Part shown: positions 1 to 64,000 of the stretch, piece after piece
Layout of the letters: each line of letters starts with the position of its first letter
Numbering within the stretch: position 1 is the stretch's first letter
Source of the DNA: Tianweitania sp. UT-5YL-CI-8
GTDB lineage: Bacteria; Pseudomonadota; Alphaproteobacteria; Rhizobiales; Rhizobiaceae
Assembly (NCBI RefSeq): GCF_030010215.1
Contig: NZ_JASCRR010000007.1
Span: forward strand, 1-64,000
Direction: 5' to 3'
DNA length: 64,000 bases
The notes under the pieces: model-generated
What the model saw: only the letters and a program-made list of their open reading frames with translations
The model's database searches: none
What the model was told of the DNA's origin: nothing
Program-made: the position numbers and the translations under genes

Positions 1-104
1 ATCGAGCGCGCCACACGCTGCCGACGCACCTGTCGTTCAAGATAGTCACGCTCTTGCTTGCCCAGAACCAGGGCCGCTGTCGGTCGACCTCTCGCGTTCG
101 CCAT
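1..104 (-). CDS. IS630-family transposase, N-terminal fragment (runs off the window)
   Basis: Reading the minus strand from an ATG at 104 gives MANARGRPTAALVLGKQERD, followed by a basic stretch with LERQVRRQRV. This is the typical start of rhizobial IS630 transposases, leading into a helix-turn-helix; the DDE catalytic domain would lie to the left of the window. A GGAGAG ribosome-binding site lies about 8 bp upstream of the ATG. Only 34 codons are visible, so whether the transposase is intact cannot be judged. Confidence 0.65.
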   Translation of the reverse strand, partial: MANARGRPTAALVLGKQERDYLERQVRRQRVARS

Positions 105-167
105 CGCTAAGCTCTCCATTGAACAAGAACAGCTTACAATGTAGCGAACTTCAGTTCCAGATGACTA
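1..167 (-). mobile_element. End of an IS630-type insertion sequence (partial)
   Basis: The first 104 bases encode, on the minus strand, the N-terminus of an IS630-family transposase. Between its start and the first CRISPR spacer there is about 60 bp that would hold the promoter and terminal inverted repeat. IS630/Tc1-like elements duplicate a TA target. A TA at 166-167 sits exactly 30 bp before the first full repeat, which is the spacer length of this array. I therefore place the element's tip at about 165 with TA as the target duplication. The other end lies outside the window, so the inverted repeats cannot be compared. The family call rests on the protein start; the boundary is inference. 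Confidence 0.6.
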
Positions 168-364
168 GAAGAATACGAGGCGGCAACCCGGTATCTGTTG
201 CAGTTGGCCCGCGATTTCTGAACTGCTAAGCTAGTACATCACGCGAGAACCGCCCCGATCCGGTTGCAGTTGGCCCGCGATTTCTGAACTGCTAAGCTCG
301 GGCTTCGCCGAATGCGAACACGCTGTTCGTTGCAGTTGGCCCGCGATTTCTGAACTGCTAAGCT
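167..364 (+). CRISPR. Short type II-C CRISPR array: three 36-bp repeats, three 30-bp spacers
   Basis: Three identical 36-bp repeats occur at 197-232, 263-298 and 329-364. Each begins GTTGCAGTTGGCCCGCG and ends TGAACTGCTAAGCT. Spacers at 233-262 and 299-328 are each 30 bp. A third 30-bp spacer (167-196) lies between the IS630 end and the first full repeat and has lost its upstream repeat. The anti-repeat of the plus-strand tracrRNA pairs with the repeat as written here, so crRNAs are made from the plus strand, towards cas2. The repeat ends TGCTAAGCT, faintly like the extended -10 inside Neisseria type II-C repeats (TGCTACAAT), so each repeat could carry its own promoter; that is inference. More repeats may lie beyond the IS to the left. 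Confidence 0.95.
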
Positions 365-365
365 C

Positions 366-412
366 TTTCGGGGCTCAAATGCTTGGTTTTCCAAGCGATT
401 TGAGCCCCGAAA
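366..412. terminator. Long hairpin between the array and cas2, probable bidirectional terminator
   Basis: Positions 366-386 and 391-412 form a near-perfect 21-bp stem around a TTTT loop, with one bulged G at 397. It starts two bases after the last CRISPR repeat and ends 25 bp from the cas2 stop codon. It separates two convergent transcripts: pre-crRNA from the left and the cas mRNA from the right. Neither side has a long T tract, so a simple intrinsic terminator is not certain. Confidence 0.5.
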
Positions 413-436
413 AGCCAACCAAAATCCCGCGAATCA

Positions 437-805
437 CTAGAACAGCGCGAGCTGTTCGGGATTTTTGGAGCGCTTCCGGCGTGACTGATCTGAGAATCGG
501 ACGATGTTTTCATACTGCCGGTCGGTGAACTGGAAGACGAAAATGTCGCCGCGCTCGGGCAGGCTGCTCTCGATCTTGCGGATATAGGCATCGAATTGTT
601 CCTTGCCGTTGCAGATGCGCAGATAGTTGGACAGTTGGCTCATCTCGAAGCCGAGATCGAGCAAATGCAGGCGAAAGGCGCCGGCGGCCTTGCGTTGCTT
701 CTTGGTTTCCACCGGAAGGTCGAACGTCACCAGCATCCACATGAGCCTGTAGGCGGACAGATGCGTTGGCTCGCCGCCTCCCTGTTGCGTGTAAAAAGTG
801 GTCAT
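437..805 (-). CDS. cas2: CRISPR-associated endoribonuclease Cas2
   Basis: This 122-residue protein fits the Cas2 family in length and has the diagnostic first beta strand ending in Asp (MLVTFDLP, Asp29), followed by the basic segment ETKKQRKAAG. Cas2 dimers bridge two Cas1 dimers in the spacer-integration complex. The start codon overlaps the cas1 stop by four bases (802-805), showing translational coupling. It is the last gene of the minus-strand cas9-cas1-cas2 operon, directly beside the array. The N-terminal 20 residues before the ferredoxin-like fold are longer than in many Cas2 proteins, so a slightly later start is possible. No csn2 or cas4 is present, which fits subtype II-C. Confidence 0.95.
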   Translation of the reverse strand: MTTFYTQQGGGEPTHLSAYRLMWMLVTFDLPVETKKQRKAAGAFRLHLLDLGFEMSQLSNYLRICNGKEQFDAYIRKIESSLPERGDIFVFQFTDRQYENIVRFSDQSRRKRSKNPEQLALF

Positions 806-1731
806 GCCGGCTCCTCCGCGCGGCGGCCGAGGGCGGCGAGCGCCAGCGGATTGGGAGGGCGCGGCAGGTCGAGCGCGACGATGCCGGTTTCGAACGAGGT
901 CGCCACGGAATGGACCAGGCGGCTCGCCTGCACCGAAAGCGGACTGGTGCCGGCTGAGGTGTCTAAGTCGAGATCGGCGATTTTCGCCAGCCGCGCCTTG
1001 GCTTCGGAGGTGACCTCGCGGATGCCTTCTGCCATGAGCGACAGCACCACGCGGTCGACCAGCGGGCGATAGGGCTCCATCAGATCGTCGGCCAGCGCAA
1101 AGGCGTTGGCGCGGTTGGAATGGAAAATGCCGAGCGTCGGGTGCAGACCGGCCGCGCAGATGGCGCGGGAGAGCACGGCGCGCAGCACAGTGTAGCCATA
1201 GTTGAGCAACGCGTTGGGGCCGTCGGCATCGGCGTCGCGGCGGAAACCGGTGCCCATCAGCGCCGACCAGTAGCGGCGGGCGGCCTGCGCTTCGAGATTG
1301 TCGGGGTCGCCGGAACGAACCTTTCGCGCCAGCATGGCAAAGCCGGCGCCCTCGCCGCCCGAGGCCGACAGCACCGCGCCCTGCATCAGGATTTTTCCGG
1401 CGACGATCTTCTGCCAGAGTTGCTTGGTCAGCGGTTTGGGAGCGGAGGCCTGCGCCCGCATGCGCGCGCCTTGCAGATGGTGGCCGGCGAGCGGCCAGAG
1501 GCAGGTGATCGGCGCATGGTTCTGCGCGCAGATCACCACCGGCACGTTACGCTCGGCAAGCTTGACGAACACGGTGTTGGACCAGGTCAGGCCGTGGGCA
1601 TGGGCGATGACGGCGCCGATATCGTCCAGCGCGATGCGGCCCTTTTCCTCGTGGCCGGCGGATACGGTCAGGAATCCGCGATGCACCGCCAGATGCAGCC
1701 CATCCGTGCTGATGTCGACGACCCGATCCAT
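802..1731 (-). CDS. cas1: CRISPR-associated endonuclease Cas1 (type II)
   Basis: Cas1 is the metal-dependent integrase that inserts new spacers. From the ATG at 1731 the product has 309 residues. The expected metal ligands are visible: Glu147 (in NLEAQAARRYW), His204 (in TLGIFHSN) and Asp216 (in LADDLMEP). I chose the ATG at 1731, which has GGGG a few bases upstream, over an in-frame TTG at 1755. The TTG lies inside an inverted repeat, and the protein beginning MDRVVDIS matches the usual Cas1 start. It lies between cas9 (127 bp upstream) and cas2 (4-bp overlap). All catalytic residues are present, so adaptation looks intact at the protein level. Confidence 0.93.
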   Translation of the reverse strand: MDRVVDISTDGLHLAVHRGFLTVSAGHEEKGRIALDDIGAVIAHAHGLTWSNTVFVKLAERNVPVVICAQNHAPITCLWPLAGHHLQGARMRAQASAPKPLTKQLWQKIVAGKILMQGAVLSASGGEGAGFAMLARKVRSGDPDNLEAQAARRYWSALMGTGFRRDADADGPNALLNYGYTVLRAVLSRAICAAGLHPTLGIFHSNRANAFALADDLMEPYRPLVDRVVLSLMAEGIREVTSEAKARLAKIADLDLDTSAGTSPLSVQASRLVHSVATSFETGIVALDLPRPPNPLALAALGRRAEEPA

Positions 1732-1749
1732 ACGCCCCACGCCATACGC

Positions 1750-1789
1750 AACCAAAGGTAGATTGCCTTAAGATAATCAACCTTTGGTT
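1750..1789. repeat. Perfect 10-bp inverted repeat between cas9 and cas1
   Basis: AACCAAAGGT at 1750-1759 is repeated inverted as ACCTTTGGTT at 1780-1789, with a 20-bp AT-rich interval. It lies just upstream of the cas1 ATG. It could be a dimeric repressor operator for a cas1-cas2 promoter, or an RNA hairpin in the cas mRNA that sets cas1 translation apart from cas9. The symmetry is visible in the sequence; its function is inference. Confidence 0.4.
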
Positions 1790-1858
1790 AAAAGCAATCG
1801 GGATATGCAACCTTAAAGCGCAGAGCGTTTGGGCCGGAGGGCCGATCCGTACCGGAGA

Positions 1859-4800
1859 TCAGGCGCGCGGGCCGGGGTCCCAGACACGGCCGATCTCGTC
1901 GACGCGCACCTGACGGGCCTTGATCGTCTTCAAGGCATTCGGCATCTTGTTAAAGCTGCGGAACGGATCGGCTTCGTCCTTGTGGCGCTCGTCCAACTTG
2001 CCACCTTCGTTGTGCGGATCGAGATAGATCTGCTTGTTGCGCCGGTCGAATTTGCGGACCCGCGCAATGACCCGCTCGCCGCTTTGCGGATGCTCATAGG
2101 CAACCATGTCGCCGATCTGCAGGCTCATGACCTTTTTCGGATTGTGATGCTCCTGCCTGATCCTCGAGACATAGCCCGGCTGGTGCGCCTCGAACATGGA
2201 GATGACATCCGCATCCCACCGCCCGTCGGGCAGCTGCCAGACATCGAAGCGATAATTGCCGCCGCCGAGATAGCCTTTGTAGACCCGACCGTTCTTGTCC
2301 TTGATCGGGATGATGGTTTCTGTTTCCAGAACGCGGATGTGGCGCAGATTCCGGAACGGATTTTTCTGACCGTCCAACGTTTCAGCTTGTGAAAACCGGA
2401 TCAAGGCCGCTTCGAACTCCTTGCCGGAGAGTCCGCGCGTCGCGGCCCACAGCGCCTCGCGCAATTGCGTGTCGCGGATCGCGGCCAGATCTTTCTCGGA
2501 TTTGAAGTCGGAGAGCTGACGCCGACGCACGACGCGCGGGCTGCCCTTCTCGTCCACCTCGTCGGTCGGGCCATAGGCGGTGTCGTTGTGCAGCTTGCCG
2601 GCGGTCTGGCCGCGGCCGGCGGCGTAGGCGTCGCGCGAGACGGTGCCATGGTCGGGCCGGTGGCTGACCACGGTGTTGCGCAGCGCCTCGCGCAGTTGTT
2701 CGCGAAAGCCGGGCCATGGGTCGGCGATTTTTTCGATCACGCGTTCGGCACCCTCCGCTTCCAACTTTGCCGATGCCGTGGCGATGCGTTGGATCAGCGA
2801 GCGGCTGGTGCAGGCGATGACGAAGGCGTCGACGGCGTGGTGGCGGTGGTCCTTGCGGTTCTTCTCCTTCACCGTATCGCTGCCGCCGATATTGTGATCG
2901 GGCAGAAGATCGTTGAGGTCCCATTTGCGCCGCAGCATCTCGGTCATACGGCCGGGCAGCGCGCGGACGCGGCTGTGCCGGCGCAGCACGCCATCGGCGC
3001 CGGCTTCCTCCGTCGGGTAGAGCGAGGCGAGATAGGTCAAGGACAGGCGCGACATATATAGCGTGTCGGTCAGTTGCCGGGCCAGGAAGCCCTCCTGATC
3101 GGCGAATTTTTCCATCGCATCGCCGGCGAACCGCCAGCGCTTGTTGCGCGGCAAGGTGCCGGCGCGGGCAAGGATGTCTTCGTAACGATCCGCCCAGCCC
3201 GACACATCGGCGGGGGCGCGATTGCGCTTCTGCCGGTTCGCGTGGGTCTTGCAAAGAATCTTGTTGCCCTCGCTGTCGTCCAGCGTTTTCGAATAGGGCA
3301 GGATGTGGTCGATATCGACCTCCGACGAAAACACCATCGCCGCCGTGATCGGCTCGCCGGAATAGATGCAGACGCGGTTGAGCGGCTGGTCCTTGTTCAG
3401 CTCCTGCCAGAGCTTGAGCCGCAGCCGGTTGTAGCCGGTGTCGGCCTGCCCCAGCGCTTTCAACTCCTCCGACCGCGCTTCCGCCTCGCGCGTGTTCTTG
3501 CGGATGGTGCGGTCGATCTCGTCCTTCTGCTTGTCGCTCAGCTTGAGCTCGCGGCCGAGCTCGATGGCGATGCGGTCGGGCTTGCCGTGACGCTTGATCA
3601 GCGCGTTGACCGTGCGGCGCAGCTGGTTGAGCGCGATGTGCACGGATGGGTTGGTAATGCGGCCCTTGAAAACGTCATAGACATCGTCGGGATTGCCGGT
3701 GCCGGGCGGAATGTGCCGGTCCAGCACCTCCTGGTAGTTCGGCAGTTCCTTGTGGCCGGGAAAATTGAGATCGCTCTTGTCGGAATGGTTGTAGCCGCAG
3801 CGCTTGGCCGCTTCCGATTCCGGGACCACCTTGCCCTCGGCATCGGTTTCCGTCTTTATGGCATCGAGCAGCATTTTCGCCGCCGTCTCGCCGATGCGGC
3901 CATAGCCATCCGGCAGATGCACCTTGGCCACCGCCTCGGCCTGATCGTCTGTCAAGGCGCACTCGGCCGTCAGCCAGGCATGCAGTTCGAACGCGTCTTC
4001 GGTGTTGCGCAGTTTCTGGACGATCTGCCATTGCCGCTCCAGGCCGAAGGTTGGCCAGCGGTTGCCGAACCCCTTTTTGTCGGACATCGCCGAATAGACC
4101 TCGTCGCCCAAAAGCTTGTCGCGGGTCTCGCTTTCCTTGTTGAAGCGGATTTCTTTGCCCAGGCCCAGTGTCTTGCGCAAACTGACGAAGGTTGCGGTCT
4201 TTGCGCTCCTCAATTGGCTATGCAATTTGTCACGCTGATCGAGCGACAGCTTGCGCCGCTTCTGCTGCTCGTCGATCAGTTCGAGTTCGTTCAACTCCTT
4301 GTAGAGCCGGAACTCCTGGAACAGCGGATGCGCCTTGGCCAGCCGCTCCTCAGCAGGGTTGTAGCTGCATTTGCCAACAAGCGGCGGCTTCAACGGGCGT
4401 TGGTAGAAGGTGATGTCGCGCAGATGTTTTATGCGCTCCTGCGTCAGAAGCTCGGGATGATGCCCGGCCTGCTCGTCGCACACGCGGTCGAACTCATCTT
4501 CCAGCGCCTGGCGCGACGGGTAAAAATCGTAGCCGTCGCCCTTGGAGTCCTCTCCGGATTCAGGGCGCAAACGGGTGCGTACTGACTTACCGTCCAGCCG
4601 GCGCTTGTAGAGGAAATCGCCGTAGCTTTTCGCGTCGACCCTGGCCATTTCATCGCGCAGCCTCGAAACGCCGATGGCGATTTTCCCGGCTTCGTTGTCG
4701 CCCTTGTCGGTCTTGCGGTTGGATCTGAAGCCCCTTCGCTGGTCGAGCGCGAAGAGAACGCGGCCGATCTGGTAGGGGTGAAGCTTTTCGTCGAGCGCGC

Positions 4801-5158
4801 GGGAGCGCAATCCATAGATGCTGCCGGACAGATCGCCGCCCTCGCCGTCCCCGGTTTCCTTGAGCAGCTTTTTGCGCGCATCCTCGCTTGTCGGCATCAA
4901 GCCATAGTCGGTCAGAGCCTTCAGCAGTGCGCTGCGCCGCGCCACATAACGGTCGCGGCGGCGGCGCATGGCGCGGGCGGCGCGGCGCTGGACGGCAAGC
5001 GAGGCCTTGGTCTGCGGTTCGCGACCGTCGGAAAAGATGCGAGCGCCGATGCCGACGATTCTTCCGCCGCCCTCAGACTTACTTCCTGGCTCGCCTTCTG
5101 TAGAAATCAACGCCCAACCGATTGACGTACTGCCAATATCCAAACCTAATGTGATCAT
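1859..5158 (-). CDS. cas9: Cas9, type II-C RNA-guided DNA endonuclease
   Basis: This 1,099-residue Cas9 is compact, as in subtype II-C. RuvC-I is at the N-terminus (LGLDIGSTSIGWAL, Asp7). It is followed by an arginine-rich bridge helix around residues 57-75, an alpha-helical recognition lobe to about 500, RuvC-II (IAIELGRE, Glu533), an HNH domain (VDIDHILPYS, His618; NRQKRN, Asn641), RuvC-III (HHAVDAFVIA, His774 and Asp777) and a C-terminal PAM-interacting region after about 800. All nuclease residues are present, so it should cut both strands of crRNA-matched DNA. It is first in the minus-strand cas operon; the matching tracrRNA is about 390 bp upstream on the opposite strand. PAM preference cannot be read from sequence. 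Confidence 0.97.
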   Translation of the reverse strand: MITLGLDIGSTSIGWALISTEGEPGSKSEGGGRIVGIGARIFSDGREPQTKASLAVQRRAARAMRRRRDRYVARRSALLKALTDYGLMPTSEDARKKLLKETGDGEGGDLSGSIYGLRSRALDEKLHPYQIGRVLFALDQRRGFRSNRKTDKGDNEAGKIAIGVSRLRDEMARVDAKSYGDFLYKRRLDGKSVRTRLRPESGEDSKGDGYDFYPSRQALEDEFDRVCDEQAGHHPELLTQERIKHLRDITFYQRPLKPPLVGKCSYNPAEERLAKAHPLFQEFRLYKELNELELIDEQQKRRKLSLDQRDKLHSQLRSAKTATFVSLRKTLGLGKEIRFNKESETRDKLLGDEVYSAMSDKKGFGNRWPTFGLERQWQIVQKLRNTEDAFELHAWLTAECALTDDQAEAVAKVHLPDGYGRIGETAAKMLLDAIKTETDAEGKVVPESEAAKRCGYNHSDKSDLNFPGHKELPNYQEVLDRHIPPGTGNPDDVYDVFKGRITNPSVHIALNQLRRTVNALIKRHGKPDRIAIELGRELKLSDKQKDEIDRTIRKNTREAEARSEELKALGQADTGYNRLRLKLWQELNKDQPLNRVCIYSGEPITAAMVFSSEVDIDHILPYSKTLDDSEGNKILCKTHANRQKRNRAPADVSGWADRYEDILARAGTLPRNKRWRFAGDAMEKFADQEGFLARQLTDTLYMSRLSLTYLASLYPTEEAGADGVLRRHSRVRALPGRMTEMLRRKWDLNDLLPDHNIGGSDTVKEKNRKDHRHHAVDAFVIACTSRSLIQRIATASAKLEAEGAERVIEKIADPWPGFREQLREALRNTVVSHRPDHGTVSRDAYAAGRGQTAGKLHNDTAYGPTDEVDEKGSPRVVRRRQLSDFKSEKDLAAIRDTQLREALWAATRGLSGKEFEAALIRFSQAETLDGQKNPFRNLRHIRVLETETIIPIKDKNGRVYKGYLGGGNYRFDVWQLPDGRWDADVISMFEAHQPGYVSRIRQEHHNPKKVMSLQIGDMVAYEHPQSGERVIARVRKFDRRNKQIYLDPHNEGGKLDERHKDEADPFRSFNKMPNALKTIKARQVRVDEIGRVWDPGPRA

Positions 5159-5159
5159 T

Positions 5160-5235
5160 GAAATTCTATACCCTCAAATTTTCACGTATGCACAAAAAAT
5201 TATAGATATTGTAGTTGTGCGTAGTGTGTAGAGAA
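5160..5235 (-). promoter_or_regulatory. Putative cas9 promoter and leader
   Basis: On the minus strand a perfect TATAAT hexamer occupies 5199-5204, about 40 bp upstream of the cas9 ATG, in strongly AT-rich DNA. A GAGGG sequence about 14 bp before the ATG is the only Shine-Dalgarno candidate and is unusually far away. The -35 region (ACACTA, about 17 bp upstream) is a poor match. The -10 is clear; the rest is a guess. Confidence 0.35.
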
Positions 5236-5307
5236 TAATTAAATTAAGCCAAATTGGACCTTGACGCAAAAAAATTCTTTTGGGATTATTGGGCCAATTG
5301 AGATTCT

Positions 5308-5346
5308 GTTGGCGCAAGCGTGGGTCCACACCACTCTTGCGCCAAC
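5308..5346. repeat. Perfect 11-bp stem-loop between cas9 and the tracrRNA gene
   Basis: GTTGGCGCAAG (5308-5318) and CTTGCGCCAAC (5336-5346) are perfectly inverted around a 17-base loop. The hairpin lies in the AT-rich stretch 5160-5550 between the divergent cas9 and tracrRNA genes. No T-run follows on either side, so it is not an ordinary terminator. Nearby are two shorter palindromes around GGGCCAATTG. No open reading frame explains this stretch. Confidence 0.45.
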
Positions 5347-5550
5347 TAGCCTTAGCCTTGGACAGCGCTGGCAAAATGAATCGAAAGAAGCCCTAAATTG
5401 GTTCACCCCACTTTAGGCGATAAATGCCACAATAAACTGTTTCTATCAATATGCCATTGTAGAGTGCAGTAGTGTGTGATTGCGGCTATAGGTCCGAAAT
5501 TCTGGCGAGCAAAAATCGCTTGATTTTTCTTCGAGCTACTTGCATCTTTG

Positions 5551-5627
5551 TTCTTCAGAAATCGCGGTCCAGCCGTTAACAAGCTGGAACAGCACCAGAT
5601 AAGGCCCACGCTACGGCGTGGGCTTTT
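5551..5627 (+). ncRNA. tracrRNA of the type II-C system
   Basis: Positions 5554-5567 (TTCAGAAATCGCGG) are exactly complementary to an internal part of the CRISPR repeat. Partial complementarity continues to the AAC at 5578-5580, which pairs with the repeat's GTT start. This is the anti-repeat. It is followed by a short linker with a CTGGAACAGCACCAG hairpin (5583-5597). An intrinsic terminator comes next: GCCCACGC (5604-5611), a TACG loop, GCGTGGGC and T6 ending at about 5629. Strand is set by that terminator. The 5' end is not visible; I start at the anti-repeat. The RNA should pair with pre-crRNA for RNase III processing and Cas9 loading. Confidence 0.88.
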
Positions 5628-5713
5628 TTGGTTCCGGTATCCAGCTCCGACTTTCCTTTGGGTGGCCTACCTGTCGAAGCATCCCGGGACGATCAAGCGA
5701 AGCCCTCTCCACT

Positions 5714-5901
5714 TCGTCATTCCATGGCAAGCGAGGCGAAGCCGAGCGTGACCATGGAATCCATTCCGTGACAGCTGCGAAGAGCACTGCATCACAGAAA
5801 ACGGCTCATGGTTCTGAACCGCTTCTGTATTCTTGGATGGCACGGAATGGATTCCCGGGTTTCCGCCTCGCTACGCTCGGCTCCACCACGGGAATGACGA
5901 A
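5714..5901. repeat. Rhizobial-type intergenic palindromic repeat
   Basis: A left arm (5714-5770, TCGTCATTCC onward) and a right arm (5841-5901, ending GGAATGACGA) are imperfect inverted copies that share CACGGAATGGATTCC and the CGAGCGTAG-like core. The arrangement resembles the mosaic palindromic repeats scattered between rhizobial genes. It lies in the 5630-6029 stretch, where I see no gene. Copy number in the genome cannot be judged from this window. Confidence 0.55.
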
Positions 5902-6029
5902 ACCGGAGAGTATCGCGAGCCTTAATGAAGGCTTGGCAAGCCGAGTGTGAAGCAAGAAGCGTGCTGAGAGTTCCAACTGATAACGGGCTGGTGCCGTTCC
6001 AGCTTGTTAAGGGCTGGTCAGCGTCTTCC

Positions 6030-6461
6030 TTAACCGGCCTTCTTCGGACGACCGCCCTTGGCGCCATTGGACCGGCTCGCCGCCACTTTCGCCTCCGAGC
6101 GCGATCGGCCGCCACGGCGCTGCGCGTCCATGAATTTCGCGGTGCCGAATATGCCATTCATCAGCCCAGTGATGGTGTAGTCGACATCCAGGCTTTCCCA
6201 ATGCAGCCCGGTTTCGCCAAGAAGCGAAACTTCGGCCAATTCCGCCGAGGTGGCGGTTTCGAGACCCTGGATCGACTTGGCAGGCACCATGAAAGCAGCA
6301 CCATTTGTAAAATCGACGACGATGCGGCCGGAGGCTTCATCGAAACGAACCGAGGCCGGAATGGGAGAATTCGCGCGCTCAGACTCGCCTCGCAGAGTGG
6401 CGTCGCGGTAGTCGCGATCTTCAAAGACAATGTCATCCATGAATCTCATTCCATTTTTCAA
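6030..6461 (-). CDS. DUF2442 domain protein
   Basis: The 143-residue product carries the small DUF2442 fold in its centre (RFDEASGRIVVDFTNGAAFMVP, then LGETGLHWESLDVDYTITGL), followed by a basic, low-complexity tail (RRGGRSRSEAKVAASRSNGAKGG). It overlaps the end of the upstream DUF4160 gene by 29 bp if the ATG at 6461 is used; internal Met codons at 6446 and 6440 would shorten the overlap. DUF4160-DUF2442 pairs recur in bacteria and have been suggested as toxin-antitoxin-like modules, without firm biochemical proof known to me. The Lys/Arg-rich tail could bind nucleic acid. Confidence 0.8.
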   Translation of the reverse strand: MKNGMRFMDDIVFEDRDYRDATLRGESERANSPIPASVRFDEASGRIVVDFTNGAAFMVPAKSIQGLETATSAELAEVSLLGETGLHWESLDVDYTITGLMNGIFGTAKFMDAQRRGGRSRSEAKVAASRSNGAKGGRPKKAG

Positions 6462-6660
6462 CGAACATGAGGCGGTTCGCTTGGACGATAGTGAGCGCTG
6501 TACTCAAATCCCGTTTTTTCATGCCTCGATTGGAGATCACGGTGAGTTTTACCATATCGATACGCGCCTCGCCGTCTCCATAGACATGCACATGCGCCGG
6601 TTCATGGTCATCCGTGTAAATGACAAAACGCATGCCAGCTGAACGGAGAAGGGTGACCAT
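6433..6660 (-). CDS. DUF4160 domain protein
   Basis: From the ATG at 6658-6660 the 75-residue protein reads MVTLLRSAGMRFVIYTDDHEPAHVHVYGDG, the hallmark DHEPxHxHV motif of DUF4160. The histidine cluster looks like a metal or catalytic site, but the activity of the family is not established as far as I know. An in-frame start further upstream (6783) would add 41 residues with no resemblance to the family. It is transcribed with the overlapping DUF2442 gene, away from polA. Confidence 0.78.
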   Translation of the reverse strand: MVTLLRSAGMRFVIYTDDHEPAHVHVYGDGEARIDMVKLTVISNRGMKKRDLSTALTIVQANRLMFVEKWNEIHG

Positions 6661-6803
6661 CAATACATAATAACCCAACTTCTTGGGTTTTCCAAGCGAC
6701 GGATGGGTATGAGGCGCATCTCCTGCCATTCCATGGCACCTTCCACACCAGCCCACAGCCTTAAACATGGACAGTTTTGGCACTTGGCGTTACGGCTAGC
6801 GCC

Positions 6804-9803
6804 ATGAAAAAAGGCGATCATCTCTTCCTAGTCGACGGCTCGGGCTACATCTTCCGCGCCTATCACGCTTTGCCGCCGCTGACGCGCAAGTCGGACGGGC
6901 TGCCGGTGGGTGCGGTTTCGGGCTTCTGCAACATGCTGTGGAAGCTGATGAAGGACGCGCGCAACACCGATGTCGGCGTGGTGCCGACGCATTTCGCTGT
7001 GATCTTCGACTATTCGTCGAAAACCTTCCGCAACGAGCTTTATGCCGAATACAAGGCCAACCGCTCGGCACCGCCGGAGGATCTGATCCCGCAATTCGGG
7101 CTGATCCGCCAGGCCACCCGCGCCTTCGAGCTGCCCTGCATCGAGATGGAGGGGTTCGAAGCCGACGACCTGATCGCCACCTATGCAAAACTCGCCTGCG
7201 AGGCCGGGGCCGACACCACCATCGTGTCGTCCGACAAGGATCTGATGCAGCTCGTCGGGCCGACCGTGTCGATGTACGACCCGATGAAGGACCGGCAGAT
7301 CAACATTCCCGAGGTCATCGAAAAATGGGGCGTGCCGCCCGAAAAGATGGTCGACCTGCAGGCGCTGACCGGCGATTCCGTCGACAACGTTCCCGGCATT
7401 CCGGGCATCGGGCCAAAGACGGCGGCGCAGCTTCTGGAGATGTTCGGCGACCTCGATACGCTTCTTGAGCGCGCTTCTGAGATCAAGCAGGACAAGCGTC
7501 GCGAATCCATCATCGCCAATGCCGACAAGGCGCGGATTTCGCGCGAGCTGGTGCGGCTGAAGAACGATGTCGCGGTTCCCGAAGCGCTGGACGATCTGGT
7601 GCTGCATCCGGCCAATGGGCCGAAGCTGATCGGCTATCTGAAGGCGATGGAATTCACCTCGCTGACCCGCCGCGTCGCCGAGGCGACCGGTACGGAGGCT
7701 TCCGAGATCGAGCCGGCGACGATCACCGTGCAGCGCGCCGAGGACGCGCATGGGCCGGATGTCGGGGCTGGCGCCGACTCCACCTCCCCCTCGCGGGGAG
7801 GTCGCGCCGCAGGCGCGGGTGGGGTCGTCGATGACGGCAGCGACCCCACCCCGGCGCTGCGCGCCGACCCTCCCCTCAAGGAGGAGGGAAAGGCCGGCTT
7901 CACACCCTCCGCGCTCGCTCAATCCCGCGCCGACGCGGCCGCCTCTTCCAAGATAGACCGCAGCGCCTATGCCACCATCCGCGACCTTGCCACGCTGCAG
8001 GCGTGGGTCGAGGAAGCGCGGGAGGCCGGCGTCGTCGCCTTCCGCACAGAAACCACGTCGCTCGACCCCATGCAGGCCGAACTGGTCGGCTTCTCGCTGG
8101 CGACCCGGCCGGGCCGCGCCGCCTATGTGCCGCTCAGCCACCGTTCCAGCGCAGTCGACCTGCTCGGCGGCGGGCGCGCGCCTGACCAGCTTTCCTTCGA
8201 AGAGGCGTTTCCGCTGTTGGCGCCGCTTTTGTCCGATCCGTCGGTGCTGAAGGTCGGGCAAAGCACGAAATACGACTGGCTGCTGATGCACCGGCTCGGC
8301 GTCGACATCGCGCCCTTCGACGACACGATGCTGATGTCCTATGTGGCGGACGCAGGAACCGGCGGCCACGGCCTCGACGCGCTGGCCGAACGCTGGCTCG
8401 GCCATGCCGTCATCCCGTTCAAGGATGTGGTCGGCTCAGGCAAGGGCGCCGTCAGCTTCGACCTCGTCGATATCGAGCGCGCGACGACCTATTCGACCGA
8501 AGGCGCCGATCTCGCCTTGCGGCTGTGGCGCGTGTTGAAGCCACGGCTCGTCGCCCACGGACTGGTCTCCGTCTACGAGCGGCTGGAGCGGCCGCTGGTG
8601 CCCGTGCTGGCGCGCATGGAGGAGCGCGGCATCTCGGTCGACCGCCAGATGCTGTCGCGGCTTTCAGGCGAACTGGCGCAACGCGCCGCCGCACTCGAAG
8701 ACGAGGTCTACCAGCTTGCCGGCGAAAAATTCACCATAGGCTCGCCGAAGCAGCTCGGCGACATCTTGTTCGGGCGCATGGGCCTGCCGGGCGGCACAAA
8801 GACGAAATCCGGGCAGTGGTCGACCACGGCGCAGGTGCTGGAGGAACTCGCGACGGAAGGCTACGAGCTGCCGCGCAAGATTGTCGACTGGCGCCAGCTG
8901 ACCAAGCTGAAATCGACCTATACCGATGCGCTGCCAGGCTATATCCATCCGGAGACGAAACGCGTCCACACCTCCTATGCGATGGCGGCGACATCGACGG
9001 GACGGCTGTCGTCCAACGAGCCCAATCTGCAGAACATCCCGATCCGCACCGCCGAGGGGCGCAAGGTGCGCACGGCGTTCATCGCGCAGCCGGGCAACAA
9101 GCTGATTTCGGCCGACTACAGCCAGATCGAGCTGCGCATTCTTGCGCATGTCGCCGACATTCCGCAGCTCAAGGCGGCGTTCGCCAATGGCGACGACATC
9201 CACGCGATCACGGCGTCGGAAATGTTCGGTGTGCCGGTGGAGGGCATGCCGCGCGAGGTGCGCTCCAGAGCCAAGGCGATCAACTTCGGCATCGTCTACG
9301 GAATTTCAGCCTTCGGCCTCGCCAACCAGCTTTCGATCCCGCGCGAGGAGGCCGGTGCCTACATCAAGCGCTATTTCGAGCGCTTCCCGGGCATCCGCGA
9401 CTATATGGACCGCACCAAGGCGTTCTGCCGCGACACCGGCTATGTCGAGACCATCTTCGGCCGCCGCGCGCACTATCCCGAGATCCGCGCCTCCAACCCC
9501 TCGATCCGCGCCAACAGCGAGCGCGCTGCGATCAACGCGCCGATCCAAGGCTCGGCAGCCGACATCATCCGCCGCGCGATGGTGCGCATGGACGACGCGC
9601 TGGTCGAGGCCGGCCTGCGGGATGTGCGCATGCTGTTGCAGGTTCACGACGAACTGGTGTTCGAGGCGGCCGCGGAAGACGTGGAAGCCGCCATGCCGGT
9701 GATCATAAGGGTCATGGAGGACGCCGCCATGCCGGCCGTCGCACTCTCCGTGCCGCTGAAGGTCGACGCCCGGGCCGCCGACAATTGGGACGAGGCGCAT
9801 TGA
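6804..9803 (+). CDS. polA: DNA polymerase I with a degenerate 3'-5' exonuclease site
   Basis: This 999-residue Pol I acts in Okazaki-fragment maturation and repair. It has a 5' nuclease domain (LFLVDGSGYIFRAYHALPP to about 300), a proofreading-type domain (about 390-590) and a family A polymerase domain (motif A SADYSQIELRI, motif B RSRAKAINFGIVYG, motif C VHDELVFE). In the exonuclease domain the first metal-binding Asp (Asp355 in E. coli) is Arg414 (AFRTETTSLD), and the Asp501 equivalent is Gly567 (YSTEGAD). Proofreading is probably lost, while the Asp424 equivalent (TKYD) remains. A palindromic repeat is inserted in frame in the linker. The ATG at 6804 gives the canonical start MKKGDHLFLVDG. 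Confidence 0.96.
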   Translation: MKKGDHLFLVDGSGYIFRAYHALPPLTRKSDGLPVGAVSGFCNMLWKLMKDARNTDVGVVPTHFAVIFDYSSKTFRNELYAEYKANRSAPPEDLIPQFGLIRQATRAFELPCIEMEGFEADDLIATYAKLACEAGADTTIVSSDKDLMQLVGPTVSMYDPMKDRQINIPEVIEKWGVPPEKMVDLQALTGDSVDNVPGIPGIGPKTAAQLLEMFGDLDTLLERASEIKQDKRRESIIANADKARISRELVRLKNDVAVPEALDDLVLHPANGPKLIGYLKAMEFTSLTRRVAEATGTEASEIEPATITVQRAEDAHGPDVGAGADSTSPSRGGRAAGAGGVVDDGSDPTPALRADPPLKEEGKAGFTPSALAQSRADAAASSKIDRSAYATIRDLATLQAWVEEAREAGVVAFRTETTSLDPMQAELVGFSLATRPGRAAYVPLSHRSSAVDLLGGGRAPDQLSFEEAFPLLAPLLSDPSVLKVGQSTKYDWLLMHRLGVDIAPFDDTMLMSYVADAGTGGHGLDALAERWLGHAVIPFKDVVGSGKGAVSFDLVDIERATTYSTEGADLALRLWRVLKPRLVAHGLVSVYERLERPLVPVLARMEERGISVDRQMLSRLSGELAQRAAALEDEVYQLAGEKFTIGSPKQLGDILFGRMGLPGGTKTKSGQWSTTAQVLEELATEGYELPRKIVDWRQLTKLKSTYTDALPGYIHPETKRVHTSYAMAATSTGRLSSNEPNLQNIPIRTAEGRKVRTAFIAQPGNKLISADYSQIELRILAHVADIPQLKAAFANGDDIHAITASEMFGVPVEGMPREVRSRAKAINFGIVYGISAFGLANQLSIPREEAGAYIKRYFERFPGIRDYMDRTKAFCRDTGYVETIFGRRAHYPEIRASNPSIRANSERAAINAPIQGSAADIIRRAMVRMDDALVEAGLRDVRMLLQVHDELVFEAAAEDVEAAMPVIIRVMEDAAMPAVALSVPLKVDARAADNWDEAH
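7779..7888. repeat. Palindromic repeat inserted in frame inside polA
   Basis: Bases 7784-7829 (CCTCCCCCTCGCGGGGAGG onward) and 7841-7887 (ending CCTCAAGGAGGAGG) form a long imperfect inverted repeat around GGTGGGGTCG / CGACCCCACC. This is the well-known rhizobial intergenic repeat motif, but here it is translated as a Gly/Ser/Pro/Ala-rich linker between the nuclease and exonuclease-like domains of Pol I. The frame is kept on both sides. Confidence 0.7.
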
Positions 9804-9819
9804 TAGCGGATCGATAGGG

Positions 9820-10037
9820 TGCGTCCTTCGAGGCTCACCCATCGATGAATTGAGCATCGTTATCAACGCCGCATGGGCTCGCACCTCAGGATGAGGAAGG
9901 TCGGCGCGGCTCGGGTGCCAGCTTTGAGAGGCCGTGGCTTAATCAAGGTTTTGTATCACCTCGGTATCGACGATACCCAAGCCTTGCCCTCGGATGACAA
10001 GCCGCAATCCTTCTGGATCAAGCGCCGGATTGCGGCC
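9820..10037. repeat. Intergenic repeats between polA and zur
   Basis: The 322-bp gap after polA holds no gene. It contains GCGTCCTTCGAGGCTC (9822-9837) and GCTCGCACCTCAGGATGAGG (9878-9897), the two halves of a common rhizobial repeat. Perfect inverted repeats follow: GGTATCG/CGATACC (9962-9976) and CCGCAATCC/GGATTGCGG (10002-10010, 10027-10035). Polar folding at the ends of the convergent polA and zur mRNAs is likely. Confidence 0.5.
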
Positions 10038-10125
10038 TACGGCCCTCACCTGAGGTGTAAGCCCCGATAGCGATGCCAATCACAGCGGAAGGTTCAGCGG
10101 GCAGGCATCGACGGGTGCATGACTG

Positions 10126-10539
10126 CTAAGCCGCCAAGGCCGCGCACTGGGCGCAGGTGCCGCGGAATTCGATGACAGCCTTCTTGGCGATGAAGCCGGT
10201 GGCGCCGATCCAGTCGTCCAGCCGGTGGCTGATCGATTCATCGGAGAACTCGGTGACCTGACCGCAGGTGTCGCAAATGGCAAACGCGGTCATATGGTGG
10301 GTGTGCTGGCTATGGTCGTGCTGCTCGGAACAGGCGACGAAGGAATTGAGGCTCTCGAGCTTATGGACGAAGCCTTCCTTGATCAGCGCATCCAGCGCGC
10401 GATAGACCTGCAGCGGGGCGCGAAACCCGTTCTCGCGCAGGAGGTCGAGCAGATTGTAGGCGCTGACGGGGGCTTTTGCCGCTTCGAGCTTTTCCAGAAC
10501 CAGCTTCTGGTTCTTGGTGAGCGCAACTTTGGTGACCAT
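10126..10539 (-). CDS. zur: Fur-family regulator, probably zinc uptake regulator Zur
   Basis: This 137-residue Fur-family repressor has an N-terminal winged helix (LTKNQKLVLEKLEAAKAPVSAYNLLDLLRENGFRAP in segments 6-42). A dimerisation and metal domain follows, with His-rich HDHSQHTHH, CDTC and CAQC; the two CxxC pairs form the structural zinc site. The lack of Fur-type iron-box context and the similarity of LDDWIGATGFIAKKAVIEFRGTC to Zur proteins favour zinc sensing. I chose the ATG at 10539, because residues before it do not resemble the family. In many alphaproteobacteria Zur sits next to znuABC; no such genes are here. Fur or another metal sensor is the alternative. Confidence 0.85.
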   Translation of the reverse strand: MVTKVALTKNQKLVLEKLEAAKAPVSAYNLLDLLRENGFRAPLQVYRALDALIKEGFVHKLESLNSFVACSEQHDHSQHTHHMTAFAICDTCGQVTEFSDESISHRLDDWIGATGFIAKKAVIEFRGTCAQCAALAA

Positions 10540-10564
10540 GACTGCCTGTTCCTGCCGAGCGGAC

Positions 10565-10578
10565 TTTATAACGTATCT
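10565..10578. promoter_or_regulatory. Possible Zur-type operator upstream of zur
   Basis: TTTATAACGTATCT, about 30 bp upstream of the zur ATG, contains an imperfect palindrome centred on TAACGTA. It resembles the AT-rich dyads with GTTATAAC cores bound by alphaproteobacterial Zur. Autoregulation is inference; the match is partial. Confidence 0.25.
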
Positions 10579-10758
10579 CCTCCCAGATAGCGAGACGGCG
10601 CGGTTTTTGCCAGCGCAGAGCAGCAACAAAGAATGCTCGCGATCTCAGCAAACAATCATGCCGTCGCCACAACGATGAAGACAAAACTCCGCAATACAGC
10701 CAAAATGTTCGTCTAAAATCGGTGTGCTTGGGATCATCGGGCTTGGGAGACTTCTGAC

Positions 10759-12981
10759 ATGACTGGTGCGAAACCTCTGCGTGGCCTTTTGGCGGCGATG
10801 GTTCTGTCTTTTGCCGCGTTGGGCATCCTGTCAGTTGACGCCCTGGCGCGCACCAACCATGCCTTGCTGGTGGCGGTCACGGCCTATCCCAACCTGCCGC
10901 CCAAGGCGGCACTGATCGGCCCCAATCACGATGCACGGCTGGTGCGGGAATATCTGACGACGGCGGCGCCGGTTCCGTTTGCGGCCGCCAATGTGGTTGT
11001 TCTCGCCGACGGCATCGAAGGCGCGGCGGGCTCGCCAACCCATGAAGCGATCCTGGCCCAGCTCAAGAACCTGGCCGACACCGTGCAGCGCGACGACTTC
11101 GTCTATCTGCATTTTTCCGGCCATGGCGCGCAGCAGCCGGAGACGGCTGCCGGCAACGAGACCGACGGGCTGGACGAAATCTTCCTGCCTGCCGACACCG
11201 GCAAATGGGCGAACCGCGAAAAGGGCGTGCCCAATGCGCTGATGGATGACGAGATCGGTGCGGCGCTGGACGCCATCCGCGACAAGGGCGCTTTCGTCTG
11301 GTTCGTCATCGACGCCTGCCATTCCGGCAGTGCAACGCGCGCTGCCGATATCGGCGACGATGTGGTGGCCGAACGGAAGCTGGATTTCGAAACACTAGGC
11401 ATTCCCGCCGAGGAAGTGAGCAAGGCCGAGGCCTCCGCCACGCAAGCGCCGGCGGAACGACAGGCAGCCTTTTCGCTGACCGACGAGAAGACCGGCGAAG
11501 GTGCTGCCCGCGCGTTTTCGCCCGGCACCGCCTCGCCGACCAGTGCTGCGCCCCTTGCAAAGGGCGGGCTGGTCGCGTTCTTCGCCGCCCAGACCATCGA
11601 GACGACGCCCGAAATGCCGCTGCCCAAAGGCGAACCTCAAGCCGAGCGCTACGGGCTGTTCACCTACACGCTGTTTTCCAAGCTCGCGGAAAATCCGGGC
11701 GCGACCTATAGGCAGCTCGGCCATGCGGTGCTGCAGCAATATTCAGCCGACCGGCGCGAGCGGCCGACGCCGCTGTTCGAAGGCGATCTCGATGCGCGCG
11801 CCTTCGACAGCGAACAGATCGATACCGTCATGCAATGGCCGGTGACGGTGGAGGGCAGTTCTGCGACCGTGCCGGCAGGCTCGCTACACCGCCTGTCCAA
11901 GGGGACCAAGCTGGCGATCCTGCCATCGCCGACCTCGAAGCCCGAAGAGGCGTTGGGATATCTGGAGGTCAGTGCCGCCAGGAGCCTTTCCAGCAAGCTG
12001 GCTCCCGTCGCCTATGAGGGCAAGCCCGCCATGAAGCTCGCCGACCTGCCCGAAAACGCTTATGCGCGGCTGGCGGAAGTATCCGTCGACTACATGCTGA
12101 CGGTGGCGCGGCCATCGCCGGTCGAGAGCATGGTGGCGGCAGTGAAGGCCGCCAACCAGATGCTCGATGCGCTGGCCAGAGACGACCAGCAACGCTTCCG
12201 CATCAGGCTGGTCGACCCAGGCGCGGAAGCCGATTTGCGTCTCGCCGTATGGGCCGAGAAAACGCTTCCCGGCGCATCATCCGATGCAAGCGCCGAGCCC
12301 GCGCTGTGGTTCCTGCCGCCATCAGGCGAAATTAAACTCGACAGCGGCAGCAAGCCGCCTTCGGTGACGCTCGATGCCGTCAATCCCGGCGAGACGGCGA
12401 AAAAGACGGCAGAAAACCTTCTCAAGATTTTCCGCGCCACGGCGCTGTCGCGCCTGGCCGCGGCGTCGGACTACAGTTCCGAGGACGTATCGGTACAGTT
12501 CCGCATCAAACGGGACGGGCAGGAGGAGCTGGAGCCTTTGCAGGCTTCGTCGGTGCCGATCCTCAACCCCGGCGACCAGATCCATGTGCTGGCCGAAAAC
12601 GCCTCGTCCGATCTGGTCGACATCAATATCCTCTATGTCGGCAGCGATTATTCGATCCGCCACATGGACGCCCAGCGCCTGGTCGCCGGCGCCAAGGTCG
12701 AGGAAGGCATTTTGGAGATCACCGATGAGAGCTTCGGCATGGAGCGCATCATCGCGGTGCTGACTGAGGCGCCGCCGCTGAGCGAGGTCGAGGATTTAAA
12801 GTTCCTCGAACAGGACGGCGTGCTGCCGGCGACGCGAGGGGTGTCTCAGGCCTCGTTCGGCGAGTTGCTCGACGATATCGGGCTTGCCCCCTCTACCCGC
12901 TCGGCCGCCAAGCTGGGCGACAAGAACAAGGCGGGCGGCGCGGTCATGATCTTTCCGATCGAGACCCGCCCGCGCTCGTGA
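10759..12981 (+). CDS. Exported caspase-family (peptidase C14) protein with C-terminal DUF4384-like region
   Basis: This 740-residue protein has an N-terminal hydrophobic export segment (LLAAMVLSFAALGILSV) and a caspase-like domain at about 33-320. The catalytic dyad is His122 (HFSGHGAQQ) and Cys187 (VIDACHSGS). A low-complexity insert (about 210-265) may be a processing loop. The C-terminal third (about 550-700, with NPGDQIHVLAENASSDLVDINILYV) resembles the DUF4384 module found with bacterial caspases and kinases. It begins a plus-strand cluster with two small exported or membrane proteins. Such proteins are usually predicted to cleave after Arg/Lys or Asp; substrate and role are unknown. 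An enzyme in the periplasm is the simplest model. Confidence 0.88.
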   Translation: MTGAKPLRGLLAAMVLSFAALGILSVDALARTNHALLVAVTAYPNLPPKAALIGPNHDARLVREYLTTAAPVPFAAANVVVLADGIEGAAGSPTHEAILAQLKNLADTVQRDDFVYLHFSGHGAQQPETAAGNETDGLDEIFLPADTGKWANREKGVPNALMDDEIGAALDAIRDKGAFVWFVIDACHSGSATRAADIGDDVVAERKLDFETLGIPAEEVSKAEASATQAPAERQAAFSLTDEKTGEGAARAFSPGTASPTSAAPLAKGGLVAFFAAQTIETTPEMPLPKGEPQAERYGLFTYTLFSKLAENPGATYRQLGHAVLQQYSADRRERPTPLFEGDLDARAFDSEQIDTVMQWPVTVEGSSATVPAGSLHRLSKGTKLAILPSPTSKPEEALGYLEVSAARSLSSKLAPVAYEGKPAMKLADLPENAYARLAEVSVDYMLTVARPSPVESMVAAVKAANQMLDALARDDQQRFRIRLVDPGAEADLRLAVWAEKTLPGASSDASAEPALWFLPPSGEIKLDSGSKPPSVTLDAVNPGETAKKTAENLLKIFRATALSRLAAASDYSSEDVSVQFRIKRDGQEELEPLQASSVPILNPGDQIHVLAENASSDLVDINILYVGSDYSIRHMDAQRLVAGAKVEEGILEITDESFGMERIIAVLTEAPPLSEVEDLKFLEQDGVLPATRGVSQASFGELLDDIGLAPSTRSAAKLGDKNKAGGAVMIFPIETRPRS

Positions 12982-13072
12982 CGGCGGGCTTGCGCGATGC
13001 CCTGCTTTAGGGACAATGGGATGGTGCCTGAATCCGGCGCCTAACAGTTCAATCGACGTCAAAGGTGATGCG

Positions 13073-13471
13073 ATGAAAGTCCTTGCTTCCGCATGCCGCT
13101 TCCTGCTCGCAGCCATGCTGGCGGGCACATCTTCGCAGGCGTTGGCGGATGAAGCCTGCGCGGTCTGCGACAAGGAAATCGTCACCAATGCCGAACTCGC
13201 CTCCTGCTTCCTCGACCGCTATGACGAATTTGCCAAGCGCGCCGGAAATGCGGTCGTGGTCGATCTCAGCGCCTGCGAGCAGGCGCGCGGCGTGATCGAA
13301 CCGCTCAAGAGCCTGGTCGCCCCAAGCGGTCCCGATACGGCTTTGCCGGAGGAGCCGAACGTGACCTTCATGGTCTCGCGCACGCAACTCGACTGCCTTC
13401 GTAAAAAGCTGCAGGAGCCGGGGCTGAAGCTCGACCCGTCGCTGCGCATCGCCCTGGGAAGCTGCGGATGA
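13073..13471 (+). CDS. Small secreted cysteine-containing protein, unknown function
   Basis: The 132-residue product has a signal peptide (LASACRFLLAAMLAGTSSQALA, cleaved about residue 25). The mature domain has five or six cysteines, including CAVC. I recognise no domain. It lies 91 bp after the caspase gene and overlaps the next gene by four bases (13468-13471), so it is co-translated with a membrane protein. I chose the ATG at 13073, preceded by AAAGGTG. The cysteines suggest disulfides in the periplasm. It may be a partner or substrate of the neighbouring caspase-like protein; that is guilt by association only. Confidence 0.7.
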   Translation: MKVLASACRFLLAAMLAGTSSQALADEACAVCDKEIVTNAELASCFLDRYDEFAKRAGNAVVVDLSACEQARGVIEPLKSLVAPSGPDTALPEEPNVTFMVSRTQLDCLRKKLQEPGLKLDPSLRIALGSCG

Positions 13472-14142
13472 GCGACGCCGCGCCCCTCACTCCGCCCGTT
13501 GCGGGCGCTGTGCCCAAATCCAAGACGGTCCTGCCGGAAACCGGCGAAGGCCTACCGTGGCAGAGCCCGCAGGAGATCAAGAAGGAAAGCAACCCGTTCA
13601 CCGACCGGGACTGGCGCATGCTGGTTTACGCATGGGCCGGCCTGGCGCTGCGGCTGGTGCTGATCTTCGGCGCGGCTTTCACCGTCTATCAGTTTCTCAA
13701 CGGGCGCGACGAGAAGCGCGTCGAGCGAACGCTCGATCTGGTGACGCTGTGGGAGCAGCCCGACTACCAGCAGGCGCAGAAGGCGGTGCGGCAGCGCCTG
13801 GATGCACTCGACGCGGCCAACCGGCAGTTCCTGCCTGCCGGCGCGACACCGGCGGAACAGCTGGTCTATTTCCAGCGCATCGGTTCGCAAGCGATGACCG
13901 ACCAAGGCGGCGCAATGCCCCTATCCGACTTCCGCGACCAGTTCGACCGGATCGTCTATTTCCTCAACCGCGTTTCGACCTGCGTGTCCGGCGACCTCTG
14001 CTCGCAGGAGGTGGCCGACACCTATTTCAAGGATTATGCGCAGTCGTTCTGGAATTCGTTCTCCGGCTTCATCAAGGCCGAACGCCGCAACGGCGCGCCA
14101 AATTTTGCCCGCGCGATAGAGAGCTACGCGCAAGGGACCTGA
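13468..14142 (+). CDS. Single-pass membrane protein, unknown function
   Basis: The 224-residue protein has a proline-rich N-terminus (1-40), one transmembrane helix at about 54-75 (YAWAGLALRLVLIFGAAFTV) and a 150-residue soluble domain with helices and two cysteines (RVSTCVSGDLCSQ). By the positive-inside rule the C-terminal domain (NGRDEKRVER after the helix) may be cytoplasmic, but orientation is uncertain. It overlaps the preceding secreted-protein gene by ATGA, so the two are made together. It is third in the caspase cluster, and no enzymatic motif is visible. It resembles small DUF4760-like membrane proteins in layout only. Confidence 0.7.
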   Translation: MSDAAPLTPPVAGAVPKSKTVLPETGEGLPWQSPQEIKKESNPFTDRDWRMLVYAWAGLALRLVLIFGAAFTVYQFLNGRDEKRVERTLDLVTLWEQPDYQQAQKAVRQRLDALDAANRQFLPAGATPAEQLVYFQRIGSQAMTDQGGAMPLSDFRDQFDRIVYFLNRVSTCVSGDLCSQEVADTYFKDYAQSFWNSFSGFIKAERRNGAPNFARAIESYAQGT

Positions 14143-14151
14143 CCCGGCGGC

Positions 14152-14853
14152 CTATTCTGCCGCGGGAGCCTTCGCCGGCAGTGGAAACAGCGAAACCAGC
14201 CGCTCGGCAGCTTCTCGGTCGCCGTCGAGCTTCAGCGCACCGCCCGCTTCCAAGTCCGCAAGCGGAACGCCGCCATAAAACGCAGCGGCAAAAACTTGCG
14301 CAGTTCCGGTGAGCAAAGTCCCCGCTCCGGCCGGATCGCCGCGCTCCACCTCGATTGCCCCATTCATCACCCGAACCATGAACCCATCATTCGGAAGCTT
14401 GAGACCGACCGTCAGGTCGCAGCCCTCGGCGCGCGCGGGATCGAACATCGTCCGCATCGACAGGACAAGCGAGACGGTTCCGAACGGCAGGGTCGGATCG
14501 TGCGAGGGAGAGCGCGCCGCCCAGCGCCCCATGGCCTGGAAGATCGGCTCGGATTCATAGCCCCAATCGGTCAGCTCATAGACCTGGATGTTGGCGGGCG
14601 GCGGCAACTTGCGCCGCTTGACGATGCCGCTCGCTTCCAGCCCTTCGAGCCGCTGCGTCAGCACATTGGCGCTGATGCCGGGCAAATCCGCGCGCAGGTC
14701 GCCGAAGCGCTTCGGCCCCAGCAGGAGTTCACGGATGACCAGGATAGCCCATCGTTCACCCAGCAGATCGAGCGCATGCGCAGTGGCGCAGGCGTCCTCA
14801 TAAACGCGCTTATGGGCCAGGTTTTCAGATTTAGTTATTTTTACTAACTTCAT
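14152..14853 (-). CDS. HxlR-family transcriptional regulator with C-terminal SCP2-like domain
   Basis: Residues 15-110 form an HxlR winged-helix domain (CATAHALDLLGERWAILVIR, then LLGPKRFGDLRADLPGIS and NVLTQRLEGLEASGIV). Residues 130-225 resemble the sterol carrier/SCP2-like module fused to some HxlR proteins. The gene is divergent from two VOC-family genes. Two 17-bp palindromes overlap its start and the shared promoter, so it very likely controls itself and the VOC genes. HxlR proteins often sense electrophiles or aldehydes; the ligand here is unknown. Confidence 0.87.
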   Translation of the reverse strand: MKLVKITKSENLAHKRVYEDACATAHALDLLGERWAILVIRELLLGPKRFGDLRADLPGISANVLTQRLEGLEASGIVKRRKLPPPANIQVYELTDWGYESEPIFQAMGRWAARSPSHDPTLPFGTVSLVLSMRTMFDPARAEGCDLTVGLKLPNDGFMVRVMNGAIEVERGDPAGAGTLLTGTAQVFAAAFYGGVPLADLEAGGALKLDGDREAAERLVSLFPLPAKAPAAE

Positions 14854-14870
14854 AGTTGCATCTTATAACT
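14833..14870. promoter_or_regulatory. Two 17-bp AGTT-N9-AACT palindromes, candidate HxlR operators
   Basis: AGTTATTTTTACTAACT (14833-14849) and AGTTGCATCTTATAACT (14854-14870) share AGTT/AACT ends with a 9-bp middle. Their centres are 21 bp apart, two helical turns, which would place two dimers on one face of the DNA. They straddle the start codon of the HxlR gene and the promoter of the divergent VOC gene. The regulator binding them is inference from position. Confidence 0.5.
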
Positions 14871-14912
14871 TACTCTGGCATCATCGTCAAATCGAACCGA
14901 GAGGAGACCGTC

Positions 14913-15338
14913 ATGTCCAAGCTTATTTTTATCAACCTGCCCGTCGCCGACCTGCCTAAGTCTATCGCCTTCTACGAAGCCATCGGTGCGACGTTGAATC
15001 CGCAATTCACCGATGAAACGGCGGCCTGCATGGTGCTGTCGGAGACCATCCATGTGATGCTGCTGACGCATCCGAAATACAGCCAGTTCACTTCGAAGCC
15101 CATCGCCGACGCCCATGCGACCAGCGAGGTGCTGATCTGCGTATCCGCTGATTCCCGCGATGACGTCGACGCGATGACGGACAAGGCTGAAAAAGCTGGC
15201 GGCAAGCCGGATGTCGGGCCGAAGCAGGATTACGGCTTCATGTATGGCCGCAGCTTCGAGGATCTGGACGGCCACCACTGGGAGGTCATGTGGATGGACA
15301 TGGCGGCCGCGCAGGCGCAGTTCGCCGAACAGGCCTGA
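14913..15338 (+). CDS. VOC-family (glyoxalase-like) protein
   Basis: The 141-residue protein has the paired beta-alpha-beta-beta-beta modules of the vicinal oxygen chelate fold: KLIFINLPVADLPKSIAFYEAIGA at the start and YGFMYGRSFEDLDGHHWEVMWMD at the end, with a His and Glu in the usual metal positions. A strong GAGGAG lies 7 bp before the ATG at 14913. It is first in an apparent operon with a PhnB-like gene, and divergent from the HxlR gene that probably regulates it. Substrate cannot be inferred; glyoxalase, dioxygenase and resistance functions all occur in this family. Confidence 0.85.
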   Translation: MSKLIFINLPVADLPKSIAFYEAIGATLNPQFTDETAACMVLSETIHVMLLTHPKYSQFTSKPIADAHATSEVLICVSADSRDDVDAMTDKAEKAGGKPDVGPKQDYGFMYGRSFEDLDGHHWEVMWMDMAAAQAQFAEQA

Positions 15339-15373
15339 CCGTATTCCGGCCTTGCCAAAAGGGGAGAGAGATC

Positions 15374-15856
15374 ATGTCGACTGTCGCAACTTGCCTGTGG
15401 TTCGACCAGCAAGCCCAGGAGGCCGCCGAATTCTACATCTCGGTGTTCAAGTCTTTGGGCCGGAGGGCGGAGATCGGAAAAATCTCGCATTATGGCGAGA
15501 ACGCGCCCATGCCTGCCGGAACGGTGTTGACGGTGACTTTGAGCCTCGACGGCCAGCATTTCACCTTGCTCAATGGCGGTCCGCACTTCCAGCTCTCGTC
15601 GGCCGTGTCAGTGGTGGTGAATTGCGCCGATCAGGCCGAACTCGATGCCTTCTGGTCAAGCCTCGGCGACGGCGGCAAGGAGGTTCAGTGCGGTTGGCTG
15701 ACCGACCGCTACGGCTTGTCCTGGCAGGTCGTTCCCGCCGCGATGGACGAATGGATGTCGGGCGACCCGGCGGCGGCGAGCCGCGTCATGGCCGCCTTCA
15801 TGCCGATGATAAAGCTCGACATCGCCACCCTGGAAAGGGCGTATCGCGGTGAATGA
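15374..15856 (+). CDS. PhnB-like VOC-family protein
   Basis: The 160-residue protein starts STVATCLWFDQQAQEAAEFY and contains FTLLNGGPHFQLSSAVSVVV and LTDRYGLSWQVVP. This is the signature of the PhnB/3-demethylubiquinone-methyltransferase-like VOC subfamily. Despite the database name, members are not shown to be methyltransferases. It follows the first VOC gene by 35 bp with a GGGGAGAGAG ribosome-binding site, so it is in the same operon. A strong hairpin terminates transcription after it. Confidence 0.86.
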   Translation: MSTVATCLWFDQQAQEAAEFYISVFKSLGRRAEIGKISHYGENAPMPAGTVLTVTLSLDGQHFTLLNGGPHFQLSSAVSVVVNCADQAELDAFWSSLGDGGKEVQCGWLTDRYGLSWQVVPAAMDEWMSGDPAAASRVMAAFMPMIKLDIATLERAYRGE

Positions 15857-15865
15857 GGTCTACGG

Positions 15866-15903
15866 AACGACGGGTCGAAGGAATGCCCCTTCGACCCGTC
15901 GTT
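15866..15903. terminator. Bidirectional terminator hairpin
   Basis: AACGACGGGTCGAAGG (15866-15881) and its exact inverse (15888-15903) form a 16-bp stem with a 6-base loop. It lies between the convergent PhnB-like gene and hmuT and can end both transcripts. Confidence 0.75.
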
Positions 15904-15913
15904 CGCGCATCCA

Positions 15914-16831
15914 TTAATTGCCTTGCGCCTGGAGACGGTCCGGATAGAGCGCGCGCGCGAGATCGCGAATGGCTTCGGCGGTTCTTGGGCCGAAGCCAAG
16001 CATATATGGCCCTTGCAGCACCACGAGCGCCTTGTTTTTTCCAGCCGGCGTCGTCGCCAGCGCCGGAATGGCAAAGACATCCTCGGGCTTGGGTCCGCCC
16101 GCAGCATCGGGCATCATCAGAACCACATCCGGCCCGACTTCGAGCAGCTTTTCCTCCGAAACCGCCTTGTAGCCCGAATATTCGGCGAGGGGATTGATGC
16201 CGCCGGCATAGCGAATGATGGCGTCGGCGGAGGTGTCCGATCCCGCACCCGTCAACCGTGCGAGACCGTGGAAGAACACGACCTTGCGCCGTTCGGATTC
16301 GGGAATGGAGGCGCCGAGATCGGCTGCCTCGCGGAAATCGGCAAGCACGGTAGCGGCGAGTTGCTTGCCTTTTTCTTCCTCGCCGAGAATTTCGGCGATA
16401 ATCTCGATCTTGCGCACAATCCCCTCGCCGGAATTGCCTTCGGGCACGAACAGCATGGGCACCGACAGCCCTTTCAGGATGTCGACGGCCTCGGGCGGGC
16501 CGATATCTTCTGCGGCCAGGATCAGGTCGGGATTGAGCGCGACGATGCCTTCGGCAGAAAGGGCACGGCGATAGCCGACATTCGACTTGGCGGCAGCGGC
16601 CTCGGGGTAGCGGCTGGAGCGGTCGACGGCGACAATGCGATCGGCGGCGCCCAGCGCCATGGCAATCTCCGTGACATCCGGCCCGAGCGACACGATGCGC
16701 TTGTAGGCGGGCTCGCCATGAGCGGCCGCGACGACGAGCAGAAGCGCCAAGGCCTGCAGGACGAAGAGCAATATCACTTGCTGGGACCGCACCGAAAAAG
16801 CATCTCGATTTTTATCTCGTATCATTGGCAT
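15914..16831 (-). CDS. hmuT: Heme ABC transporter periplasmic binding protein, HmuT-type
   Basis: The 305-residue protein has a signal sequence (LFVLQALALLLVVAAAHG) and a class III periplasmic binding fold: YKRIVSLGPDVTEIAMALGA, VAVDRSSRYPEAAAA, LNPDLILAAEDIGP, then a long helix and LEVGPDVVLMMPD. These features match the heme-binding HmuT/ShuT group. It is divergent from a hemoglobin/heme-type TonB receptor across a 175-bp region with an IRO box, so both are probably iron-regulated. The permease and ATPase genes (hmuU, hmuV) are not adjacent, because downstream on this strand lies the end of the VOC operon; they must be encoded elsewhere. Confidence 0.85.
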   Translation of the reverse strand: MPMIRDKNRDAFSVRSQQVILLFVLQALALLLVVAAAHGEPAYKRIVSLGPDVTEIAMALGAADRIVAVDRSSRYPEAAAAKSNVGYRRALSAEGIVALNPDLILAAEDIGPPEAVDILKGLSVPMLFVPEGNSGEGIVRKIEIIAEILGEEEKGKQLAATVLADFREAADLGASIPESERRKVVFFHGLARLTGAGSDTSADAIIRYAGGINPLAEYSGYKAVSEEKLLEVGPDVVLMMPDAAGGPKPEDVFAIPALATTPAGKNKALVVLQGPYMLGFGPRTAEAIRDLARALYPDRLQAQGN

Positions 16832-16906
16832 TTCGGTATCATCCTTGCGTCACGTTGCGCCGCAGCATCACCGCTGCGATTCTCGCTGTGGCCTAAGAGG
16901 ATATAA

Positions 16907-16925
16907 CTTGACTTTATAAATCAAG
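16907..16925. promoter_or_regulatory. IRO box (RirA-type iron operator)
   Basis: CTTGACTTTATAAATCAAG is a perfect inverted repeat with AT core. It fits TGA-N9-TCA (16909-16923), the iron-responsive operator described for the rhizobial regulator RirA. It lies midway between hmuT and the TonB receptor and could repress both in iron excess. Direct binding is inferred. Confidence 0.65.
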
Positions 16926-17006
16926 ATTTTTATCGAACGGTTATAACTCACCGACATAAGCCAGCCATTCACAGCCAGCCGTCCCTGTTTTTTTGGAGAA
17001 TTTTCG

Positions 17007-19115
17007 ATGGCCGGCTCCTCGCTGCCCCGCAACCTGCTTGCGGCTGGTACAGCCCTTACCTTCCTTTGCCTGATCAACCCCGGCCTGGCGCGCGCCCAGC
17101 AGGCGACCGATGCGCCAATGCTGAAAAAGCAGGAGCAACAGGAAACCAAGGCCGGGGAGAAGGTCACGGTTCTCGATACCATCACCATCAGCGCCACCAT
17201 GCAGTCCCTGGCGCTGATCGATTCGATGTCTGGCACAAGCCTCGTCAACCGCGACGAGATCGACCGGGTGCAGGCGACATCGGCCGCCGATTTGTTCCGC
17301 AACGTGCCGGGCGTGGCCGCCTCGCCCAATGGCGACGACCCCGCGACCTCGATCAACATCCGTGGTCTCCAGCAATATGGCCGCGTCGCCGTCACGCTCG
17401 ACGGCGCACGCCAGGACTATTGGCGCGTCGGCCACGGCTCGGGCTCGTTCTACATCGAGCCGGAGCTTCTCAAGCAGGTCACCGTCATTCGCGGTCCCGT
17501 TTCCAACGCCTATGGCTCGGGCGCCATCGGCGGCGTCGTCTCCTTCGAGACCAAGGACGCCCGCGACTTCCTGCGCGACGGCGAGACCTGGGCGCTGAGC
17601 CAGAGGCTGCGCTACGAGAGCAATGGAAAGGGCAAGCTGTCGAGCACGACCGGCGCCTATGCCTTCAACGAGAATATCGACGTCATCGGCAACATCGTCT
17701 GGCGCGACAGCGAGGAATACAAGGACGGCAACGGCGACACGGTGCGCTGGACCGGCGAGGAGGCGGTCAGCGGCTTCGGCAAGATCACCCTGCGCCCCGC
17801 GGAGGGCCATGAACTCAAGCTCGGCATGACCGCGCAGGACTATAGCGACATCATCTCCGGTTCGAGCGGCTCGTCCTCGCCGACGCTGAGCCGCTACGAT
17901 GCGCGCACCAAGGTCTACACCTATAGCGGCAGCTATACCTACAAGCCGGACGACAACGAGCTGGTCGACTTTACCGCAAACGCCTACCACGCCAGCACGA
18001 AGGCCGACCAGTTCCAGGTCTGGCCCGAGGCGAGCTATGGCAGCAGCCGCTACTACGACGTCGCAACATCGGGCGTGAACGCGCGCAATTCGTCGCGTTT
18101 TGAAGCCCTGAGCATGCAGCACACGCTGACCTACGGCTTCGACTATTACGACCTCGAAGGAGAGTCCGACACCGACAATTTCGGCCAGGGCACGCAGCGC
18201 GCTTATGGCGGCTTCATGCAGTGGGAAGGCAAGTACGAGCAGTGGCTCGATCTGATCGCAGCCCTTCGCTATGACGGCTACCAGCTCGATGGCCGCAGCA
18301 AGGCGACCGACACCATGCCGTCGCAAGACGTTTCGCTGGATGGCGACCGCTGGTCGCCGCGCGTCACCGTCGGCGTCACGCCGGTCGAAGGCTTGCAGGT
18401 CTACGGCACCTATGCCGAGGGCTACCGCGTTCCGCATATGCAGGACGTGTTCCGCCAGAACGGCGCGCATGGCTCAGGCTATGAGCCGAACCTGCTGCTG
18501 CGGCCGGAAGTGGCGCGCACCTGGGAAGCGGGCGTGAACCTTCAGTACAACGATGTTTTGACCGGCGGCGACCTGCTCCGGCTGAAGGCCAACCTCTTCC
18601 ACTCCGATGTCGACGACTACATCAACACCGTCTCGACCGGCGGCATAACCCGGTCGGAAAATGTCGGCACGGCACGGCTCAAGGGCGTCGAGGTCGAAGG
18701 CATCTACGACTACGGCTTCGGCTTCATCAACCTCGCCGCATCCTTCACCGACGCCACGATGCGCGACGGCGTCTATGCCGGGGAGACGCTGAGCAACACC
18801 CCGCTCGACAATGTCTCGGCGACGCTCGGCTTCCGCGCCTTCGAGGATCGGCTGACCTACGGCATCCAATACCAGAGCATCGGCGAGGTGACGCGCGTTC
18901 TGAGCACCGGCACCAAGGTCTATCCGCGCGCCGATCTGGTCAATGTCTTCGCCAATTGGGACATCAACGACAATCTGAAGCTCGATCTCGGCGTCGATAA
19001 CGTGTTCGACCGGGCCTATACCGACCCGCAGACCGGCTGGTCGACGACCTCGGACATCGAACAGGCCAAGGGCCGTACCTTCAAGATCGCGCTGACCGGC
19101 CGCATCGGCGGCTGA
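17007..19115 (+). CDS. TonB-dependent heme/hemoglobin receptor
   Basis: This 702-residue outer-membrane receptor has a signal peptide (to about 31, ALA/AQQ region) and a TonB-box-like segment (TVLDTITISAT, about 53-63). A plug domain follows (ADLFRNVPGVAASPNGDD, SINIRGLQQYGRVAVTLDGARQ, VIRGPVSNAYGSGAIGG), then a 22-strand-type barrel ending in RTFKIALTGRIGG with the C-terminal GRIGG signature. The length and the plug motif QDYWRVGHGSGSF match heme/hemoglobin receptors such as HmuR, ShuA and BhuA. TTTGGAGAA lies 7 bp upstream. It is divergent from hmuT and followed by a siderophore-interacting reductase. Specificity for heme rather than a siderophore is inferred from the neighbour. Confidence 0.88.
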   Translation: MAGSSLPRNLLAAGTALTFLCLINPGLARAQQATDAPMLKKQEQQETKAGEKVTVLDTITISATMQSLALIDSMSGTSLVNRDEIDRVQATSAADLFRNVPGVAASPNGDDPATSINIRGLQQYGRVAVTLDGARQDYWRVGHGSGSFYIEPELLKQVTVIRGPVSNAYGSGAIGGVVSFETKDARDFLRDGETWALSQRLRYESNGKGKLSSTTGAYAFNENIDVIGNIVWRDSEEYKDGNGDTVRWTGEEAVSGFGKITLRPAEGHELKLGMTAQDYSDIISGSSGSSSPTLSRYDARTKVYTYSGSYTYKPDDNELVDFTANAYHASTKADQFQVWPEASYGSSRYYDVATSGVNARNSSRFEALSMQHTLTYGFDYYDLEGESDTDNFGQGTQRAYGGFMQWEGKYEQWLDLIAALRYDGYQLDGRSKATDTMPSQDVSLDGDRWSPRVTVGVTPVEGLQVYGTYAEGYRVPHMQDVFRQNGAHGSGYEPNLLLRPEVARTWEAGVNLQYNDVLTGGDLLRLKANLFHSDVDDYINTVSTGGITRSENVGTARLKGVEVEGIYDYGFGFINLAASFTDATMRDGVYAGETLSNTPLDNVSATLGFRAFEDRLTYGIQYQSIGEVTRVLSTGTKVYPRADLVNVFANWDINDNLKLDLGVDNVFDRAYTDPQTGWSTTSDIEQAKGRTFKIALTGRIGG

Positions 19116-19123
19116 TCGAGGCC

Positions 19124-19151
19124 AAAGCCGGGCCGACCAGGCCCGGCTTTT
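19124..19151 (+). terminator. Intrinsic terminator after the TonB receptor
   Basis: AAAGCCGGGCC (19124-19134) and GGCCCGGCTTT (19140-19150) form an 11-bp stem with a 5-base loop followed by TTTT. It lies only 23 bp before the next start codon, so it may let some read-through lower expression of the downstream gene. Confidence 0.75.
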
Positions 19152-19173
19152 ATGCAAGATAAGGGACCGCACC

Positions 19174-20247
19174 ATGACGCTCACCAGCCGCGCCGAAGTA
19201 TCGCTCAGCCACTTGCCCAGCTATCTCGACAGCATCGTCGACCGGCTGGGCAGCTACCACCCCGAGATGGTCAGGTTGAGCGAACGCGCCGAGTTCCGCT
19301 ATCCGTTCGGCCTTGCTGCGCTGGATTTTCCACAGGGCCGGCTGGTGATGACGGCGGAAGCGCCCGACACTATGGGCTTGGCGCGCGTCAAGGACCTGGT
19401 GGCGGTGGCGGTCCAGCTCTACGCCAAGTCGGAAAACCCGCGCATCGTCTGGACCGGCGACCTTGCCGGCGAGACGCGGCTGGAGCAGTTCCGGCTGATG
19501 CGGGTGACGGCCAAGCACTATGTCACGCCGCGCATGCTCAGGGTGCGGCTTGCCGGCGAGGATCTGGTGCGCTTCGGCCTGTTCGGCGGCATGCATATCC
19601 GCATGCTGTTCGCCACGCCGGAAAATCCCGATCCGGTCTGGCCGGTGATGGGCGAGAACGGGTTGCCGTCCTGGCCGTCCGAGGCGCGGCGTCCGGTCTC
19701 CCGCGCCTATACGGTTCGCACGCTCGATGCCGAGGCGGGTTGGATCGATGTCGATTTCGTCATGCATGAGGATCATGGCGTTGCCTCGTCCTGGGCTGTT
19801 CATGCAGAACTCGGCGACACGGTGGGCGTGCTCGGCCCGGTCGGGCGGCCGCTCAAATCCGCCGATTGGTATGTGCTCGGCGCCGACGAGACGGGTTTGC
19901 CGGCGGTGGGACGATTGCTCGAAAGCCTTTCGCCCGACACCAAAGGCATCGCCTATCTCGAGGTGGAGAATGCTGCCGAGGAACAGGAGCTGAAGCGTCC
20001 GGACGGTTTCGACATCCGCTGGCTGCACCGCAATGGCGACCCCACCGACACTGTGACCGGTTTCTCAGATCTTGTCTGCAACCAGTCCTGGCCGGACAGG
20101 GACAAGACCTTCGGATGGTTCGCAGCCGAGGCGAGCGTCGCCAAGAAGGTGCGCGAGCATTGGCGCGTCACGCGCGGCCTGGGCCGGGACCGCACGCTGG
20201 TCGCTGGCTACTGGCAGCGCGACAGCACCGGCTTCATGGCTGGCTGA
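19174..20247 (+). CDS. Siderophore-interacting FAD protein with N-terminal DUF2218
   Basis: The 357-residue protein joins an N-terminal DUF2218 domain (about 1-100, SRAEVSLSHLPSYLDSIVDRL) to an FAD-binding and SIP domain. The latter reads FRLMRVTAKHYVTPRMLRVRLAG, then RPVSRAYTVRTLD, then HGVASSWAVHAELGDTVGVLGPVG, with C-terminal DKTFGWFAAEASVAKKVREHW. Such proteins reduce ferric chelates or help release iron from heme or siderophores in the cytoplasm, using NAD(P)H. Its place after the heme receptor and beside hmuT suggests a heme-iron handling role. A terminator separates it from the receptor gene by 23 bp, so expression may be lower. Confidence 0.85.
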   Translation: MTLTSRAEVSLSHLPSYLDSIVDRLGSYHPEMVRLSERAEFRYPFGLAALDFPQGRLVMTAEAPDTMGLARVKDLVAVAVQLYAKSENPRIVWTGDLAGETRLEQFRLMRVTAKHYVTPRMLRVRLAGEDLVRFGLFGGMHIRMLFATPENPDPVWPVMGENGLPSWPSEARRPVSRAYTVRTLDAEAGWIDVDFVMHEDHGVASSWAVHAELGDTVGVLGPVGRPLKSADWYVLGADETGLPAVGRLLESLSPDTKGIAYLEVENAAEEQELKRPDGFDIRWLHRNGDPTDTVTGFSDLVCNQSWPDRDKTFGWFAAEASVAKKVREHWRVTRGLGRDRTLVAGYWQRDSTGFMAG

Positions 20248-20319
20248 TACCAGCGAAAACCTCTTGCCTTTCTCGGCGCGGGGCGTTCCTGTGTCGCCGA
20301 ACCAGGTTTGGAGGACAGA

Positions 20320-21306
20320 ATGTTTCGCTGGGGCGTACTTTCAACCGCAAAAATCGGCCGGGAGCATGTGCTGCCGGCAATAGCGGATTCCGACAATGGC
20401 GTGCTCGTCGCCGTCGCAAGCCGCGACATCGCCAAGGCCAAGGCGCTGGCGGCCCGGTTCGGCGCGCCGCACACGTTCGGCTCGTATGAAGAGCTTCTGG
20501 CTTCGGACACGGTGGATGGCGTCTATATTCCTCTGCCAACCTCCCAGCATCTCGAATGGGCAATCAAGGCAGCCGAAGCGGGCAAGCATGTGCTGGTGGA
20601 AAAGCCGCTGGCGCTGAAGGCCGACGATATCGCATCTCTGATCGCCGTCCGGGATGCGAAAAAGGTTCTGGTCAGCGAAGCCTTCATGGTGACCTACCAT
20701 CCGCAGTGGCGCAAGGTGCGCGACCTGATCGCGTCAGGCGCCATCGGCCGGCTGCGCTATGTCCAGGGCGCGTTCAGCTACTACAATGTCGATCCTTCCA
20801 ACATGCGCAACCAGGTCTCGCTCGGCGGCGGCGCCTTGCCGGATATCGGCGTCTATCCGACAGTGACGACACGGTTCGTGACGGCCAAAGAACCCCTCCG
20901 GGTTCAGGCGACGGTAGAGCGCGACGCGACATTCGGCACCGATACTTTTTCGTCGGTCCGGGCCGATTTCGGCGATTTCGAACTGTCCTTCTATCTGTCG
21001 ACGCAGCTTGCGGCGCGACAGATCATGGTCTTCCACGGCGACAAGGGCTTCATCGAAGTCGCCTCGCCGTTCAATGCCGGGCTCTACGATCACCACCGCG
21101 TCGAACTGCACAACCAGAATCACTCCGGCGCTGAGATCTTCCGCTTCCCCGCGACCCAGCAGTACCGGCTCGAAGCCGAGACCTTCGTGCGCGCAGCACA
21201 GGGCGGCGGCGACGAGATCTTCACGCTGGAACAGTCCGTGCTGAACCAGAAGGTCATCGACGCGATTTTCCGCGCCGGCGAGCAAGACAGCTGGGAGCCG
21301 GTATAG
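20320..21306 (+). CDS. Gfo/Idh/MocA-family oxidoreductase
   Basis: The 328-residue protein has an N-terminal Rossmann domain ([21 protein letters not shown]), the family's EKP motif ([15 protein letters not shown], Lys about 94) and a C-terminal substrate domain with [14 protein letters not shown]. It should oxidise or reduce a sugar or polyol-like substrate with NAD(P). The ATG at 20320, preceded by TTTGGAGG, is preferred over a TTG four codons earlier. The end lies 7 bp from the convergent caspase gene. Substrate unknown. Confidence 0.9.
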
Positions 21307-21313
21307 CCGCCGC

Positions 21314-22534
21314 CTACGGCATCGCTTCCGAGGTTTCGGAGGCGATGCGCCATGTGCCGTCGGTTTTGACGAGCTCAAGCTTGACGCGCGCCTTGCCCTT
21401 GGCGCGCGCGGCGGCCTTTGCCTTCGGCACGTAGTCGTAGCTCATGGCAAAGACGGCGTCGGCGCGGTTTTCACCGAGCGGCGTCACCTGCAGGCTTCCC
21501 GGCTCCAGGGTGAGCGACCACCCCGACCATTGCGCAAACCAGTCCGTCTTGGCCTTGACGATCGCCGCATTGTCGAGTGGCGTTCCGAATATGGTCGCAG
21601 AGGTGTCGTAGAGCCGGCCGACGCTTTGCGCGTTCTTCGATGTCTCCGGCGCCAGATAGCTTGTACGGAGAAATTCCTCGACCGAGGCCACATCGCCAAC
21701 CGAACGCTCCAGGGCCGCAACCTGCGTCTGCGGCGGCGCAGTGGGTTTGGGGACCGCCGCCACCCCTTCTCCGGGAACGAATTCGAAGCGCTCGGTCAGC
21801 GAACTCTGGTCCCACGGGTTCTGCGCGCCGCGGGTTTCGGAGGCGACATCGTTGCGCACGGCGATCATCATGTCGTTGATGCTCTGGCCCTTGGTGTCCA
21901 TGTGGCGCAGCAGGGCGGCGGCGAAGGGCGAATTGCGGCCTGTTCCGTCAAGAGCGACAGCGCCGGGCGAGGTGGAGAAGGCGACGAAGGAGCCACGCGC
22001 GGAATCGACCCGCGCCAGGCCCGCCAGAGCCGCGGCCGAGCGGTTCGGCGAATTGGCGTTGAGGCTGCGGGCAAACGGGTTGTTGCGGCAGGCGTCGAGA
22101 AACACCAGGCTGGTCTTCGCCTGCTGCCCGATGATGTCGACGATGTCGTCGAGCTGGACGGATTCGAGCCGCAGCTTTGCCGGCATGTCGAGCCGCGCAT
22201 CGACCGGGACGAGGAAATTCCGTCCATCGACCTGGAGCCCATGCCCGGCATAAAACAGCAGGCCGACATCCGCGCCGGCGAGCTTGTCGGAGAATTCGCC
22301 GATCGTGCGTTCCATCTCGCGCTTGCCGAGATCGTGGCCCTCGACGACCTCGAAGCCGAGCGCCCTGAGCCTCGCTGCCATGTCGAGCGCGTCATTGACC
22401 GGATTGGCCAGCGTGCCGGCATCCTGATAGGTGCCATTGCCGATGACGAGAGCAACGCGCTGCTGCGTTTGCGCATCCGCGCGCAGCGCAAACAGCCACA
22501 AAAACGCCAGCCCCAGAACCGCCAACCTGCCCAT
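21314..22534 (-). CDS. Exported caspase-family (peptidase C14) protein with C-terminal NTF2-like domain
   Basis: From the ATG at 22534 the 406-residue protein has a signal peptide (RLAVLGLAFLWLFALRADAQ), then a caspase domain (VALVIGNGTYQDAGTLANPVNDA). The dyad is His98 (FYAGHGLQ) and Cys149 (FLDACRNNP). After a linker (about 255-275) a C-terminal SnoaL/NTF2-like domain (VEEFLRTSYLAPETS to the end) is visible. It is the second caspase-like protein in the window, unrelated in architecture to the one at 10759. It is convergent with the oxidoreductase and divergent from dnaK. Periplasmic location follows from the signal; the substrate is unknown. A start at 22627 would add a non-signal N-terminus. 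Confidence 0.86.
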   Translation of the reverse strand: MGRLAVLGLAFLWLFALRADAQTQQRVALVIGNGTYQDAGTLANPVNDALDMAARLRALGFEVVEGHDLGKREMERTIGEFSDKLAGADVGLLFYAGHGLQVDGRNFLVPVDARLDMPAKLRLESVQLDDIVDIIGQQAKTSLVFLDACRNNPFARSLNANSPNRSAAALAGLARVDSARGSFVAFSTSPGAVALDGTGRNSPFAAALLRHMDTKGQSINDMMIAVRNDVASETRGAQNPWDQSSLTERFEFVPGEGVAAVPKPTAPPQTQVAALERSVGDVASVEEFLRTSYLAPETSKNAQSVGRLYDTSATIFGTPLDNAAIVKAKTDWFAQWSGWSLTLEPGSLQVTPLGENRADAVFAMSYDYVPKAKAAARAKGKARVKLELVKTDGTWRIASETSEAMP

Positions 22535-22663
22535 GCGCCGATATATCGCAAAAGGCGTGACTTTGCACCTATCTATGCTGCACCGCTTTCCGCTCCCCGC
22601 CGCTGGCAGCGCTGTAATGACCGGCATTGCGCATAGATTCTATCGAACAGGCAAAAGCGAACG

Positions 22664-22692
22664 CTTGCGTGGCGAAAAGCCTGTTCTTATAT
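22664..22692 (+). promoter_or_regulatory. RpoH (sigma-32) heat-shock promoter of dnaK
   Basis: CTTGCG at 22664-22669 and CTTATAT at 22686-22692 are separated by 18 bp between CTTG and CTTAT. This matches the alphaproteobacterial RpoH pattern CTTG-N17-18-CYTATnT. It is 120 bp upstream of dnaK, whose ATG is preceded by GGAGAG. Confidence 0.7.
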
Positions 22693-22811
22693 ACGCCGCA
22701 CACCGGAAGGCTTATGGCATGCAACCATGCGCCGGCCGGAATTTGTTGTGACAGGGGCTTTCGTCGGAACGCCGGAACGGGTCCTGAGAGCCTGCTTAGT
22801 GGAGAGAACAA

Positions 22812-24728
<1,917 letters not shown>

Positions 24729-24747
24729 TCGTCTGTAGATCAACGGA

Positions 24748-24773
24748 AAAGCCCGGCTTGCCGGGCTTTTTTG
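24748..24773 (+). terminator. Intrinsic terminator after dnaK
   Basis: AGCCCGGC (24751-24758), a TT loop, GCCGGGCT (24761-24768) and a run of T to 24773. It may attenuate transcription into dnaJ, keeping DnaJ below DnaK. Confidence 0.85.
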
Positions 24774-24913
24774 CAACCTGGATTTAAAAAGATGCTGCCA
24801 AGACCTGTCCCACTCTGGCGCAGGCGGCATCTGTTCACTAAATCGGATGGCGGTCGTCTCTCCACTGGGACGAAGCGTTGGGGCGGCAGCCTATATCCGA
24901 GCAGCGGGAAACT

Positions 24914-26047
24914 ATGAAAGCTGATTTCTACGAAACGCTGGGCGTCCAGAAGGGCGCGGACGAGAAAGAGCTCAAGGCAGCCTTTCGCAAGCTCGCCATG
25001 CAGTATCATCCGGACAAGAATCCCGGCGACAGCACCAGCGAGCACAAGTTCAAGGAAATCAACGAAGCCTACGAGACGCTGAAGGACCCCAACAAGCGTG
25101 CGGCCTACGATCGTTTCGGCCATGCAGCCTTCGAAAATGGCGGCATGGGCGGCGGTGGCCAAGGGTTCGGCGGCGGCGGTTTCTCCGACATCTTCGAGGA
25201 CATTTTCGGCGAGATGATGGGCGGTGGCGGACGCCGCCGCTCTTCGGGTGGCCGCGAACGCGGCGCCGATCTGCGCTACAACATGGAAATCACGCTGGAG
25301 GAAGCCTTCCAGGGCAAAACAGCTCAGATCCGGGTGCCGATGTCGATCGCCTGCAGCGATTGTTCCGGCAGTGGCGCCAAGCCGGGCACCCAGCCCGTGA
25401 CCTGCAGCATGTGCGCGGGCCATGGCAAGGTGCGCGCCAGCCAGGGCTTCTTCTCCATCGAGCGGACCTGCCCGCAATGCCAGGGCCGCGGTCAGACCAT
25501 CAAAGACCCCTGCCCCAAATGCGCCGGCCAGGGCCGCATCACCGAGGAGCGATCGCTTTCGGTCAATATTCCTTCGGGCATCGAGGACGGTACGCGCATT
25601 CGCCTGGCCAATGAGGGCGAAGCGGGGCTGCGTGGTGGACCCTCGGGCGACCTCTACATTTTCCTGTCGGTCAAGCCGCACGAGTTCTTCCAGCGCGACG
25701 GCGCCGACCTTTATTGCAAGGTGCCGATCTCGATGACGACCGCTGCCCTTGGCGGCTCGTTCGAGGTGACGACGCTGGATGGAACGCAGACCCGCGTGAA
25801 GGTCACCGAAGGCACGCAGAACGGCCGCCAGTTCCGCATGAAGGGCAAGGGCATGCCGGTGTTGCGCCAATCCCAGTTCGGCGACCTCTACATCCAGACC
25901 GCGGTAGAGACGCCGCAAAACCTGACACGGCGCCAGCGCGAACTCCTAGAAGAGTTCGAGCAGCTCTCCTCCAAGGAGAATTCTCCGCAGTCCAGCGGGT
26001 TCTTCGCACGGATGAAGGACTTCTTCGACTCCTTCGGCGAGCGGTGA
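24914..26047 (+). CDS. dnaJ: Co-chaperone DnaJ (Hsp40)
   Basis: The 377-residue protein has a J-domain with HPD at 32-34 (YHPDKNPGD), a Gly/Phe-rich stretch ([12 protein letters not shown]), four zinc-finger repeats ([32 protein letters not shown]) and a C-terminal substrate domain. It stimulates DnaK ATPase. The ATG at 24914 gives the normal start [10 protein letters not shown]; an upstream in-frame start adds foreign residues. Confidence 0.98.
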
Positions 26048-26146
26048 CCGCTTATCTGTCGGTAATCTGCCGCAGCGTCAGCTCGACGCTTGCCATGACC
26101 GGGGATGGTGCTATTGATCCTCCGGGGGCCACGAGGAGAGACATAT

Positions 26147-26758
26147 ATGGCGCGTGAATCCGGGTTGCGGAAGTCGCTGGCGGCAAGGTTCGACGACGAG
26201 GTCCGCTTCTTCAAGGGTTGGATGGACAAGCCGAAGGCCGTCGGCTCTATCATTCCCACAAGCTCCGTGACGGCCAAGCGCATGGCCTCGGTGGTCAACC
26301 CCCATTCCGGCCTGCCGGTTCTCGAACTGGGGCCTGGCACCGGCGTCATCACCAAGGCGATCCTCGCCCATGGCGTGAAACCCGAAAACCTCTATGCCGT
26401 TGAATACTCCCACGATTTTGTCCAGCACCTGCATCGGCTCTATCCGAAGGTCAACGTCATCCAGGGCGATGCTTTCAATCTCGACAAGACGCTCGGTGCC
26501 TTGAATAACCAGCAGTTCGATTCCGTCATCTCCGGCGTGCCGCTGCTGAACTTCCCGGTCCAGGCGCGGGTCGCCTATCTCGAGAGCATCCTCAAACGCA
26601 TCCCCGCCGGCCGGCCCGTCGTGCAGATCACCTATGGACCGAAATCGCCGGTGCCGCCTGGCCTGGGGGCCTATTCGGTCGAACATTTCGACTTCGTACT
26701 GCGCAACATTCCGCCCGCCCAGCTTTGGGTCTACCGCTCGCGTCCGCGCCACAACTGA
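26147..26758 (+). CDS. pmtA: Phospholipid N-methyltransferase PmtA
   Basis: This 203-residue SAM-dependent methyltransferase has motif I VLELGPGTGVITKAI and reads SIIPTSSVTAKRMASVV near the N-terminus, as in the rhizobial Pmt (Sinorhizobium type). It methylates phosphatidylethanolamine stepwise to phosphatidylcholine. AGGAGA lies before the ATG at 26147. It follows dnaJ, an order I recall from other Rhizobiales. Phosphatidylcholine supports membrane function and host interaction in this group. Confidence 0.88.
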   Translation: MARESGLRKSLAARFDDEVRFFKGWMDKPKAVGSIIPTSSVTAKRMASVVNPHSGLPVLELGPGTGVITKAILAHGVKPENLYAVEYSHDFVQHLHRLYPKVNVIQGDAFNLDKTLGALNNQQFDSVISGVPLLNFPVQARVAYLESILKRIPAGRPVVQITYGPKSPVPPGLGAYSVEHFDFVLRNIPPAQLWVYRSRPRHN

Positions 26759-26791
26759 GGCGGTTCATTCCTTTCATCGAAAGGCGCCTTG

Positions 26792-27388
26792 ATGCGTGTC
26801 ACTCCCCGAATTCTCGTCTTCGCCGGCTCGCTGCGGACTGGTGCCTATTCCGGCAAAACCGCTGATGTCGCGCAGAAAGCGCTTGCCCAGAACGGCGCAG
26901 AAGTCACCCGCATATCGCTCGGAGACTATCCCCTACCGCTGGTCGACCAGGATCTGGAGAAGGAGAAGGGCGTGCCCACAAATGCGGTCAAGCTCGCCCG
27001 CATTTTCACCGAGCATGACGGCATCGTCATCTGCACGCCCGAATATAACGGCTCGATTCCGCCGCTGGTCAAGAACACCATCGATTGGGTGAGCCGGGCG
27101 CACAGCGACAAAACAGGCAAGCTCAAGCCCTATACCGACAAGCCGATGGCGATCTGCTCGTCGTCCGACGGCCATTTCGCAGGAATCCGCAGCGCCAACC
27201 ATCTGCGCGCGGTTCTCGCCCATATCCAGGCCGATGTGATTGCGCCCCAGGTCTCCGTGCCAAGCGCCGGCGAGGCCTTCGACGAAGGCGGCAATTTCAA
27301 GGAAGAGCGTCTGCGCAAATCCATGGACCGCCTGGCTAAAGCTGTGATCGAGCGGGCGGCCATGCTGTCGATGAGGACTGAAGCATGA
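26792..27388 (+). CDS. NAD(P)H-dependent FMN reductase family protein
   Basis: The 198-residue flavodoxin-like protein reads [20 protein letters not shown] and [20 protein letters not shown], the FMN-binding motifs of the NADPH-dependent FMN reductase/chromate reductase family. It provides reduced flavin or reduces quinones. It overlaps pyrF by ATGA at 27385-27388, so both are co-translated. The physiological acceptor is unknown. Confidence 0.88.
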
Positions 27389-28086
27389 CGGTTCCTGCCT
27401 CCATGAGCGACCGCCTCATCGTCGGGCTCGACGTGCCCACGGTGAAAGAGGCGGAAGCGGTGGTTCGCGGGCTGGACGGCGTCGCTACCTTCTACAAGAT
27501 CGGCTATCAGCTCGCCTTTGCCGGCGGGCTGGACTTCGCCCGCGAGCTTGCGCAGGGCGGCACCAAGATCTTTCTGGACATGAAGCTGCTCGATATCGAC
27601 AACACCGTAGCCAAGGGCGTCGAAAACATCGTCAAGATGGGCGTGACCATGCTGACGCTGCATGCCTATCCGAATGCGATGAAAGCCGCCGTCGAGGCTG
27701 CGCGCGGCAGCGATCTGTGCCTGCTCGCGGTCACCGTCCTCACCTCGATGGACGAAGCCGACATGACGGCGGCGGGCTACGAGTACGATCCGCACACGCT
27801 GGTGCTGCGGCGCTCGGAGCAGGCCATGGCGACGGGAATGGGCGGCATCGTCTGCTCGGCGGGTGAAGCGGCCGCCGTGCGCAAGATCGTCGGACAGGAC
27901 ATGGCCGTGGTGACGCCGGGCATAAGGCCAGCGGGCGCAGATCATGGAGACCAGAAGCGCGTCGTGACGCCGTCACAGGCGCTGCGCAACGGTTCCAGCC
28001 ATCTCGTCGTCGCCCGTCCGATCGTCGGCGCGGTTGACAGACGGGCGGCGGCGCAAGCTATCCTGCGCGAAATGGAAGCTGCGTAA
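27385..28086 (+). CDS. pyrF: Orotidine 5'-phosphate decarboxylase
   Basis: The 233-residue enzyme makes UMP in pyrimidine biosynthesis. The Lys-Asp catalytic array is visible in [12 protein letters not shown], and the phosphate loop is [18 protein letters not shown]. The first seven residues are not conserved, so Met7 ([12 protein letters not shown]) could be the true start. It overlaps the flavin reductase gene and precedes a DUF1330 gene by 21 bp. Confidence 0.96.
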
Positions 28087-28107
28087 GAGATCAGGGAGCA
28101 AATTAGC

Positions 28108-28395
28108 ATGGCCAAGGCATATTGGATCGCCCGCGTCGACGTTCGCGACCCCGAAGGCTATAAGGGCTATGTCGAGGCGGCAAAGCCGGCTTTCGAGCGC
28201 TACGGCGCAAAATTCATCGCCCGTGGCGGTTCGCATGAGGCAGCGGAAGGCGTGGCGCGGGCGCGCAATGTCATCATCGAGTTCGCCTCGATGCAGGATG
28301 CGCATGATTGCTACCACTCGGCCGACTATCAGCACGCCAAGTCGATCCGGCAGAAATCCGCCGACGGCGAAATCGTTCTGGTCGAAGGCGTCTGA
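28108..28395 (+). CDS. DUF1330 domain protein
   Basis: This 95-residue ferredoxin-fold protein reads AKAYWIARVDVRDPEGYKGYV and RNVIIEFASMQDAHDCYHSADY, typical of DUF1330. Function is not known; the fold is that of small dimeric alpha/beta barrels. It is last in the flavin reductase-pyrF group, with AGGGAGC before its ATG. Confidence 0.88.
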   Translation: MAKAYWIARVDVRDPEGYKGYVEAAKPAFERYGAKFIARGGSHEAAEGVARARNVIIEFASMQDAHDCYHSADYQHAKSIRQKSADGEIVLVEGV

Positions 28396-28518
28396 CCGAG
28401 ATTGAAGTGGCATAGCACTGCGCAGGCGGGGCGTGATGTCCCCGATCGACGAAGGTGAAGAGCCGAATATTCTCAAAGTGTGCAGAGAAGAAGAAGCCGT
28501 TTGCCGGCTGCGGGCATA

Positions 28519-28592
28519 TTGCGTTGCAACAAATCTCTGATACCTTCGTTTACCCCCGGTATTACCGGGTAGACCCCGTCCCTATGGGACGG
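28519..28592 (+). promoter_or_regulatory. Leader elements of phaZ: palindrome and two hairpins
   Basis: TTGCGTTGCAA (28519-28529) is a perfect dyad like the TGC-rich sites bound by the PHB regulator PhaR. CCCGGTATTACCGGG (28555-28569) and CCGTCCC-TAT-GGGACGG (28576-28592) are back-to-back hairpins. The second overlaps the first GG of the GGAGG at 28591-28595, and AAGGG at 28596-28600 serves as an alternative Shine-Dalgarno. Regulation is inference. Confidence 0.4.
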
Positions 28593-28608
28593 AGGAAGGG
28601 ACCAATAG

Positions 28609-29895
28609 ATGTTCTATCAGTTCTACGAGATGAGCCACGCGGCGCTTCAGCCGGCGCGGGCTTATGCCGATGCCGTCAAGCTGTTCTATTCCAATCCGCT
28701 CAATCCATTCTCGCATCTTCCGTTCGGCCGATCCGTCGCCGCTGCCGCCGAATTGTTCGAGCGCACCACGCGCCGCTACGGCAAGCCTGCCTTCGGCCTT
28801 ACGAAAACGGCCATTGATTTCCACACCACCGTCGATGTCACCGAAAAAATCGTCTGGACGCGGCCCTTCTGCAAGCTCATTCACTTCAAGCGCGATCTGC
28901 CCGCAGCGCGCCGCGCCGACCCGAAGCTTCTGATCGTGGCGCCCATGTCCGGCCACTATGCTACCCTGCTGCGCGGCACGGTCGAAGCCATGCTGCCGCA
29001 TGCCGAGGTCTACATCACCGACTGGACCGATGCGCGCATGGTGCCGCTGACGGAAGGCCGCTTCGATCTCGACGATTATATCGACTACGTCATCGACATG
29101 CTTCATGCCCTCGGACCGGACACCCATGTCATGGGCGTCTGCCAGCCCTCCGTGCCTGTACTGGCTGCCGCAGCCATTATGGAAGAGCGCGGCGACCGTT
29201 TCGCACCGGCCTCGATGACGCTGATGGGCGGACCGATCGATACCCGCCGCAACCCCACCGCCGTCAACAAGCTGGCCGAGGAAAAGGGCATCGACTGGTT
29301 CCGCGACAACGCCATCATGCAGGTGCCGTGGCCCGAGCCTGGCTTCATGCGCGAGGTTTATCCCGGCTTCCTGCAGCTTTCCGGCTTTATGAGCATGAAT
29401 CTGGACCGGCATATCAGCGCGCACAAGGAGTTCTTCGTGCATCTGGTGAAGGATGACGGCGACGGGGCCGAAAAGCATCGCGACTTCTATGACGAATATC
29501 TCGCCGTGATGGACCTGACAGCCGAGTTCTACCTGCAGACGGTCGACACCGTGTTCGTCAAGCACCTGCTGCCCAAGGGCGAGATGAAGCATCGCGGCGC
29601 GCCGGTGGATTGCACGGCAATCCGCAAGACCGCGCTTCTGACCATCGAAGGCGAGAACGACGATATCTCCGGCCTCGGCCAGACGCAGGCGGCGCACGAT
29701 CTGTGCAGCAACATTCCGGCGGAGAAGAAGGCGCATTACATGCAGCCGAAGGTTGGCCACTACGGCGTCTTCAACGGCTCTCGCTTCCGCTCGGAAATCG
29801 TGCCGCGCATCGTCGACTTCATCGCATCCAACCGCCAGCGCGAGGCGGTGGCATCCTCGAAGCCAAGGCTGGTGCGCTCTCGCAAGGCAAGCTGA
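28609..29895 (+). CDS. phaZ: Intracellular polyhydroxybutyrate depolymerase
   Basis: The 428-residue alpha/beta hydrolase has the cysteine-type lipase box of intracellular PHB depolymerases (HVMGVCQPSVPVL, Cys178), an Asp region (EGENDDISG) and His in VGHYGVFNG. It degrades PHB granules to 3-hydroxybutyrate when carbon is short. It is monocistronic and followed by the convergent nicotinamidase gene. Confidence 0.9.
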   Translation: MFYQFYEMSHAALQPARAYADAVKLFYSNPLNPFSHLPFGRSVAAAAELFERTTRRYGKPAFGLTKTAIDFHTTVDVTEKIVWTRPFCKLIHFKRDLPAARRADPKLLIVAPMSGHYATLLRGTVEAMLPHAEVYITDWTDARMVPLTEGRFDLDDYIDYVIDMLHALGPDTHVMGVCQPSVPVLAAAAIMEERGDRFAPASMTLMGGPIDTRRNPTAVNKLAEEKGIDWFRDNAIMQVPWPEPGFMREVYPGFLQLSGFMSMNLDRHISAHKEFFVHLVKDDGDGAEKHRDFYDEYLAVMDLTAEFYLQTVDTVFVKHLLPKGEMKHRGAPVDCTAIRKTALLTIEGENDDISGLGQTQAAHDLCSNIPAEKKAHYMQPKVGHYGVFNGSRFRSEIVPRIVDFIASNRQREAVASSKPRLVRSRKAS

Positions 29896-29948
29896 GCAAC
29901 CAATTTCGTTGCGAAATCGCCCTGTCCTTCAACCGAAGGGCGGGGTTT

Positions 29949-30551
29949 TCATTCGACGATTTTTACGCCGGCGTCCCGCATCGCCACCATCATAGCCGCC
30001 ATCGAACCATTGAGGTCGATGGCGCGGCAGGCTTCGAGCAACACGGTGGTGTCGAAGCCATGGCCGGCTGCATCCAGGGCGGAATAGGCGACGCAATAAT
30101 CCGTCGCCAGGCCGACCAGCACGACCTTGCCGATGCCACGCTCGCGCAGATAGCCGGCGAGACCGGTGGGCGTGGCGCGGTCGTTTTCGTAGAAGGCGGA
30201 ATAGCTGTCGATTGCCGGATCAAATCCCTTGCGGACGATCAACTCCGCCCTGGTCCACACCAATTCCGGGTGAAATTCAGCGCCCCATGCACCCTGGATG
30301 CAATGGTCGGGCCACAGAACCTGCTCGCCATAAGGCATTGTCGTGGTCTCGAAGGGCTGCCTGCCGGGATGATATGAAGCGAAGCTTGAATGGCCTGCGG
30401 GGTGCCAGTCCTGCGTCAGCACCACATGGTCGGAGCTGGCAATCAATCGGTTGACGATGGGCACGATCTCATCGCCGCCGGCGACCGCAAGTGCGCCTCC
30501 AGGGCAAAAATCGTTCTGCACATCAATGACGACCAGGGCTTCCGCGTTCAA
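29949..30551 (-). CDS. pncA: Nicotinamidase/pyrazinamidase PncA
   Basis: This isochorismatase-fold enzyme hydrolyses nicotinamide to nicotinate in NAD salvage. The triad is in VVIDVQNDFCPGG (Asp), VRKGFDP (Lys) and ATDYCVAY (Cys); the metal-binding residues are DWHPAGH. I place the start at a TTG (30551), preceded by AAAGGA at good spacing, giving NAEALVVIDVQ. An upstream ATG at 30611 adds 20 unrelated residues. Confidence 0.9.
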   Translation of the reverse strand: MNAEALVVIDVQNDFCPGGALAVAGGDEIVPIVNRLIASSDHVVLTQDWHPAGHSSFASYHPGRQPFETTTMPYGEQVLWPDHCIQGAWGAEFHPELVWTRAELIVRKGFDPAIDSYSAFYENDRATPTGLAGYLRERGIGKVVLVGLATDYCVAYSALDAAGHGFDTTVLLEACRAIDLNGSMAAMMVAMRDAGVKIVE

Positions 30552-30766
30552 TGCATTGTCCTTTTCAAACCAAGGCGATCTTTGCGCCTTCCGACTTACA
30601 GGTTCAAGCACTTCGGCGCGTCAACCCGCTTCATACTTGACCGTGCCGGAAGACTTTCTTCACCGACAGGACATTTCAGCGTTGTCGTGTCCGCAAATCG
30701 GTAATAAAGCGCCTTTCGGGGCCTGCCTCACACGTTGGCCAGGCAGATCGAGTAGACAGGTATCGC

Positions 30767-31366
30767 ATGAACAGCGTCGCAGACATTGAGCGCCCCATCG
30801 AGACGAGCCGCTGGAAGGTGCTCAAGGCCCGTACCGCGCCGGCGCATGAGCGGTTGGACAAGCGCATCATGGCGGGCAACCCCTTCGCCGATCGTGATCG
30901 ATACGGCATGTTCGTGACCGTGCAGCACCATTTTCATCGCGACATCGACGCACTCTATTCCAAACGCGAACTCGACCGCCTGCTGCCGGATCTCGCCGGT
31001 CGCCGCAGGCTTGGCTTGATCGAGCAGGATCTGGCCGATCTCGGCCTTGCCATCCCGCAAGCCGGCGCGCCGCTGTTCTGCGCCGAAGCCGATATCCCCA
31101 CGGCGCTGGGCTGGCTTTATGTAGCCGAAGGCTCCAATCTGGGCGCGGCCTTCCTGCTCAAGGAGGCGGCGAAGCTCGGTCTCTCCGAGACCTTCGGCGC
31201 ACGCCACCTCGCCGGCGCGCCGGAAGGGCGAGGCCTGCACTGGCGCACCTTCACCGCCGCACTCGACGCGCTTGAACTTGATGCCGCGGAAGAGCAAAAG
31301 GTGGTGGACGGCGGAGACGCCGCATTCCGCCGGGTACACGACCTCGTCGCGGAGATCTTTGGATGA
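30767..31366 (+). CDS. Biliverdin-producing heme oxygenase
   Basis: The 199-residue protein has the bacterial heme oxygenase pattern: WKVLKARTAPAHERLDKRIM with the proximal His27, and ALGWLYVAEGSNLGAAFLL for the distal helix. It opens heme to biliverdin, iron and CO. Fifty-three bases downstream is a DUF454 membrane protein, likely in the same transcript. Heme uptake genes lie 11 kb away, so it may complete a heme-iron pathway. No clear iron box is seen upstream. It could instead supply chromophore for a phytochrome, but none is in the window. Confidence 0.88.
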   Translation: MNSVADIERPIETSRWKVLKARTAPAHERLDKRIMAGNPFADRDRYGMFVTVQHHFHRDIDALYSKRELDRLLPDLAGRRRLGLIEQDLADLGLAIPQAGAPLFCAEADIPTALGWLYVAEGSNLGAAFLLKEAAKLGLSETFGARHLAGAPEGRGLHWRTFTAALDALELDAAEEQKVVDGGDAAFRRVHDLVAEIFG

Positions 31367-31419
31367 AAGGGTTTAGATCGGGCAGGCGGTGAAGCTATCG
31401 TCCGGCCGATCACGCGACG

Positions 31420-31812
31420 ATGCTGAGACGTTCAGGATATCTCGTTCTCGGCTTTCTCATGCTCGCGCTTGGCATCATCGGTGCATTCCTGCCCGTCATG
31501 CCGACGACGATTTTCCTGATCCTGGCCGCGTGGTTCTTCGGCCGCTCTTCGCCGCGGCTTGAAGCCTGGCTTCTCAACCACCGCCGCTTCGGACCCTCTC
31601 TGCGCGCCTGGCGGGAGAACGGCGCCATACCGCGCCGGGCCAAGCTGCTCGCCTGCCTGGGCATGACGTTGGGCTATGTCGTCTTCTTCATCACCGTGCA
31701 GCCGAGGCTCTGGCCAGCGCTGGGCGTGGCGTTGTTCATGCTCGGCAGCGCCTGGTACGTGACGACAAGGCCGGAACCGCCCACACAAGCCGACAAAACC
31801 CCACGCCAATAG
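31420..31812 (+). CDS. YbaN/DUF454 family small membrane protein
   Basis: The 130-residue protein has two or three transmembrane helices and the DUF454 signature LGIIGAFLPVMPTTIFLILAA, followed by WFFGRSSPRLEAWLLNHRRF. Function is unknown. Its closeness to the heme oxygenase (53 bp) suggests co-expression, perhaps with heme or iron metabolism. Confidence 0.88.
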   Translation: MLRRSGYLVLGFLMLALGIIGAFLPVMPTTIFLILAAWFFGRSSPRLEAWLLNHRRFGPSLRAWRENGAIPRRAKLLACLGMTLGYVVFFITVQPRLWPALGVALFMLGSAWYVTTRPEPPTQADKTPRQ

Positions 31813-31901
31813 CGCACCCCTAGGTGGCGCTATTGATCAAATCGGTTAAAGTGCCGGCGCCCGGCTTTATGCTGGAAAAGAAAAGTTTTGGAGGCACGAC
31901 G

Positions 31902-32948
31902 ATGCGCTGGCAACCGGCAAAAAACCGATACGATTCGATGGTCTACAATCGCTGCGGCCATTCTGGGCTGAAGCTTCCCGCTTTGTCGCTGGGCCTGTGG
32001 CACAATTTCGGCGAGGACAAGCCGCATAATCTCAAGCGCGATATCTGCCGTACCGCCTTCGACCTCGGCATCACCCATTTCGATCTCGCCAACAATTACG
32101 GTCCGCCCCCCGGTTCAGCCGAAACCGCATTCGGCGAAATCCTGCGCACCGACTTCGCGGGACTGCGCGACGAAATGATCATTTCGACAAAGGCCGGCTA
32201 CGACATGTGGCCCGGTCCCTATGGCGAATGGGGCAGCCGCAAATATGTGCTCGCCAGCCTCGACCAGAGCCTCAAGCGCATGGGGCTCGACTATGTCGAC
32301 ATCTTCTACTCGCACCGCTTCGATCCCGAAACGCCGCTGGAAGAGACCATGATGGCGCTCGACCATGCCGTCCGCTCCGGCAAGGCGCTTTATGTCGGAT
32401 TGTCGTCCTACAATTCCGAACGCACCCGCGAAGCCGTGACGATCCTGCGCTCGCTCGGCACGCCCTGCCTCATCCATCAGCCCAGCTATTCGATGCTGAA
32501 CCGCTGGGTGGAGGATGACGGCTTGCTCGACACGCTGTCAGGTCTCGGCGTCGGTTCGATCGTCTTCTCCCCGCTGGCACAGGGCATGCTGACGACGAAA
32601 TATCTCGACGGCATTCCCGACGACAGCCGCGCGGCACAGGGCAAGTCGCTACGCCCGGCCTTCCTTAACGAAGACAACCTCGCCAATATCCGCGCGCTCA
32701 ACGCCATTGCCGAACGGCGCGGCCAGACATTGGCACAGATGGCGATTGCCTGGGTGCTGCGCGGCGGGCGCGTGACCTCGGCGCTGATCGGCGCAAGCCG
32801 ACCGGAACAGGTCGAGGATTGCGTCGCCGCGCTGAAGAACCCCGACTTCACGCCGGAAGAACTGGCGGAAATCGACCGCTATGCAAACGAGGCCGACATC
32901 AATCTATGGGCGCGTTCGGCGGAGCGCACCGGTCCGGTCCGCAAGTAA
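31902..32948 (+). CDS. Aldo/keto reductase, YghZ/MgrA-like
   Basis: The 348-residue NADPH-dependent reductase shows the TIM-barrel catalytic set: FDLANNYGP (Asp/Tyr), IISTKAGY (Lys) and IFYSHRFDP (His). The long C-terminal part and RWQPAKNRYDSMVYNRCGHSG start match the YghZ group that reduces glyceraldehyde-3-phosphate and similar aldehydes. GGAGG lies before the ATG at 31902. A strong bidirectional terminator follows. Confidence 0.9.
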   Translation: MRWQPAKNRYDSMVYNRCGHSGLKLPALSLGLWHNFGEDKPHNLKRDICRTAFDLGITHFDLANNYGPPPGSAETAFGEILRTDFAGLRDEMIISTKAGYDMWPGPYGEWGSRKYVLASLDQSLKRMGLDYVDIFYSHRFDPETPLEETMMALDHAVRSGKALYVGLSSYNSERTREAVTILRSLGTPCLIHQPSYSMLNRWVEDDGLLDTLSGLGVGSIVFSPLAQGMLTTKYLDGIPDDSRAAQGKSLRPAFLNEDNLANIRALNAIAERRGQTLAQMAIAWVLRGGRVTSALIGASRPEQVEDCVAALKNPDFTPEELAEIDRYANEADINLWARSAERTGPVRK

Positions 32949-32956
32949 GCCAGGAC

Positions 32957-32987
32957 AAAAAAGGCGGGAGTTGGTCCCGCCTTTTTT
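32957..32987. terminator. Bidirectional terminator
   Basis: A6 then GGCGGGA (32963-32969), loop, TCCCGCC (32975-32981) then T6. It serves the plus-strand aldo/keto reductase and the minus-strand protease. Confidence 0.9.
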
Positions 32988-32998
32988 GTCGAAGCGCC

Positions 32999-34105
32999 TT
33001 ACTTCCAGAGGCTGTTGATCCATTCGACATAGGTCTTGTTAAGCCGGACAGCAGTGTTGGCATTCGGGCTCTCGGCGACATTGACGCCGACGACGATGCG
33101 CTGCTTGGCGGTATTGTCGTAAGCATAGACGGAACTGCCGCTCGACCCCGGATAGGTGTCGCAGTCATACTGGAAGTTGATCTCGTCGATCTGCTCGGCC
33201 ACCACATTGCAGGTGGCGCGCCACATGGTGCCCATCGGCTTGTCGCCGGGATAGCCGACGATGTTGGCGTCGAAATCGCCGAGGTTGTCGTAATTGGCAT
33301 AACCGAGCCAGCCGAGATTGTCGCCGACCGGCTCCTTCAGCGTGATGATCCCAAGATCCCACGGCACCACCGACCCGTAGAAGCCCTGATAATTGTCGAT
33401 ATAGCCCTGAACGATATAGGCGGTATCATAATCGAAGGCGCCGTACGGCGCATCCTCGGCGGTCGAGCCGTTCAGCGACGGAACGAAGATGAATTCGTCG
33501 AGCCAGCCTCCATCGTCATGGTTGTAGAGGCAATGCGCAGCCGTCAGCACGGTGCGGGGACCGATCAGCGTGGCCGAACAGCTGCCGAAGGCGCCGCTTT
33601 TGGTCTTGCCTTCGAGATAGCCGATGGAGGTGAAGGGATACACCTTGGTGTTCTTGATCTGGACGCGGTCGTCGTCGCCAAAGACCTGCCGGTTGGCCTC
33701 TTCGCCCTCGGCCAGCGCCGGATCGATGCCAATGCCGGTGCCTGACGTGCCTTCCGCCTTCTTGTCGCCGGGAGCGGGTGCATTCAGCTCCTCAAGGATG
33801 ATCTTGCGCATGGTTTCGCTCGGCTTGACGGCAACGTCCTTGCCGGCGCTCGAACGGCCGACGATGCCGTAGGATTTCACCGCCGCATCCTCGTCGGTGG
33901 GCGCTGCCCGGCTGGTCTCGTCCTCCTTGAGCTTGGGCGGCGTGATCGGCTTGGCGCGGCCGATATCGAGATCGTCCATGGGTGCGGCGCGCGGCGCTTC
34001 GCCATTGCCTTCGCTCGCCGCCCCAGGCTCGGCGAATGCGGAATTTGAGAAAACAGCGGATGCGAGCAGTGCGGACACGGCAAGTGTCTTTGTCAGTTTA
34101 AGCAC
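32999..34105 (-). CDS. Secreted trypsin/V8-like serine protease
   Basis: The 368-residue protein starts at a GTG with GGGAGAG 7 bp upstream and has a signal peptide (LAVSALLASAVFSNSAFA). Residues 26-150 are a long, acidic proregion. The chymotrypsin-fold domain has His191 (LTAAHC), Asp250 (VPWDLGII) and Ser322 (YPGSSGSSV). The WRATCN and GYPGDKPMG segments match V8/glutamyl endopeptidase-like S1B enzymes, so cleavage after Glu is plausible. It is divergent from a second secreted S1 protease, 290 bp apart. Confidence 0.88.
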   Translation of the reverse strand: MLKLTKTLAVSALLASAVFSNSAFAEPGAASEGNGEAPRAAPMDDLDIGRAKPITPPKLKEDETSRAAPTDEDAAVKSYGIVGRSSAGKDVAVKPSETMRKIILEELNAPAPGDKKAEGTSGTGIGIDPALAEGEEANRQVFGDDDRVQIKNTKVYPFTSIGYLEGKTKSGAFGSCSATLIGPRTVLTAAHCLYNHDDGGWLDEFIFVPSLNGSTAEDAPYGAFDYDTAYIVQGYIDNYQGFYGSVVPWDLGIITLKEPVGDNLGWLGYANYDNLGDFDANIVGYPGDKPMGTMWRATCNVVAEQIDEINFQYDCDTYPGSSGSSVYAYDNTAKQRIVVGVNVAESPNANTAVRLNKTYVEWINSLWK

Positions 34106-34395
34106 GGTGAGACTCTCCCAAAGTCAGTCAGCAAGAATTCCAAGACATGAGAAAATGTTGTCGGGATCGTGGTTGACGTCGATCTCGCATCAATCTGTTG
34201 AAAAACAACGGAATTTTTTCTTGAGCTCGGTCTGGACCGAAGCATCCCCTTTCCCCATCGGCAAGTTTTGCCGCAATTAATCCAATATTGGCAAGAAGAA
34301 ATCGCTGCGTCCGGCCCGTGGGGGGCTTGATATCGCAGCCGGCGAAGTTTTCATTGCTTCACCGTTCATGCGGGGTTTGATCTCAGGAGGATCAC

Positions 34396-35412
34396 TTGAA
34401 CATCATGCAAGGTTCGGTCGCAGCAGTATCCATGCTGGCGATCACGACAACGCTCGCCTGCGGTCCGGCGCAAGCCCAGGATGCATCCGGCAGGGCAGAA
34501 CTGTCGCCGAAAAGCCGAGTGACGCAAGCCCGGGCGGCGGCAAAGGAGGCCGACAAGGACGAAGGCGACCGCGTGTTTGGTGGGTTCGAGGCGGAAAAGG
34601 GTGCCTGGCCGTTCCAGGTGGCGCTGCTGAGCAGCGACATGCTCGACGAGCAGCCGGCATCGCAGACCGACGCCCAATTCTGTGGCGGCAGCCTGATTGC
34701 GCCGCAATGGGTGCTGACGGCAGCGCACTGCCTCTATGATGGCGGCACCGCCGTCGCGCCCGAAACCGTAACCATCCTGACCGAAGCGACCGACCTAGCT
34801 GAGGGCAAGCGCTACAAGGTCAGCAAGGTCATCGTACATGAGGGCTATAGCGAGATATCGCTGGACAACGATATAGGCCTTCTGAAGCTCGCCGAACCGG
34901 CGACCGCGCCGTCGATCAAGATGCGCAAGAGCCGCGTCGACGATGGCAAAACCACTGTCATCGGCTGGGGCATGATGGATGACGGCGGCTTCCCGACCAC
35001 GCTGATGCAGGCGGAACTCGACCTTGCGCCCAACGCCGCCTGCAATGCCGGCATCAAGGACATCTACGCCAAGGATCTGCGCACCATGCTGAAGCAGATG
35101 TCGACGCGCATGCGCTATTCCGAGCGCGGCATCGATGCCGGCGCGGTGGCGATCGCGGGCGACATGGGCGATCCGCTGACGGACAATATGATCTGCGCCG
35201 GCACCACCACGGGCGTCCGCGACGCCTGCAACGGCGACAGCGGCGGACCGCTGTTCGTGGCAGGCAAAGATGGGGTGGAGCAGGTCGGCATCGTCAGTTG
35301 GGGCGAAGGCCCGTTCGACGCCAACGCCGCCTGCGGCCATGCCAACGCCTATGGCGTCTATACCCGCCTGTCCAACTACACCGACTGGATCGGGTCGAAG
35401 ACCGGGCTTTGA
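34396..35412 (+). CDS. Secreted trypsin-like serine protease (S1A)
   Basis: The 338-residue protein has a signal peptide (to about 28) and a propeptide ending at Arg59, with RVFGG as the predicted zymogen cleavage site. The trypsin fold has His111 (LTAAHC), Asp159 (DNDIGLL) and Ser282 (DACNGDSGGP). Asp276, six residues before the serine, is the trypsin S1 pocket Asp, so it should cut after Arg/Lys. I use the TTG at 34396 because AGGAGG is 5 bp before it; the ATG at 34405 is 14 bp away. Trypsin-like S1A enzymes are uncommon in alphaproteobacteria. Confidence 0.87.
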   Translation: MNIMQGSVAAVSMLAITTTLACGPAQAQDASGRAELSPKSRVTQARAAAKEADKDEGDRVFGGFEAEKGAWPFQVALLSSDMLDEQPASQTDAQFCGGSLIAPQWVLTAAHCLYDGGTAVAPETVTILTEATDLAEGKRYKVSKVIVHEGYSEISLDNDIGLLKLAEPATAPSIKMRKSRVDDGKTTVIGWGMMDDGGFPTTLMQAELDLAPNAACNAGIKDIYAKDLRTMLKQMSTRMRYSERGIDAGAVAIAGDMGDPLTDNMICAGTTTGVRDACNGDSGGPLFVAGKDGVEQVGIVSWGEGPFDANAACGHANAYGVYTRLSNYTDWIGSKTGL

Positions 35413-35457
35413 CGGAAACCGGGCAACGGGCTGGCGCGCGCCGCCCGTTGCTTTCGA

Positions 35458-36087
35458 TCAGGCGTCGCGTTCGGCCTGCTCGTTGATCGGGCCGGGTTCG
35501 GCGGGTGCTTCCGCGGCAGCCTTGGGGCCGCCCTTGGCGACGCCGACCATGGCCGGACGCAGCACGCGGTCGCCGATCGAATAGCCGGGCTGGACGACCT
35601 GGACCACCGTATTGGCGGGAACCGTCGGGTTCGGCACTTCGAACATCGCCTGGTGGAAGTTCGGGTCGAATTTCTCGCCTTCCGGGCTCAGCTTCTTGAC
35701 GCCATGGCGCTCCAGCGTGGTCAGCATGGAACGCTCGGTCATCTCGACGCCTTCGACCAGCGCGGTAAGGCCGGCTTCTCCGGCGGCGCGCAGCTCCGCA
35801 GGCACCGCATCGATGGCGCGGCGCAGATTGTCGGAGACCGTCAGCATGTCACGGGCGAAATTCGCCACCGAATAAGCGCGTGCATCCTGAACCTCGCGCG
35901 CCGTGCGGCGGCGCAGGTTTTCCATCTCGGCGGCGATGCGCAGCGAGCGGTCCTTAAGCTCCTCGTTTTCCTTCATCAGGCGCACCAGCGCCTCATAATC
36001 GCCAGTGGCGTCGTCTGTGCCTTCCGGCTGAGCCTCGTCAACGATGGGCTCGTCGAAGATGCGATCGTCTTTGTTCTGGTCGCTCAT
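35458..36087 (-). CDS. grpE: Nucleotide exchange factor GrpE
   Basis: The 209-residue protein has an N-terminal acidic region, a long helix ([19 protein letters not shown]) and the C-terminal beta domain ([32 protein letters not shown]). It releases ADP from DnaK. In many Rhizobiales grpE follows hrcA; here the upstream neighbour is a divergent TauE gene and hrcA is not in the window. Confidence 0.97.
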
Positions 36088-36318
36088 CTCAGCTTCCCGT
36101 TCTCAATGATGTCTGCAGGTTGCGCCCGATATCGAGGTTCGGAGGGCAAAAATCAAGAGGCGAAGCCGCTTGTGCGCAAGGCTTGCCCGCCCCTGTATCG
36201 CGCCGTGTTGTCGATGCGCTGGAGGTCAGGACCAATCGATAACGACTGTTCAGGCGTGCGTTTCTAGTCTAGCTCGGTTGCTGGGCTCTTTTCCGCTGCT
36301 GCCGAGGTATATCCCCCA

Positions 36319-37170
36319 ATGTATGGCATTCCCGTTTCCGACCTGATCCTGCTTGCCGTCTCGCTGTTGGCGGCAGGCGCCATCACCGGCCTCCTCGCCG
36401 GTGTCTTTGGGGTCGGCGGCGGCGCGGTCGCCGTGCCTGTGTTGTACGAGCTGTTCCGCATTCTCGAAGTGCCGGAAGAGGTTCGGATGCCGCTGTGCAT
36501 CGGCACCTCGCTCGCCATCATCATTCCGACCTCCATCCGTTCCTTCCGCGCCCATTTCGCCAAGGGTGCGGTCGACATGACGATCTTACGGCAATGGGCC
36601 GTTCCGGTGGTCGTCGGCGTCGTCATGGGCAGCTTCATCGCACGGTATGCGCCCGAGGAGCTGTTCAAGATCGTCTTCGTTCTGGTAGCCGGCGTTTCGG
36701 CCATCCGGCTGCTTTTCGGCAAGGACAGCTGGCGGTTCGGGCTCGATATGCCCGGCAAGCTTCTCATGACCGTCTACGGCTGGATCATCGGCCTCCTTTC
36801 GGCCTTGATGGGCATTGGCGGAGGGCAATTGTCCAACCTGTTCATGACTTTCTATGGCAGGCCGATCCACCAGGCGGTGGCGACGTCTTCGGGGCTCGGC
36901 ATCCTGATCTCCATCCCCGGCGCCATCGGCTACATCTATGCGGGCTGGCCGCGCGCCGCGGAATTTCCAGACGTCGCCGCCCTGCAGCCACCCCTAGCGC
37001 TCGGCTACGTCTCGCTGATCGGATTGCTGCTGTTCATCCCCACCAGCATCATGACCGCGCCAGTCGGCGCCCGCCTCGCCCACTCCTTGTCCAAGCGTCG
37101 GCTGGAAGTCGCCTTCGGCATCTTCCTGCTGCTGATCTGCCTGCGCTTTGCCTGGAGCCTGTTCGTCTGA
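36319..37170 (+). CDS. TauE/SafE-family membrane transporter
   Basis: The 283-residue integral membrane protein has about eight helices and two inverted-topology halves with GVFGVGGGAVAVP and MGIGGGQLSNLF, the TauE/SafE signatures. The family exports sulfite, sulfoacetate and other anions. Substrate cannot be inferred. It is divergent from grpE. Confidence 0.88.
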   Translation: MYGIPVSDLILLAVSLLAAGAITGLLAGVFGVGGGAVAVPVLYELFRILEVPEEVRMPLCIGTSLAIIIPTSIRSFRAHFAKGAVDMTILRQWAVPVVVGVVMGSFIARYAPEELFKIVFVLVAGVSAIRLLFGKDSWRFGLDMPGKLLMTVYGWIIGLLSALMGIGGGQLSNLFMTFYGRPIHQAVATSSGLGILISIPGAIGYIYAGWPRAAEFPDVAALQPPLALGYVSLIGLLLFIPTSIMTAPVGARLAHSLSKRRLEVAFGIFLLLICLRFAWSLFV

Positions 37171-37244
37171 TTGCCGCTTGTCGGCGACGGGGAAATGGCC
37201 TTATCAATTGCCACCCTGGCTAAGGAAGGCGCGCAGAGCAGACC

Positions 37245-38192
37245 ATGACGATGAGCGGCTCCAGACTGGACGATGCGGCCCGTGCAGCCTGGCTGTATTA
37301 TGTTGCCGGCAACACGCAGGACCAGATCGCCGCGAAGCTCGGTGTTTCCCGGCAATCCGCCCAACGTCTGGTGTCGCTGGCCCAGACCGAGGGATTGGTC
37401 AAGGTGCGGATCGACCATCCCATCGCACAATGCCTGACGCTGTCGCGGCAATTGGCAGACCGTTTCGGCCTCGCTTTCGTCGAGGTCGTCCCTTCCGATC
37501 CGGGATCGGATTCGACCACGCTCGGCGTGGCTCAGGCCACCGGCGCGGAGATCGAACGCTGGCTACGCCGCGAGGAGCCGACCATCATCGCGATGGGTAC
37601 CGGCCGCACGCTGAAGGCTGCCATCGAACAGCTGCCGCCGATCGAATGCCTGCAGCACAAGGTGGTTTCGCTGACCGGCAACATCGCGCCCGATGGTTCG
37701 GCTGCCTTCTACAATGTCGTCTTCACCATGGCCGACACAGTCAAGTCGCGCTCCTTCCCGATGCCGCTGCCGGTCATCGTCTCCTCGCTTGAGGAGCGGA
37801 ACATGCTGCAGGGCCAACCGATGATCCGCTCAACCCTGGATCTCGCCGCACAGGCCAATGTCGCCTTCATCGGCATAGGCGACCTCAGCGATTCCGCACC
37901 GCTCTATCTCGACGGATTCATCACCCGCGACGACCTCAGCGCATTGCAGCAGGCGGGTGCCGTGGGAGAGATCGTCGGCCGCGCCTTCGACGCCGAAGGA
38001 CGCGTGGTCGAGGGCCTGACCAATGACAGGGTGGCGAGTGCTGTCCTGCCCGATCCGGCACGCTGCACCATCATTGCCAGCGCGATGGGAAAGCGAAAGC
38101 TGCCCGCCATAGCCGCTGCCATACGCGGCAAAATGATCAACGGCCTGATCACCGACGAGATCACCGCGGAAGCGCTGCTGCAACATCGCTAG
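37245..38192 (+). CDS. SorC/DeoR-type sugar-binding transcriptional regulator
   Basis: The 315-residue protein has an N-terminal helix-turn-helix (YYVAGNTQDQIAAKLGVSRQSAQRLV) and a SorC sugar-binding domain (AMGTGRTLKAAIEQLPPIE, FIGIGDLSDSAPLYLDG). It probably senses a phosphorylated sugar or polyol and controls the polyol operon starting at 39534, from which it is separated by a LysR gene. A large inverted repeat over the operon promoter is a likely operator. Confidence 0.88.
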   Translation: MTMSGSRLDDAARAAWLYYVAGNTQDQIAAKLGVSRQSAQRLVSLAQTEGLVKVRIDHPIAQCLTLSRQLADRFGLAFVEVVPSDPGSDSTTLGVAQATGAEIERWLRREEPTIIAMGTGRTLKAAIEQLPPIECLQHKVVSLTGNIAPDGSAAFYNVVFTMADTVKSRSFPMPLPVIVSSLEERNMLQGQPMIRSTLDLAAQANVAFIGIGDLSDSAPLYLDGFITRDDLSALQQAGAVGEIVGRAFDAEGRVVEGLTNDRVASAVLPDPARCTIIASAMGKRKLPAIAAAIRGKMINGLITDEITAEALLQHR

Positions 38193-38194
38193 GA

Positions 38195-38383
38195 TCAGCG
38201 ACGGCGTGGCGCGGGATCCTTGCCGTCAATGACGCCGACATCGCGCTGAAGGTGATCCGGCAGTGTTCTCAGATCGACGATCCGCTTGCGCCGGGGGAGC
38301 CGGAACGGTGCGCGCAGAAGCAGCAGCAGGATGGCGACAAAGCCGATGGGCCGCCTGGAGGTATGCATTTCGCAGATGCTCAT
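38195..38383 (-). CDS. Small DUF1127-like protein
   Basis: The 62-residue, highly basic protein ends RIVDLRTLPDHLQRDVGVIDG, matching the DUF1127 motif (leucine-rich helix ending in DxG). GGAAGGAC lies 7 bp before its ATG at 38383. Small DUF1127 proteins in rhizobia act in RNA turnover and phosphate or stress adaptation in some cases. It is divergent from the LysR gene, which may control it. The motif is loose, so confidence is moderate. Confidence 0.6.
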   Translation of the reverse strand: MSICEMHTSRRPIGFVAILLLLLRAPFRLPRRKRIVDLRTLPDHLQRDVGVIDGKDPAPRRR

Positions 38384-38506
38384 GACGTTTGTCCTTCCAT
38401 CACAGACGGTCGCCTTGACCCTCGTGCTTTGTTTGTGCCGTGGACTCTGACGTCAAAACACTTGCATTTCCAATCGAATGACGATCTCCTGACATAAGGA
38501 GATTTA

Positions 38507-39400
38507 ATGGATAGAATCGACCTTCTGCCACCCCTGACCGCCGTTCGCGCCTTTCATGCGGTGGCCCGCCACCTGAGCTTCACCAAGGCTGCTGAAGAGT
38601 TGAGCATGACGCAAGCCGCCGTCAGCTATCAGATCAAGGTGCTGGAAGACCGCGTCGGCTCGGCGCTATTCCTGAGGAAACCGCGCCAGATCGAGCTCAC
38701 GGAAGCGGGCCTGAGGCTACAGCCCGGCGTGGCCGAAGCTTTCGCGCTGATAACAGACGCTTATGCCGCCGCACGCGGCGAAGCCGGCGGCATTCTCAAC
38801 ATCACCAGCGCACCGACTTTCGCGTCGAACTGGCTGGCACGCCGGATCGGCTCGTTCCAGATGGCCAATCCGAAACTCGCCGTACGTTTCGAAACCTCGG
38901 GAAAGGTCTTCGATCTCGGCCGAGAGGGCTACGATGTCGGAATTCGCGTTGGATATGGCGACTGGCCGGGCATGGCAGCACATCTGATCATGAAAACCCC
39001 TTTCACACCGATGCTCAGCCCCAACCTGCTGCAACGCGCAGGCCCTCTGAACAGGCCGGCGGATTTGCTGAAGCTGCCCATTCTCGATCCAAACGACATA
39101 TGGTGGGAGCAATGGTTCGAGGCTGCCGGCCTACCGCGCAATGTGCTTCAAGACCGGCCGGCCAACAATTTCGGCTCTCAGGCGCTGGAAGCGAGTGCCG
39201 CCATCGCAGGGCACGGTGTTGCCATCCTGACTCCGAATTTCGTCGTGGACGAGTTGCGGGATGGACGCCTCGTGCAGCCTTTCGACCTCGTCGCCCGCGA
39301 TACGAAAGCGCATTGGCTGGTCTATCCCGAGACACGACGCAATGTGCCCAAGATCAAGGCGTTCCGCGAGTGGCTGCTCGCCGAAGCGGATGGCGAATAG
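38507..39400 (+). CDS. LysR-family regulator, GcvA-like
   Basis: The 297-residue protein has the LysR winged helix-turn-helix (LTAVRAFHAVARHLSFTKAA, MTQAAVSYQIKVLEDRVG) typical of the GcvA/AmpR subgroup and a periplasmic-binding-like effector domain. It is divergent from the small DUF1127 gene, a frequent rhizobial arrangement, and may control it. It interrupts the stretch between the SorC regulator and the polyol operon. Ligand unknown. Confidence 0.9.
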   Translation: MDRIDLLPPLTAVRAFHAVARHLSFTKAAEELSMTQAAVSYQIKVLEDRVGSALFLRKPRQIELTEAGLRLQPGVAEAFALITDAYAAARGEAGGILNITSAPTFASNWLARRIGSFQMANPKLAVRFETSGKVFDLGREGYDVGIRVGYGDWPGMAAHLIMKTPFTPMLSPNLLQRAGPLNRPADLLKLPILDPNDIWWEQWFEAAGLPRNVLQDRPANNFGSQALEASAAIAGHGVAILTPNFVVDELRDGRLVQPFDLVARDTKAHWLVYPETRRNVPKIKAFREWLLAEADGE

Positions 39401-39473
39401 ACTTTTCCATCGGCTTCGAAACCAGCGCTTGCTGCAGCGCAGCGACGATTTCGCTTGACCTTTCCAAAGATTA

Positions 39474-39510
39474 AATGAGTAATTGCCCACACACAAAGCA
39501 TTTGCTCATT
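39474..39510. promoter_or_regulatory. 13-bp inverted repeat over the polyol operon promoter
   Basis: AATGAGTAATTGC (39474-39486) and GCATTTGCTCATT (39498-39510) match at 11 of 13 inverted positions with an 11-bp spacer. The left half overlaps a likely -10 (AGTAAT, 39478-39483), 17 bp after TTGACC (39455-39460). This fits a SorC-type repressor site. The binding protein is inferred. Confidence 0.5.
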
Positions 39511-39533
39511 AGTGTGAACCAGGGAGGGTTTCC

Positions 39534-40847
39534 ATGAAAGCCAAAACGCTCGCGTTGAGCGCATGTTCGCTGCTGGCCATGATGATGGCCGCGAAGGCAG
39601 AGACGCTGACCATCGCCACCGTCAACAACGGTGACATGATCCGCATGCAAAAGCTGACCGACGACTTCACCGGCAAGAACCCGGATATCCAGCTTCAGTG
39701 GGTGACGTTGGAAGAAAACGTGCTGCGTGAGCGTGTCACGACCGACATTGCGACCAAGGGCGGCCAATACGACATCCTCACCATCGGCAACTATGAAGTG
39801 CCGATCTGGGCCAAGCAGGGCTGGCTTCTCGAGCTCAACGACCTCGGCTCGAACTACGACATGGACGACCTCCTGCCGGCTATTCGGGGCGGACTGTCGG
39901 TGGAAGGCAAGCTCTATGCGGCGCCATTCTACGGCGAATCCGCCATGACCATCTACCGCACAGATCTGCTTGAAAAGGCCGGCATGAAGATGCCGGAAGA
40001 GCCGACCTGGGAATTCATCGGCGAGGCCGCGCGCAAGATCACCGACCGTGCGGCCGGCGTCAACGGCATCTGCCTTCGCGGCAAGGCCGGCTGGGGCGAA
40101 AACATGGCCTTCGTCACCGCACTGGCCAACTCCTTCGGCGCACGCTGGTTCGACGAACAGTGGAAGCCACAGTTCGACCAGCCCGAATGGAAGGAAGCAT
40201 TGCAGTTCTATGTCGACCTGATGAAGGATGCCGGACCGCAGGGCGCTTCGGCCAACGGTTTTAACGAGAACCTGACGCTGTTCCAGCAGGGCAAGTGCGG
40301 CATGTGGATGGACGCCACCAGCGCCGGCTCCTTCGTGTCGAACCCCAAGGATTCGACCGTCGCCGACAAGGTTGCCTATACCGTGTTCCCCTCCAAGGGC
40401 GAATTCAAGAACCACGGCAACTGGTTGTGGTCTTGGAACCTCGCAGTGCCGGCAAGCTCGCAGAAGGCCGACGCAGCGAAGAAGTTCATCTCCTGGGCGA
40501 CCGACAAGGCCTACACCGAGCTCGTCGCATCGAAGGAAGGCTGGGCCAACGTGCCTCCGGGCACCCGCACCTCGCTCTACAAGAACGATAACTATCTGAA
40601 GGCCGCAACTTTCGCAGCGACCACTCTGGCTGCGATGGACGCCGCCGACATCACCAAGCCAACCGTCAAGCCGGTGCCATATACAGGCGGTCAGTTCGTC
40701 GCCATTCCCGAGTTCCAGGGCATCGGAACGACCGTTGGCCAGCTCTTCTCGGCTGTTATCGCCGGGCAGTCCACGGTCGATGACGCGCTCGCTCAGGCAC
40801 AGTCGATCACGACGCGTGAAATGACACGCGCGGGCTACATCAAGTAA
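39534..40847 (+). CDS. smoE: Polyol ABC transporter substrate-binding protein, SmoE-like
   Basis: The 437-residue family 1 extracellular solute-binding protein has a signal peptide (LALSACSLLAMMMAAKA) and SmoE/MtlE-like sequence (ETLTIATVNNGDMIRMQKLTDDF, TEEPTW-type hinge). GGGAGGG lies before the ATG. It captures sorbitol, mannitol or related polyols in the periplasm. First gene of the operon smoEFGK-smoS-mtlK-HAD-FGGY. Which polyol binds cannot be read from sequence. Confidence 0.88.
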   Translation: MKAKTLALSACSLLAMMMAAKAETLTIATVNNGDMIRMQKLTDDFTGKNPDIQLQWVTLEENVLRERVTTDIATKGGQYDILTIGNYEVPIWAKQGWLLELNDLGSNYDMDDLLPAIRGGLSVEGKLYAAPFYGESAMTIYRTDLLEKAGMKMPEEPTWEFIGEAARKITDRAAGVNGICLRGKAGWGENMAFVTALANSFGARWFDEQWKPQFDQPEWKEALQFYVDLMKDAGPQGASANGFNENLTLFQQGKCGMWMDATSAGSFVSNPKDSTVADKVAYTVFPSKGEFKNHGNWLWSWNLAVPASSQKADAAKKFISWATDKAYTELVASKEGWANVPPGTRTSLYKNDNYLKAATFAATTLAAMDAADITKPTVKPVPYTGGQFVAIPEFQGIGTTVGQLFSAVIAGQSTVDDALAQAQSITTREMTRAGYIK

Positions 40848-41005
40848 GCTCCTCTCCGGACAAGCACCCGGCTTCCGGCCGGGTGCCCTCTCCTGCTCAA
40901 GGCATGCCTTCTCGAAGCAGGACGCTCCGACGCGGTCATTGCGGCAGCGCCGGAAACCCGGTTCCCAAACCACGCACTCAGCATGCAGACGCGGGAGGAA
41001 ACGCA

Positions 41006-41878
41006 ATGGCCACGCGAAACACAAGCACGCTTGCTCGGTTCATGATGGCGCCCGCCGTCGGTCTGCTGCTGATCTGGATGATCGTGCCGCTGGCGATGAC
41101 GCTGTGGTATTCGTTCCAGAACTACAATCTGCTCAACCCCATCAACCGCAGTTGGGCAGGCTTCGAGAACTACTATTATTTCTACACCGATCCGGCCTTC
41201 TGGCAGTCGATCGCCAACACCATGACGATCGTGCTCGGCGTGCTTGCCATTACCGTCATCGGCGGCATCCTGCTCGCGATCCTGATCGATCAGCCGATGT
41301 TCGGCCAGGGCTTCGTCCGTATCCTGGTGATCTCACCCTTCTTCGTCATGCCGCCGGTGGCCGCGCTGATCTGGAAGAACATGATCATGCACCCGAGCTA
41401 CGGCGTGTTCGCCGACATGGCGCGCTGGCTCGGCTTCCAGCCCATCGACTGGTTCGGCCAATATCCTCTGCTGTCGATCGTCATCATCGTCGCCTGGCAA
41501 TGGCTGCCTTTCGCCACGCTGATCCTGCTGACGGCCCTTCAGTCGCTCGACGGCGAGCAGAAAGAGGCAGCGGAGATGGACGGCGCCGGCGTGCTCAGCC
41601 GCTTCATCCACTTAACATTGCCGCATCTGGCGCGCTCGATCACGGTGGTGATCCTGATTCAGACCATCTTCCTGCTCGCGGTCTACGCCGAGATCCTAGT
41701 GACCACCAATGGCGGCCCCGGCTTCGCCTCCACCAACCTCGCCTTCCTGATCTACCGCACGGCTCTGCTGTCCTATGACGTAGGTGGCGCATCGGCAGGC
41801 GGTGTCATTGCAGTCATCCTCGCCAACATCGTCGCCTTCTTCCTGATGCGCACGGTCGGCAAGAACCTGGACCGGTAG
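41006..41878 (+). CDS. smoF: Polyol ABC transporter permease, SmoF-like
   Basis: The 290-residue binding-protein-dependent permease has six transmembrane helices and the EAA motif (EKKEAAEMDGAGVLSRF-like, QKEAAEMDGA). The ATG at 41006, preceded by GGGAGGAA, gives ATRNTSTLARFMMAPAV. It forms the membrane channel with SmoG. Confidence 0.9.
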   Translation: MATRNTSTLARFMMAPAVGLLLIWMIVPLAMTLWYSFQNYNLLNPINRSWAGFENYYYFYTDPAFWQSIANTMTIVLGVLAITVIGGILLAILIDQPMFGQGFVRILVISPFFVMPPVAALIWKNMIMHPSYGVFADMARWLGFQPIDWFGQYPLLSIVIIVAWQWLPFATLILLTALQSLDGEQKEAAEMDGAGVLSRFIHLTLPHLARSITVVILIQTIFLLAVYAEILVTTNGGPGFASTNLAFLIYRTALLSYDVGGASAGGVIAVILANIVAFFLMRTVGKNLDR

Positions 41879-41887
41879 GAGAACATC

Positions 41888-42714
<827 letters not shown>

Positions 42715-42723
42715 GACACGACA

Positions 42724-43725
42724 ATGGGCATGATCGAACTCAAAGGCGTCCACAAATCCTTCGGCGGCACCAATGTCATTCCGAAGGTGGACCTGGCGAT
42801 CCAGAACGGCGAATTCGTCGTCTTCGTCGGACCTTCGGGCTGCGGCAAGTCCACCTTGCTCCGGCTTATCGCCGGCTTGGAGGATACGACCTCCGGTCAC
42901 ATCACCATCGACGGTCGGGATGTCACCGGCGAGCCGCCGGCCAAGCGCGGTCTTGCCATGGTGTTCCAGTCTTATGCGCTTTATCCGCATATGAGCGTCT
43001 ACAAGAACATCGCCTTTCCGCTGAAAATGGCCGGTATCGACCCCGCGGAGATCGACCGCAAGGTCAAGGCGGCGGCCGCCACGCTCAACCTCACCAACTA
43101 CCTGGAACGCCGCCCTGGGCAGCTCTCCGGCGGCCAGCGCCAGCGCGTCGCCATTGGCCGGGCCATCGTGCGCCAGCCCAAGGCGTTCCTGTTCGATGAG
43201 CCGCTCTCCAACCTCGACGCCTCGCTGCGCGGGACGATGCGGCTGGAGATTTCCGAGCTGCACCACCAGCTCAAGACCACCATGATCTACGTCACCCACG
43301 ACCAGGTCGAAGCCATGACCATGGCCGACAAGATCGTCGTGCTGAATGCCGGCAATATCGAGCAGGTCGGTTCGCCGATGGACCTCTATCGCAACCCGCG
43401 CAACCTGTTCGTGGCGGGATTCATCGGCTCGCCCCGCATGAACCTGATCTCCGGCAAGGCAGCCGAGGAGCGTGGCGCAACCACCATCGGCATTCGTCCC
43501 GAGCATGTCTCGATTTCCAAAACAGAGGGAAAGTGGAGCGGCACGGTCGGTGTTGCCGAGCATCTCGGCTCCGACACCTTCCTGCATGTCCACACCGATG
43601 GTGTAGGAACGATCACCGTGCGCACCAGCGGCGAAGTCGGCCTTGACCATGGCGCCAACGTCTGGCTGACGCCGCAACCCGACAAGCTGCACCGCTTCGA
43701 CAAAGAAGGATTGGCAATCGCATGA
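42724..43725 (+). CDS. smoK: Polyol ABC transporter ATPase, SmoK/UgpC-like
   Basis: The 333-residue ATPase has Walker [10 protein letters not shown], signature LSGGQRQR, Walker [13 protein letters not shown] and an OB-fold C-terminal regulatory domain. It powers the SmoEFG importer. The ATG at 42724 gives [14 protein letters not shown]. It overlaps smoS by ATGA (43722-43725). Confidence 0.93.
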
Positions 43726-44495
43726 CCCGGCTCCAAGGCAAATCCGCTCTCATCACGGGTTCGGCGCGCGGCATCGGACGCGCCTTTGCCGAGGCCTATG
43801 TGCGGGAAGGCGCAACCGTCGCCATCGGCGACATCGACCTGGCGCGCGCCGAAGCGACGGCGAAGGAAATCGGTGCATACGCCTACGCCGTGCAGCTCGA
43901 CGTCACCGACCAGGCATCCATCGATGCCGCTATTCAGGCCGTCGACGACAGGACCGGCGGCATCGACATCCTGATCAACAACGCAGCGCTGTTCGACCTC
44001 GCGCCCATCGCCGAGATCACCCGCGCAAGCTATGACAAGCTCTTTTCCGTCAATGTCGCCGGCACGCTGTTCACCCTGCAGGCTGCCGCCCGCTCGATGA
44101 TAAAGCGTGGTCAGGGCGGCAAGATCATCAATATGGCGAGCCAGGCCGGTCGGCGCGGCGAGGCTGTGGTGGCGATCTATTGCGCGACCAAGGCGACCGT
44201 CATCAGCCTCACCCAGTCGGCAGGGCTCGATCTGATCAAGTATGGCATCAACGTCAATGCGATTGCGCCCGGCGTGGTCGACGGCGAGCATTGGGATCAT
44301 GTCGATTCGCTGTTTGCCCGCTATGAAAACCGTCCGCTCGGCGAGAAGAAGAGGCTCGTCGGCGAGGGCGTCCCGTATGGTCGCATGGGTACGGCGCATG
44401 ACCTGACCGGCATGGCGGTGTTCCTGGCGTCCGCCGAGGCAGACTACATCGTCGCCCAGACCTACAATGTCGACGGTGGCAACTGGATGAGCTGA
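43722..44495 (+). CDS. smoS: Sorbitol dehydrogenase, SmoS-type SDR
   Basis: The 257-residue short-chain dehydrogenase has the Rossmann motif [12 protein letters not shown], the catalytic Ser and YxxxK (NMASQAG, YCATKAT). It resembles the rhodobacterial SmoS sorbitol dehydrogenase (L-iditol dehydrogenase), oxidising D-glucitol to fructose. Its overlap with smoK places it in the operon. Confidence 0.88.
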
Positions 44496-44568
44496 ATGGA
44501 TTCCTTTTCCCGCTCGCGCGGAGAAGGGACCACGAGCGCCGACGCACCCAACAAGAAGGCGTCTTGAC

Positions 44569-46047
44569 ATGACAACCAAACTCTCCCTCGCCAGCCTGGC
44601 TTCGCTGCCGAAATCCGTCGGCACACCGTCCTACAAGCGCCAGGACCTGACCGCCGGCATCGTGCATTTCGGCGTCGGCAATTTCCATCGCGCGCACCAG
44701 GCGGTTTATCTCGACGATCTGTTCAATGCAGGCGTGGGCTTCGATTGGGCTCTTGTTGGTGCGGGCGTGCTGCCCTCGGACGAGGCGATGCGCTCGGTCC
44801 TCGCCGCGCAGGACAATCTGACGACGGTGGTCGAACAGGACGCCGACGTCAGTTCGGCGCGCGTCACCGGCGCGATGATCGATTATCTCAAGCCGGGCGA
44901 TGCCGAAAGCATCGTATCCAAGCTTGCAGACCCCGCCATTCGCATCGCCTCTCTGACGATCACCGAAGGCGGTTACTTCATCGATCCCGCATCGGGCAGC
45001 TTTAACCCGGCGCACCCCGACATCGCAGCCGACGCCGCGACGCCCGATAAGCCGCGCACCGTGTTCGGCCTGCTGGTCGCCGGCCTGAAGCGGCGCCGCG
45101 CCGAAGGCACGCCACCCTTCACCGTCATGTCCTGCGACAACATCCCCCACAATGGCGTGGTGACGAAGAACGCCGTCGTCGGGCTTGCCAATATCTCCGA
45201 CCCCGAACTCGCCGACTGGATCGCGGCGGAGGTTGCGTTTCCCAATGGCATGGTCGACCGCATCACCCCGGCAACCGGAGCGCGCGAAAAGACCATCGCA
45301 AAGGAGGAATTCGGCATCGACGATCAATGGCCGGTGTTTTGCGAAAGCTTCAAGCAGTGGGTGCTTGAAGACAACTTCCCAGCCGGTCGACCGCCGCTGG
45401 AAAAGGTCGGCGTGCAGTTCGTGCCGGATGTTTCGCCCTATGAGCACATGAAGATCCGCATCCTCAATGGCGGCCATGCCGTCATCGCCTATCCGGCAGG
45501 GCTGATGGACATCCACTTCGTCCATGAGGCGATGGAGAACGAGCTGGTCGCCGCCTTCCTGCGCAAGATCGAGACCGAAGAGATCATCCCCATCGTGCCG
45601 CCGGTGCCCGACACCGACCTCGCCGACTATTTCGCACTGATCGAGCGACGCTTCGCCAACCCCAAAATCGGCGACACCGTGCGCCGGCTGTGCCTGGACG
45701 GATCCAACCGGCAGCCAAAATTCATCCTGCCCTCCACCGCCGACCGGTTGAAGCAGGGTTTGCCCGTTCCCGGCCTGGCGCTGGAATCCGCGCTGTGGTG
45801 TCGCTACTGCTACGGCACCACCGAAAGCGGCCAGACCATCGAGCCAAACGACCCTTCCTGGGACAGGCTGCAGAAGGCGGCGAAAGCCGCGCGCGAAGAC
45901 CCGATGGCGTGGCTTGCCATGGAAGACATCTTCGGCGAGGTCGGACACTCCGAGGTGTTCCGCACAGCCTTCGCCACAGCACTCGATGCGCTGTGGAAGG
46001 ATGGGACGGAAGCCGTGCTGCGCCGCTATCTCGCCGGCGACCTGTAG
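44569..46047 (+). CDS. mtlK: Mannitol 2-dehydrogenase
   Basis: The 492-residue long-chain mannitol dehydrogenase has a nucleotide-binding start (AGIVHFGVGNFHRAHQAVYLDD) and the catalytic region (EHMKIRILNGGHAVIAYPAGL) with the polyol-specific KxxxxNxxH pattern. It oxidises D-mannitol or D-arabitol to fructose or xylulose with NAD. It ends 6 bp before the HAD gene. Confidence 0.92.
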   Translation: MTTKLSLASLASLPKSVGTPSYKRQDLTAGIVHFGVGNFHRAHQAVYLDDLFNAGVGFDWALVGAGVLPSDEAMRSVLAAQDNLTTVVEQDADVSSARVTGAMIDYLKPGDAESIVSKLADPAIRIASLTITEGGYFIDPASGSFNPAHPDIAADAATPDKPRTVFGLLVAGLKRRRAEGTPPFTVMSCDNIPHNGVVTKNAVVGLANISDPELADWIAAEVAFPNGMVDRITPATGAREKTIAKEEFGIDDQWPVFCESFKQWVLEDNFPAGRPPLEKVGVQFVPDVSPYEHMKIRILNGGHAVIAYPAGLMDIHFVHEAMENELVAAFLRKIETEEIIPIVPPVPDTDLADYFALIERRFANPKIGDTVRRLCLDGSNRQPKFILPSTADRLKQGLPVPGLALESALWCRYCYGTTESGQTIEPNDPSWDRLQKAAKAAREDPMAWLAMEDIFGEVGHSEVFRTAFATALDALWKDGTEAVLRRYLAGDL

Positions 46048-46053
46048 CCTGGC

Positions 46054-46731
46054 ATGGGCGGGAAGCCTGGCCCGGACTTGGTGATCTTCGACTGCGACGG
46101 CGTTCTCGTCGACAGCGAACCGATCTCGGTCGCGGTACTGCTGGAGGTGTTTGCCGAAGCAGGCGTGCCGGTTGGCGAGGATGTCGCCTATGCCCGCTTC
46201 CTCGGCCGCTCCATGGCATCGGTTGCCGCCATCATGGAAGACGAATTCGGGCTGGCGATCACCTCGCTGCATCTCGAATCCATACGGCTGCGGCTGTACG
46301 AACGGTTCCTGGACGAGCTCAGGCCAATTCCCGACATTGCGGAAACGCTGGACAGGCTGACCGTGGCGCGTTGCGTGGCCTCTTCCAGCCAGCCCGAGCG
46401 CATTGCCCTATCGCTTGAGATCACTGGTCTACTGGAAAGGCTCGCGCCGCATCTGTATAGTTCGAGCATGGTGAAACACGGCAAACCGGCTCCCGATCTT
46501 TTTCTCCATGCCGCAGGCGCGATGGGCTGCGATCCCGCTCGCTGCCTGGTGATCGAGGACAGCCCCGCCGGTGTCGAGGCGGCACAGCGCGCCGGCATGA
46601 AGGTGTTTGCCTTCACCGGCGGTGCGCATGCCGGCCGCAGCGGCCTCCGAAACGCCTTGGCCCCGCTTCACCCGGACCTGATCTTCGACGACATGCGCCT
46701 GCTGCCGTCGCTCCTGCACCACGCAGCCTGA
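46054..46731 (+). CDS. HAD-superfamily phosphatase
   Basis: The 225-residue protein has HAD motif I VIFDCDGVLVDSE and motif III/IV (KPAPDLFLHA, VIEDSPAGVEAA), as in phosphoglycolate or sugar-phosphate phosphatases. It lies in the polyol operon and may relieve sugar-phosphate stress or act on a specific sugar phosphate. Substrate is unknown. Confidence 0.87.
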   Translation: MGGKPGPDLVIFDCDGVLVDSEPISVAVLLEVFAEAGVPVGEDVAYARFLGRSMASVAAIMEDEFGLAITSLHLESIRLRLYERFLDELRPIPDIAETLDRLTVARCVASSSQPERIALSLEITGLLERLAPHLYSSSMVKHGKPAPDLFLHAAGAMGCDPARCLVIEDSPAGVEAAQRAGMKVFAFTGGAHAGRSGLRNALAPLHPDLIFDDMRLLPSLLHHAA

Positions 46732-46741
46732 CGTCGCCGCG

Positions 46742-48313
46742 ATGAACCGCCCGTATGTCTGCGCCGTCGACGTGGGGACAGGCAGCGCCCGCGCCGGCAT
46801 CTTCGATAAAGGCGGCCACATGTTGGCGCGCGCCGAGCATGCAATCGCCATCCGCAAGCCGCTGCCCGATCACGCCGAACACAGTTCCAAGGACATCTGG
46901 AGTGCCGTCTGCAAGGCGGTGCGCTCGGTGCGCGAACAGGCTGGCGTGGCGGCCTCCGACATTGCCGGCATCGGCTTCGACGCCACCTGCTCGCTGGTGG
47001 TCCTGGACGGGGAAGGCTGCCCGCTCAGCGTCGCCGCCGACGGAGAAGAAGGCTGGGACACGCTGGTCTGGCTGGACCACAGGGCGCTCGACGAATCCGA
47101 CGCCTGCACCGCCACGCGCCATCCGGTGCTCGACTTTATCGGCGGGGCGATGTCGCCGGAAATGCAGACGCCGAAGCTGATGTGGCTTAAACGGCATCTG
47201 CCCGCCATCTGGCAGAACGCCGGGTATTTCTTCGATCTCGCCGATTTCCTGACCTGGAAGGCGACCGGCAGCACCGCGCGCTCGCAATGCACGCTGACCT
47301 GCAAATGGACTTATCTGCCGCATGTCGGCGGCTGGAAGGCCGATTTCTTCCAAGCCGTAGGGCTGGAGGATATTCGCCAGCGCGGCAGCCTGCCGGATGA
47401 GGTTGCCGCAGTCGGCGCGGCCCTCGGCACGCTTTCGCCCGAGGCTGCTGAATCGCTAGGGTTGGATACGAAATGCGCGGTCGCCACCGGGCTGATCGAT
47501 GCCTTCGCCGGTGCGCTTGGCGTGATCGGCGGGCATGTCGACCGCAATGCGCAAGGCCATATGGCCTTGATCGCCGGCACGTCGAGCTGCGTGATGAGCT
47601 TTTCCGCCGAGGAAATCCGCGCCGCCGGCATGTGGGGTCCCTATTTCGGAGCGGCCTTGCCCGGCTTGTGGATTTCCGAGGCCGGGCAATCCGCCACCGG
47701 CGCGTTGCTCGACCATGTCATCCGCTTGCATAGCGCCGGCGGCGAGCCCACACCCGAGCGCCACGCCGCGATCATCACCCGCATCAAAGTGTTGCGCGGA
47801 GATAATCCGGATTTCGCCGCAGACCTTCATGTCCTGCCCGATTTTCACGGCAACCGGTCGCCCTTCGCTGACCCGCATGCACGCGGCGTGGTCTCCGGCC
47901 TGACGCTCGACGCGTCCTTCGATGCGCTGTGCGCGGTCTACTGGCGCACGGCCGTGGCGATAGCGCTCGGCATCCGCCATATCGTTGAGCATATGGAAGC
48001 AAGCGGCCATCACATCGAAATGCTTCATGTGACCGGCGGCCACACCCGCAACCCGCTGCTGATGGAGCTTTATGCCGACGCGACCACCATCGCCGTCAGC
48101 ACCTGCGGCTCCGAGGATGCCGTGCTGTTGGGCACCGCGATGAATGCCGCCTCCGCAAGCGGGTGGTATGCCGACCTTGCCTCTGCCTGCAAAGCGATGC
48201 GGCCTCCACAGCAAGTTCTCCCGCCCGATGCCTCGCGCAAAGCGGCTTACAACAGAGATTACAAGGTGTTTCTCGCCATGCACCGCCACCGGCAGGAGCT
48301 TCAATCCCTTTGA
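46742..48313 (+). CDS. FGGY-family pentulose kinase (D-ribulokinase-like)
   Basis: The 523-residue kinase reads VCAVDVGTGSARAGIFDKGG and GFDATCSLVVLDGEG, then MALIAGTSSCVMS and HVTGGHTRNPLLMELYAD. This fits the D-ribulokinase/FGGY group rather than classical xylulokinase or ribulokinase AraB. It would phosphorylate a ketose formed by the dehydrogenases, for example D-ribulose from ribitol. As last gene of the operon it suggests pentitols are used in addition to hexitols. The exact ketose is uncertain. Confidence 0.82.
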   Translation: MNRPYVCAVDVGTGSARAGIFDKGGHMLARAEHAIAIRKPLPDHAEHSSKDIWSAVCKAVRSVREQAGVAASDIAGIGFDATCSLVVLDGEGCPLSVAADGEEGWDTLVWLDHRALDESDACTATRHPVLDFIGGAMSPEMQTPKLMWLKRHLPAIWQNAGYFFDLADFLTWKATGSTARSQCTLTCKWTYLPHVGGWKADFFQAVGLEDIRQRGSLPDEVAAVGAALGTLSPEAAESLGLDTKCAVATGLIDAFAGALGVIGGHVDRNAQGHMALIAGTSSCVMSFSAEEIRAAGMWGPYFGAALPGLWISEAGQSATGALLDHVIRLHSAGGEPTPERHAAIITRIKVLRGDNPDFAADLHVLPDFHGNRSPFADPHARGVVSGLTLDASFDALCAVYWRTAVAIALGIRHIVEHMEASGHHIEMLHVTGGHTRNPLLMELYADATTIAVSTCGSEDAVLLGTAMNAASASGWYADLASACKAMRPPQQVLPPDASRKAAYNRDYKVFLAMHRHRQELQSL

Positions 48314-48316
48314 AAA

Positions 48317-49945
48317 TCAGTGCGGGTGGTCGTGCACCGTCTTGAGCGGCATATCGTCGTGCAGCGGGACTGTCTGACGTTCGATCATGCGATGGACGCG
48401 CACCTGTTCGCCGCGATGAAGCGAGCGCAGCCGTTCGGCGGATTCGGCATCAGCCTGGGTCCGCCGTGTGTTGTGCCGGATATATTCCACCCACGTCGGC
48501 ACATGATAGGTTTCGGTCCAGATTTCCGGGTTTTCGAGGTCGCGCAGCAAGGCCCATTGCCGCGCACCATCGCGGATGCGGATACGGCGCCGGTCGGACA
48601 TGGCGGCAAGGAAGGCCGGCACATCCTCCTGGGCGATCTCATAGTCGACCATGACCATGATCGGTCCGCTGCGCGGCTTGAGGTCGAGGCGCAGGATCGG
48701 CTCGCTGAAGCGGTCGAGTGGGTCGAGGTTGAGCTCTCCGAGTTCCGGCAAGGCGAAACTCAGCCCGATCGCAGCCCCGGCCACCAGCGCCACGGCGGCC
48801 ATGACCAGAGCCGGCGACACCCCATGGGCTTCCGCCAGCGCGCCCCATAACCAGGCGCCTCCGGCCATGCCGCCGAATGTGGCGGTCTGGTAAAGCGACA
48901 GGGCGCGGCCGACTACCCAGCGCGGCGTCGACAGTTGCACCGTCACATTGAAGAGCGACAAAGTGAGAACCCAGCAGGCGCCGGCTGGAACGAGCGCAAG
49001 GCAGGTGAGCCATGTCTGCTCGCTCCAGGCAATAAGCAGCGATGCAGCGGCAAAGCCGAGGAAGCCGCAGCGCACGATGGTCTCGTTCTGTAGCCGGTCG
49101 CGAATCCAGCCATTGGAGAAGGCGCCACCGATAGCGCCCGCGCCGAAGCAGCCGAGCATGATGCCGTAGGTCAATGCACCGCCCTGGACGAGATCGCGTG
49201 CGATGAGCGGCAGCAGCGCTACCACGGCAATCGCGGTGAGGCCGAAGGCGAACCCACGAAACAGCACCTTGATCAGGTTGGGCGACATCGCGATGTAGCG
49301 AAGTCCTGCTGCCATGGCGCTGCCGAACGCCTCGCGCGGCAGCGTGTTCTTGACGACCGGACGCTTCCACAGCGTCAGTGCCGTCAGCAGCGGGATATAA
49401 GTCACCGCATTGACCGCAAAGGCTGCCGCCGCACCCACGGTCGCCACGATCAAGCCGCCGATGGCAGGCCCGACGCTTCGCATCAGGTTGAAGGCCATGC
49501 TGTTGAGCGTAACGGCGGAGGGAATGTCCTCGCGCTTGACGATATCGCCCATAGAGGCTTGCCAGGACGGATTGTGCAACGCCGTGCCGCAGCCGATCAG
49601 GAACGTAAAGGCCAGAAGCAGCCATGGCGTCAGCAATCCCTGCCATGCGCAGACAGTGAGGCCGATCGAGATCGCCATCATCAGCGTCTGGGCCGTCAGC
49701 ATGACGCGGCGCCGGTCGACGCTGTCGGCGAGCGCGCCGGCAGCGATGGAAAACAGCATGATCGGCAAGGTCGTCGCCGCCTGGACCAAGCCGACGAGAT
49801 CGGACGAGGTGGTCAGCATCGTCATCGTCCAGCCTGCCGCGACGCCCTGGATCAGGCCGCCGAGATTGGATACGAGCGTCGCGCTCCAGAGATTGCGAAA
49901 GGTGGCATGCTTGAGCGGGGCGGTGAGCGATGAGCTGGGAACCAT
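48317..49945 (-). CDS. MFS transporter, enterobactin-exporter-like, with C-terminal extension
   Basis: From the ATG at 49945 the 542-residue protein has about 12 transmembrane helices (1-410), with ATFRNLWSATLVSNLGGLIQ and DSVDRRRVMLTAQ as in the EntS-like MFS_3 group. A soluble C-terminal extension (about 425-542, with MVDYEIAQEDVPAFLAAMSDRRRIRIRDGARQW) resembles an antibiotic-monooxygenase-type ferredoxin fold. The extension is common in this subgroup; its role is not known. Substrate could be a siderophore or drug. Confidence 0.84.
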   Translation of the reverse strand: MVPSSSLTAPLKHATFRNLWSATLVSNLGGLIQGVAAGWTMTMLTTSSDLVGLVQAATTLPIMLFSIAAGALADSVDRRRVMLTAQTLMMAISIGLTVCAWQGLLTPWLLLAFTFLIGCGTALHNPSWQASMGDIVKREDIPSAVTLNSMAFNLMRSVGPAIGGLIVATVGAAAAFAVNAVTYIPLLTALTLWKRPVVKNTLPREAFGSAMAAGLRYIAMSPNLIKVLFRGFAFGLTAIAVVALLPLIARDLVQGGALTYGIMLGCFGAGAIGGAFSNGWIRDRLQNETIVRCGFLGFAAASLLIAWSEQTWLTCLALVPAGACWVLTLSLFNVTVQLSTPRWVVGRALSLYQTATFGGMAGGAWLWGALAEAHGVSPALVMAAVALVAGAAIGLSFALPELGELNLDPLDRFSEPILRLDLKPRSGPIMVMVDYEIAQEDVPAFLAAMSDRRRIRIRDGARQWALLRDLENPEIWTETYHVPTWVEYIRHNTRRTQADAESAERLRSLHRGEQVRVHRMIERQTVPLHDDMPLKTVHDHPH

Positions 49946-50283
49946 CAACTGGTCCTTATGGAATCGGGAGGCGAGCTGTCTCAACAATCTATAGCGGTAA
50001 ATGTGAGAACCAAACCTAAAGCGTCGCACACCAGCGTAATATCTCCAGATGCAGCTTTGTTTAGAACCACAATCCAAGTTTGTTCTGCACGCTGGCGAAT
50101 CGCCGCAACAAAACAGCGATTTCCAATCAATCCACGAAAACCTGTTTCCTTTCCTCGCCTTGACGATGATGCCCCCGACATACTAATTACAACGCAACCA
50201 AAAGGGTCTTCCCTTACCGTTGTCGAAGTGAGCGCGCAGAAGCTGCGACGCGTGGCCCGGCTGATGCCGGGCGAGAGGTTTTC
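49946..50283. other. Intergenic region between the MFS gene and fpr
   Basis: This 338-bp stretch holds the divergent promoters of the MFS transporter and fpr. It is lower in GC than its surroundings between 49980 and 50200. One open frame crosses it (49958-50287) but resembles no family, lacks a ribosome-binding site and overlaps the fpr start, so I do not call it. I see no RNA gene. Confidence 0.4.
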
Positions 50284-51111
50284 ATGAGCGGATTGCCTGC
50301 CCAGAGCGTAGCCGAAGACCGGTCGCCGAAGTTTCCGATCCCGGCAAATGTCTATGCCGAAAAAATCGTTTCGGTGACGCACTACACCGATCATTTGTTC
50401 TCGTTCCGTGTGACACGGCCGCAGTCGCTGCGCTTCCGCTCGGGCGAATTCGTCATGATCGGCCTGCCAAATGCCGAAAAGCCGGTCTACCGCGCCTATT
50501 CCATCGCCAGCCCGTCTTGGGACGAGGAGCTGGAGTTTTTCTCGATCAAAGTGCCGGACGGCCCGCTGACCTCGGAACTGCAGAAGATCAAGCCGGGCGA
50601 CACGTTGCTGCTGCGCCAGAAGACGACCGGTACGCTGGTGCTCGACGCGCTGACACCGGGCAAGCGCCTGTTCATGATCTCCACCGGCACCGGCATCGCG
50701 CCCTTTGCCAGCCTGCTGCGCGATCCCGACACTTATGAGCGCTACGAACAAGTCATTCTCACCCACACCTGCCGCGATGTGGCTGAGCTGAAATACGGGC
50801 GGGACCTGGTCACCGATCTCGCAGCCGATCCGCTGATCGGCGAACACACGCATGGCCGCGTGACGCTGTACAATTCGACGACGCGCGAAGAGTCGCCACG
50901 CATGGGCCGCATCACCGCCCTCATCGGCTCGGGAAAACTCTACACCGACCTCGACATCGCGCCGCTCGATCCCGAAACCGACCGCGTCATGATCTGTGGC
51001 TCCATGCACATGCTCAAGGACGTCAAGGAACTGGTCGAGGGCCTCGGCTTCGAGGAGGGTTCGCTGAACCACCCCAACAGCTTCGTCGTCGAACGCGCCT
51101 TCGTCGGCTGA
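50284..51111 (+). CDS. fpr: Ferredoxin--NADP+ reductase
   Basis: The 275-residue flavoprotein has the FAD motif RAYSIASPSW, the NADP motif ISTGTGIAPFASLLRDP and CGSMHMLKDVKELVEGLGF. It is the bacterial subclass I FNR, reducing ferredoxin or flavodoxin and used in oxidative-stress responses. Monocistronic; its end is followed by a 270-bp gap to ureD. Confidence 0.94.
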   Translation: MSGLPAQSVAEDRSPKFPIPANVYAEKIVSVTHYTDHLFSFRVTRPQSLRFRSGEFVMIGLPNAEKPVYRAYSIASPSWDEELEFFSIKVPDGPLTSELQKIKPGDTLLLRQKTTGTLVLDALTPGKRLFMISTGTGIAPFASLLRDPDTYERYEQVILTHTCRDVAELKYGRDLVTDLAADPLIGEHTHGRVTLYNSTTREESPRMGRITALIGSGKLYTDLDIAPLDPETDRVMICGSMHMLKDVKELVEGLGFEEGSLNHPNSFVVERAFVG

Positions 51112-51292
51112 CCGCACAGCGTTTTGCCCTAGGTCAAAATTGACGCGCTGGCTCACAAGTCGGCGTGGGTGTCGCCCGACACTGCCGGAGAAAGCTTCCG
51201 TCGGGTCGTCGAGGTCAAGAATGTCTGGGGTATCCCATGGGGACTGACAGGCGGACCTGAAAGCAGTCTCATCCCGGCCTCGACGCATCGGC

Positions 51293-51309
51293 AAGGTTGC
51301 ACTCTTGCG
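51293..51309 (+). promoter_or_regulatory. Candidate sigma-54 promoter upstream of ureD
   Basis: AAGGTTGCACTCTTGCG has GG (51295-51296) and GC (51307-51308) exactly 10 bp apart, as in -24/-12 promoters; the TTGC half is perfect and the -24 half weak. Nitrogen-controlled urease transcription would fit. Function is inferred. The rest of 51112-51381 holds a GTCAAAATTGAC near-palindrome at 51133-51144 and no gene. Confidence 0.35.
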
Positions 51310-51381
51310 CTGAGAATGCTCTGAATATAGCCACGAACGGCACACTGCCGCTTGATTCATCATTCGTCACATCCGGACCTC

Positions 51382-52278
51382 ATGACTCTCATTTCGGCAG
51401 ATCGATCGGGTTTTTCGGCCGCCGCCAAGGTCGGCCTGCCCTTGTCGTTCGATGCGCCAACAAGCTGGGACGCGGAACTCGCTTTGGGGTTCGAGCGATC
51501 GCATGGCGCGACGCGGCTGATGCGCAGGCATCATCGCGGCCCGTTGATGGTGCAACGCCCCTTTCACCCCGAAAACGACGGCACCTGCCATGTCTACGTG
51601 CTGCATCCGCCCGGCGGCGTGGCCGGCGGCGACCGGCTTGACCTGCGCTTCACCATTGCCGCCGATGCGCGCTGCGTGCTGACGACGCCGGGCGCTGCCA
51701 AATTCTACCGCAGCGGCACCAGGGCCTCGCAATGCAATACAGTCAAGGTCGCATCCGGCGGCGTCTGCGAATACCTGCCGCAAGAGACCATCGTCTTTTC
51801 CGGCGCCCAAGCCGAACTGGAAACACAGGTCTCGCTTGACGGCGACGCCAGCTATATCGGCTGGGACATCGTCTGCTTAGGCCGTCCGGCCGCCAACGAA
51901 GCGTTCGACAGCGGCAGCCTCACCCAGCGCATCGAGATCGTCCGCGACGGCCGCCCGATCTGGTTCGAACGCATCCGGCTCGATGGCGGCTCGCCGGTGC
52001 TGGCCGCACCCTATGCGTTGGCCGGCCAGACGGTCTTCGGCACCATGATCTGCGCCAGCACCGGTCTGGACGACGCCATTGCCGACCAGGTGCGTGCCGC
52101 CGTCGGACAGATCAAGGACGGTCTGTTTTCGGTCAGCCGGCTCGACGATGTGCTGGTCTGCCGCTATCTCGGCCCGCAGGCGGCCATCGCCAAGGCGCTG
52201 TTTGTCCGTGCATGGGATGCGATGCGTCGCGCCCTGCAGGACAAGCCGTCCTGCCCGCCGCGTATCTGGGCCACGTAA
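51382..52278 (+). CDS. ureD: Urease accessory protein UreD
   Basis: The 298-residue protein reads SADRSGFSAAAKVGLPLSF, GGVAGGDRLDLRFTIA and TTPGAAKFYRSG, the UreD signature. It binds apo-urease with UreF and UreG during nickel insertion. The ATG at 51382 is chosen; a TTG at 51352 is possible. It is the first gene of ureDABC, 21 bp before ureA. Confidence 0.92.
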   Translation: MTLISADRSGFSAAAKVGLPLSFDAPTSWDAELALGFERSHGATRLMRRHHRGPLMVQRPFHPENDGTCHVYVLHPPGGVAGGDRLDLRFTIAADARCVLTTPGAAKFYRSGTRASQCNTVKVASGGVCEYLPQETIVFSGAQAELETQVSLDGDASYIGWDIVCLGRPAANEAFDSGSLTQRIEIVRDGRPIWFERIRLDGGSPVLAAPYALAGQTVFGTMICASTGLDDAIADQVRAAVGQIKDGLFSVSRLDDVLVCRYLGPQAAIAKALFVRAWDAMRRALQDKPSCPPRIWAT

Positions 52279-52299
52279 CCCTTCGAAGAGGAGCCTGTT

Positions 52300-52602
52300 A
52301 TGGAATTGTTGCCGCGCGAGAAGGACAAGCTTCTGATCTTCACCGCAGGCCTGCTCGCCGAACGCCGCAAGGCGCGCGGCGTCAAGCTGAATTATCCGGA
52401 AGTCATCGCCTACATCTCGGCCGCCATTCTCGAAGGTGCGCGCGACGGACGGACGGTTGCCGAACTGATGTCCTATGGCGCCACGCTTTTGACCCGCGAC
52501 GACGTGATGGAAGGCATTCCGGAGATGATCCACGACATCCAGGTCGAAGCGACGTTTCCGGACGGCACCAAGCTTGTCACCGTTCACAACCCCATTCCGT
52601 GA
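52300..52602 (+). CDS. ureA: Urease subunit gamma
   Basis: The 100-residue protein [20 protein letters not shown], with [23 protein letters not shown], is a standard UreA. It forms the urease trimer with UreB and UreC. GGAG lies 6-9 bp upstream. Confidence 0.97.
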
Positions 52603-52612
52603 GGGCCGACCC

Positions 52613-52936
52613 ATGACCGCTCCCATCATACCGGGCGAATTCTTCATCGAAGACGGCGAGATCGAGCTGAACGCCGGACGCGAGAAGCGCAGCGTCACCG
52701 TCGCCAATTCCGGCGACCGCCCCATCCAGGTCGGTTCGCACTACCATTTCTACGAGACCAACAGCGGGCTGGTGTTCGACCGGGAGCAGGCGAGGGGGTT
52801 CAGGCTCGACATCCCCGCCGGAACCGCCGTGCGCTTCGAGCCCGGCCAGGAGCGCAGCGTCACCCTCGTCGCCTTGGCCGGCGACCGCACGGTCTACGGC
52901 TTCAACGCAAAAATCATGGGCAAGCTGGAGAACTGA
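52613..52936 (+). CDS. ureB: Urease subunit beta
   Basis: The 107-residue protein reads [20 protein letters not shown] and [15 protein letters not shown], the UreB signature. The ATG at 52613 follows ureA by 10 bp and is preceded by GAGGG. It ends 1 bp before ureC. Confidence 0.97.
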
Positions 52937-52937
52937 C

Positions 52938-54641
<1,704 letters not shown>

Positions 54642-54659
54642 TGCACCAGCCCTAGGCAG

Positions 54660-55331
54660 CTAGGACCGGAACAGACGGCTGTACTGCGTCTCGTGCCAGG
54701 CGCTGGCCATGGCCATGCCGATGGAGGCATTGCCGATCTCGTCGTCCGGCAGGCTTTCCGCATGAACGGCGGCGCGCTCGATCACTTCATCCGCCGCAAT
54801 CAGGATACGCTGCCCCGCCGTCTGGCCGAGCGGCACCAGCCTGATCGACGCCGCGACCTGGCTTTCCACCACGCTCCACATCAGCCCGCGCAACGCCTCG
54901 CCGGCCGGCAGCGCCCAATGTTCGGCGGCAAGTGCGAAGGCTGCGGTATAACCGAGCTGTTCGTCCGAACAGTCCTTCGCCCGCGTCACGTCTAGATCGA
55001 TGAGCAGCCGCAACAGCGCCGTGCCCATGCGCCGGTCTTCCAGTTGCAACTCGCGGCTCTCGCGGCCCGATGCGAGCCAGGCATCCAGCCTCCGGAACGC
55101 GCCGATGTCGCCGGCCGCAAGCGCAATCATCATCCTGAGCAGAACAGCGCCGTCGAAGGCCGCGAAACTATGTTCCAGCACGCCGAGAATCCACGCCCGC
55201 GCCGTCTCCTCATCCTTCACCCAGCCGTGCTGGACGGCACTTTCCAGCCCGCGCGAATAGGAGAAAGCGCCGACCGGCAGGCTCGGGCTGGTCAGCCTCA
55301 GCAAATGCATCATCGAACCCGGTGCGGGCAT
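54660..55331 (-). CDS. ureF: Urease accessory protein UreF, on the opposite strand
   Basis: From the ATG at 55331 the 223-residue protein reads [29 protein letters not shown], the UreF signature, with the C-terminal [13 protein letters not shown] expected for UreF. UreF forms a complex with UreD and UreG for nickel delivery. It is convergent with ureC, not within the ureDABC operon, which is unusual. It is followed to the right by gshB on the other strand. ureE and ureG are absent from the window. Confidence 0.9.
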
Positions 55332-55488
55332 TCTCGTTCCTTCGGCGTTTCTCGTTACCGGTAGGGACAGGCGTTGCCTCTGTAAAGTCCGATCGCCGGC
55401 GCTACACGATCCGCATTGGCATCTGGCCACGGACTCTATACATGCCGTTGACCGAGATTTTTCAGACCCTGCATCGCCGGAGTTGACC

Positions 55489-56430
55489 ATGCCGCTCAAA
55501 GTCGCCGTCCAGATGGACCATGTTTCCACCATCTCCATTGCCGGCGACACCAGCTTCGCGCTTTCGCTCGAGGCGCAGCGGCGCGGCCACCACTTGTTCC
55601 ACTACACGCCCGACCGGCTGTCGCTGCGCGACGGCAAGGTTTTCGCACGGTTGGAAACGCTCGAACTGCGCGACGTCAAGGGCGATCACTTCACCCTCGG
55701 CGAGCCGGTGCGCACCGACATGTCGGAGATGGACGTGGTGCTGCTGCGTCAAGATCCGCCCTTCGACATGAACTACATCACCACCACCCACATTCTCGAG
55801 CGCATCCATCCAAAGACTCTGGTGGTCAACGACCCCGCCTGCGTGCGCAACAGCCCGGAAAAAATCTTCGTCACCGAATTCGCCGACCTGATGCCCGAGA
55901 CGCTGATTACCAAGGATGTGCGCGAGGTGGCCGCGTTCCGCAAGGAGTTCGGCGACATCATCGTCAAGCCGCTCTACGGCAATGGCGGCGCCGGCATCTT
56001 CCACCTGCACGAGGCCGATCGCAACCTGTCCTCGCTGCTGGAGATGTTCGGCCAGATGTTCCGCGAACCCTTCATCGTGCAGCGCTACCTCAAGGAGGTG
56101 CGCGCCGGCGACAAGCGCATCATCCTGATCGATGGCGAGCCCGTCGGCGCCATCAACCGCGTGCCGGCTGAGCACGACGCGCGCTCCAACATGCATGCGG
56201 GCGGCCGCGCCGAAAAGACCGAACTGACAGAACGCGAGCGCGAGATCTGCGCCCGCATCGGCCCGTCGCTGAAGGAACGCGGCTTCATCCTCGTCGGCAT
56301 CGACGTGATCGGGGACTACATGACCGAGATCAACGTCACCTCCCCCACCGGCGTGCGCGAGGTCAAGAAATTCGGTGGCGCCGATATAGCGGCCCTGTTC
56401 TGGAATGTGGTGGAAGCGAAGCGGGCCTGA
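55489..56430 (+). CDS. gshB: Glutathione synthetase
   Basis: The 313-residue ATP-grasp enzyme joins gamma-glutamylcysteine and glycine. It reads [38 protein letters not shown] and [17 protein letters not shown], with the ATP-grasp end [12 protein letters not shown]. The ATG at 55489 has GGAG upstream. Glutathione is used by the FzlA-like protein family and in stress defence. Confidence 0.97.
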
Positions 56431-56553
56431 TATCGGAAGTTGCGCAACAATGTTCCCTTAATGTTCTTGCGCTACACTGCAATCTATGCTTGTTTTGAGA
56501 TCGGTTCATTCATGATCTGATCGCGGGCGGGTAGGCGCCCGAATGGGGGCGGC

Positions 56554-58083
56554 ATGGTCTCGCGCGTACGCACGGTTGCATTCCAGGGCATCGAGGCGGT
56601 GCCCGTCGACGTCCAGGTGATGATCGCGCCGGGCAAGGTGGGCATGCAGATTGTCGGACTGCCAGACAAGGCGGTGGCCGAAAGCCGCGAGCGGGTGCAG
56701 GCTGCCCTTCACGCCTCCGGCCTGTCGATGCCGCCCAAGAAGGTGACCGTCAATCTCGCCCCCGCAGACCTGCCCAAAGAAGGCAGCCATTACGATCTCC
56801 CCATAGCACTTGGGCTGATGGCAGCGCTTGGCGCGCTGCCGGGCGACGCACTGGCGGGCTATGTCGTGCTCGGCGAACTGTCGCTCGACGGGACGCTGAC
56901 GCCCGTCGCAGGCGCCCTGCCCGCCGCCATCGGTGCCAACGCGGAAGGCAAGGGGCTGATCTGCCCGCATGCGTCGGGGCCGGAGGCCGCCTGGGCGGGC
57001 GCGGACATCGACATTCTGGCGCCGCGCAGCCTGATTGCCATTGCCAACCATTTTCGCGGCACGCAGGTTTTGTCGCGGCCCGAACCCGGCGTGCAGGCGC
57101 CCGCTGTCGGCCTGCCCGATCTCGCCGATATCAAGGGCCAGGAAAGCGCCAAGCGCGCGCTGGAGGTGGCAGCTGCCGGCGGGCACAACCTTTTGATGGT
57201 CGGGCCTCCCGGCTCGGGCAAATCCATGCTGGCGCAGCGTCTGCCGTCGATCCTGCCGCCCTTGACGCCGCGCGAACTGCTCGAAGTCTCAATGATCGCT
57301 TCCATCGCGGGCGAGCTTTCCGGCGGCAAGCTGACCGACCGGCGGCCGTTCCGCGCGCCGCACCACTCCGCTTCCATGGCGGCGATGGTCGGCGGCGGGC
57401 TCAGGGCGCGGCCCGGCGAGGTGTCGCTCGCGCATAATGGCGTGCTGTTCCTCGACGAATTTCCGGAATTCACGCCGCAGGTGCTGGATTCGCTGCGCCA
57501 GCCGCTGGAAACCGGCGACTGCATGATCGCGCGCGCCAATCACCGTGTCACCTATCCCTCGCGCATCCAGCTCATCGCCGCGATGAATCCGTGCCGCTGC
57601 GGCATGGCTGGCGAGCCAGGATATCGCTGCCTGCGCGGGCCGCGCTGCCAGACGGATTATCAGGCTCGGATTTCCGGGCCGATGCTCGACCGTATCGACC
57701 TGCGAATCGAGGTGCCTGCGGTCTCCGCGTCGGACCTGATCCGGCCGGGAAAATCAGAGGCGAGCGCGGTCGTGGCGGCGCGCGTCGCCCAAGCGCGCGC
57801 GATGCAGCGGGCGCGTTTCGAGGCGCTCGGCTTGGACTGCATGACCAATGCGCAATGCCCGACAGGGGCAGTGGAGGAGATCGCGCAGCCCGATGCGGCG
57901 GGGCTCGCGCTGTTGCGGGATGCCAGCGAGAAGCTCGGCTTCTCCGCCCGCGCCTATCACCGCGTGCTCAAGGTCGCGCGCACGCTCGCCGATCTCGACG
58001 GCGCAGAGACGGTCGGACGCATCCATCTGGCAGAAGCGATTTCCTACCGCATGGCGGCGGACCGGATGGCTCAAGCGGCTTGA
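56554..58083 (+). CDS. YifB/ComM-family AAA ATPase
   Basis: The 509-residue protein has an N-terminal ChlI/Lon-like domain (about 1-180), an AAA module with Walker A GPPGSGKSML and Walker B LFLDEFPEF, and a C-terminal Mg-chelatase-like domain. Family members act in natural transformation as branch-migration helicases (ComM). The role here is inferred. Start at the ATG at 56554. Confidence 0.9.
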   Translation: MVSRVRTVAFQGIEAVPVDVQVMIAPGKVGMQIVGLPDKAVAESRERVQAALHASGLSMPPKKVTVNLAPADLPKEGSHYDLPIALGLMAALGALPGDALAGYVVLGELSLDGTLTPVAGALPAAIGANAEGKGLICPHASGPEAAWAGADIDILAPRSLIAIANHFRGTQVLSRPEPGVQAPAVGLPDLADIKGQESAKRALEVAAAGGHNLLMVGPPGSGKSMLAQRLPSILPPLTPRELLEVSMIASIAGELSGGKLTDRRPFRAPHHSASMAAMVGGGLRARPGEVSLAHNGVLFLDEFPEFTPQVLDSLRQPLETGDCMIARANHRVTYPSRIQLIAAMNPCRCGMAGEPGYRCLRGPRCQTDYQARISGPMLDRIDLRIEVPAVSASDLIRPGKSEASAVVAARVAQARAMQRARFEALGLDCMTNAQCPTGAVEEIAQPDAAGLALLRDASEKLGFSARAYHRVLKVARTLADLDGAETVGRIHLAEAISYRMAADRMAQAA

Positions 58084-58119
58084 AGCAGCGCGCCGATGCG
58101 GACGCTGCCCGCACTGGAG

Positions 58120-59223
58120 TCACTGCTGCGGCGGGCGCGGACGTGGCACAGGGACGCCATAATCGGGCGTTGGCGCGAAAGCGGAGATGCCGGCGGGCAA
58201 GGACGTAGCCGATGCCGCGCCGACCGACGCAGGCGGCTGGATGACTGGTTGCGCCGGACTGGCTGCAACGGTGGTCGCCATGCCGTTGACCGGGTAGGTC
58301 ACCGCCGCCTCGGAAACGGGATCGGGCTGGCCCAGGACGGCGCGGCACTCTTTGGGCAGGCTCGACATTGTCATCAGGTCGCGCGCCTTGGGCGCATCGG
58401 GGTTCTGGTTGGGGCGCCAGGGCTCTTCGGTGAACCACCAGGCAAGCGACTTGTCGCAGCCATCGCCGGCCGCAGTCGCAGCCTGCGCCTTGCAGCCGAC
58501 GGAGCCAGGCTGGCAGCCGATGCGGACATGGAAATGGTAGTCGTGACCCCAGAACGGACGAACCTTCTGCAGCCAGCTTCTGTCGCCCTTCACGGTGTCG
58601 CAGAGCTTCTTCTTGATTCCGGGATGCACCAGGATCCGCTCGACCAGCGGATAGCTCGCCGCAGTCTTCAGAAGTGCCGCATGCGCCGGGGTCCACAGCC
58701 TCTCGTCGACGGTCAGCCCGCCCTTTTTGATCATCGACACGGCAGTCATGTTCTCGCGTTCGGACGGCGACAGCCTGCGATCGGGCATGGGTGTGAACCA
58801 GATATCGGCGTCGAGGCCGATCTGATGCGAGGCGTGGCCCGTCAACATTGGTCCGCCGCGCGGCTGCGAAATATCGCCCAGCATCAGACCCGGCCAGCCA
58901 ACTTTGGTCGCATCGCGGGACAGTTGCTCGATCAACGCAATCATCGTGGGATGTCCCCAGCGGCGGTTGCGCGACAGCCGCATCGCCTGCCAGGTCGGTC
59001 CGTCCGTGGCAATCGCCACGCCGCCGGAAAAACAGCCCTTCGAGTAAAAGCCATAGGATCGCGCGGGTGCGACAGACGGCAGGCTTTCCGCCCCGAACAG
59101 GTTCTTGGCGAGCTCTTCGGACTGTGCTGAAGGCAGTTCGGCTGCGATCAACGTCCCGGCAACCAGCAAGGCAGACACCGAGCCCATGATTTTGCGCATC
59201 CACTGTCTCATCTGCTCACCCAT
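58120..59223 (-). CDS. mepA: Penicillin-insensitive murein endopeptidase MepA
   Basis: The 367-residue exported LAS-type metallopeptidase cuts D-Ala-mDAP crosslinks. It has a signal peptide (MGSVSALLVAGTLIAAELPS) and zinc motifs GHASHQIGLDADIW and WGHDYHFHVRIGC. The C-terminus is an alanine/proline-rich tail. Convergent with the YifB gene. Confidence 0.9.
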   Translation of the reverse strand: MGEQMRQWMRKIMGSVSALLVAGTLIAAELPSAQSEELAKNLFGAESLPSVAPARSYGFYSKGCFSGGVAIATDGPTWQAMRLSRNRRWGHPTMIALIEQLSRDATKVGWPGLMLGDISQPRGGPMLTGHASHQIGLDADIWFTPMPDRRLSPSERENMTAVSMIKKGGLTVDERLWTPAHAALLKTAASYPLVERILVHPGIKKKLCDTVKGDRSWLQKVRPFWGHDYHFHVRIGCQPGSVGCKAQAATAAGDGCDKSLAWWFTEEPWRPNQNPDAPKARDLMTMSSLPKECRAVLGQPDPVSEAAVTYPVNGMATTVAASPAQPVIQPPASVGAASATSLPAGISAFAPTPDYGVPVPRPRPPQQ

Positions 59224-59337
59224 TTGCCGGCTTCGCCTGGCGATGCCTTTTCCGTCGTGCCATATCCTCCGAGCTTTGGGACCGCTTGGTTAGCGCGCAG
59301 TAAATGGACACCGAAACGCCGATCACATTTGCCGACA

Positions 59338-60240
59338 TCAACCTTCCCGCATCGCGCTGCGCTCCTCGCCGCCCTCGCCCTTCCAGGTCCCGTCGCGCCA
59401 CAGCGCGTCGAGCGCGATTCGATAATCCGGAAAGCGGAATGCATAGCCTTCAGCCTTGACTGCCGCGTTGGCGACACGTTTATTCTCGCCATAGAAAGAC
59501 CGCGCCATGGGCGAAAGTTGGGCGGTGTCGAAATCAATTTCAGGCGGCGGAGCGACGCCCATCAATTCAGCGGCATAGCTGACCACATCCTGCGGCGGCG
59601 CGGGAAGGTCGTCGGTGACGTTGAACACCCCGCCCTGCCGCTTGCCGAGCAGATGCCAAGCGGCACCCGCGATGTCCTCGACATGGATGCGGTTGAACAC
59701 CTGTCCAGGCTTGACCAAGCACTTGGCCGTGCCGTTCTGGAGATTGACCAGGGCATTGCGGCCAGGCCCATAAATGCCGGAAAGCCTCAAAATGGCTGTG
59801 GGAATTCCCGCCTTTTCGCCCAAGTCGAGCCACTGGCGTTCCGCCGCGACACGCAGCGTTGAGCGCCGCGAGGTCGGCCGGCATTCCGCAGACTCGTCCA
59901 CCCAGGCACCGGCATGGTCGCCATAGACGCCGACGGTGGAGAGGTAGCCGATCCATTCGAGCTTGGGCATGGCGGATGGGACCATGTCGCCGGCCATTGC
60001 CAGAATCGGGTCGCCTTCATCGCCGGGTGCCGCCGACACCAGAAGATGCGTGGCATCCTTCAGCGCCTTTGTCGCAGCCGCATCGAGCGCACCATCGACG
60101 ATCAGCGGCGCAATACCAGCCCGCCTCAAGGCTTGGGCCTTCTCGGCCGAGCGCGTCGTGCCGTGGACGACAACCCCATCTGGCGCCTGACGGCCGAATG
60201 CCTTGCCGGAATAGCCGGCGCCGAACACAAAAACACTCAT
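59338..60240 (-). CDS. NAD-dependent epimerase/SDR family protein
   Basis: The 300-residue protein starts [16 protein letters not shown] and has [17 protein letters not shown], an extended SDR fold related to sugar epimerases. It lacks a classical YxxxK triad in the usual spot. It overlaps queG by 4 bp (60237-60240) in the fzlA-queG-SDR operon. Function is unknown. Confidence 0.85.
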
Positions 60241-61388
60241 GCATGCACTTTCGAGAGAGAGGAAATGGAGCGCCATTCGGCCAGCACGCCCGGGTCGGTT
60301 TCTTCCACAATAGCGGGGGCGCAAAGGCGTGCGGCAAGGTCGGCGTCGAGCCGCGCGATTGCCCAGACCGCAGCGCCGCGCACCAGCGGCGACGGGTCCG
60401 ACAACAGGTTTCGGCAGGCGCCAAGAAGCCCCGCATGGGCGGAATTGCCGGCGGCAATCAGCACATTACGCAGAAAGCGGTTGCGGCCGATGCGCTTGAT
60501 CGGCGAGCCGGAAAACAGCGCGCGGAACGCCGCATCGTCCAGCGTCAGAAGCTCCGCCAGCGCCGGTTCGCGCAGATCGTCACGAGCGATGAGTTTGGCT
60601 TCCGAGGCGGTTTTGGCGAACTTGTTCCATGGGCAGGCGGCGAGACAGTCGTCGCAGCCATAAATGCGGTTGCCGATGGCTGTGCGAAATTCCTGCGGGA
60701 TCGGCCCCTTGTTCTCGATGGTAAGGTAGGAGATGCAGCGCCGCGCATCGATCCGGTAGGGCGCCGGAAAAGCGTTGGTCGGGCAGGCGTCGAGGCATGC
60801 GCGGCATGAGCCGCAATGGTCGACATCGGCGGTGTCGGGCTCCAGGTCTGCCGTGGTGAAGATGGTTGCCAAAAACAGCCAGGAGCCGAGGTGGCGGCTG
60901 ACCAGATTGGTATGCTTGCCCTGCCAGCCCAAGCCGGCGGCCTGCGCCAACGGCTTTTCCATCACCGGTGCCGTGTCGACGAAGACCTTAACGTCGCCGC
61001 CGGCGCGCGCCACGATCTTGCCGGCGATCTCCTTGAGCCTGCCCTTGATGACGTCGTGATAGTCGCGGTTGCGGGCATAGACGGAGATCGCGCCGATCTC
61101 CTTCTGCGTCAGGATGCCGCGCGGATCGTGGTCGGGGCCGTAATTCATGCCAAGCACGACGATGGAGCGCACCTCCGGCCACAGCACGGAAGGCTGCGCG
61201 CGGCGCTCCAGCGTCTCGGCGATCCAGTCCATGGAGCCGTGGAAACCATCGGCGACGAACTGCCGAAGCCGTTCGGGGGCCTGCGGGATGGCGTCGGGGC
61301 GGACCACGCCGACGGCGTCGAAACCAGCGCGCGCGGCCTCGCTGTCGATCAGCGCGCGCAGCCGCGCCTCAGAAGTCGAGGTCCGCAT
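60237..61388 (-). CDS. queG: Epoxyqueuosine reductase QueG
   Basis: The 383-residue enzyme performs the last step of queuosine synthesis. It has two [4Fe-4S] motifs ([30 protein letters not shown]) and HEAT repeats at the C-terminus ([20 protein letters not shown]). The ATG at 61388 is chosen because upstream residues are foreign. It overlaps the end of fzlA by 20 bp and the SDR gene by 4. Confidence 0.94.
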
Positions 61389-62061
61389 AGTGCGACACCG
61401 GCGAAAGCCCGCGCACCCTGTCGGAGAGCAGCGGACGGAAGGAGGGTCGAGACTTGACCCGCGTGTACCATTCGCGCGCGGCAGGATGGTCGCGCCAGTC
61501 CACCTCGCCCAAATAGTCGAGCACCGAGATCGAAGCGGCCGCGGCCAGGTCGGCATAGGTGATCCGCGCCCCGGCCAGCCAATGACGCGTGCCGGCGAGC
61601 CAGTTGGTGTATTTCATATGCTGGCGGATGTTGGAGCGCGCGGCGCGGATGGCGCCCGAATCCGGCGACCCGCCGCCCAACGCTTCCGGCATCAGCGGCT
61701 TCAGCACGCGCTCGCGCACCAGATGCCGGGAGACCTCGCTTTCCGTCTTGGTCAGGTACCAATCGACCAGCCGGCGGATTTCGGCGCGGTCCATGGGGTC
61801 CTCTGCGAACAGCCGCCGGTCGCGCTTGAGCACGCCGCGCGTCTCGTCGAGATATTCGGCGATGGTCATCGCGCCGACGATCGGCACGTCGCCCTCAGCA
61901 AGAAGCACCGGCAGAGTGCCTGCGGGGTTCAGCGCCAGGAACTCCTTGCGTCTAGTCCAAGGCTTTTCCTCAATGAGTGCGATTTCCTCGCCATACTCGC
62001 CGAAAACCAGGCGAATGAAACGGCATGTCGCAAAAAGCGGGTGGTGGAAAAGCGTCAGCAT
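61369..62061 (-). CDS. fzlA: GST-like FtsZ-binding protein FzlA
   Basis: The 230-residue protein has a thioredoxin-fold N-terminus ([20 protein letters not shown]) and a GST C-domain ([19 protein letters not shown]), as in alphaproteobacterial FzlA. FzlA binds FtsZ and is needed for division in Caulobacter. The gene starts the operon with queG, and uppP is divergent 150 bp away; this order is shared with other alphaproteobacteria as I recall. Ordinary glutathione S-transferase is the alternative. Confidence 0.8.
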
Positions 62062-62211
62062 GGCCCTGCGTGGTATTTGAAGTCTGCGGCTCTGGCGAAT
62101 CGCATCATGCGCCGTTAATGCTTTGCAACCCGTTTAGAGGGTGCCCGGCGCAAGACCTATAGGAGCAGTCGGGGGCCATGACAAGCAAGCGCGGCCTTGC
62201 GCGGAGACAAT

Positions 62212-63018
62212 ATGGAAAGCCAGACGATCGTTGAAGCCCTCCTGCTGGGCCTGTTGGAGGGGCTGACGGAATTCATTCCGGTGTCCTCCACCGGGCATAT
62301 CCTGCTGGCGGGGCATTTCCTGGGTTTCGAATCGACCGGCAAGGCGTTCGAGGTGCTGATCCAGCTGGGCGCCATCCTCGCCATCCTCAGCGTCTATTTC
62401 GGCAAGCTTTGGAAAATGCTGACGGATTTGCCAAGCGATGCACGCACGCAGCGCTTCGTGCTCGGCATTCTGGTCGCCTTCCTGCCCGCCGCCGTGATTG
62501 GCGCGCTCGCGCATGACTTCATCAAGACCGTGCTGTTCGAAACCCCGATGCTGATCTGCATCATGCTGATCGTCGGCGGCTTCATTCTCCTCTATGTCGA
62601 CCGCCTGCAGCTGCGGCCGAAATATCACGATGCGATGGATTTTCCGCTGCCCATGTGCCTGAGCATCGGCTTCATACAATGCCTGGCGATGATCCCGGGC
62701 GTCTCGCGTTCGGGCTCCACCATCGTCGGTTCGCTGCTTTTGGGCGCCGACAAACGCTCCGCAGCGGAGTTTTCCTTCTTTCTCGCCATGCCGACCATGG
62801 CGGGAGCCTTCGCCTACGACCTGTTCAAGAACCACGACGCTCTTTCGAGTTCCGACATCACCATCATCGTCGTCGGTTTCGTTGCCGCGTTCGTGTCCGG
62901 CCTGTTCGTGGTCAGGCACCTGCTCGACTACGTCTCACGGCACGGCTACGCGCTGTTCGGCTGGTGGCGGCTAGTGGTCGGCGGCGTGGGCCTGGTCGCG
63001 TTGCTCATCTGGGGGTGA
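62212..63018 (+). CDS. uppP: Undecaprenyl-diphosphatase UppP
   Basis: The 268-residue membrane enzyme recycles undecaprenyl pyrophosphate for cell-wall synthesis. It reads [20 protein letters not shown] and [17 protein letters not shown], the BacA/UppP active-site motifs. Start at the ATG at 62212, preceded by GCGGAGA. Divergent from fzlA. Confidence 0.96.
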
Positions 63019-63082
63019 ACGGCGGCATTTTCCGCACCTACTCCCTGTTTAAAAATCCCTGTTTGCATGCCATATTCCTTGG

Positions 63083-63319
63083 ATGGACATGCCATTCGAT
63101 ATCACTCCGGAACTTAAAGCACGCATCGATGCTATCGCGCAGCGTTCGACGCTGACGCCGTCAGAGGTTGTGACTGACGCGCTCGAAAACGGTCATTCTC
63201 TGGAGTGGCAGGAACGGTTCCTGGACAAGGTGGCGGCGGGCACCGCAGCGGCTGACAGCGAGGATTTCGCAAGCCCGGGCGAAGTGGAGCGCGTGCTGAT
63301 GAAATACCGCCCATCCTGA
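63083..63319 (+). CDS. ParD/CopG-like antitoxin
   Basis: The 78-residue protein reads ITPELKARIDAIAQRSTLTPSEVVTDALENG, a ribbon-helix-helix DNA-binding segment, then EWQERFLDKVAAG, which would bind a ParE toxin. Its stop overlaps the start of the parE pseudogene by one base (63319), so the two were translated together. Met3 (63089) could be the start. It still autoregulates if the fold is intact. Confidence 0.8.
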   Translation: MDMPFDITPELKARIDAIAQRSTLTPSEVVTDALENGHSLEWQERFLDKVAAGTAAADSEDFASPGEVERVLMKYRPS

Positions 63320-63606
63320 TGGAGGTGTTCTGGACGTGACCTGCTCTCGATGACGTCGAGGAGATCGCGGACTTCATCGTACAAGAAAGCCCCAGCGCAG
63401 CCTACAGGCTTACACATGACATCGTTCGCCGCAGCGAACTGCTTCTTGGTGATAATCCTAAGATGGGTCGCGTTGGCCGCGTTTCAGCTACGCGCGAACT
63501 GGTTCTGACTAAAACGTCCTACATTGTCGTTTATCGCGTCACCGTTAAGGTCGAAATTCTCGCCGTGGTGCATGACGCGCAGGAATGGCCCGAGAGTTTT
63601 TCCTAA
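63319..63606 (+). pseudogene. ParE/RelE-type toxin with a premature stop
   Basis: Read from the ATG at 63319 the frame is MEVFWT, TGA, then PALDDVEEIADFIVQESP and continues without further stops to TAA at 63604-63606 (95 codons). The continuation is a plain ParE toxin, including ELVLTKTSYIVVYRV and LAVVHDAQEWP. The TGA at 63337-63339 stands where ParE has Arg (WTRPAL), so a single C-to-T change at 63337 (CGA to TGA) killed it. No good internal start restores the protein. The antitoxin is intact. Confidence 0.88.
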
Positions 63607-63610
63607 CTCC

Positions 63611-64000
63611 TCAAGCCTCGGTCTTCTGCGTAAACTGCCCGGCCAGGCGGTAGCGCCAGAGATAGGACGGCAGGATCGCAGCCGTGCTGCGCGGCTCCAG
63701 GCCCATGCCGTCGAGTGTCAGGCCGGCCTTGACGGCGTGCTCGGACACGACATTGTGGGTTTTCAGCAGCGCGACCTGATCCTTGGTCAGCAGCGGATTG
63801 GGCAGGAGCTGCAGGATCGATGCCTGCAGATTGGCCACCGACCACGGCAAAGCGACCAGAAGCCGCTTGCGGCCGGTGATCTCCAGCATCTGTTCCAGGC
63901 ATTCGCGGAAGGTCATGACGTCGGGCCCGCCAAGCTCGTAGGTCTTGCCGGCTTCGAGCTTGCCCTGCACAGAGCGCACCACCGCTTCGGCAACGTCGCC
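63611..64000 (-). CDS. NDUFA9-like NAD-dependent epimerase family protein (C-terminal part)
   Basis: The frame remains open to the window end and the last 130 codons are visible (GDVAEAVVRSVQGKLEAGKTYELGGPDVMTF onward). This pattern matches the complex I NDUFA9-type subunit family in alphaproteobacteria, an atypical SDR that binds NADPH. The N-terminal Rossmann part lies outside. It is convergent with the parE pseudogene with a 4-bp gap. Confidence 0.8.
   Translation of the reverse strand, partial: GDVAEAVVRSVQGKLEAGKTYELGGPDVMTFRECLEQMLEITGRKRLLVALPWSVANLQASILQLLPNPLLTKDQVALLKTHNVVSEHAVKAGLTLDGMGLEPRSTAAILPSYLWRYRLAGQFTQKTEA

What the first reader, a model, noticed from the sequence alone, without database searches (positions are those of the whole stretch)
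167..5627. Complete type II-C CRISPR-Cas9 locus with tracrRNA and array transcribed against the cas genes
Cas9 (1,099 aa), Cas1 and Cas2 have all catalytic residues. Anti-repeat and terminator show tracrRNA and crRNA are both plus strand, cas genes minus. A compact alphaproteobacterial Cas9 with a distinct repeat may have a new PAM.
Basis: partly seen in the sequence, partly recalled or inferred. Interest (0 to 1): 0.6.

Follow-up and report, generated by a model that had tools for sequence, protein, structure and literature searches.

The report
Cas9 locus with self-targeting guide RNA
This is an ordinary bacterial Cas9 immune locus, but beside its known RNAs it carries what looks like a third small RNA, here partly worn, built to send Cas9 to its own gene's switch, and several related bacteria carry clearer versions of it.

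Summary
That part is ordinary: 24 of 26 fetched relatives show the same array orientation, and the other two could not be read. The array is not complete in the window: four more repeats lie on another contig, and an insertion sequence splits spacer 4.

The unexpected part lies between cas9 and the tracrRNA gene. A crRNA-like unit (window 5455-5529) has a guide, a tracr-pairing half-repeat and a terminator-like hairpin. Its guide partly matches the cas9 upstream region (5207-5230). Relatives carry clearer copies. In 12 of 47 scanned loci a tracr-pairing segment has a guide matching the cas9 side over at least 12 bases (one mismatch allowed); shuffles gave a mean of 0.17. Swapped guides reached 12 in 0 of 270. 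The flanks of 16 sites lean to NGGNAT (7 exact). I read this as a type II-C form of CreR or tracr-L autorepression: Cas9, tracrRNA and a partial guide repress cas9. The case is strong for the family and moderate for the window's degenerate copy. I predict an N4AT-like PAM. No expression data were available.

The parts
1..165 (.). Outer end of an insertion sequence inserted in the CRISPR array; the other end is at C12:642046-642296
   Evidence: Terminal sequences alike by eye, and TA on both sides; the C12 end has four other matches in this genome. Pfam did not name the transposase; 'IS630-like' is recalled.
167..196 (+). Spacer 4 (its first base lies in the TA at 166-167); exactly 30 nt when the flanks are joined
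197..364 (+). CRISPR repeats 5-7 and spacers 5-6 (repeats 197-232, 263-298, 329-364)
365..414 (.). Long hairpin between the array and the end of cas2, probably a two-way terminator; a similar one is in Oryzicola mucosus
   Evidence: sequence; function inferred
437..805 (-). cas2
   Evidence: PF09827, TIGR01573
802..1731 (-). cas1
   Evidence: PF01867, TIGR03639; aligned with 5xvn; ATG position
1859..5158 (-). cas9, 1099 aa
   Evidence: TIGR01865, 608.5 bits; motifs present
5207..5230 (+). Predicted target of the crRNA-like guide in the cas9 upstream region; flank 5231-5238 GAGAATAA
5455..5478 (+). Guide of the crRNA-like unit
5479..5505 (+). Degenerate half-repeat, predicted to pair with the tracrRNA anti-repeat
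   Evidence: -22.1 kcal/mol against -12.1 +/- 3.0 for shuffles, 2 of 300 as low; the best-pairing of 329 scanned positions overlaps it; aligned with L042, L044, L045
5504..5529 (+). Terminator-like hairpin and T-run of the crRNA-like unit
   Evidence: 3 such sites found in the region against a shuffle mean of 0.6; two of the three are this hairpin in two registers
5554..5629 (+). tracrRNA: anti-repeat 5554-5580, core 5581-5604, terminator 5605-5629

Best explanation
This is a standard type II-C CRISPR-Cas9 locus that also carries a member, live or decaying, of a family of crRNA-like regulatory RNA genes between cas9 and the tracrRNA gene. Shown by sequence: a guide stands directly before a half-repeat that can pair with the tracrRNA, a terminator-like hairpin follows, and the guide's last bases match a site in the cas9 upstream region. 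Across relatives these sites have a recurrent flank. Inferred: the RNA is transcribed from the plus strand, pairs with the tracrRNA, loads Cas9 and directs it to the cas9 promoter. With a match of only about 10-16 bases Cas9 binds without cutting and represses cas9. When crRNAs are abundant or an inhibitor removes Cas9, repression is lifted. The window's own copy has a degenerate half-repeat and a mismatch next to the PAM, and the sister species O. mucosus lacks the unit. The confidence below is for the family mechanism with the window as a member; that this copy still works I put at 0.6.
For: Best half-repeat hit of at most 8 mismatches in 15 of 54 upstream regions. In 9 of these 15 (L028, L033, L042, L044, L046, L047, L048, L175, L176) a unit there has a cas9-side match of at least 10 with one mismatch; for L028 and L175 the unit is a half-repeat-like stretch just before the best hit. 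Of 13 units tested against 500 shuffles each, 11 have at most 2 shuffles as good. Joint scan of 47 loci without the repeat sequence: match of 12 or more in 12 loci, shuffle mean 0.17, maximum 1 over 30 sets; match of 10 or more plus A5T6 in 11 loci, shuffle mean 0.20, maximum 2. For 17 chosen units: own region 12 or more in 12 of 17; swapped guides 0 of 270 (1 at 11 or more, 2 at 10 or more); equal region beyond the tracr gene 10 or more in 0 of 17. Flank of 16 sites: G2 15, G3 14, A5 12, T6 12. Window: match of 10 with A5T6, 1 of 500 shuffles as good, 1 of 30 in the joint scan; pairing 2 of 300; hairpin; layout alignable with L042, L044, L045, 118 of 189 aligned bases identical to L044, tracrRNA included.
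Against: No expression data. The window's half-repeat was recognised by eye from its likeness to L045; the library scan did not find it (best hit 9 mismatches at another place, all others 11 or more). Its seed match is 9 of 12 with the PAM-adjacent base mismatched. Units in L045 and L053 have no cas9-side target; an 11-of-12 match for L045 lies far beyond its tracr gene. L030 and L181, also among the 15, gave matches of only 6 and 8 in the joint scan, and L043's best-pairing position has no target. 13 of 47 loci gave no position passing the pairing cut. No cas9 promoter was found by consensus. 5 of the 17 units were chosen with the target match in view. 7 of 16 flanks lack A5T6.
Confidence: 0.78

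Rival explanations
1. The window's unit is a dead relic: the family mechanism is real but this strain's copy no longer works, and the locus here is in effect a plain type II-C system. (Not exclusive of the best explanation, which allows a decaying copy.)
For: Degenerate half-repeat (at least 11 ungapped mismatches to the library), PAM-adjacent mismatch and 9 of 12 seed bases, unit absent from O. mucosus, whose cas9-tracr region is 108 nt.
Against: Pairing with the tracrRNA, target match and flanking AT are still above shuffles, and a terminator-like hairpin is there.
Confidence: 0.4
2. The units act as a long-form tracrRNA (natural single guide) rather than as a separate crRNA-like RNA: transcription runs through guide and half-repeat into the tracrRNA.
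For: In L046, L028, L175 and L176 the half-repeat is followed at once by tracr-promoter-like sequence or the anti-repeat, with no terminator of its own. tracr-L works this way in type II-A (PMC11417352, passages).
Against: In the window, L042, L044, L045, L047 and L048 a hairpin stands between unit and tracrRNA, with a T-run in all but L048.
Confidence: 0.25
3. The shared words are not guides but repeated operator sites of a DNA-binding regulator of cas9 and the tracrRNA.
For: Direct repeats upstream of divergent genes are typical of operators (established knowledge).
Against: The words differ from locus to locus (swapped guides 0 of 270 at 12 or more), stand directly before a tracr-pairing half-repeat, and the other copy tends to one flank. 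An operator would itself be conserved.
Confidence: 0.04
4. The units are leftover repeats of eroded arrays, without function.
For: Relic repeats occur near the array (L008 8572-8705) and in G224.
Against: Relics would not be expected to have guides matching the cas9 side beside a recurrent flank in several genera.
Confidence: 0.06

Closest known systems
CreR (cas-regulating RNAs of types I-B, I-E and V-A)
   Same: crRNA-like RNA outside the array with a partial match to the cas promoter, by which the effector represses its own genes (PMC13131331 and PMC12737573, passages).
   Different: Here type II-C; the half-repeat must pair with a tracrRNA; Cas9 is the effector; repression is inferred only.
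tracr-L of Streptococcus pyogenes type II-A
   Same: Cas9 is sent to the cas promoter by 11 matching bases next to its PAM (PMC11417352, passages).
   Different: tracr-L is one transcript from the tracrRNA locus; the window's unit is separate, with its own half-repeat and terminator-like hairpin.
scaRNA (Francisella novicida type II-B, recalled; Neisseria meningitidis type II-C, PMC13431127, passages)
   Same: Extra small RNA of a Cas9 locus.
   Different: The N. meningitidis scaRNA is described there as acting on efeO mRNA; targeting of the cas9 promoter by it is not described in the passages seen.
Type II-C loci of Alphaproteobacteria, e.g. Oryzicola mucosus ROOL2
   Same: Cas9 93% identical, same neighbouring genes, repeat different in one base, same tracrRNA core.
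   Different: 36-repeat array without the insertion sequence; short cas9-tracr region without the unit.

Membership tests
Type II-C CRISPR-Cas | Cas9 with RuvC and HNH domains | tested here: met
Type II-C CRISPR-Cas | Only cas9, cas1, cas2; no csn2 or cas4 beside them | tested here: met
   Three neighbouring ORFs on the tracrRNA side are DUF2442, DUF4160 and DNA polymerase I, and the gene beyond the array is an SBF transporter. Only these four neighbours were scanned.
Type II-C CRISPR-Cas | tracrRNA with anti-repeat and terminator | tested here: met
CreR-type autorepressor RNA | crRNA-like unit outside the array | tested here: met
   Met in relatives; degenerate in the window
CreR-type autorepressor RNA | Partial guide match to the cas promoter region beside a PAM | tested here: met
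   the promoter and the PAM are themselves unproven
CreR-type autorepressor RNA | Effector-dependent repression of cas genes | not testable with these tools
   needs a reporter assay
tracr-L | Guide and tracrRNA in one transcript | tested here: inconclusive
   Terminator-like hairpin between them in the window; geometry would allow one transcript in L046, L028, L175, L176
Racr / solitary repeat unit (prophage copy at C34:423171) | Solitary full repeat in an intergenic part of a mobile element | tested here: not met
   25 of 36 repeat bases, exact, inside an 88-aa ORF of a phage-like region; criteria as read in PMC10651486

The most novel reading that the evidence does not exclude
Alphaproteobacterial type II-C systems carry a dedicated Cas9 autorepressor RNA in two forms, a stand-alone crRNA-like gene and a tracr-L-like fusion, both reading an NGGNAT-type PAM. 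In addition, a phage-like region of this very genome, partly matched by two sister-species spacers, carries an exact copy of the tracr-pairing half of the repeat followed by a hairpin, and could act as an RNA decoy that titrates tracrRNA and Cas9.
Probability: 0.2. Interest if true: 0.85.

Novelty: new variant of a known kind. Interest (0 to 1): 0.7.

Why it matters
Cas9 autorepression has been described for type II-A (tracr-L), and crRNA-like autorepressors for types I and V-A. A separate tracr-dependent guide against cas9 in type II-C would show that self-guided repression arose in yet another subtype and by another route. The self-target sites also suggest a PAM with hardly any phage data: N4AT-like here, NGGNAT-like across the group. 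Editing tools built on these Cas9s should leave the unit out or use it as a built-in brake.

Tried and rejected
Spacer matches. Against phage records I searched the window's array piece, the C12 piece and the O. mucosus array. Only the last gave a clear protospacer family, in two Rhodobacter phages. The hits have E 0.8 or worse and were dropped, as was the Rhodovulum hit, which spans a spacer-repeat border. Against plasmids only the O. mucosus array was searched: two Novosphingobium records in pieces, probably arrays, not followed. Arrays of three other relatives gave nothing usable.

IMG/VR was scanned once with one degenerate half-repeat pattern: one contig with an array, no solitary copy. 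The 88-aa ORF that holds the prophage copy has no relative found there and no PHROG family.

Prophage half-repeat as a guide against the cas9 promoter: no good match. Genome-wide seed plus N4AT with up to 2 mismatches: 11 places, one of them the unit itself, against 10 for the reversed-pattern control. Rejected as a promoter-directed guide.

The half-repeats between the glucokinase-like gene and the transporter upstream of the array (L008 8572-8705) looked like a mini-array. The second copy and the bases before it have diverged between the two species, so I read them as relics. G224's solitary repeat beside a transposase end was likewise taken as a relic. Both the transposase and the glucokinase are my reading.

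Dropped from the PAM count: L039 (match of 13, but its guide end runs into the half-repeat-like part), L174 (match of 10, pairing just past the cut), L051 (match of 12, pairing below the cut), L045, L053 and L043 (no target). L058 has no tracr core motif, so it is but not among the 47. Of 82 upstream regions, 58 have the core motif and 54 were kept as non-identical; the regions without the motif, L058 apart, were not tested for units.

Pfam did not identify the insertion sequence's transposase. The Parvibaculum lavamentivorans Cas9 PAM (NNNCAT, recalled) was not found in the library.
Full report
What was checked. The Cas9 motif residues D7, E533, H618, N641 and D777 are present. Cas1 keeps E, H and E where the solved type II Cas1 5xvn has them. 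That these are the catalytic residues is recalled. Three neighbouring ORFs on the tracrRNA side are DUF2442, DUF4160 and DNA polymerase I.

The array. The window is the start of contig C60. Four identical repeats lie at the end of C12, followed by 252 bases, all but the first of them from an insertion sequence. That stretch has four other matches in the genome, which would explain the assembly break. Its two ends look alike and are flanked by TA. With the flanks joined, spacer 4 is exactly 30 nt. In O. mucosus the same upstream neighbour leads straight into a 36-repeat array. So the array most likely has seven repeats and six spacers, split by the insertion. That C12 and C60 are adjacent is inferred from these facts.

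Orientation. The repeat's 5' half pairs with the anti-repeat, so crRNA and tracrRNA are both read from the plus strand. The same holds in 24 of 26 fetched relatives; one has no array on its contig and one is masked. G163 has, besides, an array upstream of cas9 on the cas9 strand. The tracrRNA core motif stands divergently upstream of cas9 in 58 of 82 examined regions, 54 of them non-identical. RNAalifold on these 54 gives 14 pairs, 752 of 756 cells paired, 6 pairs with changes on both sides. This part is ordinary.

The crRNA-like unit. A search of 394 family genomes with the O. mucosus array showed a lone repeat upstream of cas9 in G048. Reading it gave: guide, half-repeat identical to the local repeat, hairpin with T-run, then the tracrRNA. 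G151 and others have the same layout. The guide's last 12 bases match the cas9 side at 11 of 12 in G048, G253, G237, G070 and G319. By half-repeat likeness alone, 15 of 54 regions have a hit of at most 8 mismatches. In 9 of these 15 a unit there has a cas9-side match of 10 or more with one mismatch. L045 and L053 have a unit without a target. L030, L039, L174 and L181 were seen only in the joint scan, with 6, 13, 10 and 8.

Statistics. With the repeat sequence ignored, positions were required to pair with the local tracrRNA at -20 kcal/mol or better, and their preceding 24 bases were compared with the cas9 side. A match of at least 12 (one mismatch allowed) occurs in 12 of 47 loci; dinucleotide shuffles gave a mean of 0.17 and a maximum of 1 over 30 sets. 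At 10 or more the figures are 17 against a mean of 2.67, maximum 6. One of the 12, L039, I do not count as a proper unit. For 17 chosen units, 12 have a match of at least 12 and 16 of at least 10. Guides swapped among loci reached 12 in 0 of 270, 11 in 1 and 10 in 2. The equal-length region beyond the tracr gene gave none of 17 at 10 or more. Five of the 17 (L014, L060, L167, L168, L173) were chosen with the match in view; the others by half-repeat likeness, the window by eye from its neighbours. L045, one of the 17, has no target.

PAM. The flank of 16 sites has G at position 2 in 15, G at 3 in 14, A at 5 in 12 and T at 6 in 12. Both GG are present in 13, both AT in 9, and NGGNAT is exact in 7. 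Phage evidence is thin. Protospacers of one O. mucosus spacer in two Rhodobacter phages, both in tape measure genes, have GCTCAT and GGACAT. One in the C34 phage-like region, in a tail tape-measure gene, has CGATAT. Against: O. mucosus spacer 8 has CCACCC there, and the window genome's own spacer 3 has GCGTAG with four mismatches. The window's self-target site has GAGAAT. I predict N4AT for the window Cas9 and NGGNAT for the wider group, with moderate confidence.

The window's unit. Guide 5455-5478, half-repeat 5479-5505, terminator-like hairpin 5504-5529, target 5207-5230, which is 49-72 nt upstream of the cas9 start. The direct repeat between guide and target was already listed in the first repeat search (family D15). 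The best-pairing of 329 scanned positions overlaps the half-repeat. The pairing is weaker than that of the array repeat (-22.1 against -32.2 kcal/mol). The target match is shorter than in most relatives, and its PAM-adjacent base does not match. I give 0.6 that this copy still works.

How it would work. Shown: layout, pairing potential, matches, flank. Inferred: transcription, loading, binding without cutting, repression. That an 11-base match gives repression rather than cutting is described for S. pyogenes (PMC11417352, passages). Relief of repression when crRNAs or anti-CRISPRs take up the effector is described for CreR (PMC12737573, passages).

What is known. CreR is described for type I and V-A (PMC12737573, PMC13131331, passages), and tracr-L for type II-A. 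The listings of searches showed no report of a cas9-directed crRNA-like RNA in type II-C. They list only the top papers of an open-access library that lacks most subscription papers. Two likely relevant papers are known to me only by recall: Shmakov et al. 2023 (not held) and the CreR paper of 2023.

The phage-like region. C34 around 418-428 kb carries erf-, ninB-, HNH- and repressor-like genes, and a tape-measure gene lies near 395 kb. I did not map the ends, so that this is one prophage is likely but not shown. Spacer 3's place at 377462 is not shown to lie in it: its neighbour ORFs have no PHROG hit, apart from an endolysin-like one. The region has an exact 25-base copy of the repeat's tracr-pairing half, followed by a hairpin. 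Among 394 family genomes (up to 2 mismatches) the only other copy listed outside arrays was G224's relic, but the tool lists only the first places of each genome. The copy lies inside an 88-aa ORF, so it fails the usual criterion for an RNA anti-CRISPR (PMC10651486, passages and section 9). It remains a lead.

Noticed in passing
L066 5172-5196 (G000:C34:423171-423195): Exact 25-base copy of the tracr-pairing half of the CRISPR repeat in a phage-like region, followed by a hairpin. Partial protospacers of O. mucosus spacers 8 and 9 lie on the same contig at 417371 and 393521, the latter in a tape-measure gene.
   Followed up: partly
G000:C34:377462: Partial match (4 mismatches) to this genome's own spacer 3; not shown to be in the prophage.
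   Followed up: partly
L008 8572-8607 and 8670-8705: Two degenerate CRISPR repeats between a glucokinase-like gene and an SBF transporter about 1.1 kb upstream of the array, also present in O. mucosus; the first is exact over its 3' 24 bases.
   Followed up: partly
window 5308-5346: Near-perfect inverted repeat between the target site and the crRNA-like unit; no other copy in the genome at E 0.1; function unknown.
   Followed up: no
L028, L030, L175, L176, upstream of the tracrRNA: Repeat-like sequence stands where the tracrRNA promoter would be, as if the tracrRNA arose from an inverted pair of repeats.
   Followed up: no
window 53088-53373: Rfam match to 5_ureB_sRNA (101.1 bits) on the minus strand, opposite an ORF that looks like urease alpha (my reading); probably conserved coding sequence rather than an RNA gene.
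   Followed up: partly
window 6030-6783: DUF2442 and DUF4160 gene pair between the CRISPR locus and polA.
   Followed up: no
G224:C8:42728-42752 (L103): Solitary CRISPR repeat next to what looks like a transposase end, in a genome with no Cas9 match at E 1e-100; probably an array remnant.
   Followed up: partly
G163:C5:48088-49042: A further array upstream of cas9, on the cas9 strand, beside the usual one downstream.
   Followed up: no
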